64,000 bases of DNA, from NCBI GenBank assembly GCA_023078555.1, contig CM041198.1:10277836-10341835 (forward strand), read 5' to 3'. Positions 1 to 64,000 of this stretch are shown one piece after another. A model generated the notes under the pieces. The model was not told where the DNA came from. It saw nothing but the letters and a program-made list of their open reading frames with translations, and made no database searches. How positions within the stretch are numbered: position 1 is the stretch's first letter; each line of letters begins with the position of its first letter. Source of the DNA: Ulva prolifera (lineage: Eukaryota; Chlorophyta; Ulvophyceae; Ulvales; Ulvaceae). The translations under genes and the position numbers were made by a program.

Positions 1-115
1 ATGGCTCACCTGCAAAACTCAGCCGACGGCGCTTCTGACCCTCGTTCTGGAGACTTTGGTGGTGGATGCAGCAGTGCTGCTGCTTGGATAGGCATGAGTA
101 GAAGCCATCGAAGTT

Positions 116-1642
116 GTGATTCTGGCAAGCAACAAACGGGTGGACGCCATTGCCCGAGTGAGACTAGGTGTCTTTTGCCAGAGACTGATCGGTGGAATGA
201 CAGTGGCGCAAAACTACGTGAGGCCAACAGCAACGGCAGGCAGCGAGAAATCGGTGGGGCCACTTGCATATACAGCTTGTACAAGGATGCTCTATGATGA
301 TGTCATCACACCTCAGATGTGAAATCATGCCCTTCCTGTGATGCAGTCCAAAAGAATGCTCTACTTGCATTTGAGGAGGAAAAATCACTGGAGGTATACA
401 GCTTTGAGGATTCCGAAGCTGATATTTGCGGCCCTTTTAGTTTCAATGAGTTGCAGGAAAAGTTTGCCAGGCGTGTTCAGACTTCCTTTGCATATGGGGT
501 GCATCACCGTATGCTTTCAGGTGCCACTGATGCACTCACGTTGAAGGCATGCACTGCAGGGGTGCCATCTCTGAGCCACTTCTGGTCATGTACGATACTG
601 ATTATGGGACAACCGTCTTGTCTGTTGCCCAGTTATTTCGAAGTATGACACAGCGGCATGAAGAGATCTTGAATGCCCATAACCAGTTTCCACTTCCTAT
701 TGAGACGCTCAGTTCCTCTGGTCATGTGTTTCGCAGGACGGACGTGTCCAAGTGCACCTTGTCCATAGGCACGCCTTGTTCTCACAGAGAATTAACGGAC
801 ACACGTGGTGACAACTGCACTCCCTCGGGTGCTTATGTCCCTGTACAATCATCTGCAGATGACGCTGTGCTGCCTGTCTCCACTGTTACTGGGATCACCA
901 GAAGGACTGGTGAAAGGCACTCCAAACCAGCATATGCTTCGTCTACACCTGAATCTCTCTCCCATTCAAGATGTGCAGCCCCTCACACCGAAGCTAACAC
1001 CCCTGATGCAGTAGAAAGTATTCCAAGGATCCTCCCAAACTGGGTGACTTCTTCAAGCTACTCGGCTGCACCGCCGGAGGGCTATGGTGCTGCACCTGTC
1101 ACTTTGTCAGGCACATTGGATGTCTCAGCCTTGGGAGGACGCCCATACTTGCAAACAACCCAAACAGCGCAAGAAGGCGACAAATGCAGAGTGCAGGACT
1201 TTGGTGCAGCCACGCTTGCTCCAAGCGTGGACACTGTCGGTGGTGAGTGCGTGCCTCATGCAGACACGATACTGGAGCTGCCGTCTGGATTCGATTCCTT
1301 TGAAGATTTGCTACATCATGGTGTGAACCTGATACGGTGCACTGGGATGATCAACTGTATACATAGACTCTTCACTCATGTGCGTGACATCTTGCTGTTG
1401 CACGTGTAGTGGCAGAGAATCAGATGGAGCCTATCAAACAGCGGATGTTGAGAACACAAGGTTCACAAAGGCCGGCTCTGATGGCGCGGCTCGATTTCAA
1501 AGCCCTGAGAGCATTGGCAGAAGCACCAGTGCACATTGCAGATAATGCAATTCGGTCATTTATCAGGCTGAATTATGAGCCTCAGGATGCCTCTGTCGAA
1601 TTTCTGCGTTGTCTGACCAATCAGGACACAAACGTACTGTGA
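116..1642 (+). CDS. Unidentified multi-exon gene, 5' end outside or near the window edge
   Basis: I do not recognise this protein. Several open stretches in different frames look like exons: about 107-320, 322-520, 549-1360 and a last segment of about 1470-1642 ending in a TGA. The second stretch is acidic, with a run like SLEVYSFEDSEADICGPF. The third contains LLVMYDTDYGTTVLSVAQLF and then a Ser/Thr/Pro-rich, probably disordered region. The last ends in VEFLRCLTNQDTNVL. Another open stretch at positions 2-90 may be an upstream exon. Frame changes coincide with GT and AG dinucleotides, but I could not fix the junctions. The gene converges on the PP6 gene, with about 230 bp between the two stop codons. 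That this is one gene is inference from shared strand and spacing. Confidence 0.35.
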
Positions 1643-1874
1643 CATATGACAGAACGGCACATGTGCAGCTGCGGAATATGTACAGCTTCGACAAACGTTT
1701 GTTATTTCATCTCACATATTACGACGTAATCCTTTCAACGCCTGTGCCTTACAGTCAGTGTACAAACATTTTGGATGCCATACCAGGCTGCACGATGCCT
1801 TCGCAATGGCCTGTAGAATAGCGACCCTGCCATTGCTGCAGCCCATGTACCACTGACCACTACAAATCAAACAC

Positions 1875-3462
1875 TTACAGGAAATACTGTGCATGTGCGT
1901 TAGGCCTCGGCATGGCCATATTGGTGTTTTCTTCTGTTTCAGTGAAGTACTTCACTTGCTGATTTAAACTGTCATCAAAGCAGAGTATGGATGCCACATT
2001 TCCACACCTATAACAGTAGTTTGGTGCAGACCAAACGGTCACCAAACGCCCCTTGCTGTCTTCTTCCTCGGTGACTGGTTGAAACATATACTTGAGTCCT
2101 TGCTGAACTAGCTGATGTGCTCTGCAAATGAGTTGTAAGCCTGCAGACAGTCGATCATCAGTACAGGGAGCCAGCATGCGGCGAATGCATAACTTGAGTG
2201 TGACGGACACGGAGCAGCTGATATGCGTGCTTGTGTCAGAGACAAGAAACTGTGCCAGACTGATCATCCATCCAAAGGCATACCATTGATCTTGTTGAAT
2301 TCGTGCACTACTGGACCGCCAAACAGCCAGCCTGCCCCGCGAGGGCTTATTGCAAAACCATTGATGTCCTCTGGGTCACTCCACATCAAGTCACAAAATG
2401 GTCCCTCATGCGGGACTTCATTTACTCGCTTTATCGTTCGTATCTGATCCAGTGTCCGGATCTGTGGCGACAGCCCCCCATGCACACACAAAACCTTACC
2501 ATCTATCAATGCCTGCACACGCTCGAGCCAGTCTAAAACTTGCAATCCCGATTTGAGTCGCGTGACGTCGGATTCTTTGGGAGTGTGACACAACAGCACA
2601 TCTCATGTATCCTGATGCACGCAAGCACCCAACGCAAATTGCAGCTCCAGAATTCCCACCGACAGCGTCAAATAGTCAAAGACTTCTGTGCAATATCGCC
2701 AAGCGTTAGGATTGCCATATTTTCTTTGGCACTCATCATAGAATCCATATACCTGCATCAACGACACTTTGGAGTCAGAGCATGGCATTCTCTGCCTGTC
2801 AGTGGTCCACATAAGCAATCTCTCATTCATACCTGTGTTATCTGCCTGCTCTCATGATTCCCTCTGAGCAACGTCATGTTTGCCGGATACTTGGCTTTCA
2901 GCAGCAAGAGCATTGTGAACACCTCCAAGCTATTATACCCTCTGTCCACAAAATCGCCCAAGAAGATGTAGCTTGTATCTGGTACTTGGCCTCCGGTGTC
3001 GAAAAGCTTAAGGAGATCGTGAAATTGTCCATGTATGTCGCCACACACCTGCAACACCCGCTGTCAGAGTCTGCTTCGTGGCCAGACAGCCAGCTCTCTT
3101 TACCCACCTCGCCAAGAAGCCAACCTATTGCAAACGTGTATTCACCATGTCGGCGAACTAAATGGCCGCGCATAACGTTAGATATAGCATTGCTTCATGT
3201 GCGGAAGATCAAGAGCTGTCGCTAGCTATGCGGACCACACACCGTTACAGGGCTGTTCACTGGCTGGACGTTGGACTCCTCCACCAAGATCTCAATAACC
3301 TGCATCCTGGATCACTTTGTGGTCGGCAAGATCGGTGACAGAGATCATGGCTTGGTCGCGAGAGCATACGTATTCACACAGAAGCTTAAGCTCGTCCTCC
3401 GCCAGAACTTCGCACGCACGAATTTTTTCGAGCCACATATCTAAGTCTGGACCTCCTCCCAT
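1875..3462 (-). CDS. Serine/threonine protein phosphatase PP6 catalytic subunit (plant FyPP-like)
   Basis: Metal-dependent PPP-family phosphatase that removes phosphate from Ser/Thr in the cytosol and nucleus as the catalytic subunit of the PP6 complex. Six exons with GT-AG junctions join in frame: 3370-3462, 3243-3299, 2833-3048, 2660-2752, 2284-2512 and 1875-2140. They give 317 residues; the plant protein is about 303. The metal-site motifs GDIHGQ, GDFVDRG and GNHES are present, with [22 protein letters not shown] and [11 protein letters not shown] further on. The chain ends in YFL, the end that is carboxymethylated in PP2A-like enzymes. [18 protein letters not shown] and FTETEEN match plant FyPP better than animal PPP6C. 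The only length oddity is an acidic insert (TEEEDSKGR) before [10 protein letters not shown]. The start is the first ATG, giving [10 protein letters not shown], which aligns with the plant N-terminus. Confidence 0.97.
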
Positions 3463-3913
3463 GCCTTTGATTGCCCCAAAATAGCGTAAAATGCTCAGCG
3501 AAGAATTCGGTTTAGCAACGAACTAGGCGCTTCGCTTACAGCAGCATAAGAATAACTTCTTCACTCAGCAACAATTTGGTACCTTTTAGACGTTTCAGAC
3601 TGCGGCCGTCGTGTTGTACGCCGGTTTGCATGCATGCGTGGTGTTCACAGCTTTGCATTCCGTCCGAGATTCACTGCCGTAAAATTGAACAGATCCTGAT
3701 CGCGCAGTGGCGTAGAATTATTGATTTGTGTTCTTGTGGTACACGTGAATTTGATGCTGCATCCCGACGCCCGCCACACACATACACATTGGCCTGTTGA
3801 CATGAATCCACCGATAGACCTGCTGCGCTTGCGATACATCATATAACATGAGTGTGATCTTACAGATGGCCGGTTTTGAAATTGACAAATGACCGTTGCA
3901 ACATCACTGAATT
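3463..3913. other. 5' flank of PP6 and LINE insertion boundary; no gene seen
   Basis: About 450 bp upstream of the PP6 start codon. Short ORFs here lack any recognisable domain. The region presumably holds the PP6 promoter, but I see no clear TATA box or other element. The LINE-like coding sequence begins just after an in-frame TGA at about 3908. Confidence 0.4.
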
Positions 3914-5068
3914 ATGTGCCACTACCTCCCGGTGACCGCCCGGCTCCGCCTTGTTTATGCGTTCATATATACTCCTGCTTTGTATGGGGCTGAGGTCTGG
4001 ATTGGCCCGGAAACTGAACTTGACAAACTTGATACCATCTGTAAAAAGGCAATCCGCATGGTGTTTGGTCTGCACCAGTTAGATTTCAGGGAGGAGATTC
4101 TTTTTTCCGACACGGGCCTTCTGCCTGTGAGCTCAATGATCAAGGCAGCTAAACTTTGCTGGTACGCAAAACTGACACACATGGGGGCGGAGCGATTCCC
4201 GGTTGCGGTGGAATTCACCGCAATTCGGGGTCACAATCAACGGGGGCAGGGGGCGGGCGGGGACTTTCATTCCCGCATCACGGCCATTGCGGCAGAACTG
4301 AAACGATATGCACACATTAGACTTGCCTTACAGGCTCCACCCGAGCCTGAGCATCGCCGCCGACGTGGGCCACCCAGGGTGTCCAAACGTCCCGGCATGC
4401 ATGATCAGCCGTCCAAACAAAGCCCTCTCACAATCACGTATTCAAATCTTACCCGTGAGAAGGTCGTGGCTGTCATGTGGTTGGCATACCTTGAACAACG
4501 ATTTGAGAAGCGTGGTCGCGACAATAAGGTCACTGGAGAGTGGTTGCGTGGTGTGATAACACACGAACTAGGGTCACTAGCCCCGTTTATGGACTCCGTG
4601 GAGCCCGGTATTGTGCGTGTGCTAATGTCTGCTCGTTCTGGTCTGTCTCCTTTTCTGTGTAGGCACCGTAGTGAAAAGCATTTGGAGTATTCACGTGCTG
4701 CTAATGTCTTCACATCCTACATCGCGCGTGCACCCATCGGGGCAGTTCTGCCACCTGTCCCAGTGGCACATCGTGATCGGCATGTCTCCGCCGTTGCGGT
4801 TTTGGTGCGGCAGTTGCTCACACGGCCAGGTCCTTATGACAGTGCCTCTGGTGTTTCGTGGTCTGATGTAGCAGTTGTTCTGATTGTCGGTGTTGGTGGT
4901 GATGCTGGGGTGTCGGGTGTTGCAATTCGCCCGTCCCCTCTCGGTGAATTGGCTCGTGTCGTTGCATTCTGTGGCGCAAGTCAGAGTTTGCGGCAGCATG
5001 TTGCTTGGATACCTCTTTCGGTCCCGGATTTCGGAGTTGTCATTGTCCAAATGGATACGGCTATGTAA
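3914..5068 (+). mobile_element. Non-LTR (LINE) retrotransposon ORF2, 3' fragment (RT thumb and C-terminal part)
   Basis: An uninterrupted 384-codon frame resembles the region after the reverse-transcriptase palm in LINE ORF2 proteins. Its start (ARLRLVYAFIYTPALYGAEVW) is followed by a basic segment, a K-A-x-R-x-x-x-GLH stretch, TGLLPVSSMIKAAKLCWYAKL, and a long poorly conserved tail. The palm motif with the YADD-type catalytic site and the endonuclease are absent, so this is a 5'-truncated copy, the usual outcome of target-primed reverse transcription. An in-frame stop lies just upstream of the first ATG. I see no poly-A tail after 5068. The copy sits between the PP6 5' end and the TL29 3' end. 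Keeping the frame open over 1.15 kb suggests a recent insertion. Confidence 0.75.
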
Positions 5069-5423
5069 TCATGCATACATGTGCAAGGAAATTCTTTCAC
5101 TATACATCAGAATGTTGAAATGTGCCAAGCAAGCAACAATTTGCGTGTCTGCACCAAACTTCTCTGGGTGGATGTTGAGACCTCCTGTCGGTGGGTGTTG
5201 AACTGCTTAATATAGTGCAGTATATCAAATCCACATATAGAATTACTTATGCGGAGGGGCTATGACGCAGCTATGTGGTCCAGGCATATAAATCTCTCCT
5301 CAGCGAATTTTTCTCTGCCGTCCTTTAGGCATGGAGAGCAATGGGCGGTCGTATGATGTGGAGATTGCACACTCCACTCCACTGTCGTCTCCATGTCCCA
5401 TGAACACAGCATGGTGTCCAGCA

Positions 5424-7115
5424 TCACTGCAGCCGCACAATTTCCTTGGAGTGCAGGTATGCATCCGGATCGAACTTAGCACCTAAATCGCTCAGCTTGT
5501 TGAACGCATTGATGAAGTCCACTTCATAATTTGTACGTGTCACAGTTGTTCGTGCCAGATCATACGACTGTTTGAAGTTGTTGAATGTGGAGTTGTTAGC
5601 AGCCAGCTCGGCCTCTTTCGCCTGCACAAACGAAACCCCTTCAACCAAGCACCCAGTCAGTTGCATAGCCTTTGTTCGTGAGCAGTTGACAAGACTGTAC
5701 CTCTGGGTCATCTGCGATGCGTCCAAGCAAGACAAATGAGACGCGCTCCCAGAACGGCGGCTTGGGCGAAAACGGCCCAGACGAACCCGGTTTTGCTCCT
5801 AGCTCTAGCATGAAGTTTCGTGCCTCAGCAGTTCCAGTGTTTTGAGATATAATCTGCCTACTCGCCCCCTCCGCATTGTCAATGCGTCCTAGCCTGACAT
5901 CCCAAGCTGCGCCTGCACGAAACAGCGTCAGTCCTGGTGTGCGCCTCTTTTAGGCAACATCGCCCACCATACCCTGGTCATATCATAGGATGTTGCAATG
6001 ACTTAGATTTCAAATCAGATCATCGGCATTGCACTTGTAAGCCGATACAGTTGGCTGTATAAAAGCGCACCAAATGTTCTGGATATTTCCTCGCCTCCAC
6101 TTCTGATAGCGGAACGCGAAACCTGTACCATTTGCTGAAACTCAAGAGTTATGAAGGCCGTGTGCCCTCACTGCATGCATCGCTGCAGCCTAAGCTGGAC
6201 ATGTAGTATTTACTGAGCTGTAGCCCGCTTTCGAGTTATCCACAGGCATCTGGAAGGTGGACAACGAAAGCTTTGTGATGCGAACCTTGATATACTTCCA
6301 CTCAGCTTGAACTGCCACCTTGGCAGCCAGGACCATCAAGTCCGCCCAAGATAGGGGCCCAGATCCTAGCTCTGCATTGCCGGCATCAATGACCTCCTTT
6401 GCTTGCGCGATCCGTTCGATCAGGTCGTTGAGGCCTGCCATCTCAGGGCGCATTTTCTCGGCAGCATTCAGAATGACACTGCCATCCATACCTCCGGTCT
6501 TGGTTGCGATATCGTACGTTGAAGCGTCATTGAACACCAGCCTACAAGGAAATACAGGCTTGAAAGGCTGGACGAAATAGCATCACACATGCAGTCATGC
6601 AATTGTCCGGCATTTAGCAATGTTGATGGTAGGTGCCGTACCTGACGGCTTTTGAAGCATCGTCTTTGGTCACTACTTTTGCGATTTCTGCCTGTGCTCG
6701 CTTCAGGACCTCACCTCGCTGATCAGACCTGTCAAAAGACCCGAGCTGAGCAACACCCATCGTGGCCTTTTCTATTGCTTGACTGGCAGGGCTGTTCGCT
6801 AGGACCAACGAAGCAGTGCAACCTGCATGGACGCTGGAGACAGGTGGGCGGCGAGGCACCGGTCGCCTCAATTCGCCCGGTAGATTCTGTGACCGATCAT
6901 ACGAAAACACCCTGCCATTCAACATGTGCTACTCAAGACATGGCCAGCATGAATGCTCATGAAAAGCAATTGAATGGGATGGGCTCACTGCCGAGGAGCA
7001 CGTTGCGCCTAGTGTGAGGCGTCGCTTTAGCACTTCCGCATACCAGCGACCGATGATTCGCAACCCGTCGGTATGACAATGCCGGGCTACTCGAACAGAA
7101 GATTATGCACGTCAT
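5424..7115 (-). CDS. Thylakoid lumen TL29/APX4-like class I haem-peroxidase-fold protein
   Basis: Homologue of the plant thylakoid lumen 29-kDa protein, which sits near photosystem II and has lost ascorbate peroxidase activity. Six exons give about 341 residues: 6989-7115, 6642-6822, 6286-6541, 6071-6122, 5701-5912 and 5424-5621. The third donor (GTTCGC at 6285) is the least certain junction. The N-terminus reads as a bipartite targeting sequence: a transit-like stretch, then TRRNVLLGSCTASLVLANSP, a twin-arginine plus hydrophobic lumen signal that forms only when exons 1 and 2 are joined. The core has VRLVFNDASTYDIATKTGG, SAIRSGG and TNYEVDFINAFNKL, as in TL29. The peroxidase distal Trp-His pair is Phe-Asn here, so catalysis by the usual route is not expected. 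A second in-frame ATG at 7169 would add 18 residues. The gene is divergent from RPB3. Confidence 0.9.
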
Positions 7116-7588
7116 TGAAAAAGCCCCTTGGCAGATCTTACAAATCGCGATGACAGGGATGCAAGTCACGATTATGTGCGCCTGCGTTTGTACGGCTCAG
7201 TATTGTAGCCTGGGCAATGAATCACAACATCGGCATGAAGTTTAGCATGTGATTGCTGCTGCACCGCTTTGATCGACAGATTGTTCGATGCTAATTCGCT
7301 CCCTGGCATGCCTCGGCATCGCCTGCATGCCCCGGTTCCGGTTCCAGCGCACAACCCCGCTATGTAGTGAACCAGTCTGGTCCCACAGATCGCAACCGCC
7401 TGCATCTTGTCAAAATACAGTCTTGCCTTCCCGCGAGGGCAACTCGATTGAGAACAGCCAATGTGTCGCACTGGACAACTATCTCCGGCTTCTTCGATGC
7501 TACGCGGCCCGGCCACGTATGTACCTGCGTCTTTACAAGGACATCGGTGTCCTTGCTGGGTGCCCTAAGATTGACAGTTTGCTCTGCA
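7116..7588. promoter_or_regulatory. Shared intergenic region between divergent TL29 and RPB3 start codons
   Basis: About 470 bp separate the two start codons, so both promoters and 5' UTRs must lie here. I see no clear TATA box or plastid-light element. An upstream in-frame extension of the RPB3 frame back to 7367 exists but is not conserved in the family. Confidence 0.4.
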
Positions 7589-8747
7589 ATGGACGACTTG
7601 CATGAAACTCTCGAGCTTCGACATGCTGATTGCGCCCGCTGTGAATTTGTACTTAAAAATGCAGACATCAGTGTTGCTAACGCACTGCGCCGATCGATGT
7701 TGGCTTGGGTTCCAACCATAGCGATCGATTTGGTAGAATTTGAAATCAACACATCAGTACTGTCTGATGAGTTCATAGCACACCGGCTTGGCCTCATTCC
7801 TCTCCGCAGCCATTTTGCGCCTGGATGGAACACAGTATATGAGGCCGGAGAGGACGGTGATGTGCAAGAAGTCAACTTTGAGCTCCATGTGAAGAACAAT
7901 ACAAATCGGGATTTGAAGGTCACGAGCGACGAACTGGTGCACGATGCAGACTATCCTTCTGTTCTACCAGTTGGCTACAGGACGGGTCCGGCGTATGATT
8001 CCAACATAGACACTGTGCGAGGTATTCAGACAGCATATCAACATATGGCGTGCTGCATGGGTGTCATCATGCTGTTGTTACTAAGTGTGTGTGTGCAGAT
8101 AGTGTGCACACGGGTGAAAGCAATTACATGCTTCAGCCTGTAAAGATCATGATGCTAGCACCTGGACAAGAAATAAAACTGAGGGCAGTAGCCAGGAAGG
8201 GCGTTGGAAAAGATCACGCAAAGTGGATGTCGGTTGCGACTGTGTCCATGTCGCGAGTACCTGACATCAAGCTCAATGTTGCCCTGATGTCCACGCTTAC
8301 TGATGCACAAAAGAGAGAATTCGTGGAGTCCTGTCCACAAAAAGTGTTCAGGATATCACCCGTCAATAACATGGTGTGTTGGTCCTTCTACTGTCATTTA
8401 TGCATGCAGGTTGCAGGTGATGAGAGCGATTGACTTCTGCATGTTCACAATGTGGTGGTGCATTTTGCTGCATTGTACAAGCACAGTCTCGCAATGTTGC
8501 CATATCAATTTGCCGTTTCATGCAGATTGAGGTCGTAGATGCTGAGATGTACGCATTTGATGACGAACCACTCATTAAGGCAGCTGATATGGGCTATCAA
8601 GACCTGGTGTCGATGAAGCCACGAAAGGATTACTTCATTTTTAAAGTGGAAAGCACAGGTGCTTTGTATGCATACAATATAGTCCTGCTGGCTTTTGATG
8701 TGCTGTTGGCAAAGCTTGGCACACTGAAATACTCTGGGCAAGCGTGA
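7589..8747 (+). CDS. RPB3: DNA-directed RNA polymerase II subunit RPB3 (NRPB3-like)
   Basis: Alpha-like assembly subunit that pairs with RPB11 to nucleate RNA polymerase II (and Pol IV/V in plants). Three exons join in frame, 7589-8021, 8099-8373 and 8526-8747, giving 309 residues. The N-terminal dimerisation domain has [33 protein letters not shown] and [13 protein letters not shown]. The second half has [19 protein letters not shown] and [18 protein letters not shown], which match plant NRPB3 better than the Pol I/III paralogue RPAC1. The C-terminal part VEVVDxEMYxxDDE also follows NRPB3. Unusually, the loop after HRLGLIPL has no cysteines, while most RPB3 proteins carry a four-Cys zinc site there. 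RPAC1 also lacks it, so a divergent paralogue is possible. The start is the ATG that brings the first beta strand into register. Confidence 0.9.
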
Positions 8748-8872
8748 TCAGGCTCACGTGACCGGCTGTAGATCCACAGGACGGAAGGAACATTGGATTT
8801 TTTTTGTTGGCGCGCGGATATTTATTGCTGCGATTTTTTCAATGAGTCTGTCTCAAGTTGTCAGAGTAATTT

Positions 8873-10597
8873 TCAATCACAGCCATGCATATCTTCCTCA
8901 ATGTTGAGCTTGGGCTGACTGTGCCTAGTATCACCCGCATCTGCAACCAAGTACTTCCAAGTATCATCTACAGGATACACCAAATCATAATGCCCATCAC
9001 GGAAGAGCAGGAACATGCTCGGAGCTACGATCCTGTGGCATTCACGAGTTGGTCCGATAATATGCACCTGCATAAGTCACGACCGCACTAAGAACTGTGC
9101 GTCACATGTTTCCAGTGCATGCGATGGTGGTAAAGGCAGTGAAAGCAGATGGTCACACCTGTGGATTTGCTTGTCCATCAGCATACACTACTGCCAAGCA
9201 CATCCTCAACAGTGTAGCAACTGCCTGAATCATGACATGCTCAGCGTCCACGCCATCAGCAACAACCAAGTGGCCAACCACCAATGGGACTGACAGCTCT
9301 TCTTGTGGCGCAAGCGTTCGCCACCAGCCCTCAATAGCAGGCAAAAATGTGGCGTAGTCTTCCTCGTGTGAAAGCATTTCATACGCTGTCAATTGGCGAA
9401 CAAGGTGCATGATGCTGCTGCCTTTGACACCCTGCAATATCTCCACAACTGTTCGTAATCATCAACACAAAGACTGTGGCATGGCCCAATCCCTTTCCTC
9501 CGCTTAATGATGTGTGCGCAGGTTTCATGAACGTGCTGATCTTGCGGCAATATCATGCAGCAAAATTGTGGAAGCAGTCGGTTGCAATTCCCAAAAGTTG
9601 CGACACGAGCCAGACCTGAAAAGCGTCCAGGCATGTGTTCACCGGATCTGCAAGTCCTCGGCTAAGAGTCTTCATTATCTGCGCATCAGCAACCTCATAA
9701 GAAAAGAATGGTCATGGAGAGGTCTGACCTTGATGCCCCAGGTGCTGTATCCGCAGGGCATGAACTGTTACACCATACCATCCCTAGCAGTTCCCGAAAG
9801 CTGTGATACCCTTCCGACAACAGCTGTTGAGACCTCCCTCTGAACGATGCGTGCCCTGGTATTTCAGGCCGCACGAGTGTTGTTAACCACTGCCGTGCTT
9901 CCAGATAGCAAGCCTTGACATTATCCTTGCAGTGCTCCAAATGATTCAAGCCTCCATGCACGCTGGACTCAATCATCCCAAAGGCAAAGCTGCAGGCGCT
10001 ATTTGTTCAGCTACGCTTAAAGTCACCGCTCCGTAACACGAGCTTGACCAGTCGCATGATCATGCCAGCAATGCGTCAGTCTTGAACGCATATACAGAAT
10101 ACTGCGCCAAAATCGATTGTAGGAGTAGATCAGCCACTCGCACACCATGGTGGTACGCTTGGGGTTAGATAGCTAGGGTTAGACAAGCACCTTCGGTAAA
10201 AACAATTGCCATCTCCAAGAACAGGTCGGTAGTGTGAAAAATACGGGCTGAGCATTTGCAGCTTCGCCTCCAGTGCAGGCTTATGTTGGCAAGCCTCGAT
10301 CAGATGTCTGATGGGCTGCATTGGACCCACAGGTGGTTGCACGCTTGGATCGTTTGGCTGGCGAGTATTCCTGCACACCGTTTCGTCTCAGAAATGAAGG
10401 ACTCATACACGTCCAAAACGGTGATGCAGTGTCTGACTGAGAACACGCATCCCCAGAGAGCTGACTGGAAGTGGTTTTTTGTGTACAAATGATATCATGA
10501 TGGGCAATGCCATGCTCATGAATGAGGTGAGAGGTCTCTGTTCCCTGAGCGGGCCCTCTAGTACAACATGTGTGGCCGCGACCGCTTCGTCTGCCAT
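8873..10597 (-). CDS. Otubain-like deubiquitinating cysteine protease (peptidase family C65)
   Basis: Ubiquitin-chain cleaving enzyme of the OTUB1 type, acting in cytosol and nucleus. Firm exons, in transcript order, are the one ending at 10191, then 9779-9989, 9643-9693, 9159-9431 and 8873-9067; all phases agree. The catalytic Asp-Cys motif is GDGNCFYR, completed to FYRSFAFG across the first junction. The catalytic His lies in FLLFRDGHYDLVYP near the C-terminus. The middle part (VRQLTAYEM, then ADGVDAEHVMIQAVATLLRM) corresponds to the otubain ubiquitin-binding region, including a diverged version of its ESDHIHI segment. A likely first exon starts at ATG 10597 (MADEAVAATHVV), but I could not find a phase-correct junction to the exon that opens near 10370, so the N-terminus is uncertain. 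RPB3 and this gene are convergent, with about 125 bp between stop codons. Confidence 0.85.
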
Positions 10598-10804
10598 TTT
10601 ATTTGTCTCTTTCAAGTGAGTTTCTGGGACGCCAGCGGCATGAATACTGCGTGCTCTTGATGAGTCTACCCTCGAGGATCATTATCAGGTGTCGTCATGC
10701 CTTGGTGCTCTGTTTTGAAGTAATCTATGTATGTGCAACACGGCTTGCCTTTGCGTGCGCAAATGAATTGCCAGCTGTCATGCACACGCGATGCAGATGA
10801 GAGC

Positions 10805-11585
10805 TCACTCAGATATCTTCAGCGCCGTCTGAATTTCATTACAGAAGCGGATGTCGTCTGAATGACTTGCCTCACCTGTTACAGCTGCGCTCGGCCCTGA
10901 GAATCCTCCAGTGCTGCGAGAGCTATCCAGTGTGGCATGTAGAACGACTTCCTGTGGACAGATAATACGATGTTCTGCACACTGACCCCATATGCCTGCT
11001 CCCACACGTTGATATGGCATGGATTGATGATGGGAATGTGCACCAGCATTGTGGGCCTGCTGTCCGAAATGTGGATCAACTCAAAACAGTACCCTCCCAG
11101 TACGCAATGCATACAGCCTGAACACAGAAACACGTGCAGTCAAGTCATACCTGTGTCAGCTTCTGCTTCAGCTCCTCGGTGAAAGGACCATTGCTAATAT
11201 AGGCCAGCTGAGTCTCCACAATGTGATTACTATTTGCCCGTTCCCGAACCGAAGAAGTTCTATGATGCCTGGCCTGGACTTCTTTGCTGCCTTCCGATGG
11301 GAGAGGTGGTGCCGACGGCTCTGCGCGGCAGTGAATGTTGCAATGCAAGCGTGCAGCAGACGTCAAGGAGTTGTGCACAGCAGATAGAACACACGAGCCA
11401 TTTGAATTCACACCTGTAACGTTTGTGAGAATTGGAACTGTGGATGGCAGCGCCGATACAATCCCCGTGTTCGAAGCGACTTCCCCTCGTCCAGGTGTGA
11501 GCAAGCTGCGTGCCCCGGAACACCCGGATGAGGAGACCGGATTGCCGTCGTTCGGGGGCATTGCGTCGTACAGGCTGTCACGCAT
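10805..11585 (-). CDS. Unidentified multi-exon gene
   Basis: I do not recognise the product. Exon-like segments read, in order: MRDSLYDAMPPNDGNPVSS and a Ser-rich part ending near a GTGTGA donor at about 11416; HIVETQLAYISNGPFTEEL and LKQKLTQ ending at a GTATGA donor near 11154; FELIHISDSRPTMLVHIPII continuing to about 10970; and a short C-terminal segment ending SDDIRFCNEIQTALKISE with a stop at 10805. The third piece has an alternating hydrophobic pattern like a beta sheet. Junction phases were not all verified. The gene lies head to tail after the otubain gene on the same strand, with about 200 bp between them. Confidence 0.45.
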
Positions 11586-11639
11586 GTCATCTACTAGTAG
11601 TAACAGCAATTAACAAGATCTGAATGCTTCGCTGGCTTT

Positions 11640-12268
11640 GAACGCGTGCAGACGGGTATGTCGCAATCGAACACGTACGAAAAAGCATCGATCGCGTTCT
11701 ACGCTGCCGTTTCAATAGCCGTGCGTACACGAAATGCATAAACCCTGCGACGCGACTACTATTCAGCTTGTCGTATGGCCTGAGCAGTGCAAGACTGCGC
11801 CAAGAGAGCCAAATGCGTCACGGGCATGAACACATGCCCGAATGTTGCAATTGACGAAGAGTATGCACATCCACAAGCGACTTTGGAGGGCCTGGCGGTT
11901 ATGCCACATTACATCAGTATATCCTGTGGAGAGGTGACGAGATAGATACCATCGCGAAAACTGAAAGTGTCGAAAACTGAAAGTGACATTGTGATGTCTC
12001 AAATATACTAACCCCAATTTGTGTTTCCGGCTCAAAAAGTATGGTACTTTAGATAAGTTCGGAAGGTATGCCCGTGTTGCGCTGTTGCAGCCTGGAATCG
12101 CACCCCTGGCCATAAGGTGTACGTGCGAAACGCAACCGCGACGATAACATCAAGTGGAGACACTACATATGAGGTCGATGCTCATATGTTGGTGCAGCGT
12201 TACTTATTTTTTTGCTTGTTGCACGCTCGTAATTCGGTGATACGGCGACCAGCGCCTGCGCATGCAAC
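11640..12268. other. Intergenic region; no gene seen
   Basis: About 630 bp between two divergent genes. It should contain both promoters. A short direct repeat of a GAAAACTGAAAGTG-like unit occurs at about 11953-11985. The minus-strand ORF at 11763-12113 shows no recognisable protein. Confidence 0.35.
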
Positions 12269-14999
12269 ATGTATCCAGCGGAGGCTGAAGCCAAAGATCT
12301 TGTGGCGGAGCTCTGCAAGTTGTTTTATGATCAAGGATGGGTGTCAGGCACAGGTGGTGGGATTTCTATCCGCTGCAGCGGGAAGGACAGCGGGTCCACG
12401 TCCCTGGTCATGGCGCCCTCTGGAGTGCAGAAAGAACGCATGCGACCAGCTGACATGTTTGTCCTGGACATGCAAGGGGAGGTTCTCCACACACCAGAAG
12501 CACGTCCGCCGCCGTACAGGCCCCCTAAACTGTCAGAGTGCTCGCCCTTGTTTATGTTGGTGAGCTCCCAGGCTGTGGCGTGAGGGTGCCGGATCATGCG
12601 ATGAAGTCCAGGCGCCAATTGTGCGTCCAATTGGACATCTGCATGCCTGACAGGTATTTCATGTGCATCATGCTGGTGTTCTGTTCACTTCAGCGCATTC
12701 CTGTCCTGATTGGCTGGTACCTCGATAATAACAGCACAGACTGAGCACAGACTCATCCAAATGTCCATTCCTGCAACTGTACGACCTCGCAATGTGTGGA
12801 TGTGCGGACGCCAAGTCGGAGTAGCTGCACGTGGTGCCTGTGAGCATTGCACAGCCCTAGATGCTTGCCGCATCCCGGACTTGTCCGCCACTCGGGATTC
12901 TCAAGCTGGGGCACCTGTGGGCATGGGCGATACACAAGTGGGTTCTGTGTTCCGCTGCAGCTGCATTGGACGAGAACGTATTCGGGTTGAAAGACGTATA
13001 GAGTGCAATTCAATGTTTGCTATTATCTGTGCAGCACATAGTAGCACAGACGTGCATTCGGTCCCAATCCAGGTCAAATCATGTAGCGCCACACAACTGT
13101 AGGCGTATGACCACCGAGACGCTGGGGCTGTGATGCACAGCCACAGTGTCAATGCCATGCTTGCCACTATGCTGGACCCATCCGCATCCGAATTCAAGTG
13201 CACCCACCTGGAGATGATGAAGGGCATCGCCGGCCACGGCTTTTATGACAAGTTGACCGTCCCAATCATTGAGAACACAGCCCGCGAGTGTGAGCTCACG
13301 GACCGTATGCGTGCTGCTATGCTCCAGTATCCCCGCTCCAATGCCGTGCTGGTGCGACGTCATGGCGTATACGTCTGGGGCAAGACATGGATTGAGGCCA
13401 AGACGCAAGCGGAGTGCTACGACTACCTGTTCCAAGCTGCTGCTCAGATGGTTCACCTTGGGCTTGACCCAGCGAGACCCCCTGCCGCCGTGATGGCCAC
13501 TGGTGCCGCCTCAGATGCGGCTGTCACCGGCCAACATGACACCAGTGATGCGGGTGTGCTGTGCTCTTGACCCCGACGTACAGGGCAATGTGTCTGGATG
13601 CATACAGAATGCAGTGCTCTGGCTGTCGTGTACAGTTTCTCTTGGAAGGCACTGCCCACATGACGATTGAGATATAGAGGGTGGTCACGCTTTGGGTCTC
13701 CCCAGGCTGCCACCGGTCACAATGGACTGGTGTGCAGCGGCACACGAATTGTCGTTGTTTACAGATCAGCCGACCAAGCGCCGGCGCGTACCTGTGCGAT
13801 TGCCAACCTGCGTCGTGCTGGACATTGAGGGAACCATCGCGCCCATTGAGTTTGTCACCCAGACGCTGTTCCCTTATGCAAAGGTCAACGCCCGCTCTTT
13901 CTTAGAATCTACGTACGACTCCCCAGAGACTCAGGAGGCCATCAAGATGCTGACTCATCAGGCCGACCAGGTCTGTCGATCTCTGCTCAGCACTTTGTGT
14001 ATCCTGACCTGTGGTCTTCCCGTGCTGGGGTAATCGACTGTATGTATCATACATGATGCGTATTACACCATTGACCATGCATTTGCTCTGCGAATATCTG
14101 AGCGAAACTTGTCACAGCCTACCAAATGCATGCCGTGATCTTGCTGCAGGATGTTGAAGCTGGCATGGTCGGTGCGCAACTCATTCCATGTGGAGATAAA
14201 GGCGCACAGATCAATGCGTGCGTGGCCAATATCAAGGCACAGATGGAGGCCGACCGCAAGACAACATCTCTGAAGCACCTACAAGGCCTTATCTGGACGG
14301 GCGGCTATCGTAGCGGTGCCATCCGCGCTCAGCTTTTCAGAGATGTCCCAGATGTGTTGCAGCAGATGCGGGACCAGGGCATCAAGACTTACATCTACTC
14401 CTCAGGATCCCGACGTGCACAGCGCGACCTCTTGGCCCACACACAGGTGTGGATCCTGTTCTGTTCTTCACAACGTCCATTCCACCGATTTCAGTGTACT
14501 CAACCTGACTCCTGCATGCATTTTTGCGACTTGCAGGGCTGATGCCGCATCAGTGATGCGCGATCGATCATGAGCTAGCCCTCCAATATGTTTTGGATAG
14601 GGTTATGCGAACTCGTGTACGTGGATCTCAAGATACGCATTACGTCCATACCTGATAGACATGCTGGGCAATCATCTGGCTAGGTAGCAGATAGCTGGGT
14701 GCATGCAGGTTGGAGATGTTCGTCCATACCTGATGGGTTTCTTTGACACGACGTCAGGATCGAAGCGGGATGCCAAGAGCTACGGCAACATTGCACAGTC
14801 CCTTGCTGTAGACTGCCCGGGCGACATCCTATTTGCTACAGATGTTCTTTCAGAGGCTGTTGCGGCACAAGAGGCGGGCTGGCAGTGTGTGCTGGTGCAA
14901 CGGCCAGGCAATGCACCACTGCCAGAGAATCCGGGATTTCCGGTTATTGGTAGCATGGACAACCTGCTGTCCGACAATCTAGCCAAGGTGGCTTCTTAA
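12269..14999 (+). CDS. Methylthioribulose-1-phosphate dehydratase / enolase-phosphatase E1 (MtnB-MtnC fusion)
   Basis: Two consecutive steps of the methionine (Yang) salvage cycle in one polypeptide, as in plant DEP1 proteins. Exon 1 is 12269-12559, exon 2 begins at 13103, exon 3 is about 13706-13970, exon 4 is 14150-14446 and exon 5 is 14709-14999. Exons 1-2 form the class II aldolase/adducin-type dehydratase: [23 protein letters not shown], the Zn-ligand motif AVMHSH and the third-ligand region [12 protein letters not shown]. Exons 3-5 form the HAD phosphatase: nucleophile motif [15 protein letters not shown], the lysine-containing [16 protein letters not shown], and ILFATDV. The intron between exons 2 and 3 is the weak point. 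Exon 2 runs into a TGA at 13568 unless a donor near 13560 is used, and CCCCAG at 13705 is a plausible acceptor. Two adjacent single-function genes remain possible. Confidence 0.9.
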
Positions 15000-17215
15000 C
15001 AGTAGCCATGCATTTTAACATGTCCGGGATGCGGTGCCGTTACATTTACAGTCGACTGTTGCACGATGCAACACATCTCTGACGATGAGGGCCGTCTGTG
15101 CTGGACGTCGATAGGGTGATGGTGGAAGGTGGTGACATGCTTTGATGAAAGCAGTCGGCACGGATTCATGCAATTTTAACTTGATTGGTCTGTGTGTGGA
15201 CTTCCTGGACGTCTGGTTTGCAATGTGGATATGCGGGTCGTATCAGTGCTAGTAGTCAGATCGTGCGGCCGTCACGCAGGTGCTTCATTCCCAGGGTGTT
15301 GTACGCATGTTGACTCTGTTCGATGGCCTGGGGTCCGTGCTGGGCTGCATGTATGCGGTGGTAAGATTAAATGTTACACCCCGGCCAAGACAATAAACAA
15401 GTCAGCATATCGTGGTGCGTTCCTTCTCGCTGTAATTTTGCAGCTCGCCGCCTTGACTCCCCTCCTCTAAACCGGATGAATCTCTGGCATTGTACTCAGG
15501 GACAGGGAACTAAAGTGATGTGCTTTTGGCGAGTTGTGTGTATACTGTTCAACGAGTCTTATTGGTGTCAATTACGGGTATGGGAGGTCGTGTTGGTAGG
15601 AGCGTCGCTCATGGGCTGGCAATGGCATGCTATCCGCATGATGGAAAGTCGCCTAGGGGGTCATGCACTCCCGCTAAAGGGTGGGACCAGCAAGGGCGCG
15701 CAAAATCGACGGCGATTTTGACTGATTGGGCAAGCTTTTGACTATTGTTTACGTCTAATGCACAATCTGGGAGGTCTAACTCGTACGATTGGGGAAATCG
15801 GCCCGTATTCGCCAATCAGGCTTCTTGGGTTGGGGAGAATCGCCATTTGGGGAGCGCGGCTCCCCAATCCTCCCCGATCCTTCCCAATCGCACAGCCGCT
15901 TGCCCAATCCTTCCCAAACCATCTCTGTGTAGGCTATATTTGCATTTAGGAGCCCCTGGGGGGTCGCGCCTGTTTCTATGGCCCCGCCAGGTGCGCATGT
16001 GGTGACGTTTTATTTGAAGTCTGACCATCATGCCACTACGTCCCGGAACTCAATGTGTACACACCTGTGTGATACCCATTTAAGGCATGAAATATGTACC
16101 TCAGTTCAGCATACATCCTCTCCCGTTGGAGCACGTATCAACTGACAGACAGCTGTGTATGATTTGTTGTCATTCACCATCGCATCACTCTGCTCATCCA
16201 GGTCAGAGCTCTTCAATCAATTTCAGTCACTTGTATTTAGAGCTATGAGTTCAATTCTGCGGACCGTATGATCGCAATGTAGCATCATGATCACTGCCAA
16301 TGAGCAGCCTCGATGGCAACCATATACCATATCCGGCTGCATTCAGATACGATAATGCCAATCGACATTGTCTGATATAAAAGGAAGAATCATCCGCGCC
16401 ATATGCACGTGTTGAGTGCTTGTAATTGAAGGTGTCACATCCGTTGAGCTGATGCCTCTTTGATAAGGCAGCTGCAATACACTGTAGCCCAGTGTGGATG
16501 TGCGCTGGTGTGGATTCGTGGCTGACTGAAGCGGGCTAGCAGATTATCCAACCAGCTATCTCCTCGGTGTCGTGTGGACATCGATTGAAAAAAAAGACGG
16601 TGGTTCAGAGCAGTTGCAATGTGAAGGCCTCCGTGCAGCTGCAGAGCTAGAAATAGTTCGCAGATCGTGCAGCTCATGAATCAATGCTTACTCCACTGAA
16701 TCCCTGGACTGCCCTGTGTAGTCTCATCGTTGTATAGTGGGAGGTGGTGAGTAGGCTCGGTGAGTCTCTTGCAACATGTGCATTTTCAGTACATGCACCA
16801 TATGTGTCCAGTCTTTCCCAAGGAGGCTACATGAAAATAAAGCATATTTTATCTGATAAGTCTCCGGCGTATCCGTGGAATGATTTTATGTGTCGCAGTT
16901 GTGTTGCGTTGCGAATGATCACCGCATTCTGCTCTCACCAATGCGCAATCCATCAACCCAGTTTGCCAGCAGGCGCTACTGTCTGGCAAAACTGCAATAT
17001 GTTACCGCATGGTCCTATCGCAGATTAATCTGGCATCACCATTGCTGGTGCATGCGCGTGCAGGGGCTTGGAATCTCACAGGATTACGTTGGTAACCTTT
17101 GTATGCCACACGCAAATACATTCAGTACACTATAATTTAACAATTGACGGCCAGATAACCGCTAGCCGGCGATGGTCAGACAGGTTTACGGCAGCCCAAC
17201 GTCGTTACACATGGT
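15000..17215. other. Long stretch without a recognisable gene
   Basis: About 2.2 kb downstream of the methionine-salvage gene. Short ORFs in all frames lack known domains. A perfect 9-bp GC-rich hairpin (TTGGGGAGC, loop GCG, GCTCCCCAA) lies at 15847-15867, inside a zone rich in GATTGGGGA and TCCCCAATC words (about 15780-15920). Otherwise I see nothing. Confidence 0.4.
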
Positions 17216-17779
<564 letters not shown>

Positions 17780-17859
17780 CGCACACGCTGTGTGGGTCCG
17801 GCGAAGGTGCTGCCGTTGCGTGGGTGGTTTGGTGTGAGCTTCGCGTGGCTTGCTGCGTG

Positions 17860-17932
17860 GTGTGCGGTTCCCCTGGTTCTTGCTTGCGGTGCTACCTGCC
17901 TCGCTTGCTTTGTCCTTGTAACACACACACGC
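17860..17932. repeat. Dispersed repeat end, copy 1
   Basis: The stretch GCGGTGCTACCTGCCTCGC through CTTTGTCCTTGTAACACACA recurs with few changes at about 23946-23985. Both copies lead into CA-rich or AC-rich sequence. This could be the end of an unnamed mobile element. Confidence 0.55.
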
Positions 17933-17969
17933 ACACGCACACGCACACGCACACGCACACGCACACGCA
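17918..17969. repeat. (CACACG)n hexanucleotide microsatellite
   Basis: Eight or so units of ACACGC follow directly after the dispersed repeat copy, about 140 bp beyond the ACGC array. Confidence 0.95.
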
Positions 17970-18924
17970 AGGATGATTTCCAAGGGCTCATACTGGATCA
18001 ATCCCAGATGGCTTGAAGCGGTCACTGCAGTGCTGTTGCAATGTTGTGAGATGTCTATCTCACCTTGGCGCGGGTTGTTCGTCGCATGCATGCACACGAC
18101 TCGGATCTGGTGGTAGCGATCACAAATTTGCAGATAAGGCAACACATCCTCCATCGCATAATCATCAGATTATTATTGTTTATACTTTTATGTCATCAAA
18201 ATTTTGCCCTGCATACACATTAGCGCCACGTGCGGACGTCGGTCAGCTCTAGCCATGTGGCTGCGAGGGTGTCGCGCGTCAGTCACATCACGATTCGCTA
18301 AGGCGTAATATATCTCATGACAATGCATTGAGTTCGTCGTGCACTAAAACGAGCACGCCGAGCACAAGTTAGATCTTATCAAAGAACATGCCATTCGGAG
18401 GCACTCAGTCGTAAGGGAACCGAACCCGCTACGCAACTGCCACGCTAGAGTACTACACGAAATTGTCATCATGTCACGTCTGGAGTGAACTTTGACATGC
18501 ACGTTATACTCCGATACGAGCAGTCAGCTTGCCGGAAGTTACATGCATGTGTCAGTGAGCACAATTATACTCGTCACACCATAACGCTTCCACCGAGTCC
18601 GGTGTCGAGCGCATGTCAGCCAATCATGTTAGCTATCCCGCAATTATTAGGGATCCAGTCAGCGTGCTCTACTTTTGTGTAGCACACTAGCGTGGCCGGT
18701 CTTAGTAGGGGTGTTCTGGGTGCAGTCAAAACATTATTTGTACCGTGCACTTGCTGGGAGTCGTCCTTCGGTGTTACAGAGTACGAATTTGAGAACTCTA
18801 TTTCCATCATGTCGTATGCATACGTTGTTTACATTCTTAAAACACTCCTGTGTTAGAAATGCCGATTCCAGTTTCCGTGCTGCGGTGTAAGGCCCAATCT
18901 TTCCAAGCCGTATACATCAAGGTG
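17970..18924. other. No gene seen
   Basis: About 950 bp of unique-looking, AT-richer sequence with only short ORFs and no recognised motif. Confidence 0.4.
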
Positions 18925-19228
18925 CTCGTTTTCAGAACACCCTTCTAATCAGGTCAGACGCGCAGCCTATGTTGAGGTCAAGTCAGGGAAGCAAGTACTC
19001 CATACCTGCTACGCTCAGAGGTAAAACCTTGGAGTAATTGGGGAGAATACTAGTACCATGAAACAGGAAAGATCATGGTTACAGATCATAGTGTGCACAT
19101 CAATATACCGTATGTAATTAAAAGAGTCGTCAGAGTCCGTCCCAAAAAAAACATTTTGGACGACATTAATGCGTCGTCTCGGCTTTTACAGAGAAGAAAC
19201 AACGAATGTGATATATATTGTTTCGTGA

Positions 19229-20020
19229 TGTTGTAATGGCCAAATCTGTCTGCTCAGAAGCACACATATTCCAGATATGCAGGCACCAATTGTGGATACA
19301 TGTGTATGTATCTCAGGCTAGTGCCTTGCAAACTTGAGCCAGGCGAAAGTATACCAAAGGATACCTCAGAATGCCAGCATGTACCACGTCACAGCTGTGC
19401 ACATGAGCTGCATGCATACAGCTACATGTGCATAATTCCACATGCCCAAAAGTGCCACTAGCATTCCTCAACATGTATAATCTCGCATACCAATCCCATG
19501 TATCATGCCACCTTATGCCACAGCCTTTTGGCAGTGCGAAGTGCCAGCTCACTGCATGACACGTCATGCATGCGGCGCATGCATACTCCTGGTCTGCGCT
19601 TGCGCACGCCAAGGGTGCAGCGTCAAAGACCATGCCAGCCAGCCTACGTCTGCGTATCCATGCAGCACGATGTTGCTGCATTGGATTGACGGAGGGTGAT
19701 ACATGCCAAATCCCAATGCCCGCAGCAGATCGCCAGATCTCGCGGGATGCTGCACCCTGATCCGTACAGAGATCAACGAGCAGCGCGATTCCACAGTTCC
19801 ACAGAGCTATCAGTAGCGAGGACAGCACAAAGCAGGGATGGGCCTGGGCACATATATTCCAAGTGTTTTGCTGTGATCGACACAATTACCTTTGGTCGAT
19901 TGGGGCGCTTCTGTTCCAGTCATTCCATCCGTGCTGCATTGTTACCCCTGTCTTTCTCTCCTGTCGTTTCTGTACGCTCGCTAGGGTGCCCAGCTCCCTG
20001 CGCTACCCGATCAGTCAACA
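19229..20020. repeat. Solo LTR of an unnamed 792-bp LTR family (copy 1)
   Basis: Begins TGTTGTAATGG and ends GTCAACA, giving TG...CA and the short inverted end TGTTG/CAACA. It is flanked by CGTGA direct repeats at 19224-19228 and 20021-20025. A second copy lies at 38748-39538. No internal region is seen, so this is most simply a recombination-derived solo LTR. Confidence 0.8.
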
Positions 20021-20183
20021 CGTGATGTCCCGGCTTCTCGTCGCTGTTGTGATGATTTGCAAAACAATGAAATTGTACCGTTGTCCCGTCCCAAGTAGCG
20101 CCAGTACGGCATATGTACCAGAATTGTCCTTTCACAAAGGGACAACTCCGCGCAGCGCTGTCCACTATGCAAACACTGTCGCA

Positions 20184-20434
20184 TCACACATCCAAAACAG
20201 GCCCTATCAATCTCCGCATGTCGTCTTGTTTTAGCTGATTGTGTGCTCGGGCAAGTGTTGCTGCCGAACGTTGCCGCTGCGCACGCTCGGCTTCTCTGCG
20301 ATCTCTATCTGCTTTTGCAACGACATGCTCGGGATTAGTAAGACCATATATCGTTTAAAGCCTGTGATCAATTTTGGGACCGTGCTAGCTGGCTCGTCGC
20401 ATTCCGTAACCTTAATGAAACTCGATGCGCTCAT
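20184..20434 (-). pseudogene. Small conserved ORF of TIR family A (copy A1, frameshifted)
   Basis: Starts MSASSFIKVTECDEPASTVP and includes VPKLIT. A frameshift then joins to NPEHVVAKADRDRREAERAQ and ends GPVLDV-stop. Copies A2 and A3 encode the same layout. No transposase catalytic motif is visible. The terminal GAT-GTGTGA could also be a splice donor, so this may be a first exon. Confidence 0.6.
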
Positions 20435-20577
20435 AGCGACTACTCTCATGCGCCAATCCAAACACAATGAACATGTAATTCAGTATCGGTGTGACGAGCG
20501 TCCAAACAATAGAATGCGGTTGTCCCGACCTTTACAACATATGCCCGACGAACCAAGGAAATATTCAACAGCCCGTC

Positions 20578-21426
20578 TGTTGTGGGATATCCATATCTGG
20601 GGATCCAAGAATATAGATGACATAATCAAGGGAGGAGACATCTAACAAAGGACTCGTTGCTTCAGGTGAGCCCCAGTGGTAGAGCATGTCGTGTGTACTC
20701 ATGAGGTCACCGGTTCAATTCTTACTTTCATTTCTGCCGCGCGACTTTACGCGTTGGCAAGGTACGCTCCCCTCCACGCCGTCATGCACAGTCAGCATGC
20801 TTACCAGCTCAGGCACGCGCATTAACCCCTGTGCACACTCGATGAGACTAACACGCGTCTTGACAGGTATCGGTGAGCAGACTTCGTAATCTGCCTTACA
20901 GCTTCCATCTTCATTACACCTTCCGCTGTGTGAGCTCCTCCCGAGCGATCGCATCCCAGTCAGCATAGCTCTCGAGCTTAAGGGAGTCCCAGTTATATGA
21001 GTTCGGTTATAGCGGGTTGGGCCCCCGTGGACTCGGGACGCGAAGAGAAGGTTCCAACATTCCATCAGGAGCATCGAAGATATCCCACAGTTATCAGATC
21101 TGGATCTCCCTACGCTCGATCCTCGTTAAGGGGGGAAGTGTTGTGGGATATCCATATCTGGGGATCCAAGAATATAGATGACATAATCAAGGGAGGAGAC
21201 ATCTAACAAAGGACTCGTTGCTTCCGGTGAGCCCCAGTGGTAGAGCATGTCGTGTGTACTCATGAGGTCACCGGTTCAATTCTTACTTTCATTTCTGCCG
21301 CGCGACTTTACGCGTTGGCAAGGTACGCTCCCCTCCACGTCGTCATGCACAGTCAGCATGCTTACCAGCTCAGGCACGCGCATTAACCCCTGTGCACACT
21401 CGATGAGACTAACACGCGTCTTGACA
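20578..21426 (+). mobile_element. Terminal-repeat retrotransposon in miniature (TRIM) with 288-bp LTRs
   Basis: Two nearly identical 288-bp LTRs (20578-20865 and 21139-21426) start TGTTGTGGG and end CTTGACA. They flank only about 273 bp of non-coding DNA. A primer-binding-site-like sequence GGTATCGGTGAGCAG follows the 5' LTR directly, resembling the initiator-tRNA-Met site. A polypurine tract AAGGGGGGAAG precedes the 3' LTR. A 5-bp duplication CCGTC flanks the element (20573-20577 and 21427-21431). It has no coding capacity, so it must borrow proteins from an autonomous element. It sits inside TIR element A1. Confidence 0.92.
20669..20722 (+). promoter_or_regulatory. tRNA-like Pol III A and B boxes inside the TRIM 5' LTR
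   Basis: AGCCCCAGTGG (20669-20679) resembles the tRNA A box and GGTTCAATTCT (20712-20722) resembles the B box. The spacing of 32 bp is typical for tRNA genes. The same pair occurs in the 3' LTR at 21230-21283. In the solo copy (33536-33823, minus strand) the A box is AGCTCTAGTGG and the B box is degraded. The whole does not fold as a proper tRNA. Confidence 0.55.
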
Positions 21427-21556
21427 CCGTCTGTCCCTCCATCCACATAGACGACGGCACATAAATAAATTAAAATTCTTTTCGCGTCGAGTCATAGTGA
21501 AACCCACCACGACTCTTTATATTACATACGGTATACACATTGACGGTCAAGGTTAC

Positions 21557-21913
21557 TGTCAGAAATGCTTAATTTGCGCAGGTCAGACGCGCAGTCTTCA
21601 CGTCAGGTCAGGTCAGGCTGCCAGTGTTCCATACCTGCTGCGCACAGAGGTAGAACCGAGGAACACTAAAGGGAAGAAGCTAATACCGTGAAACAGTAGA
21701 GAGAATGGTTACAGATCATAGCGTGCACATCCATATATGCACACTGAACACTCAAGGTTACGGCGGGAAACCCTCGCAGGATCTCCCTCGCTACACCGGG
21801 ACAATCCCGCTGGCGGCTTACCCCTGCACCGGATCCGTAGATCGATCGTGCATGGGTGCACCTGTCACCACACTGCTGCCCGCATGCTGCCCGCAGGCTC
21901 ATGCATTGTGACA
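21557..21913 (-). repeat. Solo LTR of copia-2 family, inserted in an older LTR
   Basis: On the + strand it runs TGTCAGAAATGC to GCATTGTGACA, that is, reverse orientation relative to the element. Perfect GTTAC duplications flank it (21552-21556 and 21914-21918). It is 10 bp longer than the 347-bp reference because CCCGCATGCTG is duplicated near its end. Confidence 0.93.
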
Positions 21914-22064
21914 GTTACAAAAGGAGATCCTCGCAGGATCTTCCTCACCACTCCTGGACAATCCCTCTAGCGGCTTACCCTTAAACTGGATCCGCGGATC
22001 GATCGTGCATGGGTGCACTTGTCACCACACCGCTGCCCGCAAGCTCATGCATTGTGACACTCGT

Positions 22065-22913
22065 CGGCAAACCTGAGGCTTCCACCTCTCTCGGCATGCA
22101 ATGTCATTCAAAGACATACATTGTTGCCATACGAAACACTCATCCAGTTACTATGCAGTGCCTGTGGCAGCCGATGATACATCTTTGCAGCCATTTTTTC
22201 TGCAAGAAACATCACAACCACGCCCATAGTGCCCCATGCCGAACATGTATTGCCAGCTTGACGACTTTAGAGACGACCAAGGTGCTTAGCACCGGTGGCT
22301 GCATGTTCCTACCGTGCTGTTGCATTGCTTGCTCGTGACCCCACCAAGGTTGACAAACATGGCCTGCGCTCGCCTCCTCTGTTACGATCTCCCGCAAGAT
22401 GTGCACAGTGCCTCATGAGCTGCTCTCCCGGGGGCTGTTGCTGGTGTGACACGGTCTGCAACGTAATCCCTTTGCTCCATGCTTGTCCCCAGCACTCGAG
22501 TTGCAGTCTGCAAGCTCTGTTCCGGGACGGATGTGGGGTGCTTGTGTCCGCCCGGCTACATCCATTGTGGCGGTGGTGCCTTACACACGTATGTCGATTC
22601 AGTGGTGAAATGTACAGCCACTACGGTCCCTTTGTGTTATTGTCCGACAGCGTTGCTATCGCTCCTTGGCCCCTCGTGGAACCCTGCGCACGACTTTGTG
22701 GCGGCTGACTGAAGCGCTGATTGTTGGAGCGTGCTTGCAAGTGTACGTTTACAATTTGGTGTGTTTATTCCATGCAATGGCTACACACGATCGAAGTTGC
22801 GCCGCGCTTTGGCTCAACAAGTGCACACCGTTGCCCCGCTGATGGCACGTCATGCGGGCAAGGCAGTTTTGACGGGGCTTGCGATTGACAGAACACCTTT
22901 CTTATACATGCCA
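22065..22913. other. No gene seen
   Basis: About 850 bp with short ORFs only. The phrase GCTGATGGCACGTCATGCGGG near 22839 recurs, slightly changed, near 26212 next to a retroelement ORF, so parts may be retroelement debris. Confidence 0.35.
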
Positions 22914-23317
22914 TGTTCAGATCAGGTCAGGTAGCCAGTTTTCCATCCTGCTGCGCACAGAGGTAGAACCGAGGAATACTAGGAGGAGATGCTAATACCG
23001 TGAAACAGTAAGGATAACGGTTACATATCACAATGTGCACATCAATATATGCACACAGACAGGTCAACATTGCGGCGGGAGAACCTCGCAGGATCTCCCT
23101 CGCTACCCCGGGACAATCCCACTAGTGGCTACTCTTTGTCATGAATTCCGTCGAAACTAGGTCAAAGCTAGTCAAAGCACTCAACTGTGCAGCGAGAGCT
23201 ACTCGCACCTCTAACAAACACCTAGTTTGTTACACTCTTGCACCGGATCCGCAGATCGGTCCGTGCAAGGATGCACCTGTCACCACATTGCTGCCCGCAG
23301 GCTCATGCATTGTGACA
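22914..23317 (-). repeat. Degenerate copia-2 family LTR with a 97-bp insertion
   Basis: Aligns with the reference LTR from the GGTCAGG region to the GCATTGTGACA end. Within it, 23137-23233 is extra sequence flanked by the direct repeat ACTCTT (23131-23136 and 23234-23239), a small insertion with its target duplication. The inserted piece contains the inverted pair AAACTAGGT ... ACCTAGTTT. Confidence 0.75.
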
Positions 23318-23589
23318 GTTGTCTCGTCCGATGTCCTCACGCCGCTCACATGCCACCCGGCCTAAGCGGCAGCACGCCCTCATCCCTGGCTGCTTGTTGG
23401 GCGGTTGTTGCCGCTCGCAAGCGCGGACCTGCCGATTTTGTGGCTGTGACGGCACTTGCTTGCTGTTCGCCCATATGGCTGGACTTGCGCTCGGCGTGCC
23501 GAGACGTTGACGACGTTCTTGCCGTGCGTTTGTGTGTAGCCCGACGTGGGAGCACGACTGGGGGTTCTAGCAGGGCGGACTAGGGTTTG

Positions 23590-23945
23590 GGGATTGCGGG
23601 TCCGGGTGCACAGGTGAGCGGGGTTGTGTGCGGGTGGGGGCCAGCTGGTGGGCGGGGTGGGGTTTGATAGGCGAGGCTGGGGCCTCGAGATTTGTTGTGG
23701 GTGTCTTTGTGTGTTTGGCTTTGCAGCCTCGGCTGCGTGTGCTTTCCAGGCTTTGGGTCCGGGCTTTGGGACGGGGTGCCAGCGGGGGTGGGCGTGCGAT
23801 CGTGGTGGGTGTGGTGCGTGGGGGCCTGTGTGTGTATGGTTGCCGCCGGGGCGGGTGCGGACGTGTGCGGCTACATGGGTGTGTTGGTATGTGCTGCGTG
23901 TTTCTAGTTGCGTGGGTGTGAGGTTCCCCAAGTTGTTTCCCGCGG
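23590..23945. other. G/T-rich low-complexity stretch
   Basis: Strongly strand-biased G/T-rich sequence. It produces Pro/Thr/His-rich frames on the minus strand that look spurious. Confidence 0.6.
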
Positions 23946-23985
23946 TGCTACTTGCCTCGCTCGCTTTGTCCTTGTAACACACAAT
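23946..23985. repeat. Dispersed repeat end, copy 2
   Basis: Matches 17889-17929, including TTTGTCCTTGTAACACACA. In both copies the minus strand can be read as VCYKDKASEA and a Ser/Thr-rich continuation, so a coding origin is possible. Confidence 0.5.
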
Positions 23986-23989
23986 CAAA

Positions 23990-25690
23990 GCACTAGTTCA
24001 CGGCGTTCCGGACACTACCAAAGCGTGCATGCATCCACAAACTATGTTGGCATTGCTTGATCAAAAGTCTCGCCCTGCCCTTGAGGAAGTTAGCCACACC
24101 CCTAGATGCAGTGTGCCTGCCATGGTCCACGAAAACAAGAGTGGTCACACGATTGTGTGGCATCATTACTTGTTGGGTGACATGTGGCTTGTCCGCCTGC
24201 GTGGCAATGCCCCTCAAACCTCCACTTGATTACGTATGTGAAATTGGCCGGACCCACGGTGATGTTGTACATGTAGCTTGGCGAAGTCCCAGGGATGAGT
24301 GCTGGTGCGGAAGACGATGCGGTTACATGTAACATCAAATATCTGCCAAAGCACGCAATGATGAGTTCGAAAGGAGAACACTTTGTGTAGGGCAGTGTTG
24401 TGGAGCATGACTCTCACATTGAGCACCTCATTACGGATTGTCTGTAAGGCTCCGGAGCCAGGGGACACGGCACAGCGGTATGGACGTTCTCCGGGCGACA
24501 TCCGTCGGTTCGGCTACAGGGCATCCATCTGTGCGATACGCGATTGGCCGTACGCTCTCTGACACTTGGGTTGAAGCTAGAAGTGCGATGGCAAGTTGTG
24601 TCCACCTCCTGCTACATCGAACCTCACGCTCGCGCGCAGGGGGTGTTCGAGAGCTAGGGCGAGTGACCTGTGTTACAATGACCAAGTCGGGGAGGTAGGT
24701 AGCGCCGTAGGAACATCCGCAAGAATACCCATGTCACCACCAGCCAACGTCGGAGCCACACACCACACACATCTTCCAATACCACCCCTGCACACCTATA
24801 CCTCCATACACCCACAACTGCACACATGCGCACGTGCACTACCACAGACATGGACTTTTCCACATGTATGCGGCAACCTCTCGCACACGCTCAGAATTAT
24901 CCGCCGCAAGCACGGCCGGGACATCCAAATAGGATACTTCTCGGCTGCTGCAAGGCGCAGTTTGTGCAAGGGGGAGAAGTAGCCCCCACCCCCAAGCCAT
25001 ACCCTGAATACCCCCCAACAAGTAGATGCACCCCTACTCCGCACTCCAACGCAGCGACAACATCATCACGCAGCGCGCCCAAGCCATAGCACGCCCAAGC
25101 CACATCAAACACTGCGGGACAGTAGGGCCTTGGTAGCATGACATGGCCCAGGCAATGACGGTTGCGGGAACTCCGAACGCCGCGCAAAGCTGCCGCAACG
25201 ACAAGCGGAGATCATCGGGAGACGGCGCGTCACCATTGTACCTGATTGATTGTGTGCTTTTTGATGGGAATTCATTCGAATGTGTGCATGCAAGGGTGCC
25301 ACGTAGCCTGTGGCGGATGCATCTGTGTGGTTGATGGAGCTGCATGCTGGCGTGCTGCAGCTTGTGGTATGTGCTTTGCGTTGTGTGTAGGTCCATTTAG
25401 GACGTTGTTGTTGCTAGGTGTGGCCTGGCAGGTGGTGGGTGTAATTGTGATGTGTACGCCCTACTTATGACGCCGTTTCGACGCTGTTACAACGCCGTTA
25501 CGATGTGGAATCAACTTGATGCAGTGTGTCCATGTGCCCTTGTCAGTCGTCACATAATTCTGGCACGCAAGGGGGTTCGTGTCATTTTACCAATACATGT
25601 GCCACCAAGTCACCCCCATTGGCGTGGGTCAAGGGTGGTCTGCTTTTGATGGTTTGCCGTTGAGGATGAAGTGGGTCGGCGGTTAAACGA
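23990..25690. other. Long stretch without a recognisable gene
   Basis: About 1.7 kb. Parts of 24700-25090 are rich in CA and CCC. No ORF here shows a known domain. A C-rich/ACACAC-rich zone near 24755-24830 is the only compositional feature. Confidence 0.35.
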
Positions 25691-25696
25691 GTATGG

Positions 25697-26280
25697 ATGA
25701 TCGCCTTGTACCGGTGTGGTACACGGGTAGTCTGCCCTAGGCGGTGCCGCCAGACAGTGCCGCCAGCGCCACAGCAGTCGGTCCAGGCGCCGGCTGCCCC
25801 GTCGATGGCTGTGCCACGGTCCCGCAGACCCGCACAGCGGGGTGACATCCTCGCGTTCTTCCCGGGCGCGCCGATCATCGGCGACATGTGCGTCACCCCC
25901 CCGCTGGCTGCCTCGAACGTCAGCGCCGCGGCGCTCCACGACGGTGCCTCGACAGGGGCCGCCGACCGGCGCAAACGCGAAAAGTACTGCCGAGCCGGCG
26001 CGGGCGCGTTCACGCTGGTCCCGCCGTCGCATGAGACGCACGGACGGGTTGGCCTTGCTGCCTTCGCATTCCTCAACAGCTTGCTGGTGTGGCTGCAGGG
26101 TCTGGCACAGCCTCCCGGCGGCGATTCCTTGAGAACGCAATGCGCAATCTCTCGACGACGCTCTGTACACAACGGCGTGTGGCGGCGCGCCTGGTCTGCG
26201 CCGCAGCTCCGCTGATGGCACGTCACGCGGGCAAGAATTTTTTTTGCGGGACACAGTCCCGTATGATGACCTCTCGCCGC
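25697..26280 (+). mobile_element. GC-rich fragment of a retroelement polyprotein C-terminus
   Basis: A 172-codon open frame contains RPAQRGDILAFFPGAPIIGD, then RKREKYCRAGAGAFTLVPPS, then ETHGRVGLAAFAFLNSLL. This layout (a GDI with acidic strand, then a KY segment, then F.P...ET.GR.G) resembles the C-terminal region found after reverse transcriptase in many algal non-LTR retroelements, possibly a restriction-like endonuclease fold. GC content is clearly above the neighbours. The upstream RT is missing. Long minus-strand frames over the same DNA are taken as shadows. Confidence 0.5.
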
Positions 26281-27085
26281 TAACATGCCGTCCGGCCTGA
26301 GCGGTGAGGTGCCCCTCGGGGACCCCGCCCGCTTGCCGCCACCAACCGGGGGTCGTAAAATGCAACCCGCATACGACGAGCAAGTTGCTACGTCACTAAT
26401 GTTTGGCAATCAAACCTGGACTGTGAACCATATGGGTTGCGTACCGGCGCAAACATAGATTCTTGGCCACGTCTGCACCTCTCTGGTCGCCACGACGTGA
26501 CTCGGAACTTCCTTGAAGGCTACTGCTGTCGTGGGGCCTTCAAATCGAGTCTGCACAATCCTGTTTAATCTAGCTTTGACGTAGTGAGTATCGTTTGGCG
26601 TACTGTCGAAGGAATATGCGTGCAGTCATCCCTCTTACTTCAACTGCTAGTAGCGTCTGCGGCAGAAGTTCGCGAGCACTGTGGCAATCCAAGTCGCAAA
26701 AGCTTGGTGCTGTTGGAGAAAAAAATATATCAGGTTTGTTTTTGTGCTCCTTGAAGCATGGCAGACAGAAGCGCCAAGTCATTCACTCGATAGTTTTCTC
26801 CCTGGTGGAGTCGGTGGTCACACCCGTCGACAGTCTCGAGGGTGAATCGCCCGCATACGTCAGATAACCCATACGCGATTTTACTGGGATGCCTGCATGC
26901 AAGATAGATGTGATGGACGCCAAGTTGGTGGGTGATGGCCAGTGACATGTAGGTCACACACCTGCCTGTGTTGTGAGATTCAATTTGGCCCGTAATGCGA
27001 CGCATTACAAAGCGTCCTTATGATCTTCCCATGTTGCAATCGACAGTTCACGTTGACGTGGCCTGCGTGTCGTTCAAATTGCGCT

Positions 27086-27120
<35 letters not shown>

Positions 27121-27235
27121 CTTGGTGAAATTGTCTCCTGTATGTGAACTACGAGGTAATGAAGACACCGAGGATAAGAAGCAAACGTAGAACATATGCA
27201 GCTGTATCTTGATCAATGCCCATGCAGGTGCACGC
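26281..27235. other. Upstream flank of the Maf gene; no gene seen
   Basis: About 950 bp with a 32-G homopolymer at 27086-27117. No coding signal is recognised. Confidence 0.35.
27086..27117. repeat. Homopolymer tract of 32 G
   Basis: Uninterrupted G run about 120 bp upstream of the Maf start codon; may form a G-quadruplex. Its length may be misassembled. Confidence 0.95.
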
Positions 27236-30200
27236 ATGGGAATGCCAGCTCAGAACACAGGTGCAGACTCGTTTCGTGAGACCCTACCGCATTTGTTGGT
27301 TGTTCAATTCCAAAAGTTTGTGTCACAGAAGCCCCAACCCCAAATTATTCTTGGGACACAGTCAGAGTCACGGAAAGCAGTCGCGAATGAGCTTGCTGAG
27401 CGGTGTGCAACACCTGCCCTGAGCGATTGACCATCCAGATAAGCAGTCCTTTGTTAACGTTCTGGGAAAGGATCCAGCCCAGCAAGCTAGCATGGTCAAG
27501 CTTCATAGTCATGCTGTGAGGTCTTGTGTGCAACAGCTGCCGTGGTGTTACTGCTTGTTGCCGGCCTCAAGCTTTGCAGTAAACGGTGCAGGTTTGACTT
27601 CAAGTACTCAAGCATTACGGCTGACATCGATGAGAAGGCAATCAGGCGAGCCAAACCACGTGAACTTGTTCGAGTTCTTGCACATGCAAAAGCCAAGGCC
27701 ATCATTGCAAAGCTCAAGGCAAACGGCTCACTTGTGTCCCCAGGCTTCCTGGTGACCTTCGATCAGGTGCTCTACGTAGCTAGCTGGCATGGTGAAAAGA
27801 CGTTAAATAGCCCGTCCTACACGTGTGCACCCTATCGACCTGTGATATTCGGCATACACTAGAGCAAATCTTGCTACCAGGGCATGAGTTGTTAAGTGGT
27901 CAAGAGAGCGGCATTGTCATGTGCCGGGCGCCTGTCAGCCTGGGTTTGGTGTGCGGGAGAAACCCGCCTTTGTCGGTGGTCTATGCCGCGCGCCGGACTC
28001 ATGCTGGCTTAAGGCCGTTCTTGGAGCTCATGTCGACTGAAACAGCATTCCACGGGAATTGTGTAGTGCCGTGTCACCCCTCCCTTGCAAATTCTTCTAG
28101 ACAAAATTGTCCGTGGCATGCGGGGAACTGATCAGGTGTAGTGCCGAGTCTGACATGCGACGCGTCAGGCTGCAACGCCCATGCATAAGCCACTAGGCGT
28201 GCTGCATGTTTTTTTTTTATCTACTTTGCTCTTTGATACGGATCTTGTCAGCAATGTTGTTTGTGAGGAATTCAAGGTTCACTGCGATAGCAATATTCAT
28301 GACATACAGCTGCTGAAACATAACTGTGCTGTGCTGTCTGCGCTTTGGAGCTGCGAGTCTTGTCTGGTCGGTGTTGTACGCGCTCGCTCAGAAGTGTGAT
28401 CTCTGAGTTCTCCTTTGCTGCATTATGTAGCATAACCAAAGCTGGGGCCAGGCGACCAGTGCTTTTCCTAGATGCGATATGTAGCGTACCGGCGATGAAA
28501 AAAAAACCCGGAGGTGAGATAAGCGAAAAAGCGATATCTGTAGCCCCCTTTATCGCGAGCGAAGCGAGCGATAAAAAAACGCAAGCGAAGCGAGCGATTA
28601 AAAAACGGCAGCACCCACACATCGCAAGCGAAGCGATCGCCGAAATAACACACGCGGTCAACAATCGCTTGCCCCTGCCGCGGCTGTTCCGCCACAGTGA
28701 GATACATGCTTAGCGGTTGGTGCATTGTCGTGACGCTGCGGAGATTAGCAGAGATGGGACACCCCAAGAAGATCAAGCTGTACAATCTGAACATATTTGT
28801 GTGCTACGCTGCTTTCAAGAAGTGGCGGGCGAACAAGAGCTGACGTATGTAGATGATGAAAATGTCTGTGATTCTCGATTACGCAACATGTCAAACAATG
28901 CAGTTTGGATGTGAATTGGCTGCCGGCACCAAGAGAGCACTGAATTCCGAACTCTAGCCGTAATCGCTTAGCTAGAAAGTAAAATTATTACATGTAGCTG
29001 TAGCAATAGCTTAGCTAGAGACAGGTACTAAATGTCTAGGTTGAAGGCGACTCTGATCTTGTACGTGATACTATGAGACTGTTTCCTTTTTCAATCTCCC
29101 GATTCGTCGCCAAGGAATAGCACTTTTTGGAATAAGGATGTATGTTGTTGTATTCCCAGGCACATGTGTCAGAATGCGTATTTCATTTCGCTGTGCTACT
29201 GCGGGACATTGAAGGCAAGATGCAGGATGCGAGCATGCATAAATGTGACTCGCATTTGTACATAGGTGAGAGCAGTTGGGAGAAATAGACTGTTTCGGTG
29301 GCTACAGGTGCAGTGCCATGTCAGCTATTGCGGCACCCCAAAGCAATTGTAGTGTGTGTGTGTGTGTGTGTCTGGCATACACAAGTTGCCCTGGCGTCGT
29401 TTCTGCAGACTTTTCAGTGTGTTCCTGCAGAGCTTCTGCTTCAACATGCTGTACTAGTTGGTGTCATGCAAGCATGGTGCCCAAGGCAACTTTTAGGTTG
29501 GGGACCCCTATTGATGTCATGATTGGTGCATCTGGTTTTCTGCATGCATGCATCATCGTAGCCCGCCTTGCCCTGTGATGAGCTTCTTCTTGCCAGATTA
29601 TCAACCATAGCAACCAGATGAGTACCACAGTGGCAAGAGTTGGCACTTGTGGGTTTTCATGCATGCATGATCATCCTCTTGTGATTGGCGGTACAGGCGA
29701 TCAAGTAGGTATGGTGTACTGATGCCGTTTTGTTGCAGGTAGTGTTGTGTGATGGTGAAGTGCGGGAAAAGCCAGAGAACATGGATGAAGCACGAAAATT
29801 CATCAAGAGCTACGCCAATGCCCCTGCCGAAACAGTTGGAGCGTGTGTGTGTATCTGCTTAGATTCAGGTTTGCTCTATGAAGTCTGCATGTGAACGTGT
29901 CGCGGCATTGTTGCATTGTTTAAATGTATAGATGAGCAGCGTCCAACGGCTGCGTATGAGGTTTTCGGTACAACTACCGCCTGGTCGAGGTTCCACCGCC
30001 ATTTGCAGGGGTGTGCATCGAACAGATTGATGTGAACAAGGTTTATCTTTCCGCAATTCCGGAGACTATCATTGATGAGTTGATCACGGATGGTCAGGTG
30101 TTTAATTGCTCCGGAGGTAAGCTGCAAGATATCACGTCCTGTCCCGATGCACAAGCATTGTGTGACACTCTGTTAATGTGCGAACAAGTATTTTGGCAAT

Positions 30201-30553
30201 TGTCATCTTTGTGCTCTGCCTCAACAAAAAAATCGGAGATTAGTTACTAGGTGTTGCGGCATGTTCGACGTCTGAGAATGGCCATTTTCGGGACAAGATT
30301 GAGCACCCAAGATTGGGCACCCTTTGATTGGTAGGTGATCTAGATTTGTGCGTTATGTATTCATGCGCGCTGATTTTTCTGTGTAGGATTGATGATCGAG
30401 CATCCATTGGTGCAACCATATATTGAATCAATCGATGGCACAACCGAAGGTGTCATGGGGTTGAGCAAGACCGCGCTTTTGCGTATCCTGTTACAGACAT
30501 TCGACGGAACACTTACGTTGCCCAACAAAGAGCCGTCTTCGTCACAAGCTTGA
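27236..30553 (+). CDS. Maf/ASMTL-type nucleoside triphosphate pyrophosphatase
   Basis: Member of the Maf family, which hydrolyses non-canonical or modified nucleotides to monophosphates and so cleans nucleotide pools. Five exons join in phase: 27236-27402, 27592-27766, 29739-29850, 30009-30116 and 30387-30553, about 242 residues. Conserved parts are PQIILGTQSESRKAVANELA, SSITADIDEKAI, ELVRVLAHAKAKAI, the catalytic-aspartate strand LVTFDQV (usually ADTVV), EVREKPENMDEARKFIKSY, and LMIEHPLVQPYIESIDG with GVMGL. They follow the plant Maf protein closely. The family's S-x-S-x-R-R loop appears as TQSESRK. The junction of exons 3 and 4 (GTATCT donor at 29851) is the least certain; the segment between VGA and VNKVYL is about 12 residues shorter than in plants. 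Intron 2 is about 2 kb, far longer than other introns here. Confidence 0.85.
28496..28650. repeat. GCGAGCGAAGCGAGCG repeats in Maf intron 2
   Basis: The words GCGAGCGAAGCGAGCGATAA and GCAAGCGAAGCGAGCGATTA, each followed by runs of A, plus a third degenerate AAGCGAAGCGATCGC, recur within about 110 bp. Each can form a small CG-rich hairpin. Confidence 0.7.
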
Positions 30554-30881
30554 GTCAGAAGCTCAACGTTAATCCAACAGCTTTAGCCAAGCATTGCTCC
30601 AGGAATGGTGCCGCAATTTGGATTATTGCCGCTATTTTGATATCAACTCCCTACATGGCACGGATGTACTGAAGCTGCCGATCCTTGGCTGCATGTTGAC
30701 CCGACGAACTGAGATGTTACGGTCTTCACCTTGAGTAAACAGCCATCAATCGATTGTCTTCGGAATGATCTGAATACCGTCCTAAATTAGAGGTTCGTCA
30801 GATTAGCTTGCGTTACATGGGGTCTAGGTCAAAAAACTTTAATCTTTGTTGTTTCAGTCACTCCGGAAAATCATGATACAC

Positions 30882-31698
30882 TACCGTATTAAATGAAAAG
30901 GTTCGTTGGAATTTGTCCGTCCAGGTCCCAGAGCGACGAAATTAATGCAAAATCCTGTCCCGTGTCGACCGCAGCGATGAAGTTGACTAAATAGTTTCGC
31001 CTGGTCCCGGCTTCTCGTCGCTGGTGCGACGAAGTGCGAATCAATATGTACTGACCTGGCGCTTGCAACTACATCACGATGGCGGCAGTATAAATTATAA
31101 ATGTCATGCGTCCCGTCTATTCAAGGCAGCTGGTGCTTGGCGCCTTGTATAACAACGCAAGTTGTTGTGTTACACATCCATCACAAGCCCTGTAAACCGC
31201 CTCTGCTCGTCGCCAATAGGCGTGTCATCAGCCTCCATGTCGAGGCTATCATCTTCAATCAGTTCAAACTCTGCAGAACGCTTTTAGGCAGCTCGTATGA
31301 ATTCCCCATCTTTGCGTCTTTGCGCTCTCGTGCTGCCTTTTCAGCTACTTGCTCGGGATCATTCGCATCAAATTTCTTGAAGTAGCTAGTAATTAATTTC
31401 GGCACCTTCCTATCTGGTTCGTCGTCTGTGACATCAATGCATTCACTAGACTCGCTCATAGTGAGTACGAAGAGGTCCGCAGCGAACTGACAAGCCACGT
31501 GACGCCAGTACGACGAATGCTAAAAGAATGAATGCGGCTTGTCCAGTCCCGCAATGCATACGCGCGACGAACTGAAAAAACAATGAATCGCCTGTCTGTC
31601 CCGTTCACGCCAAAATCGAATGGCCCGAAAATAAAAAACAATTGTTCCCGCGTCTTGTCCCACCTGGCCCGGAACGAACCTTTGCATTTATTACGGTA
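30882..31698. mobile_element. TIR element family A, copy A2, inserted in element B1
   Basis: The left end CCGTATTAAATGAAAAGGTT and the right end, reverse complemented, CCGTAATAAATGCAAAGGTT are inverted repeats flanked by TA (flank GATACAC-TA ... TA-CACAAG). Length is about 815 bp. It encodes the small minus-strand ORF at 31170-31459. Confidence 0.85.
31170..31459 (-). pseudogene. Small conserved ORF of TIR family A (copy A2, one frame break)
   Basis: Starts MSESSECIDVTDDEPDRKVP, then KLITSYFKKFDANDPEQVAE and KAARERKDAK. After a frame break it continues in an acidic tail (EFELIEDDSLDMEADDTP) and ends GLVMDV-stop. The same start, middle and end appear in A1 and A3. There is no recognised domain. 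The segment before YF resembles a PCNA-interacting peptide only loosely, lacking the Gln. Confidence 0.6.
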
Positions 31699-32019
31699 TA
31701 CACAAGTTAGTACCTAAAAAATCTAGCGTTACACGTGCCATGTCGATGGATCTAATCTAGTACGACACAGCAACAAATAGCCATTGTGTACACTGGGCTT
31801 GTCATGGTCCAAATGCATGATCACAACTCACAGTTCAAATACTGGGCATGCTTAAATGTACACTCAAGAATGAAGCTACCATTCAGGGTGGGCTTCTGCA
31901 GTGCATGCAAAACATGGCCGTAAGGCCAAGGACATCCAAGGACATGGTGTCACCGGTAAGCCACAAGACTACCGTATGTGCCGTATGGAGTAATACATGA
32001 AGCAAAAGGCAATAATCAC

Positions 32020-32478
32020 ACCATACTAAATTAAGAGGTTCGCCACATTAGCATGTGTTACATGGAGTCTCGGTAAAAAAACTTCAACATTGTTGGGTCA
32101 GTCTGTTCGAATGCAAGCGCGAGTGGAAGCGTCATACCGTAAGTTTAGTTGGGCGAAATGTTAAGTATGTGTGCGGAGTACTTAGCACATGACGCCTGAG
32201 ATCAGGGATCACACCTGTATGGTCAGTATCTGAGTCAGATACGTGAACCATGACCTTGTTCGACCTATACAGAGAGCTGGAATGTGTCTTCTCATTCGCG
32301 GGCTGGTGACTGACACGTGTCACCCCGTGCGTGCATCCGCATGTGTACATGCCTTGTGCGCTACGAGGCACTTTCACAACACAGTCACATCGAATTTTTT
32401 TGTTTAACTACACGTAGATGGATTTCTAGAAAGCCTAGCGTTACACATTACATGTCGAACCTTTTGTTTTGGTACGGT
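32020..32478. mobile_element. TIR element family B, copy B2 (MITE-like)
   Basis: The left end ACCATACTAAATTAAGAGGT continues to TGTGTTACATGG. The right end reverse-complements to ACCGTACCAAAACAAAAGGT and later GTGTAACGCTAG. About 460 bp, no ORF of note. Confidence 0.65.
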
Positions 32479-32479
32479 G

Positions 32480-32880
32480 TACGTAGAATCATATGCCAAA
32501 TTCCCCCTACTCATACATTCTCACATATGATCGAATTCGTACTACCTATGCTCAAACGTTTTCCTTGATCCGAAGCGACGCCAAGAAAAGGTAGGAGTTG
32601 ATCGGGTTGCTGGGTGTACTTCCGCGGGCCTTGCATCAATTTGCGGACGTTACTCAGTAGTCTCTGAGGTGTGCATGTATGACATGATGGAGAACTGGTG
32701 TTGTGATGGCACATCATGTGTCTTGGACACTTCCGGGAAGAGGTGAAAAAAAATCGGTGAAATGAGTGTGTTGCAGCTTTGTCCATGCGAAAGCCATTGT
32801 TCACTGATACTGCCAACATCCACCTCCGCCTGCAAGGCACACAACCAAGCGTACATATCCGAGCTGTCAACAAATCTATC
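32480..32880. other. No gene seen
   Basis: About 400 bp between a MITE and an LTR; short ORFs only. Confidence 0.35.
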
Positions 32881-32883
32881 TAG

Positions 32884-33210
32884 TTCGGTTTAGACGCGTA
32901 GTCTATTGGTAAGGGCAGGTCGGGAGGCCAATATCCCATACCTGCTGCGCACTGAGGTAGAACCTTGGAATACGATGGGGAGATGTCTAGTGCCGTGAAA
33001 CAATACAGATAATGGTTATAGATCATAGTGTGCATCTCAATATATGCACACCGGCAGTCAAGATTACGGCGGGAGATCTATACCAGGTTCTCCCTCACTG
33101 CTCCGGGACAATCTCGCTGGCGACTTACCCGTGCACTCAATCTGCAGATCGATCCGTGCATGGGTGTACGTGTCACCACACTGTTGCCCGTAAGCTCATG
33201 CATTGCGACA
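32884..33210 (-). repeat. Degenerate copia-2 family solo LTR
   Basis: Follows the reference LTR (TAGACGCG, ACCTGCTGCGCAC, GAGGTAGAACC, TTACGGCGGGA, GGGTGTACGTGTCACCACAC) and ends GCATTGCGACA, with many substitutions, so it is an old copy. Confidence 0.8.
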
Positions 33211-33535
33211 GGCCCATACGTTGTGACATGGTCGCAGCTCGAATACTATGCCATGCTCGAAGTATGCAATGCAACTTTGAACGATGCGACTGATGCAGCC
33301 ACGCGCTTGACGCATCTACATCCAGCTCTTCGGCGCACACTACGTCCAGGAACAAAATAATCATAGACGATTACACCTATTTGTCCTCACACCGAGATGC
33401 TACCCAACAAGCACTCACACCGAGTCATTAGCGGCCAACGCGCTAGCAACCATGCCAAGCATTTCGATTCGCTCAAGCAGCAACGGTTGCAGGCAAGATA
33501 CGAGGCCCGCGCAAGCGAACCGGGTCATGTCTAGC

Positions 33536-33823
33536 TGTCAAGACGCGTGTTAGTCTCATCGAGTGTGCACAGGGGTTAATGCGCGTGCCTGAGCTGGTAA
33601 GCATGCTGACTGTGCATGACGACGTGGAGGGGAGCGTACCTTGCCATCGCGTAAAGTCGCGCGGCAGAAATGAAAGTAAGAATTGAATTGGTGACCTCAT
33701 GAGTACACACTACATGCTCTACCACTAGAGCTCACCTGAAGCAACGAGTCCTTTGTTAGACGACTCCACCCTTGATTATGTCATCTATATTCTTGGATCC
33801 CCAGATATGGATATCCCACAACA
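33536..33823 (-). repeat. Solo LTR of the TRIM family
   Basis: A 288-bp reverse-orientation copy of the TRIM LTR at 20578-20865, flanked by perfect CTAGC duplications (33531-33535 and 33824-33828). It interrupts the decayed Copia copy that follows. Confidence 0.93.
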
Positions 33824-33828
33824 CTAGC

Positions 33829-36800
33829 GCAAGCAGTGTCGTGGTGACCCTCCTTGAGTGGCTTCCCTCAAAGGCACAAGGCCGTTGGTGTGCGAACTGC
33901 CCCCAGCGCAAACACATTGCGGCCAAAGATGTTTGTGTTGTAGAAATGCTCTTTGAATTTCATAAACTGGATGTGTTCAAGCCATGGAACTTCATTGTAG
34001 ATAGTGGCTCGGATATGCATATTGTCGGCAAGCTAGAAATCATTATATGGTCCGTGCCAAAAGGCTGTCAATCCCGCGGGACCACGAAAGCATCCCATTA
34101 TGGGCAGGGGAACCATTTTGGTGAACTTGGGCACTTATGTGGATGTGCATGGGAACAATCATCCTCTGGATGTGGAAATGCCCGTTGTGTACTATGCTTT
34201 TGAGTGTCCGTACAACATATTGAGCATTGTAGGTCTTCGTCATGAGCAAATGTACTTGGACACCAGTAGGAGTGTGTTGGATGTCCCCGGGGTCAGGGAT
34301 ACATCTACTAGTCACAAGGAAGCGTCCAAGTACCCGGAGCTTGATGAGGATTACCGTGTCTGTGTATTGGAATGAAGCCCGTTCTAGAGGCCCATCCTAT
34401 CAATAGGGGGGTGGTCTGGTTCAACCAGAGCAGCCAAACTTATCTTGTGGAAGATCCGAAGCAGTGGTGTCATGTGGCTGTTGTGGCAATTGATCTCGAG
34501 CTGCCCAATGATGGGGTAGCCGAGGTCCCACACGATGCATACTTGCTGGAGCCTGCGTTCTTAGCGCACTTGCCTTTTCATCAGTCAAACTGGGTCTTGA
34601 AACGGATGAAGGCCAATGACCCGTCATATTGGTGATTGAATTTGAAAGTTGGTGAAGCGATGGGAAATCGTTGCCATGGGTGCAAGATTGGCAACGTGTC
34701 TACGGGGAATTTTTTAGCCAACGATCGTGAGCGCGTGAGCTAGGCGGAATACCCTGGCGAGCAACTATATGCTGATGTGGCCAATCCCATCACTCCAAGT
34801 GGGATCGGCGGTGTGAAATATATTTTGTTTGTGATGTGTGCCTTCACTAGGTATACTTTTGTTGTGGGTCTGCACAAAAAGAGTGAGGTCGCGGTCATGA
34901 TCTCTTACATTATAGAGCGCAGCAAGGATGATGTGATGAGGCAAGGTGAACCGGGTGTGCGCATCCGTCACACCGACAACGGGGGGGAATTTATCGTCGA
35001 GGCCTTAAATCTGTACCTCCAGCGTCGTGGCATCACTCACCAGACAACCCTTACATCTCATCACCGGGCAAACGGCATGATCGAGCGAAGGATCGGTATT
35101 ACCTTCGTGGCAGTCCGAGTTGTGCTGCTTGTGAGCAGCCTCCCTTTGTTCCTGTGGATCGAATGCTTCGCCAGTGTCATTCATGGTAACAATCTCACGC
35201 TGTGCTCGGTGTTGTCCCATGACAGATTGCCAAAGCTCATGAAATCTCGTAAAGCCACTCGCGTTGCCAATACGTCTGCGGATGTTCGGGCGGCCGAGAA
35301 GGCTAACAAGCGCATGAAACAGGCAGAACGTGATAAGTTGGAGGAGGAGAAGCATAAGTGGGAATTGATTGCGATGACTTCGGGTTGACAATTTTCTGTT
35401 GAAATCGTCTGCCACTATTATTCCCTTTATGTTCGTCTTCAGGGACACCAATGTGGAGGTGTTCCATGACTTAATGCAGAAGCGATTGTGGGGGGTTGAG
35501 GTATTGCATACCCTAGAGATGACAAGCTGCGGAAATTGTCTGCGTGGGGTCATGTTGCATATTGGGTTGGGGCTAGGCTAGGCGATCTGGGTTGGGGCTA
35601 GGCTAGACGATCCCGGCTTAGGCTAGGCGATCACCTCATCGTTCCTTGGGGTAGGATTATGGTGGTGCAACGGATTATGTGCACCACGGATCACATAATC
35701 CGCCACACACGCAAGTACAATGCGTCTGTTGTGATAGACAAGAGGGAGCTTGTGGAGGTTGCGAACTCCTACATGGGTTACCTTCGAAAGGGATAAGGAG
35801 GGCGTCTAGGTGACTGACGCCGACGTTCCTCCCTTCGTTGATGACGCCACACATGATGGGGGAGTGTTGCGTCGTCTGCGTTGATACACCCCTAGAGCAC
35901 GGAACAGTCCCATTGACGGACATGACCTTCCGGTACGGGGTGGAGCCATATGCTAATGCATTCTCCTCGCGGCTAGGTCCCTCTGCAGAGGTGATTCGGC
36001 GTGACCTTGCTGGGGACACACCGGAGATGGCCTGGTATGCTTCGCATCGCTTGCGAGCTATTGCGCGTGCCAGTGCACACCCTCACATTGCCGTTCCTCC
36101 GCGTGGGACCGGTCAGGTGAACCAGTCGCAAGCCATAACTTGCCACACCAACGAGTACAAGGTCACTTGTGGTGCACATATCCACGACCCTGGCTAGGAG
36201 GCTTCCCAAGTCGTGCCTTTAACACCGTCCAATTCGTCCGGTGACGAAATGGACAACGATGATGATGACGATAACGGTGACGGTGACGGTGACGGCGATG
36301 ATGACGAAATGGACTACACAATCGGCAACGATGAGACGGCTGCGGCCCATCAGAATCGTGAGGCTTAGCAGGTTCCCTCTAGGAGTAATTCGGTCGCGGC
36401 CTCAACGTTCAACGCGGCAGCAGTAGCTAAGCCCTTACGAGGCGTTGGGGGGTTGACACACACCTGGGAGGACGAGCCTTACGAGATTGAGGTGGAGTCC
36501 GCGTCCGAATTAGGGGGAGAGATCCGGGCTGTCCCCTCTGCCATTGTAGGGATTGACCCACGTGAAGAGCTATTCCAGCTGCTTTGCCCCTTATCGAAAT
36601 CACTCCTCTTGTTTGCAGACGCCTCTTTCCATTGGTTGTGAATATAGTTGTTGTGCATGAGCCTGCGAGCTCGGACTCTGCCAGCATTGAAACATTGGTT
36701 GTAGCTGCCATTAAGTGTTCATACGCAGCCCGGACACATTACACATAGCGTGTCCGGTGCAGGCCGGAAGCATCGTCATGTGGACTTTGGTGAGCAGCAT

Positions 36801-37516
36801 AGTGCTTGGCGTCGTGGGTCGCTCCGAGCAGTTGCCGTCAGGAAGCAGAAGCCCTCTGACCCTGATTGCCTTCTATGAAGGGTGGACTTGCGGGTCCGGA
36901 CCGGGATGCTTGGTTTCGTACCATGTAGGAGGAGGTAGATGCACCGGGTGAGCACGGAACTTTCGAGTTGTGCTATGTGCCTGCGGGCAAACGGGCTTTC
37001 TCAGGCAAATGGGTGCGTAAGATTAAGCGTGGGCTGTCACAATGCATGAGCCTGCGGGCATCAGTGTGGTGACAGGTGCACCCATGCACGGACGATTTGC
37101 GGATCCGGTGCAGGGGTAAGCCGCCAGCCGGGATTATCTCGATGTAGTGAGGGAGATCGTGCGAGGGTTTCCCGCCGTAACCTTGAGTGTTCAGTGTGCA
37201 TATAAGGACGTGCACACTGAGATCTGTAACCATTTCTCTTCACTGTCTCACAGTACTAGCACTCTCCTTTCCAGTGTTTCCTCGGTTCTACCTCTGTGCG
37301 CAGAAGGTATGGAACACTGGCCTCCTGACCTGACCTGACGTAAGACTGCGCGTCTGATCTGACCGAATGAAGAATTTCTGACATAGGCCTGCGAGTGAGA
37401 TTCAACGCTACAAGCCACGTTCTGTAGCTCGTGGCTTCTCTTAAGTAGAAGGGGTCGACTTCTTTGAGAATTGGTCTCTAGTAAGCAGTTATGCGACAAT
37501 GTGTGTGTTGCTGTCC
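33829..37516 (+). pseudogene. Decayed Copia gag-pol copy (copia-2 family) with many stops
   Basis: Broken frames match the copia-2 protein in order. They are a protease strand with NFIVDSGSDMHIV (about 33985), GLRHEQMYLDTSRSVLDVPG (34230), HGCKIG zinc-type residues (34675), integrase core GGVKYILFVMCAFTRYTF and HTDNGGEF (34800-34990), NGMIERR (35070), a variable linker, and RT start LCYVPAGKRAFSGKWVRKIK (about 36970-37030). The RT is split by a solo LTR at 37035-37383 and resumes to about 37510 (FFENWSLVSSYATM). Numerous stops and frameshifts make it non-functional. Sequence just before the solo TRIM LTR (33430-33530) may be its gag. Confidence 0.85.
37035..37383 (+). repeat. Solo LTR of copia-2 family inserted in the decayed Copia RT
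   Basis: Runs TGTCACAATGC to ATTTCTGACA in forward orientation, flanked by TGGGC (37030-37034) and TAGGC (37384-37388), a target duplication with one later substitution. Confidence 0.9.
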
Positions 37517-38149
37517 ATCTCTCACCGGCGAATCTGGCAGAGTAGATGAGGTGAGTGTCTGCGACATGGAGATACAACATCAACCCAGCTCTGCCGCGGC
37601 GGGATTAGCTGGCCCGCCACGAGGGGCCATGGGAGATATTGGGGGACCCATCCCCAGGGCTTCAAGCGAACGGGCTACGGCTCGCAACTTGGAGCATGGG
37701 ATGGACTACATGCGCAAGCATCAGGGTGGATTTATTTTCAAGGGAGAGGTAAGTCCGGCCCCAAACTCACATGTCGCTAGGGAGTCTATGCATCCCGCTA
37801 AAGAAGTGAGTTGTGATTTGCATGACACTGTTGCCGATGCCCAAGGGCAGGAAGCGCAGTCGGCCCCAGTTAGACACAAATGGAACCCGCTTGTACGCAA
37901 GCGCTTGATTCCACATGCAGATGTTGCTGTCGTAGAAGCTAGTGTTGATATAGAGCATAGCACAGTGAGTGAGCAGATAGTAGCACCAAAGGAAGCCGAC
38001 ACATAAGGCATGTTGGCTATGGCTGACAGTGCAATGACTGATGCAGAGGTGACCAAGCATGGGGAGCTTGATGGCGGTAAGTCAGCCCGGCGACGTTATC
38101 CCGTCGGGTTGCAGCCATTAAGAAGAGGAAGCCTTTTGATCCTGATAGC
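37517..38149 (+). mobile_element. Fragment of copia-1 linker region joined to the decayed Copia copy
   Basis: Closely matches copia-1 at about 57610-58290 (GRVDEVSVCDMEIQHQPSS, then VRHKWNPLVRKRLIPHADVA, then the KKRKPFDPDSPPW region). It lacks a 33-bp tandem duplication present at 57890-57950. It starts abruptly inside the RT of the neighbouring element and ends abruptly at about 38150. Confidence 0.8.
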
Positions 38150-38747
38150 CCGCCTTGGATACATGCCACCTGAAATGCATGACGCGCAAGTCTGTGCATG
38201 GGTATGGTGGCCACGGGCCCAACCCGTTTTATGTTAGGTTAGTATGCATGAGCATACTTGGGGCGCTCCGTGAGCGGCTCGCCCCGGGCCATTGTCGTTG
38301 GGCCACGGTAGACATGCACAAATGGTCGCATATTGCCGTATGCGTCTAAGTCTGAAGTAACCTTTCTCTTACATCTTCCATAGGTTCCTGCACTGTCTTG
38401 CATCCAGTGCAATATACTCCCTGATATGTGTAGTGACCTTTCGTACGACCTGGCGGCTCTCCAGATATAAGCTCTACAAAATCCTAATGTACACATAATG
38501 AGTTCTCGTTTATAACACTAAGATTGCGCGTTTGACCTGCATAAGATAGTGTTTTGGACAGTAGCCACTAGAAATCGATAGGAGGATCGTTGATGCATGT
38601 CCCCGGGGCAAGAACATCGCAATCATGGCGGGAGACCGCGAGCAGCCACCCGAACGGCCTAGCGAAAGTGCCGGCCCCTATCAGCATATTTTGTATAGGT
38701 GGACATACTTGCCATCCTCACACGCTGCATAGTGATTGCAAGAAACT
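38150..38747. other. No gene seen
   Basis: About 600 bp after the Copia fragment; only short ORFs and no repeat boundary that I can define. Confidence 0.35.
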
Positions 38748-39538
38748 TGTTGTAATGGCAAAGTCTGTCTGCTCAGAGGCACACATATTCGTGACATGCA
38801 GGCACCAATTGTGGATACATGTGTACGGATCTCAGGCTAGTGCTCTGCTGACATGTACCAGCCAAAAGTATACAAAAGAATACCTCACAGTGCCAGCATG
38901 TACCACGTCACAACTTTGCACATGAGCTGCATGCATACAACTACATGTGCATAAATAAAATTCCACATGTCTAAAAAGTGCCACCGGCATTCATCAGCAT
39001 GTATAATCTCACATACCAATCCCAAGTATCATGCCACATTATGCCACAGCCTTTTGGCAGTGCGAAGTGCTAGCACAGTATGTGACATGTCATGCATACG
39101 GCACATGCATACCCTTGGACGGCGCTTGCGCACGCCAAGGTGCAACGTATGCCACCCGGTCTACGTATGCGTCTCCATACAACACGACCTTGTTGCATTG
39201 GTTTGACAGAAGATGATACATGCCAAATCCCAATGCCCTCAGAAGATCGCCAGATCTTGCGGGATGCTGCACCCTGATCCGTACAAAGACCAACGAGCAG
39301 CGCGACTCCGCACTTCCACAGAGCTATCAGTAGCGAGGACATCACACAACAGGGATGGGCCTTGGCACATATATTCCAAGTGTTTTGTTGTGATCGACAC
39401 AATTACCTTTGGTCGATTGGGGCGCTTCTGTTCTAGTCATTCCACTGTGTACTGCATTGTTACCCCTGCCTTTCTCTCCTGTCGTTTCTGTACGCTCGCT
39501 AGGGTGCCCAGCTCCTTGCGCTACCCGACCAGTCAACA
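38748..39538. repeat. Solo LTR of the 792-bp family (copy 2)
   Basis: Aligns end to end with 19229-20020 (TGTTGTAATGG to AGTCAACA) with scattered differences. The flanks do not form a clear 5-bp duplication, unlike copy 1, so this copy may have recombined or decayed. Confidence 0.8.
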
Positions 39539-39581
39539 CTTGTCCACCGACTTGTTGCTTGTACATGGCCACGGCGAAAGC

Positions 39582-40124
39582 TACCGTAGTAAATGTTAAG
39601 GTTCGTCAGAGTCTGTCCCCAAAATCGAAAGTGTTACGGGATTTAGTGGGTTGTCCCGTCTTGTGGCCACAGTAAAGCGAATTGGAAAAATATGATAAAT
39701 GTGTGTCATGGGCTTCTCGTCGCTGTCGCGATGGATAGAAAAACAATGAATGTGTATAGTTGTCCCGTCCTGCCGGTGATACAATACAATGACGGTACAT
39801 GGACTGTCCTATGCCCTATCCTAGGTGGCTCAACGACGTCGACGTCGTGCAATTGTCACGTCGACAAAGCTTTCGCTCATAGCGTCGACTCGAAATTGCT
39901 GTCAAATCAGATGATCAGGCAATGATGTCATGATGTTGACGAGGGTCGAAAGTATATAATGTGGGTGTCCCGACCTTCACACCATTAATTTGACGAGTCA
40001 CGATAATATTAAAATGCATGTTTGTCCCTTTAGCCACGACAACAACGGCTCCAAAAACAATGAAAATGGTTTTCGTGTCTCGTCCCCGCAGATCTCACAA
40101 CGAACCTCCGCATTTACTACGGTA
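39582..40124. mobile_element. TIR element family A, copy A4 (internally deleted, MITE-like)
   Basis: The left end CCGTAGTAAATGTTAAGGTT and the right end, reverse complemented, CCGTAGTAAATGCGGAGGTT are inverted repeats with TA at both edges. At 543 bp it retains family sequence such as CTTCTCGTCGCTGTCGCGAT and the GCTCATAGCG start region of the small ORF, but the ORF body is lost. Confidence 0.88.
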
Positions 40125-40530
40125 TGCATCGTTTCGTCTCACCATTGCCAAACTCACGCATAACACGCACACGGTTGGCGGCAGCTTGATAAGTCAGCCG
40201 AGTAGAGGGAGCACGCTAGCTGAGAAACCTAGGCCCATTCAGAAACTGCGCGCAGTAAACACCGTTGCCACTGGTATCATTTCTGCACGCGCCTAATGGC
40301 ACGAAGAGATGCATCTTCTTTTGCCTTGATCTCCATGGTGTAAGGTCGGCGGATATACTCGGTCTTAGTCCGAGTGGGGGCCACCACTAAGTGGCCAAAA
40401 GGAGCCACGCCGTACGGGACGTCAGCTGCCCATGCGGTGGCTACGGGGGTCGGACGGCCATCGGACACAGAAGATACGTGTTCCCCTAGCCAACATGCAT
40501 AGCATCCTGGCCCCGACGGCCATTGCACCA
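40125..40530 (-). other. Spacer between two family A elements with one open minus-strand frame
   Basis: A minus-strand frame at 40277-40531 reads WPSGPGCYACWLGEHVSS and later RRPYTMEIKAKEDASLRAIR. It looks protein-like but I do not recognise it; it may be an exon of an undescribed element or gene. Confidence 0.25.
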
Positions 40531-41315
40531 TGCCGTATATAATGTAAAGAGTCGTCCGTGTTTTTGCCTAAATTCGTGAGAACGACGAAATTAATGTTGT
40601 GTCCCATCCCCACGACTACAAAATTGACGAAATTGCAAAAAAAAATCAATTCGCGTATCTCGGGCATCTCGTCGCTGACACGACGACATGCAAAAATAAT
40701 GAATAATGGTAATGTCGCGCCTCAAGAATGCCGGTACATGCAGCGGTACAAAGTGTGTCCTACTGAAGGTGCCACTGCACATGCACCCGCGTTACACATC
40801 CATTAAAGGCCCTGATAATCGGGACTCCTCATCATCGATAGGTGAGTCATTTTCCACCACACCATCACTATCGAGTACAAGCGGACGAAACTCTGCACGT
40901 CGCAGCTGCAAACGCACAACTTGTTTGCGATCTCTCTCTGCCTTTGCAGCAACATGCTCGGCATTGTCAGCATCAAATGACTTAACCAGTACAACTTTTT
41001 GGCACCTTACTAGCTGGCGCGTCGTCTGCTGGCACGTTAATGTTACTGTCAATGGAATTAGATTCGCTCATAGCGGCTATACAAACTCGCTGCTCTAATC
41101 CCCAGGCACATGTGGCTCAATGCATTTGTGACGAGTGCCCGAACAATGAAGTACGTGAGTCCCGACCCGAGCAGCATCATACTGATGAACCCCGCCAAAA
41201 TAAAACCGCATGTCTGTCCCTGCAGCCACAGTAACGACGGCTGAAAATTAAATAAACCCGCGAATTCGTTCTGCCCCAGCAAAACGCACAACAACTCTTC
41301 ACATTTTATACGGTA
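40531..41315. mobile_element. TIR element family A, copy A3
   Basis: The left end CCGTATATAATGTAAAGAGT (flanked by TG, a changed TA) and the right end, reverse complemented, CCGTATAAAATGTGAAGAGT, flanked by TA. Length is about 785 bp, with the small ORF on the minus strand at 40792-41071. Confidence 0.85.
40792..41071 (-). pseudogene. Small conserved ORF of TIR family A (copy A3, frameshifted)
   Basis: Starts MSESNSIDSNINVPADDAPA and SKVPK. After a frame break it continues KSFDADNAEHVAAKAERDRK and ends in an acidic tail (DSPIDDEESRLSGPLMDV-stop). Layout and ends match A1 and A2. Confidence 0.6.
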
Positions 41316-41784
41316 TATTATATGATATATACCATACTAAATTAAACCCATCGATATCGAGGGCAGCGTTATTGTGTACAAAATATATCTGGTGCTTGCC
41401 AATTTGGCCACCGTTATGCGTTATAGGTGTTTTAAAATTTTTGGAGACTCGGCGTAACAGCTGAGCGTTACACATGACGAAGGCGCGTGCGCAGAGCGCG
41501 TGACCTGCTGCACCAGCGGTGCAACGCGGTGACACACGGCACGTGCTTGAAAATCAGCACCGAAGTATATGTAAGGGACATGCTGCAGCTAGAACACATC
41601 AGTTGATGTGTCTTTATGCCAACAATTAGCACAGTGAAACTGCTTTGTCGCCAATCGTGAAGTTTTGTGTCTAGAAAACATGTCGGACACTGACAGCATC
41701 GGAGACGATGCCAACGTAGACGAACAACAGCACGGTGATGATCACTACGATTGCGATGAGTACATCAACTATGATCCATATGTT

Positions 41785-43950
41785 CACTAGTAGCATTGAC
41801 AAATGTGGCGCTGTCGGTGGCTGTGGTGGTGGAGGGTTGTAGCAGGGTGGCGACTTCCACGGAAGCGCGGTTCGCCAAAGCAACTATGTACAGAGGTTGG
41901 CAGAGCTACTCTGATTGTTTTGCCGCTAGCCGGACCTTCTTCTGGTTTGTGTACGAGCCACAGATGTATTTCCCCGACCCGGGTGTTGTAGCGTCACACG
42001 ACGCATTGCCGTGACATGGGACCACGGGCGCGGCGATAGCGTCATGTGAGACATCTCACGCCCAAATTTGGCTGTGCCACGCACTGCGCTATGCATGCTC
42101 TGGAGTCAAGGCCACCGTCCACAACCACTGGGCCACCCTCCATCACCCCAGGCAACTTATCGCAGTGCAATCGTGCGCAAGTGAGAGCACTGACGACCGG
42201 AACTATTTGATGTCAGCAGCAATAGATACTACGCTGAATATATTGTCCCATTGACATTGACTCGCTGTCCTGGAGGCGTTGGCTGTCCGCCAGGTTGACA
42301 CCGCTTCGCGCGTCAGCCCCGCGTCACGTATGTTGACCATTACTGGCCAGCCAAGCATGCATGATGATTGCCACATTGTGGCGATTAGTTTTGCGGAACG
42401 CCGGCACACAGCTGCAGGAATGTTACACGGCCTCGCCGAAGTGAAGCGTTGATCATGTAAGCAGAGTTTGTGATACAAGAGAGCACCAACGGCGTACATA
42501 TCTTTTTTACCATAGGTTCCGTTGAAACGTCGCGAACTTGATCCCTCCTTGCGGCAGCTTTTCGCGTGGGCATGCACAGCTGCATACAGCTTCACACTGC
42601 AGCAAATGATTGAACTGTAATGATGCTGTTGTTTGTCAGCTGTATCCGCTACAAGCGCCAACGTGGGGCTGGCCGAGCGTTCAGTGGCAGATCTGCGCAA
42701 CCAAGCTGCGTTGAAGGTAGCTCTATACACTGCACGGCGAGTCGTTTCATCAGCTCTGTGAGATAGCACTGATATATTTCTCGTTGTTGACGTCTTCCGA
42801 GGCGCATGCCTTGGTCTACGATCGCGAGATGGCTGGTCAGCTGAACTCAGGTGCTGGCCCAGAAACTCAGGCCGACCACCACAACGCATGCAACCACCCA
42901 ATCTCTGTTGCTGTTTTCGATAGCCTTTTCTCTTGCACTGCAATTGTGTCCTCTTGCGACTGATGAGGCAGATGCTGTGGCTGATTCCTCATTATGCCAC
43001 AATACGTTAACGAAGCCTTGTGCCACCTCTATGATGTTGTGTCTTTATACAGGGTCACTGAATTTATGTTACCTATGTACACTTGTGAGGAACCGGTGGA
43101 CAGTGTGATGCGTCGGCTCAGTCCATTTAACACAAAGTCACTTGCACAGTAGCACTGTCTTGCGAAGCAGCCTTGCTGCCTTACTGTACAGCACCAAGCT
43201 ACTGCTCAGGTGCCTCATAGAGGCGTAAACGGGCGTATGTGTTGCCTTGGCAGCTCTGTCACGAAACCATTCAGCATTACCTTTGTAGACATGCTGCACT
43301 GGGATGCGTTCTGAGACCTGATTGCTAACACCACTCCTGTGATGCTGGCAGGGCACTGCTGTGTGCAACCCAGACCTTGCATGTGCTCCACTGTGCTGTG
43401 GCATGCCCCTTCTGTCACACATGGTGTGCAGTCACGTTTGTTGCCCGGTGCCTTTGACGCATTCAGCTGCACAAGGCCTGCACAAGGCCTCGAGATGATC
43501 CAGCTGCAATGATCAGCTCGGACTTCGCAAGGGCACATGCATATGTGATGACGGCGTTCGTAAAGTCGAGGAGGCGAGTGGCAAGGGTGGTCAGTGTGGT
43601 GATGGCGTGTGGCAGCGAGATGAGAACCCGGAACGCGACTGCACCTATCTCGCTGCACACGCGACCCCTGAAGACGAAACTTATGCATTCACCGTCTTAC
43701 TATCTTATCTATCAATACATTGCTATTGCAGAGCAAATGGATCAGTATGCTATGAGTTCGTTCTGCCACATGCCCGCGTGACCGGGATGTGTCGAGGCAC
43801 CGCCGACTGCGTTGTCTGTGTGGAAACATTGCACGGGGGGGTGTCCGAGGGTGGTACGCAGCACGACTGGTGTACCACCCACATGCATATACCCACCACC
43901 CTCCACCACCACGCTCCACGACAGCACCACATTTGTCAATGCTACTAGTG
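41785..43950. mobile_element. Possible 2.2-kb unit bounded by 52-bp inverted repeats
   Basis: 41785-41836 (CACTAGTAGCATTGACAAAT, on to GGTGGTGGAGGG) matches the reverse complement of 43899-43950 with only a few mismatches and no gaps. Between them the minus strand has a 246-codon frame (42203-42943) and others at 43215-43660, including ISLPHAITTLTTLATRLLDF. None is recognised. No clear target duplication was found, so an accidental inverted duplication is possible. Confidence 0.4.
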
Positions 43951-45070
43951 GTTTATGCTGGAATGCATGAGATTGGCGATAGTCTGTGTAGTAGTGAATC
44001 GAGTCTGCCTAGCGACGATGGCCGGCAGAGTCGCGGTGAGCTTGGAAGAACCTTCTTGCGCGAATCCCAAAGCATTCCCACCAGCGACTACCATCAGCAC
44101 TGTAGAATCATTCTGCACGACGCTACATATGCATGCGCTCAGTGCATGCGCTCAGCTCCGCTCACCGTTTGCTCTTGTTGTGACATGCAACGCCCGATAT
44201 AATATAGTATCGATATCTCAAGGTATGCGTGAGTTTACAATGAATTATCGATCTTATCACTCACTTCAATGTTTCTGCGCCTGCCGGAGTTGACCGCAAA
44301 TACTGTGGAGTCGGGGCCTCTTACGGCGTTATCTAGCTAGATAGTATCTATAGATAGTAACTCAGAGCTGCAAATTTCAATTACACGTTACGCAACAGCG
44401 TACAACAGAGGGGAATACTGCAGCGGCGCTATGTCCGGAATCGGGGCAATGCAGCTCGTATTGCTGTTCGACAGTTGTTGCAGTGCTCCTTCTCAATATG
44501 CCACGTATCAAAGCTTCATTGCGCTGTGCAAATGCATGGTTTGACCCTGGTTTGAACGAGTCAACCTTGAGTCTGACTAATCCAATAGTAAGGGGTCAAA
44601 ATCAGTGGAAACCCAAACAAACGTAGCCATGCATAAAGACATAAAGATAAAGACGTACACACTGCACATGTGCGAGAAAACAGGGTTCGTCAAATGGCCT
44701 GATTGAAACGAAGATGCTGCGGGAAAGCAACACGGTGCCAAGGTCGGCTGCTGAGCTTGTCCTAGCCACGGCATTCGCCATGTGTCGCATGTGGTCATGC
44801 CACTGCTACGGTTAGGCTGTGCGTGGAGTGTGACATCCATCTGGTCTGGAAGCCTGAACAATTACTACGTCACTGGAGCTCGCTTACTTCATGTCCGCGC
44901 TTGCCTGCAGGCTTTTGTCTTTGCTTGTTCTTGGCAATTTCAAGCGAGTTCGCCATGAAGAAATCATTGTTCCCATGTGCACTCTGGCGGCCACGTTGAC
45001 CACACTGGTGAATGCTGCTCTGTAAGGGCAACAACTTGCTTCAAGAGAGTTGCTTCAGGAACAGATGAAC
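43951..45070. other. No gene seen
   Basis: About 1.1 kb of short ORFs; nothing recognised. Confidence 0.35.
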
Positions 45071-45184
45071 GAAATATAATACTGAAAACATCTGGGATAC
45101 ACCATGTATCCCATATCTTGTGTACCATGTATCATATCATATGTGATACATGGTGTTTCCCAGATGTTTTCAATATTATGTTTC
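45071..45184. repeat. Long imperfect hairpin (40-bp arms, 34-nt loop)
   Basis: Left arm 45071-45110 pairs with right arm 45145-45184 with about 3 mismatches in 40. The loop region and inner right arm can also pair as a shorter perfect hairpin (CCATGTATCA ... TGATACATGG, 45125-45153). It could be a foldback MITE or a small-RNA precursor. Confidence 0.7.
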
Positions 45185-45342
45185 ATGCCACGCCTCCTTC
45201 AGAAACTCATACATGGTACTTAACATGGCTTCGGTGAGGGTGAACATGGCTAGCGCTAGGAAGGGGTCCTGGCGCTTACCCTTACAACATTCTCGATGCA
45301 CTCCTGGAGCTCTGCAGACCAAAGTGTTGTGGATCAACCCCC

Positions 45343-45343
<1 letters not shown>

Positions 45344-45377
<34 letters not shown>
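45344..45377. repeat. Homopolymer tract of 34 C
   Basis: Uninterrupted C run; G-rich on the opposite strand. Confidence 0.95.
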
Positions 45378-46011
45378 ATTATGCCTGTGGGACTAACAAT
45401 CATGTAGTCGTGAATACAACTGCGCTGGTTTGGGTTCCTGGTCCTCCACAAATCACCTGCCCAGTGTACCAGACCGCCATGTGGTGCTCTGGCAGCTCTG
45501 GAGTGCCTCTCACATTCAACAGATCACAGATCTCTCTCACAGTTCAGGGCGAGCACCCCTCACAGCCTAGTGAAATCCCTCTCACTGCGTATTTGTAAAA
45601 ACACGCAGTCCTCACATAACGCATTGAAGCGCAAGGGGTCTTAGTACAAATTCATGATCCTGCATTGTGATGTTCGGCTTCGTTGCGAGTCAGCTATCTC
45701 AGAGATAGCTGCACTTGTGGACATGAGCTTCATCCACCGCTTCGATGACACGCCATACAGACAGCGTTGCGAAGTTGATGCGCCTCCTGGTACATGGTGT
45801 GCCATCTAGTTCCGACGACACGGTTGTTCCGTGTTCAGAGTGTACACTCCCTTGTTTGGTAGACGGAAGTTCGTTATCTATGTTTTGGCACTAGTGCAGG
45901 CGAAATCTGCAGTCCCAAAGGCAATTAGGGGAACATAGCATCCATTTTTCTTGGCTAAGTTGAGTCCCGTATCTGCGCGAGATCTATGTATCGCTCGAAG
46001 TGGTCCGAACA

Positions 46012-47968
46012 GCGATGAGCATGTCACGTCTTCCCGACACGTCAAACAACACAGGTGTCTTCATTCAGTGGTATCAGAAGCGCCACGTGGAAGACTATAA
46101 AGCCTGGAGGCAAGCGGTGCAAGCATCCACCACGATGTATTACCCTCCTGTCCTGTGCGCCTGCTACAGATTGATTCTCTGTGATGAGACTGCACTGACT
46201 GTGGCCCATCGTTTTGATGTGTCGTGTACTTGGATCTGGCGTTTTGTAAATGTCTTCGCATCTATTGCCGTGGCTGGCCTGCAGCCTGATTACGTCGCCT
46301 GCTGGTGGTGAGACAGATGATCAATTTAAACAGCGAGTGCTGAAGGACGGCGCCCGAAAGTTTCAAAGTGCAATGTGGCAGGTGCATTTCGCTTGTACAG
46401 AAGACAGCATCTTGGCTAGTGTTGTCGCATGGCAGAATAGCATATTTGTGTGTGCTGTTGGATCACGCTGATCATGCATCTGGATGCAGGTACATGATTC
46501 AATGTCAAGCACGCCGAGCTGGTCTAGCTTGACGGAGGCAGAACAGAAGCTACTGATGCAGGCAGGTCGTTCATATTACGTGGCCACACGTGTAAGAGGA
46601 GTGCACATTGTGTCGCTGTTGGTGTGAATCTTATTGATAAAGGAAACCCGATGCAGGCAACTCAGTTGTTCCTACTGAGAGCGCATCGCATTCGTGGCAT
46701 CGATGTTGTCGCGTCTGCAGAGACTGCCCAGGTGGATAGCCGTCTGACTCGCCTGTGCGGGGCACTGTCAAGTTCTCTGGAATTGGACCACTGGAAGTTC
46801 GAACCTCGCATCAAGGAATCAATTTCCGCAAGTGATGCAAGCTTTGCTACGCTTTTTCAGGCTGCAGAAGCGCTAGTGTCGATGGTGCGGGGCGACACGG
46901 CTCAAGTGGCGGGAATGCAGCATGCAGTGTCCTCTCCTGACCGGAAGCAGGTGCAGGATTTCCGTACAACAGACAAGCAGGACCCAGTGTACATATTGCA
47001 CACCTTTCAAGATTTTTCAAAAGCTGTCATACAATTTCTGCAAGACACCAATAGTGAAGCAAGTGTGATTCGTGCTTCATGCAGTTGACAGTTGCTGTTC
47101 AGGGGTCTGTCGTCAGCCGTGGCCATTGAGATCTTGTTGAGACTGACAGTGCAATTTCAGGCATGGACTCACAAGTCGATGTAGCGGTGCACACTCTGGT
47201 TCAAACTGCTCCTCCAGCACTGTACTATCACCTGAAGGTGGTTGAACAGCTACTGTGGGATCCATGGGGTCAATCATCTGAGGCTCAGTATGCAATTCTC
47301 TTGATGGTACGCATCCCACTTCCCCTTACAAACCTGTGAGCTCAGCCTCCAAAGTATCATGAGCCATATTGCTCACGTATACCTTGAGGAAGTTGATCCG
47401 GGATTACATCGACAGCATGTGGTCCGACACTCTTTCGCATGTAGACCAGGTTTGCACTGTGCAGTCTTCGATTGTCGCAGCGCTCTATACCATCAATACA
47501 ACTCATTTTAATGTCGACCCGAACTTATTCCTCGGTATCATGGCAAGCCATCATTTTGATCCGGCGGAGTTCCAACCACGCGACACCACATCTGGACTGC
47601 CGCCACCATTTGGAACCGGGCCACCCCTTGGCCAAAGCAAAACCCGTCATGCCTTATCAACACAACGATTACGTCCTGCATTGCGTCAGGATGCCACCAA
47701 CGAAAGACCCAGACATGGAAGTGACTCAGCATCCCACACAGGTCCTGGAGTATCTCGATACTTAGCTCGCCTGGAGAAGACAGGTTCATCCCTCGTCCAG
47801 TGCAGAGGTCTGTCACAAAGTCTGTCCAGGACGTATCCATTTCTTTTACAGAATCCTGAGGATTTGACGCTGAGAGATGTGGAAGATCTGCTGGAGCAAT
47901 ACAAAAATTCGGTCATGCGGTATGAGGCACTGAAGGCAGGTGTTGCCAATGGCCACGAGAAAAAGTGA
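46012..47968 (+). CDS. Unidentified multi-exon gene, helical protein
   Basis: I do not recognise the product. Exon-like segments on one strand are 46012-46160 (IQWYQKRHVEDYKAWRQAVQ), 46310-46380 (DDQFKQRVLKDGARKFQSAM, ending at a GTGCAT donor), 46490-46590 (LTEAEQKLLMQAGRSYYVAT), about 46620-47088 (NPMQATQLFLLRAHRIRGID and a long helical part), about 47160-47310, and 47369-47968, which ends with DLTLRDVEDLLEQYKNSVMR and a TGA. Predicted alpha-helix and Leu/Gln content suggest a scaffold or tether-like protein, but that is inference. Junctions were not all solved. The gene converges on the kinesin gene, with about 240 bp between stop codons. Confidence 0.5.
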
Positions 47969-48211
47969 ATCTGATGTATGTGTTCAAAAGACTAGCTGTG
48001 TAAATGGCACCTGCTGATAAGGTGTTCGATTACCGATCACCAGCTTCGTGATGTGGTGCAATATCATCGTACACTTCGAATGTTTACATCAGATGATGCC
48101 AAACCCATGATGCACAAGCCACAGCTATGTGTGATCCCAAATCTCAACTCATGACCATGTGCAAACTGCCCAACCATGATCACCTAGATTTGGTGAAGCA
48201 CTGCAACCTGG

Positions 48212-51200
48212 TCAGGCACAGTCCGGCTTCGGCATCTTTGGCATGCTTTCAAGGGTTAAAGGTACAGTGGCATCAACCGCACTGTGATCATCCAGGACAG
48301 CTGTGATATTGCTGTGGCCAAGCGGCGATAAGAATACCATTTCATTGTTGTGCTGGCCTTTCTGGCCACCTTGGAGTCGATTTGGAGCGGTCAAAGCGTC
48401 GCGTGCTGTAGTATTGCCTGGTGAACCTTGCTTTGATTTCGCAGCAAAACTACACAAAACAATGGCATATATATGACTGAAGGGGGGGGGGGGGGGTCAC
48501 CTATGTAACTCACTTTATATCATCTTCAACATGCAATGTGCAGCTGATCAGGGGTAACTGGCCGCACCTTGATCGCAACTTGGACAACAGTCCAGGATTC
48601 GTTGGTCTCGCCAGATTTTGTGGGAGGGCTGATGGATCGTGCATGGCGCCACTCCCAATCCAGCCACTTTGATCTGGCAGGGCTGTTGCTGCACAAGTAC
48701 CTGCCTCACCAGACAACGTGATGTGTTGTGCTGGAATTGTGTTGGCCTGTTGCCTAGACCTGCCACCGATGGTTGGGGAAAGCCCTGCCAATCACAGTGT
48801 GTGTTGTCCAACTGTATCAGATCCACCTACTTGTGCAGCCTACCCATGCTAATCAGGTTCCAAGTCAAAACACCACACCGATATCAACATCATCTTCACT
48901 CTCAGACGTGTCCATGCACAATGGGTGTCCAGCTGCTTGGGCACCCAGTGCCTGTCCGTTCAGCGATCCAATGCCCAACCTGGAGTTAAACATGAATCAC
49001 AGCAGGGAACATTCTTGATGAAGCACGATCCCGTCTCACTGCATGCACACCAACGGCAACAGAGGACGCGTACTCCGGAAAGTGGAAACCATGCTTTTGG
49101 AGAATATCAAGTAACCGTGCGATTTCATCATTGATGAAGTCCAGGCATTCCGCATCCTCATCGTTCAGCCCTCCATTCTCATCAAGGCGGCGCTGTAATT
49201 CCTGCTGCTGTGGCTGCAAGTTCCGAAGTTTCATGAATGCTCCGACGGAATCATCTAAGGTTGGCACTTCGGGTACAGGCTGCTGCATCACATTGATGGG
49301 TCATGTCCAAACTTTTGGAGTCGATCTTGGTAAAACAGCCAGGCTAGGTACATGTGCATCTATAGAAACGAAAGACACACATCAGCTGATGTTTGTAGAC
49401 GCTGCTCAGCCGCAAGACGTGCTTCTTCCAGCTCAATCTCTTTCAAACGCGACTTTTCCACTTCTTGACGCAGGCGCACCATTTCCAATTCCACCTCACT
49501 GGGAAGTCTTTCCACACCAGCATCCTGCACAATTGCAGGATCAATCCACTGACAATTCTGAATCGCCGACGGACAGAGCATAGCGTGATCTAGGCCCTAG
49601 CATCTGTAATCTCAACCAGTCAGGTGCGCACTAGCGCCTTTGATCGTGAGTCTAGCTCCTCCACTCTTTTACGAAGTGCTTCCAGCTCACGCATCTGTTC
49701 AGCAGTCATGGCATCTCCTTCGCAATCACCGCCACTGCTCTGTTGAAATTGATTCAAAAGCTTCTTCCGTTCAATTTCGACTTGTTCAGCTACTCGTTTC
49801 TCCATCAGAGCCAACACGATCGGGTCCAATTTTACTTTGTTACCATACCCGCCTTGCAGTCCCCCACCGGCATTCTTCTTTGCATTGACTACAACCTGTA
49901 TCGCAATGCATTTTCTTAGCCCAAGCAAGCCAGAACCGTGTCAATAAATTCCATGTTGGGAGACATGTTTGCCTGCATCGCATTGTGTGCGTGGCAGCTA
50001 CCTTCATCATCTTTTCAGCAAACCGACATGTCGCCAGTGTTTCTTGCATCTTTGAAGGATCGCCCCAAGCACATGCTAGTAATGTTGTTTTGCAATTCCC
50101 ACCAATTGAGTCTTTCAAAAAGTGCGTCAGCTTGGACTCCCGAAAGGCTGGAACCCCTTTACTACCCAGGGCCATTACCACCGTTTGGAGTGTCAGCAGA
50201 GATTTGTTGATTGCATCCCCTTCCTTGTTGGTCTGTGCACCTTGATTACCTATTGCTTTCCGTCTCTCTGATCCTGCACAATACCGGGCTGGCGCAGTGA
50301 GAGATGTAATTTCAGCTTGACACTTGAAAAGCTCTTCTTCAGAGGCAATAGGATGGAAATGATCATGCATTTCACTTGGGAAAGACATAGGCATGTATCA
50401 GAAGTCCTCATTGGCACCTTGAGTCGATACCTGCTAGATCAACAATATTGAGTTTGGCATTGAAGGCACCGGTTGAATTGCTAGTTTGCAACCAAATCGT
50501 CAGAATTGTGTGGGACCGGGAAGATCTGTCATTCATGGCAGTTGACGCCTGTGCACGAATCTTCTGAGCACGCTCAATCAGAGCCTCCACCTCCTGGAAA
50601 CAACACCGCGAGTCTCATGGACGGAACCTGCCACCTATCAATCAAACCGGAACGCAATTTGGATGCCGTATGGGTCCACGAGACCCCAATGCATCTGCAG
50701 TGGCGACCGATGAAAATGCGCCCCAAAATATCAAATATTACCTCCATGGACTTCACTTCGATAGGTGTAACACCCTTCAGTTTCATGACACCGTTAGCCT
50801 CCATGACATCAATTCCCGTTTGTCCTTTTTTATTGTGCCCTGCTCCTGCAAGGCGTGCTGGTTGCTGCTCAGACAACAGATCTCTCAAGACCTCGCAATA
50901 GACCTCACAATATGTTACCTGCGACAATAAGATACTCGTCAAACAAGTCTCGCTGTAAACATTAGCTGCACCCTGTCGCACAAGAATGATGTGCAGAACA
51001 CCTGCATTTTCCAAGTCGAGTACTTGTTTGTTGACGACAGAGCTGAAAACAGCTGACCAAGCGCTCTGGGCATGATTCCGCGATCTTTTATGGACATCTC
51101 TGCAGAGCAAGGGTGATCATCCGTCATGAGCTGATGCTGCCCTCTTTAACGAGGCAGCTGCGAAAAGGCAACATACTGAACGCTCGACAAGCAGAAGGTT

Positions 51201-51552
51201 GGACCACTGCATCTTGTCGCTGTCACATTTTGCACCCACACCAGAGTCCCACACCTGAGATTCTTAACTCTGGTCCCAGAATTGAGTACGTTTTGCCCGA
51301 GCCTGTCTGACCATACGCAAGAAGCGTTGCATTATATCCTTCCAGCACAGATTCGACAATGGGCTTGCCGACGACTTCATGCAGCTTTTCGTTGTCTACG
51401 CACGTCATCGCATGTGAAAAGTTGAAGCTGAACATGTCGTCTTCACCGGGCCTGTTAAGCATCATCGTCCCCGGAGACACGACAGTGACATAGCTTGAAG
51501 TACCCGCCTCTGTGGCAGGCTTCATCCGAAGCGCAACGCGGACGTGGGACAT
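48212..51552 (-). CDS. Kinesin-like motor protein with N-terminal motor domain
   Basis: Microtubule-dependent ATPase. Seven exons are solved and in phase: 51255-51552, 51002-51099, 50742-50918, 50431-50593, 50002-50273, 49632-49895 and 49381-49524. Further exons follow to a stop at 48212. The P-loop is AYGQTGSGKTYS, switch I is MNDRSSRSHTILTIW, and switch II is VDLAGSERR, assembled across the exon 4/5 junction. FRESKLTHFLKDSIGGNCKT and LATCRFAEKMMKV close the motor at about residue 335. After a Gly-rich neck the tail has charged coiled-coil segments (EKRVAEQVEIERKKLLNQFQ, EVELEMVRLRQEVEKSRLKE). AEKMMKV after the motor is reminiscent of kinesin-9, but the family is not certain. The start is the first ATG (MSHVRVALRMKP), which gives the usual first beta strand. 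Confidence 0.94.
48482..48496. repeat. Homopolymer tract of 15 G in a kinesin intron
   Basis: Lies between the last coding segment (stop at 48212) and the preceding exon region. Confidence 0.9.
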
Positions 51553-53303
51553 GACTATGATATTTCAAACGGCACGCTAACCCAGTGACAGGCATATATC
51601 ATGAAGTTGTGCCGGACAGGGCCATCTGACAGATATTCTCGAAGGCAGCATCTGTAAGGACGGCAGCAAGTGTATGCGTTGACTATTGAAATGTGCGTAG
51701 ACACGCGGCAGGCGACAGTGGGTAGGCCCATGCATGCACATGGCCTCCACCATGCATGGAAAAGCCGGATTCAGCAACTACATCAGGCACAAGAAGTGCT
51801 CGAGGCATGCGGCAAGGGTGGGGCGGATCTAGGGTAACTGTTCACGTGGATCACACACAGGAGCCTCTTTTTTACCGACCGGTCAGGAAAAAGCTAATGG
51901 GGCCATTCAACTTTGTGAATCATCAGGCCCACCCGCAGACTGCCTGGCGGAATGCACAGCAGTCAAGCCCCATACACTCTAGAGCAAACTGTGCTGTTTG
52001 CATCCAAAGGACAGGATTGTTGCGCAGCTGTGGCCCGTGCGGCAGGGGTGTCAGAGCGGTCTATGGGTGCGGTGCTGCACCCGCGGGTGGCAGCCAAGCC
52101 TACTGAGAGCGCAATCAGCCCCAGCTACACAGATCTCCTGATTTATCTCTGAAAATTTTACAGACAACAGATCACCCACTGCCTTATGTCTCCACAAACT
52201 CCCGCCGGTACGAGACTCCGTACCAGCCCGGTGGCATTTCAGACTCTCTACATTCGCCAGGTCCACGACGGCGTTCGAAACTAATCCAGCACCATATTGC
52301 TGTCATGGATCCGGGATCTGGCCAGCGAACCCGCCACAGGCTGCGCGATAATGGTTGTTCTCAGGGCAGTCAACCCGCCATGCCGGCCCGCACAGTGCAC
52401 CATATGACCTGTGCGAGCATCGTGAGACTCTCAAAAACGCCCTCTACTCAACTATGTCATCCACGCCTGCTCTCGTGCACTACAGATGCCCGTCGTTCTC
52501 CCATGCATACGTGCACATGCACATCGTGCGTGCTGGTGCGCCGCTTGTGCAAGCTTAGCCCACCTTGGATGCTACTTACAGTGTCGTCTACAGCGAAAGG
52601 CCCCATTAGCGATTTTCTGACCGCGACGACCTATGAGGTCCAGATCTGTTGTTGGTGGCAGCAGGGGCTTGCAAATCAAATGTCAGTGCTGCACGTGGCA
52701 TAATGCCAAGGATCAAGCCAGCTACAAACTATGATGCATTCCTCTGGGCTAGCTGCACCACGATTCAGGATTCACACAGAGTGCACTGCGGCACAGAGGA
52801 ATGGATGCACAAACCTTTACTCAGGTTCTCTGTTCAATGTGTTCCTTTACCGTGAAGGGGGCTACGCAGATATCTTGCAAGCTTGAGGTCCGCACTTTTG
52901 TTGGAGTAATGCGAGCAGCATGCAAATGAGCACACATTATTTCGTTGGCATCGAAGCGTCGAAGGCTGTCCTGTTCCACAGATCCCCACTAGCCTTAGTG
53001 GGGCTGTTTCACTCTAGAGCTGTATCAATGATTCCAGGGACTAGCATGCGCCTCCCCCCAGGTGAATTCCCAAGCGGTCATGGACATGCAGTCACGCACA
53101 CTTACACGACATCTGCTGGAGTGCATCTTCGGCGAATCAGACAGTGCCACAATCTTACTGTCCGCAGTGCACGTGCACCTGCCGGACCCCATCCGCGTTC
53201 CCGAGGCCGCAAGGCAGTCCTAGCCGCCATCACTGATGGACACATTCTAGTGAGCCCAATGTGCGTTGTGCATGGTAAGAATATTGGCGTAGACTGACAC
53301 AGA
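51553..53303. other. Upstream flank of kinesin; no gene recognised
   Basis: About 1.75 kb with several ORFs of 60-130 codons on the + strand. None has a known domain. It should include the kinesin promoter. Confidence 0.35.
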
Positions 53304-53396
53304 TGTCACAATGCATGCGCCTGCAGGCAGCAGTGTGGTGACAGGTGCACCCATGCACGGATGATCCGCGGATCACGTGTAGGGGTAAGCTGTGCA
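53304..53396 (+). repeat. Truncated copia-2-type LTR next to a primer-binding-site-like sequence
   Basis: Starts TGTCACAATGCATGCGCCTG and follows the reference LTR for about 85 bp, then jumps to ...GCTGTGCA. Directly after it TGGTATCGGTGATC (53397-53410) resembles an initiator-tRNA-Met primer-binding site and the one in the TRIM. It may be the internally deleted 5' LTR of copia-1. Confidence 0.55.
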
Positions 53397-53655
53397 TGGT
53401 ATCGGTGATCGTTTGCGCGGTTGCATTCGTTGTGCGTAATAGTGGTGTGTCATATGACCGCGCATGCCCAAGGGCATTTGCGCTGCTTTAGTGCGTAGTC
53501 ATATGACCAGATCAACCGCATGATAGTCAACAGTAGTAATTCGCATGTTTGATTGCGAGCTGTGTGGCTGCGGTTTACATTAGATTAGTCGTGACGGTCC
53601 ACGAGCCGACGAAGCTGCCCGCGCAAGAGAAGAGATCGCTCGCTGCAGGTGGACC

Positions 53656-56600
53656 ATGTCATCATCAGAAGAGGAAGCTGCTCTTGAAGCTGAGGCTACG
53701 GCCGAAGCTGAGAGGCAAGCTGCTCTCTTGCACGCTTCGGGCGATGCACCTGGTGGCGTACCCACTACTAGCCGTGCTGATGGGCCAGCCGCTGGTACTA
53801 GACGTGCACAAGCTGCACAAGCTGCCTCTCAGCTTGAAGCTGCTAACGCTACGGCGGAGCAAGCTCGGGTTGAAGCAAGCAATGTGCGCGCTGCTCTAGC
53901 GCGCGCGGAATAGGCTCGTGAAGCTGCCGAGGCTGAGGCGGAAGCTCTGCGTGCTACGACCCAGGCTGAAGCTGATGACTCAGGTAATAGTCATCTGAAT
54001 GCGAACTTAGTTGATGCTAATGCCATAGTTGACGCAATGAGATCTATGAACTTCCGTGAGCCCGCGATTGACAAAGGGAAGTCCCCACAGTGGGATTTTA
54101 GTAAAGGTGAACGATTCTCAACGTTTGAGTTTCGTGTTGAGCTCTGGCTCAAAGGCCATGGCCTTCATCACCTTCTGACAGAATTGCCTACTGGTCCTGA
54201 GACTGCAACTCATGACAAGGTAATGGCAGTTGTATGCTTTGCACTGCCAGCACAGGACTTAGAATATGTCCGTGTGTTTGTCTCCCTTAAGGATGTATGG
54301 AGTGCACTGCGTGCCAAGTATATGCCTAGCATAGAGGCAGAGATCGGATCCCTATGGGATAGGTTCTCCCGTGCTGTACTCAAAGGACATAGAGCCACGC
54401 AGGTAGAAGAATACTGCACATACATTATGTCCTTAGTCAATCAGCTGACTGCTTTGGGTGCTCAACCTGCTCAGTACCAGGTTAGCAACAAGCTGTTCGA
54501 GCCTCTCGGTCAGGAATTTGTATCATTGCGTAGTGAGCAAGGAGGTTGTGATTTCCTCACTCAGATAGCTGCCATCACGAATCACGCACGGGCATTAGAT
54601 GCCTGTGGACCTCCCCAAGGGGCAGGGCGTGATCATGGCCCTAGAGGTAGGAACCCACAACAGCCACAGCGCCCTGCAGTTGCTGCCGTTACTGTCAGAA
54701 ATGCTACCATTTGTGCAGGGCGGACGCGCAGTCCTCGTTCAGGTCAGGTCAGGACAGCCAGCATCTCATACCTGCTGCGCACAGAGGTAGAACCGAGAGA
54801 TGCTGAAGGGAAGTGCTAGTACCGGGAAACAGTAAAGAGATTGGTTACAGATCTCAGTGTGCACATGCTTATATGCACACAGAACACTCAAGGTTACGGC
54901 GGGAAACCCTCGCACGATCTCTCTCACTACATCGAGACAATCCTAGCTGGCGGCTTACCCCTACACTGGATCCGCGGATCGTCCGTGCATGGGTGCACCT
55001 GTCACCACGCTGCTGCCCGCAGGCTCATGCATTGTGACAGTCGCTGCCAATGAGACCCGCACATGCTACGTGTGCAAGAAGACATGCCATCTCTAGAAGG
55101 ACTGCCCGGATATCCATCCGGAGGTCAGAAAGTTCCTCTCTGAGCAGGCAGCTCAGCCTCGCGGCAACAACACCGGCCGCGGACGAGGACGCGGACGCGG
55201 ACGCGGACGGGGCAGAGGCCCATCCGTCGCTGCACTGGAGTTTCCAGGTGACGGATTCAGCATGGTTGATGTTGCCCGCCTGGGCGAGCTGTGCAATTTT
55301 CTCATAGACAGTGGATCTCAAGCTCATGTGATCCGTAATCCTGAGCTATTCGTCTGCATGCGGAAATCGAGAATCCCGTGCATCCAGCCTGTCGGTGACG
55401 AGGACATTCCTGTCGTGGGCGAAGGAACAATTTGTTTCAAAGTAGGTTCGTATGTGACTACGGGTGGTGATGTGAAGGAATTAGTCCTAGAGATCCCGAG
55501 TTGTCTGTATGTCCCTGCATGCCCCTTGAACATCTTGTCTACGGAGGAGTTCAAGCATGAGGATATTTTCCTGCAAACACGTGCTGTCACGGAGGCAGGT
55601 GATATAGTCATCATCCCAGGCTTCTCTGACCAGGCCCTAGGCCACAAGGAGGGTAGGATTAACCAATCCACAGACGCGAAGAATCGACCTGTTCTTTTCA
55701 TTGAGACAGATAAGGGCAAGCCCATCCTAAGGGGTGAGCAAGTCAATAGTCCTAGTGCGTGGTCCTCGAGCAATGCCGTGGCAAAGCTCGAGAGTGACGA
55801 GGCCGATCTCTGCAGAATAGCTGCATTGACTGGCAAGGCACAACATGTTCCGGATGCTGCGAAGCTGAACACGACATTTTTGACACATTTGAGTCTGCAA
55901 ACGGGCACATCCATTCTGCAAATGATGTCCAAAGCTGAGGTGTATAAGGGTTTAGGAATAAAATCTGATGTGGTGAAGGAGAATCTAGGTCGCTGCCACG
56001 GTTGTCGCCTAGCCTCCCATGATTCCGGCTCTAGCAATCAGCATGGCACAAATGTAGAACATGATGAGGCCCAATGGCCTGGTGCATGGCTGCATGTTGG
56101 TGTTATGGGTCCCATTTTGCCTGTAGGGGTAGGAAAAGCACGGTACATTCTCATAGTCGTCGATGAGCATTCACGTTACAGTTTTGCTTGTCCAATGGAT
56201 GCGAAGTCTAGAGTGCCGCAGCTGCTAGTTGAAATCATTGAGCACATACGGTCTAGTGTTCTTCCGCATGAGTTCGTTGATGATGAGGGCATTAAGATCA
56301 CACCTAGAGTCATGGGTGTACACGGAGATCGCGGCGGAGAGTTTGAGGGTCACAATATCCAAGATTATTTCTCAGAGAACGGGATACCGTGGGAAACATG
56401 TGCTCCTGGACACCATGAGGGCAATGGTATTGTAGAGCGTACGTGTGGTGTCACCTCTGACAAAATGCGTGCTGCAATTCTCCCCACCGATCTACCCCGC
56501 CGGCTATGGCCTGAGGGGGGGATGTGTGTCAACCATTGCACTAATCTTGTGCCTGGCAATGCTTTGATGGCTCGTGAAAAGAAAAAGTTCATAAACAAGA

Positions 56601-59416
56601 ATTTGTCCAATGCGATCGAAAATCTCAGTAGAGCTAATAGAAGTAGAGTGCTCGCAGTGAAATCGAAAGGTGTGAGTAACAAGCCCGCTCCAGCTAAAGG
56701 TGATAAGCTTATGACAAAGGAAGAGATCACGGCACAGGAAAAGCGTGGCGAAAGTGAGCGGTGCAATAGACTCTGGGAAAACACTAATTTCCGACTTGTG
56801 GTCCCGTATATGGTCTTCTACGGGAGATCATTGAATCTTGAACGATTCAAACTGCTTGTAGAGCAGATGCGCCCGTGGGGTTTGCTAGTGTATTTCTATC
56901 AGAATGGTCAGCATCTACGCAGACTAGACGCTAGGGGAGCAAACGATGTGTGGGTAGGTCCGGGTCAAGGCCCACACATGAACAGGGTTTACCAATCCGT
57001 ACCGGGGGGCGGCAAAGTGATTGAAGTGCGGCAGATGGTGTATAGCGCTGCGATGTTGCGTGAGTACATCAAGAAATTCGATAGCGTGGAGATAGGGCTC
57101 ATGCCGTCAGCGACTAGGAGTGTTGTTGAGAAACTAAAATTCCATCCCAAGATGGCGGAAAAGGTGTACGCGCCCCCTTTGTCAGATGTCGATGCAGTTG
57201 CTGCTCGCAAGCAGTACATACAAGTGCACGGCGCTGCTGAGTATAATTTTGACGGGATGGCCATAGGCAAGAATCTTGTTGACCTGCATGATTCGGAGTA
57301 CATCGACGATAGCCTGGCCGCAGAGTTTGAGCATGTAGTTCCGGAGCTGGGGGATGACCTCGGTTCAGGGGAGCTACAGCGGAAGACTAGACAGACAACA
57401 CCAGAGGTAGTGGAGAACGTCCATGCGGTAGTGCGTAGTCAAGAGCTACGCCAAGGTGCTGCTGATTTGCACCTCCAGCAAGGTGAGAACATCGAGTGCG
57501 TCAACAATCACTCCAACGTCGACCGCTTTCGGGAGCTTGAGCACTCCAACATCGACATGTCGCCATCGGCCGCACACAATAGCCAGAGGGCGAAGAGCTT
57601 CACATCTCCGGGGAGATCTCTCGCCGGCGACTCTGGCAGAGTAGATGAGGTGAGTGTCCGCGACATGGAGATACAACATCAACCCAGCTCTGCCGCGGCG
57701 GGATCAGCTGGCCCGCTGCGAGGGGCCATGGGAGATATTGGGGGACCCGTCCCCAGGGCTTCAGGCGAACGGGCTACGGCTCGCAGCTTGGAGCATGGAA
57801 TGGACTACATGCACGAGCATCTGGGTGGATTTATCTCCAGGAGAGAGGTAAGTCCGGCCCCAAACTCACCTGTCGCTGGGGAGTCTATGCATCCTGCTAA
57901 AGAAGTTAGTTTTGATTTGCATCCTGCTAAAGAAGTTAGTTTTGATTTGCATGACACTGCTGCTGATGCCCAAGGGCAGGAAGCGCAGTCGGCCCCAGTT
58001 AGACACAAATGGAACCCGCTTGTACGCAAGCGCTTGATTCCACATGCAGATGTTGCTGTCGTAGAAGCTAGTGTTGATATAGAGCATAGCACAGTGAGTG
58101 AGCAGACGGTAGCACCAAAGGTTGCCGACAGATCAGGCATGTTGGCTACGGCTGACAGTGCAGTGACTGGTGCAGAGGTGACCAAGCATGGGGAGCTTGA
58201 TGGCGGTAAGTCAGCCCAGCGACGTTCATCCCGTCGGGTTGCAGCCATTAAGAAGAGGAAGCCTTTTGATCCTGATAGCCCGCCTTGGAAACAGGCCTTA
58301 GCTGGAGAAGATGCCGAGAAGTGGCATGGTGCTATGAAGGAGGAGGTGACTTCGTTGAGCGAGCACGGAACTTATGAGCTCGTTGAGCTGCCAGTAGGGG
58401 CCAAGGCCATTTCTGGTAAGTGGGTCTATAAGATAAAGAGGGGACCCACAGGGGAGATCCAGCGTTACAAGGCGCGGTGTGTAGCTAGGGGTTTTACCCA
58501 AGAAGAGGGAATTGATTTCTTTGAAACGTGGGCTCCAGTAGGGAGCTATGCTACTTTGCGTGCATTGCTTTCGATCGCTGCAGTAGAGGACTTAGAAATG
58601 AAGCATGTCGATATCCAGTGTGCCTTTCTGAATGGGGTAATGAATGAGACTGTCTACGTTGAACAGCCTCCTATCCTGAATGACGGTACAAATCGTGTGT
58701 GGAAATTGCTTAAGACTTTGTATGGGTTGAAGCAGGCTGCACGTGAATGGCACAAGGCCCTTGCACGTTTGCTAGGTGAAATGGGTTTTGTGAGATCACA
58801 TTCAGACCCAGCACTGTATGTTAGAAAAACTGGTAGTTGTTTCATATTTTTGTGGGTCGATGATCTTTTTATCTTTGGACGGTCTACGGGCCTGAAGGAG
58901 TTGATCGATCAGATTCTCAAAGCATTTGAAGGTAGAGACCTTGGTGACTTGTCGTGGGCACTAGGTGCCTCAATCACCAGGGATAGGAAGCAGAAGATCA
59001 TCTCTCTATCTCAGCAGCAGAAAGTTGTGAACCTGCTAGAGAAATTCAGCATGGCAGCTTGCAGACCTAGTCCAACTCCGCTGGTGCCAAGGCAACAGTT
59101 GAGGAGTGCTACGGATCATCCCGAACTTGAGGTAGCAGACCAGGCTGAGCACGCTAGATTCATGAGTGCTGTAGGAGGCATCCAATATATTGCTGTAGTT
59201 ACGCGGCCTGATATTTCTTATGCCTGCAATGTTTTGGCCAAACATATGGGGTGTAGTTTAAAGGAGCATTGGCCAGCGGTGCAACATATACTGAGATACC
59301 TGCAGTCCACGAAGGAACTAGGTCTAGTGTTTGAGGGCTCATCAAAGAGCTGTTTGCTGGAAGGCTATTCAGATGCTGATTTCGCGAATGACAAAGGCCT
59401 GAAATGTGTGAGTGGC
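53656..59416 (+). pseudogene. Copia-1 gag-pol polyprotein (GAG-PR-IN-RT-RH), nearly intact
   Basis: GAG begins MSSSEEEAALEAEATAEAER, with an Ala-rich coiled-coil and a gag domain (WDFSKGERFSTFEFRVELWL). Its zinc knuckle CYVCKKTCHL-stop-KDC follows the solo LTR. Protease is FLIDSGSQAHVI (about 55300). Integrase has CHGC, then LHVGVMG where the first catalytic Asp is Gly (codon 56099-56101), then GDRGGEF and NGIVERT. RT runs from AISGKWVYKIKRG, VDIQCAFLNG and LYGLKQAAREW to a catalytic LWVDD (58850-58864) in place of the usual YVDD. RNase H stops at YSDADFANDKGLKCVSG. The defects are stops at 53911 and 55094, the LTR insertion, the Asp-to-Gly change and the missing 3' end. Removing the LTR plus one 5-bp repeat restores a single frame. 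A 33-bp tandem duplication lies at 57890-57950. Confidence 0.92.
54693..55039 (-). repeat. Solo LTR of copia-2 family inserted in copia-1 gag
   Basis: A 347-bp reverse-orientation LTR (TGTCAGAAATGC to GCATTGTGACA on the + strand). The flanks GTTAC (54688-54692) and GTCGC (55040-55044) are an imperfect 5-bp duplication. Excising LTR plus one repeat restores the gag-pol frame, supporting the boundaries. Confidence 0.9.
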
Positions 59417-59763
59417 TGTCAGAAATGCTCTATTGTCAGGTCAGACGCGCAGTCTTTCGTACAGGTCAGGTCAGGGCAGCCAGCGTTCCATACCTGCTGC
59501 GCACAGAGGTAGAACCGAGGAACGCTATAAGGAGAGTGCTAGCACCGGGAAACAGTAAGGAGAAATGGTTACAGATCTCAGTGTGTACATGCTTATATGC
59601 ACACTGAACACACAAGGTTACGGCGGGAAACCCTCGCGGGATCTCTCTCACTACATCGAGACAATCTCGGCTGGCGGCTTACCCCTACACTGGATCCGCG
59701 GATCGTCCGTGCATGGGTGCACCTGTCACCACACTGCTGCCCGCAGGCTCATGCATTGTGACA
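59417..59763 (-). repeat. 3' LTR of copia-2
   Basis: A 347-bp LTR reading TGTCACAATGCATGAGCC ... GCATTTCTGACA on the minus strand. It lies directly after the polypurine tract ATGGGGGAG (59764-59772, minus strand). It provides the reference for the solo LTRs of this family in the window. Confidence 0.93.
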
Positions 59764-59780
59764 CTCCCCCATAAACCCTG

Positions 59781-62700
59781 CTACGTCTCCACTAGCTGGA
59801 GTTTATTACGAACCTCTAGCAACGCAGGTCCGGGCAGCACTTTAGTAAACACATCCGCTAACTGATCAACAGTGCCTACCCATGCTACCTTAAGTTCATC
59901 CATCTGGACATATTCCCGCACTCGCAAGTGCCGCACACGAATGTGCTTGGATCTGTCAGTGGACACAGCATTCACAGCCAAGATGTTGGCACTCTTATTG
60001 TCACCCCACAAAGTCGGCTTATGCGGAAAGAGTTTTAAATCGAGAAGCAACTGCTTCACCCACATCAACTCGTTGGCTGTTGCACTCATTGCAATGAGTT
60101 CAGCCTCTGTTGTGTCCCCAGCCACTATACTCTGCTTCTTCGAGCGCCAGAGAAAACAGTTCCCATACACCCGAATAACCATACCAGATACGCTTTTCAG
60201 ATCAGCAGAGTTCGCAAAATCTGCATCTGAAAAAGCCTCTAGTAAACACCCGTGTCCCTCAGAGCCTATGAATTTTATCCTTAGATTCTTTGTGGACTGC
60301 AGGTATCTCAGAACATGTTGCACGGCAGACCAATGTTCCTTCAGACTACTAGACATGTGCCGGGCCAGGGCATGTGCCACATAGCTTAGGTCAGGTCGTG
60401 TCACTCCTGCAATATACTGGATACTTCCTACAGCACTCATGAACCTGGAATGCTCAGCAGCACTGGCTTTTTCCAGGTCAGGATGCTCTTTCGCACTCCT
60501 TAGTTGTTGCCGCGGCACTAAGGGAGTGGGAGACTTGCGACAGTCAGACATACTGTACTTTTCAAGCAAGTTGTGAATTTTATTTCGTTGTGTCATGATG
60601 ATTGTTTTGGCCTTGCGATCACGCATGATCTCTGTGCCAAGTGCCCATGCAAGTTCACCCAGGTCTCTGCCTTCGAATTTCGTGAGAATGACGTTGACAA
60701 GTTCTTGCAGTCCCGCAGAGCTGCTAAAAATGAACAAGTCATCGACCCACAAGAAAATAAAACAGCGACCGGATGTTCTGACATACAGTCCGGGATCACT
60801 TTGTGCGCACACAAATCCCATCTCAGCTAAAACCTTTATTAAAGCTTTATGCCACTCTGAGCAGCTTGCTTCAGGCCATACAAGGTTTTATGCAATCTCC
60901 ACACATGTGCTGTCCCGTCAGTGAAGAACGGGGGCTGTTCAACGAACACTTCTTCTTCTAACTCACCATTCAGAAAAGCGCACTGAATGTCTATGTGCCT
61001 AATCTCTAAATCTTCCTGAGCAGCAACCGACAGCAACACACGCAGTGTCGCATAACTACCAACAGGAGACCAAGTCTCAAAGAAGTCAATCCCTTCTACC
61101 TGAGAAAAACCACGCGCTACATAACGTGCCTTATAGCGCTGAATCTCCCCCGCAGGCCCACGCTTAATCTTAAGCACCCATTTGCCCGAGATAGCCCAGT
61201 TGCCCGCAGGCAGATAGCACAACCCGAAGGTTCCGTGCTCACCTAGTGCATCTACCTCCTCCTGCATGACACTTAGCCATGCATCCCTGTCAGCACTCGC
61301 GAGTGCTTCCTTCAAAGAAGGCATATCAGGGTCAGAGGGTTTCTGCTTCCTGGCGGCAGCTGCTCTGCGCGACCCACGACGCTGAGCATTCTGCTGCTCA
61401 CCAGACTCCACATGCTGAGGCTTCAGGCCTGCACAGGACACTCCACAGTCAGCCGCGGCTGATGTGTCCTGATCGTAAGTTGAAACATCAATAGCAGCTA
61501 CAACTGTCTCACTGCTAGCAAAGTCAGAGCCCGCAGGCTCATGCATATGCACAGCTGCTACATCCGCAGCCAATGGAACAAGGCGTCTGCGTACAAGAGG
61601 ATTGATTTTTATGCGAGGCAAGGCGGCTGGAATGGCCCTCACCTCGTCAGGCAAATCAACCCCAACTGCGGCTGAGGGGTCCGGATCCTCTCCCCCTAAT
61701 TCGGACCCGGTCTCCACCTCATCTGGCTCATCCTCCCAGAAGGGCCTCGGCGCCTCAGCTCCTCGCAAGGGCTGAGCAACTGCCCCCGCGCCAGATGCTG
61801 AGGCCGCTGCCGAATTACTCCCGGAACGGACCCGCTGAGCCTCCAGATTCTGATGAGCCGCAGCCCTTTCATCATCTGAGACGGTGTAATCCATGCGCTG
61901 TTCGTCATCGTCGTCATAGATGCCAGGACTGTCGTCATCCTCATCCATGTCGTCATCAGACGCACTGACAGACACTTGAACAGGGAACGCAACTTCTACA
62001 CCAGGGTCGTGCAACACAGCATTGCGCGTGACAACATACTGCGCAGTGCGGGAGGGCGTGGCGACAGGGTGATGCACTTCGCCGCGCACACGAGGGGGGA
62101 CAGGGACGTCAGGGTGAGCAGCAGCTCTGGATGTCGCACGCGTGCGATGCAAAGCTGCTCTGGCTATTTCCGGTGTTGCCCTAGCAGGGTCACGTCGGAT
62201 AATCTCCGCAGAGGAGCCAGCTCCAAATCGTGGAGAGTACACAGCAGGACTGGGCTCAGGGTTGTCCTGCCGCAATGTCATTTCCATGACAGGAACCCTA
62301 CCATGACCGGGGGGGTGTGAAGCTGGTCACGCAGACGGCGCAACACTCCCCCATCATACATGTGCTCTGCCGCGAAAGGAGGGACATCAGCATCAGTCAC
62401 ACGCTCACCCTCATCGTCCCCCTCGAGGGCAACCGTATAGGAGTTCGCAAACTCTTTAGGCTCCCGCTTGTCCACAACGGCGGACGCATCGTACTTGCGT
62501 ACGTGCCGGATCATCTGATCCGCAGTGCACATGACCTGACGCACAACAAAAACCCTACCCCCAGGAACATCCTGGGCGTACACACGCTGCATGCTGGGGC
62601 CCAAACCAGCCCCGACCCAGTATGCAGGCACACCCCGGGGGGACAACTTCCGCAGCTTGTCATCCCTAGGGTATGCATACACTTCAACCCCCCACGGACG

Positions 62701-63990
62701 CTGCTGCCGCAGCAGATCTTGGAACATTTCAACGGAGGTGTCTCTGAAGAAGGCCATATAAGGAATGATATCCTTATCACAAGACCGCACTAGAAACTCG
62801 TCTAATTCTGTCGTCGCAAGCAACTTGTACTTGCGTTTCTCCTCATCCCTCAACTTATTGCGCTCGGCCTTTTTCATGCGCTTTCCCTTCCCCAGGCTTT
62901 TCTCAGCTTCGTCAACATCCGCAGACGCGTTGACAGCATGCTGACCTTCCAGGCCCTTGAGGATGCTCGCCAGTTTGTCATGGTACAATGCCGAGGACGG
63001 CGTGAGATTGTGACCATGGACAACACAGGCGAGGCATTCGATCCACAGGAACAGAGGCAGGCCGCTCGCGAGCAGCACAGCACGGAGTGACTCAAAGGCC
63101 ACTCCGATCCTCCTCTCGATCATGCCGTTACAGCGATGAGCGGCTGTGGGGGTCAAGCGGTGAGTGATGCCACGACGCTGGAGGTAGAGTTTTAAGGCCG
63201 CGACCATAAATTCTCCCCCTTTGTCGGTGTGTAGGATGCGCACACCCGGTTCACCTGGCTTCACCACATTCACCCGAATGCGTTCAATAATATAAGAGAT
63301 CATGGCCGCAGCCTCACTCTTTTTGCGCAGACCGACCACGAAAGTATATCGGGTAAAGGCACACATCACAAACAAAACATATTTCACACCACCAATTCCT
63401 ACTGGAGAGACAGGACCAGCTAAATCGGCATGCAGTTGCTCACCAGGCCACTTGGCCTGACCCATGAGCTCACGATCATTGGCAGAAAAGTTACCCGCAG
63501 GCACTTTGCCAATTCTGCAGCCGTGACACCGATTTCCTAGTGGCTCGGAATCGACATCCAAATTCAAATGACCATAGAATTCACTGTTGGATTGCATGCG
63601 CTTGAGAACCCAATTAGACTGGTGAAAGGACAAGTGTGCTAGAAAAGCAGGTTCCAGCAAGTATGCATCATGCGGGACCTCAGCTCCCCCAGCATTGGGT
63701 CGCTGCAGGTCAATGGCCGCGACCGCCACATGATGCCACTGCTGTTGATCCTCAATCACTGAGGTCGGACTGCTCTGGTTAGACCAGACTACCCCCCTAT
63801 TGACAGGCGCACCGACGAGAATGGGTTTGGTCTCTACTGCCATTTTGAACGCAAAGACAGGGTGACCATCTACATCAAGTTCCTGGTATTTGACGTCATC
63901 CTCTACGTCGGTAGCCATATCACCCAGACCAGGAACATACAACACATTTCTACGCGTATCTAGGAACATCTGCTCATGTCTAAGACCCAT
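59781..63990 (-). pseudogene. Copia-2 pol (IN-RT-RH), two frameshifts
   Basis: In transcript order: pre-integrase with HGCRIGKV, then integrase with LHADLAGPV, HTDKGGEF and NGMIERRIG (all three acidic residues present), an acidic linker, RT with AISGKWVLKIKRG, HIDIQCAFLNG, LYGLKQAA and LWVDDLFIF, and RNase H with FSDADFAN and SIVAGDTTEAELIAMS, ending NKLQLVET-stop at 59781. The frame breaks near 62280-62320, at a seven-base G run, and near 60860, in LYGLKQAAQ/EWHKAL. Both are single small indels, so the copy is young or the breaks are sequencing errors. LWVDD replaces YVDD here as in copia-1. Confidence 0.92.
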
Positions 63991-64000
63991 TGTGCTGAGC

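Follow-up and report, generated by a model that had tools for sequence, protein, structure and literature searches.

The element at positions 20578-21426 of the window (the whole stretch of 64,000 nucleotides of Ulva prolifera DNA analysed here) is almost certainly a TRIM retrotransposon. It is 849 bp long, below the 1000 bp that bounds this class, and has two LTRs with TG...CA ends (99.3% identical), a primer-binding site (PBS) for a cellular tRNA, a polypurine tract (PPT) and flanking duplications of the fixed length of 5 bp, while no stop-to-stop frame of at least 200 aa, the threshold of the listing, overlaps it. A- and B-box-like motifs lie 32 bp apart in both LTRs, and a solo LTR of the same family, 96.5% identical to the TRIM LTR over 33535-33823 and with a B box that reads AATTCAATTCT, is found elsewhere in the window (Table 1). 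A preliminary description of this DNA had located the element, the solo copy and the box spacing correctly, as read from the sequence, and the hallmarks it named (288-bp LTRs, PBS, PPT and CCGTC duplications) were all found.

Table 1. The TRIM and the solo LTR of its family, in window positions
Feature	Position	Strand	Remarks
Target-site duplication, left, CCGTC	20573..20577	+	
5' LTR	20578..20865	+	288 bp
Segment very probably derived from tRNA-Thr(UGU), 5' LTR	20662..20722	+	best local alignment 20674-20719; score compared with shuffles
A-box-like motif AGCCCCAGTGG, 5' LTR	20669..20679	+	1 extra base relative to tRNA-Thr; low PWM score
B-box-like motif GGTTCAATTCT, 5' LTR	20712..20722	+	PWM score near tRNA median
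Internal domain	20866..21138	+	273 bp; without long open frame
PBS GGTATCGGTGAG	20866..20877	+	complementary to initiator tRNA-Met 3' end
PPT AAGGGGGGAAG	21128..21138	+	adjoins 3' LTR; same in element Z
3' LTR	21139..21426	+	288 bp
Segment very probably derived from tRNA-Thr, 3' LTR	21223..21283	+	from sequence and the 99.3% LTR identity
A motif AGCCCCAGTGG, 3' LTR	21230..21240	+	
B motif GGTTCAATTCT, 3' LTR	21273..21283	+	
Target-site duplication, right, CCGTC	21427..21431	+	
Solo LTR of the same TRIM family	33536..33823	-	CTAGC at 33531-33535 and 33824-33828

The host genome comprises 88.9 Mb in 44 contigs. The chlorophyll a/b-binding family has 38 matches in it, each exon being counted separately, which fits the algal host assumed in the preliminary description. 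A whole-element search gave at least 41 matches; because 40 of 161 candidates were scored, copy counts for the family are lower bounds. The first 25 loci yielded 23 complete copies, each with two or more full LTRs (L016 was dropped as overlapping L008, and L022 has a single full LTR). Exact 5-bp target duplications flank 19 of the 23 and the LTRs are identical in 13. The TRIM family is recently active, and its mobility, proposed earlier from the solo copy, is borne out by these counts and by the CTAGC on both sides of that solo LTR. One locus (L008/L016, C7:4650413-4651824) is a tandem of the form LTR-interior-LTR-interior-LTR whose two interiors have different PBS forms. At L011 a complete copy within an intact 5-bp duplication has 5' and 3' LTRs from different subfamilies (6 differences); judged by these LTRs, the locus is a recombinant between copies.

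A 25-base probe from the tRNA-like part matched 153 places when up to 3 mismatches were allowed; the reversed control matched 0. About 100 of the 153 were listed and 46 read; all 46 lie inside matches to the family LTR, 38 of them in full-length LTRs. With one more that the probe did not find, the full-length LTRs number 39 (within L091-L130) and are 84-98% identical to the window copy; as solo LTRs they have target duplications that are exact in 32, one base off in 4 and absent in 3, with 12 further LTR matches of less than full length standing outside this count. No SINE with the TRIM's tRNA-like part appeared among the probe places read, and no autonomous element with TRIM-family LTRs in the loci read, which cover a minority of the probe places and flanks. 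Same-strand LTRs about 4 kb apart were considered as an autonomous partner at two loci: at L091 this was rejected, both LTRs having their own duplications, and at L092 one LTR has its own duplication and the other was matched over 1-287. A supposed separate LTR family at L093:143-545 was likewise rejected, being an old copy that holds another repeat. An older subfamily, sought through its extra segment, was found at one place only.

The interior opens with 12 bases, GGTATCGGTGAG, that are complementary to initiator tRNA-Met at its 3' end, CCA included; in the control, none of 60 other tRNAs matched 12 of 14 bases, the best reaching 11 at 3 of 255 interior positions. A pattern search found four initiator-like tRNA places, three of them exact, and in the three that were read the acceptor is ATCGATG (L131 and L132) or ATCGGTG (L133). 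The site at which L133 differs from L131 and L132 is also the polymorphic site of the PBS: in the first PBSs of the 23 complete copies it is G in 17 and A in 6, the other 11 bases being unchanged. A 21-base PBS probe (up to 3 mismatches) matched 32 places across the genome against 4 for the reversed control, 20 of them exactly and 8 with the A form as the sole change. Across 25 loci with 26 PBSs, A is confined to loci whose LTR is of the TA form, where G also occurs. These observations fit a PBS that would have been rewritten from the primer tRNA; a single shared mutation falling on this site by chance (about 1 in 36) is a possible alternative.

Nuclear tRNA-Thr(UGU) (L038, L039) aligns with LTR positions 97-142 at a score of 45, while dinucleotide shuffles, run for 500 rounds, reached no more than 32; the comparison set was 60 tRNA genes from the genome, or 51 distinct sequences. 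The alignment spans the D arm and anticodon arm and reaches up to the B box, and LTR positions ~85-145 are very probably derived from this tRNA. The tRNA-like spacing of the boxes has been kept, and relative to tRNA-Thr(UGU) an additional C stands in the A box region. In a crude matrix, built from 49 of the 51 tRNA sequences and with three A boxes that score very low and are probably misplaced, the B box scores 13.7 (tRNA median 15.2) and the A box 3.6 (tRNA median 14.5). The best A+B pair of the LTR scores 17.3, below every tRNA tested (51 distinct sequences, minimum 21.3), and tops all 432 background blocks of the window (maximum 12.3), so that the boxes are beyond chance. The cloverleaf is lost: neither ARAGORN nor Rfam calls a tRNA at the window TRIM (no Rfam tRNA match up to E = 10), and the RNA fold of the segment is neither unusually stable nor tRNA-like (z -0.11). 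The tRNA-like boxes reported in the preliminary description are thereby upheld as to a tRNA-Thr(UGU) ancestry and a good B box, and the A box is poor.

The same description had proposed a check of whether the boxes are conserved above the LTR background; run within the family, it gave a negative answer. Shared variants, meaning those present in two or more entries, occur in the 28 complete-copy entries at 1 of 11 A box sites against 11 of 277 elsewhere (p = 0.38) and at 0 of 11 B box sites against 12 of 277 elsewhere (p = 1.0), the B box being invariant. In the larger set of 95 LTRs from 71 entries the A box is more variable than the rest of the LTR, with shared variants at 5 of its 11 sites (42 of 252 elsewhere; p = 0.03). 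The B box has them at 1 of 5 sites (46 of 258 elsewhere), the two boxes pooled at 6 of 16 (41 of 247 elsewhere; p = 0.05) and the tRNA-like part as a whole at 9 of 46 (38 of 217 elsewhere; p = 0.83). LTR 116-140 was excluded from this second test because the 25-mer that brings in most of the solo LTRs selects on those positions, and LTRs unmatched over ~3-285 were excluded from the alignment. L029 and L030 each hold half of the same copy, and the 28 and 71 entries thus correspond to 27 and 70 insertions. The A and B boxes show no sign of special conservation within the family, in a test of low power, since dead solo LTRs make up most of the copies and the complete ones are young.

T4 lies within 40 bp of the 3' end in 57 of the 60 tRNA genes of the genome, a count to which no background figure belongs. 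The window TRIM has no T4 on either strand, and among the 23 complete copies, which are near-identical, the plus strand is T4-free in 22 and the minus strand in all. T4-free outcomes make up 21-26% of shuffles of the unique 561 bp and 26% of equally long window stretches; the missing T4, not significant against either, was dropped as evidence for Pol III. Pol III may read through the TRIM and, given an A box one base longer and no T4, Pol III transcription is no more than possible. A Pol III promoter in the LTR is plausible. That Pol III still drives the TRIM today is a serious possibility, toward which we are slightly sceptical.

The preliminary description had suggested that a tRNA-like TRIM might be undescribed. 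This does not hold, because TRIMs with tRNA-derived LTR sequence were published in 2024 as Helenus (Kojima 2024, PMC10886601, of which part is drawn on here), from fungi, animals and Selaginella moellendorffii. An origin by SINE insertion into an LTR is proposed there, with Pol III use described as unproven. Most Helenus LTRs have an A box TRGCY...YGG and a B box GGTTC (PMC10886601); GGTTC is present in the Ulva TRIM, and its A box region has one extra base and the score of 3.6. In the account of PMC10886601 drawn on here, Helenus resembles the Ulva element in being a TRIM whose LTRs each contain A and B boxes and sequence derived from a tRNA, in having a PBS, a PPT, solo LTRs and no functional tRNA, and, in fungi and plants, in its 5-bp target duplications; some fungal members are Thr-like or use the initiator tRNA-Met 3' end, and one fungal family has a helper of unlike LTR with interior pieces in common. 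The two differ in host, which here is photosynthetic with a genome of 88.9 Mb, whereas Table 1 of PMC10886601 lists only fungi, animals and Selaginella. They also differ in that the boxes of the Ulva TRIM are not conserved above their flanks and its A box has an extra base; box-region conservation in Helenus, as that source describes it, is between tRNAs and families and lies outside the designation (PMC10886601). By its structure and by the published description, rather than by published consensus sequences, the window TRIM is of the Helenus type. No further paper on Helenus or TRIMp3 was found in the literature searched (Helenus from 2024 on), nor, with limited search terms, any earlier report of a tRNA-bearing TRIM in an alga.

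Cassandra of vascular plants likewise has the remnant of a small RNA gene in a TRIM LTR, and its PBS, too, is for initiator tRNA-Met. That PBS is TGGTATCAGAGC (PMC7215508, in the part used here). The remnant in Cassandra is 5S rRNA, whose promoter and terminator are conserved (PMC7215508, same part), whereas the Ulva element has a tRNA-Thr remnant and no T4; an Rfam search up to E = 10 gave no 5S rRNA in the window TRIM. TRIMs have been reported from Chlamydomonas, Volvox and Chondrus (PMC4717578). The plant and algal TRIMs of that report are alike in structure, size and tandem forms, but tRNA-derived LTR parts are not mentioned in the portion consulted, and the term 'tRNA-derived' is absent from its main text (PMC4717578). 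tRNA-derived SINEs have in common with the window TRIM a tRNA-derived part with A and B boxes, but the TRIM differs from them by its LTRs, PBS, PPT and 5-bp duplications.

Two groups of larger elements are candidates for the source of proteins. Element Z (10.0 kb) lies inside the TRIM copy L029/L030 (C4:1071161-1082042) and was inserted very recently, since its 862-bp LTRs are 100% identical. Z and the TRIM have in common the LTR start TGTTGTG, the LTR end GACA and 14 bases at the PPT (GTTAAGGGGGGAAG), and the PBS of Z, GGTATCGAT, is the A form of the TRIM PBS; beyond these matches 17 of the 30 last and 12 of the 20 first interior bases agree. A gag-like fragment of Z has no Pfam match. Family X is represented by two pairs of copies, 9.2 kb apart, on contig C1, with the PBS GGTATCGAT in L137 and the same with one change in L139; four other X places that were read continue into other sequence. 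By eye, the gag-like start of X resembles that of Z. The best A/B pair scores, 5.7 in the X flank and 4.6 in the Z LTR, are both below the background maximum. From these resemblances, 9-10-kb elements of the X/Z type are probably the helpers of the TRIM.

At L134 an X-type LTR is followed directly by TRIM interior, identical at 261 of 273 bases. At the far end of this interior a repeat, Y, starts one base past the tract; upstream of five further Y copies the sequence is unrelated, and the sequence read at L134 showed no 3' LTR. We read the locus, from this arrangement, as a putative LTR swap by template switching with later insertion of Y; it may alternatively reflect plain recombination or an assembly artefact. 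A broader idea is unlikely, namely that the TRIM interior moves between a tRNA-derived (Pol III) LTR and, at L134, the LTR of its 9-10-kb helper family (Pol II), so that template switching at the initiator-tRNA primer site common to both would amount to a promoter swap occurring in nature.

Anatomy, target duplications, the match of PBS and tRNA, recent activity and tRNA-Thr(UGU) ancestry are established at the sequence level, and from them we propose, favouring it on balance, the following explanation as a whole. RNA of a non-coding TRIM of the Helenus kind would be copied by proteins supplied in trans by 9-10-kb LTR retrotransposons of the same genome, for which X and Z are the putative helpers. 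Initiator tRNA-Met would prime the copying, and the DNA would integrate with a 5-bp target duplication. The tRNA-Thr remnant would have served as an internal Pol III promoter, with the RNA starting upstream of the A box of the 5' LTR, and Pol III, meeting no T4 terminator, would read through to the 3' LTR.

A credible if somewhat doubtful alternative is that the tRNA-Thr segment is a passenger, a piece of a tRNA gene or the head of a SINE inserted in the LTR, and that the TRIM is transcribed by Pol II in the ordinary way. The degraded A box, the boxes without extra conservation, the lost cloverleaf, the lack of a T4 terminator and a TATA-like sequence upstream, noted on reading the sequence, would all be expected of a passenger, but the tRNA box spacing has been kept and the same kind of module occurs in TRIMs of other lineages (PMC10886601, in the part drawn on here); the B box is also invariant in the 28 complete-copy entries, which with too few variants is not significant. 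That the tRNA-like part acts within the RNA (in dimerisation, in packaging or in capturing the primer) and not as a promoter is very unlikely: the segment sits in the LTR and hence would be in the RNA, but the fold at z -0.11 is unremarkable, the PBS matches initiator tRNA-Met and not tRNA-Thr, and the Helenus LTR module and PBS, as far as PMC10886601 is drawn on here, are without complementarity. That the A and B boxes are chance matches with no tRNA ancestry is highly improbable, for although Rfam and ARAGORN find no tRNA and the pair scores below every tRNA tested, the alignment with tRNA-Thr(UGU) runs through the anticodon arm and exceeds the shuffle maximum (45 against 32).

If the explanation preferred here, with a Pol III promoter in the LTR and helpers in trans, is true, tRNA-bearing TRIMs would extend beyond the groups of Table 1 in PMC10886601 to another photosynthetic lineage, and the view that non-autonomous LTR elements have captured Pol III promoters repeatedly and independently would gain support. 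Pol III use and trans-mobilisation would be testable in this family, which is young, has been active recently and comes with candidate helpers, and the PBS may record which initiator tRNA primed each copy.

The window also contains two copia-type elements (RVT_2) at 53914-59512 and 59781-62326 (reverse). The former (53.9-59.5 kb) was considered as a helper and set aside: only a direct repeat of about 350 bp was found at the edges of its ORFs, and no LTR pair around it. This repeat is present at 54688-55040, 59416-59763, 37034-37383 (reverse), 21552-21888 and 32892-33210, at three places within or between copia ORF pieces; its ends are near-inverted (TGTCAGAAATGC...GCATTGTGACA) and it looks like a MITE-type insertion. 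A long ACGC-type simple repeat occupies 17159-18016, with open frames of HART- or RACV-like repeats in several frames. The frame at 7295-8143 contains an Rpb3-like protein (RNA polymerase II subunit 3), whose second-best solved-structure match carries the annotation of subunit 3 for RNA polymerases II, IV and V and is taken as the plant type.
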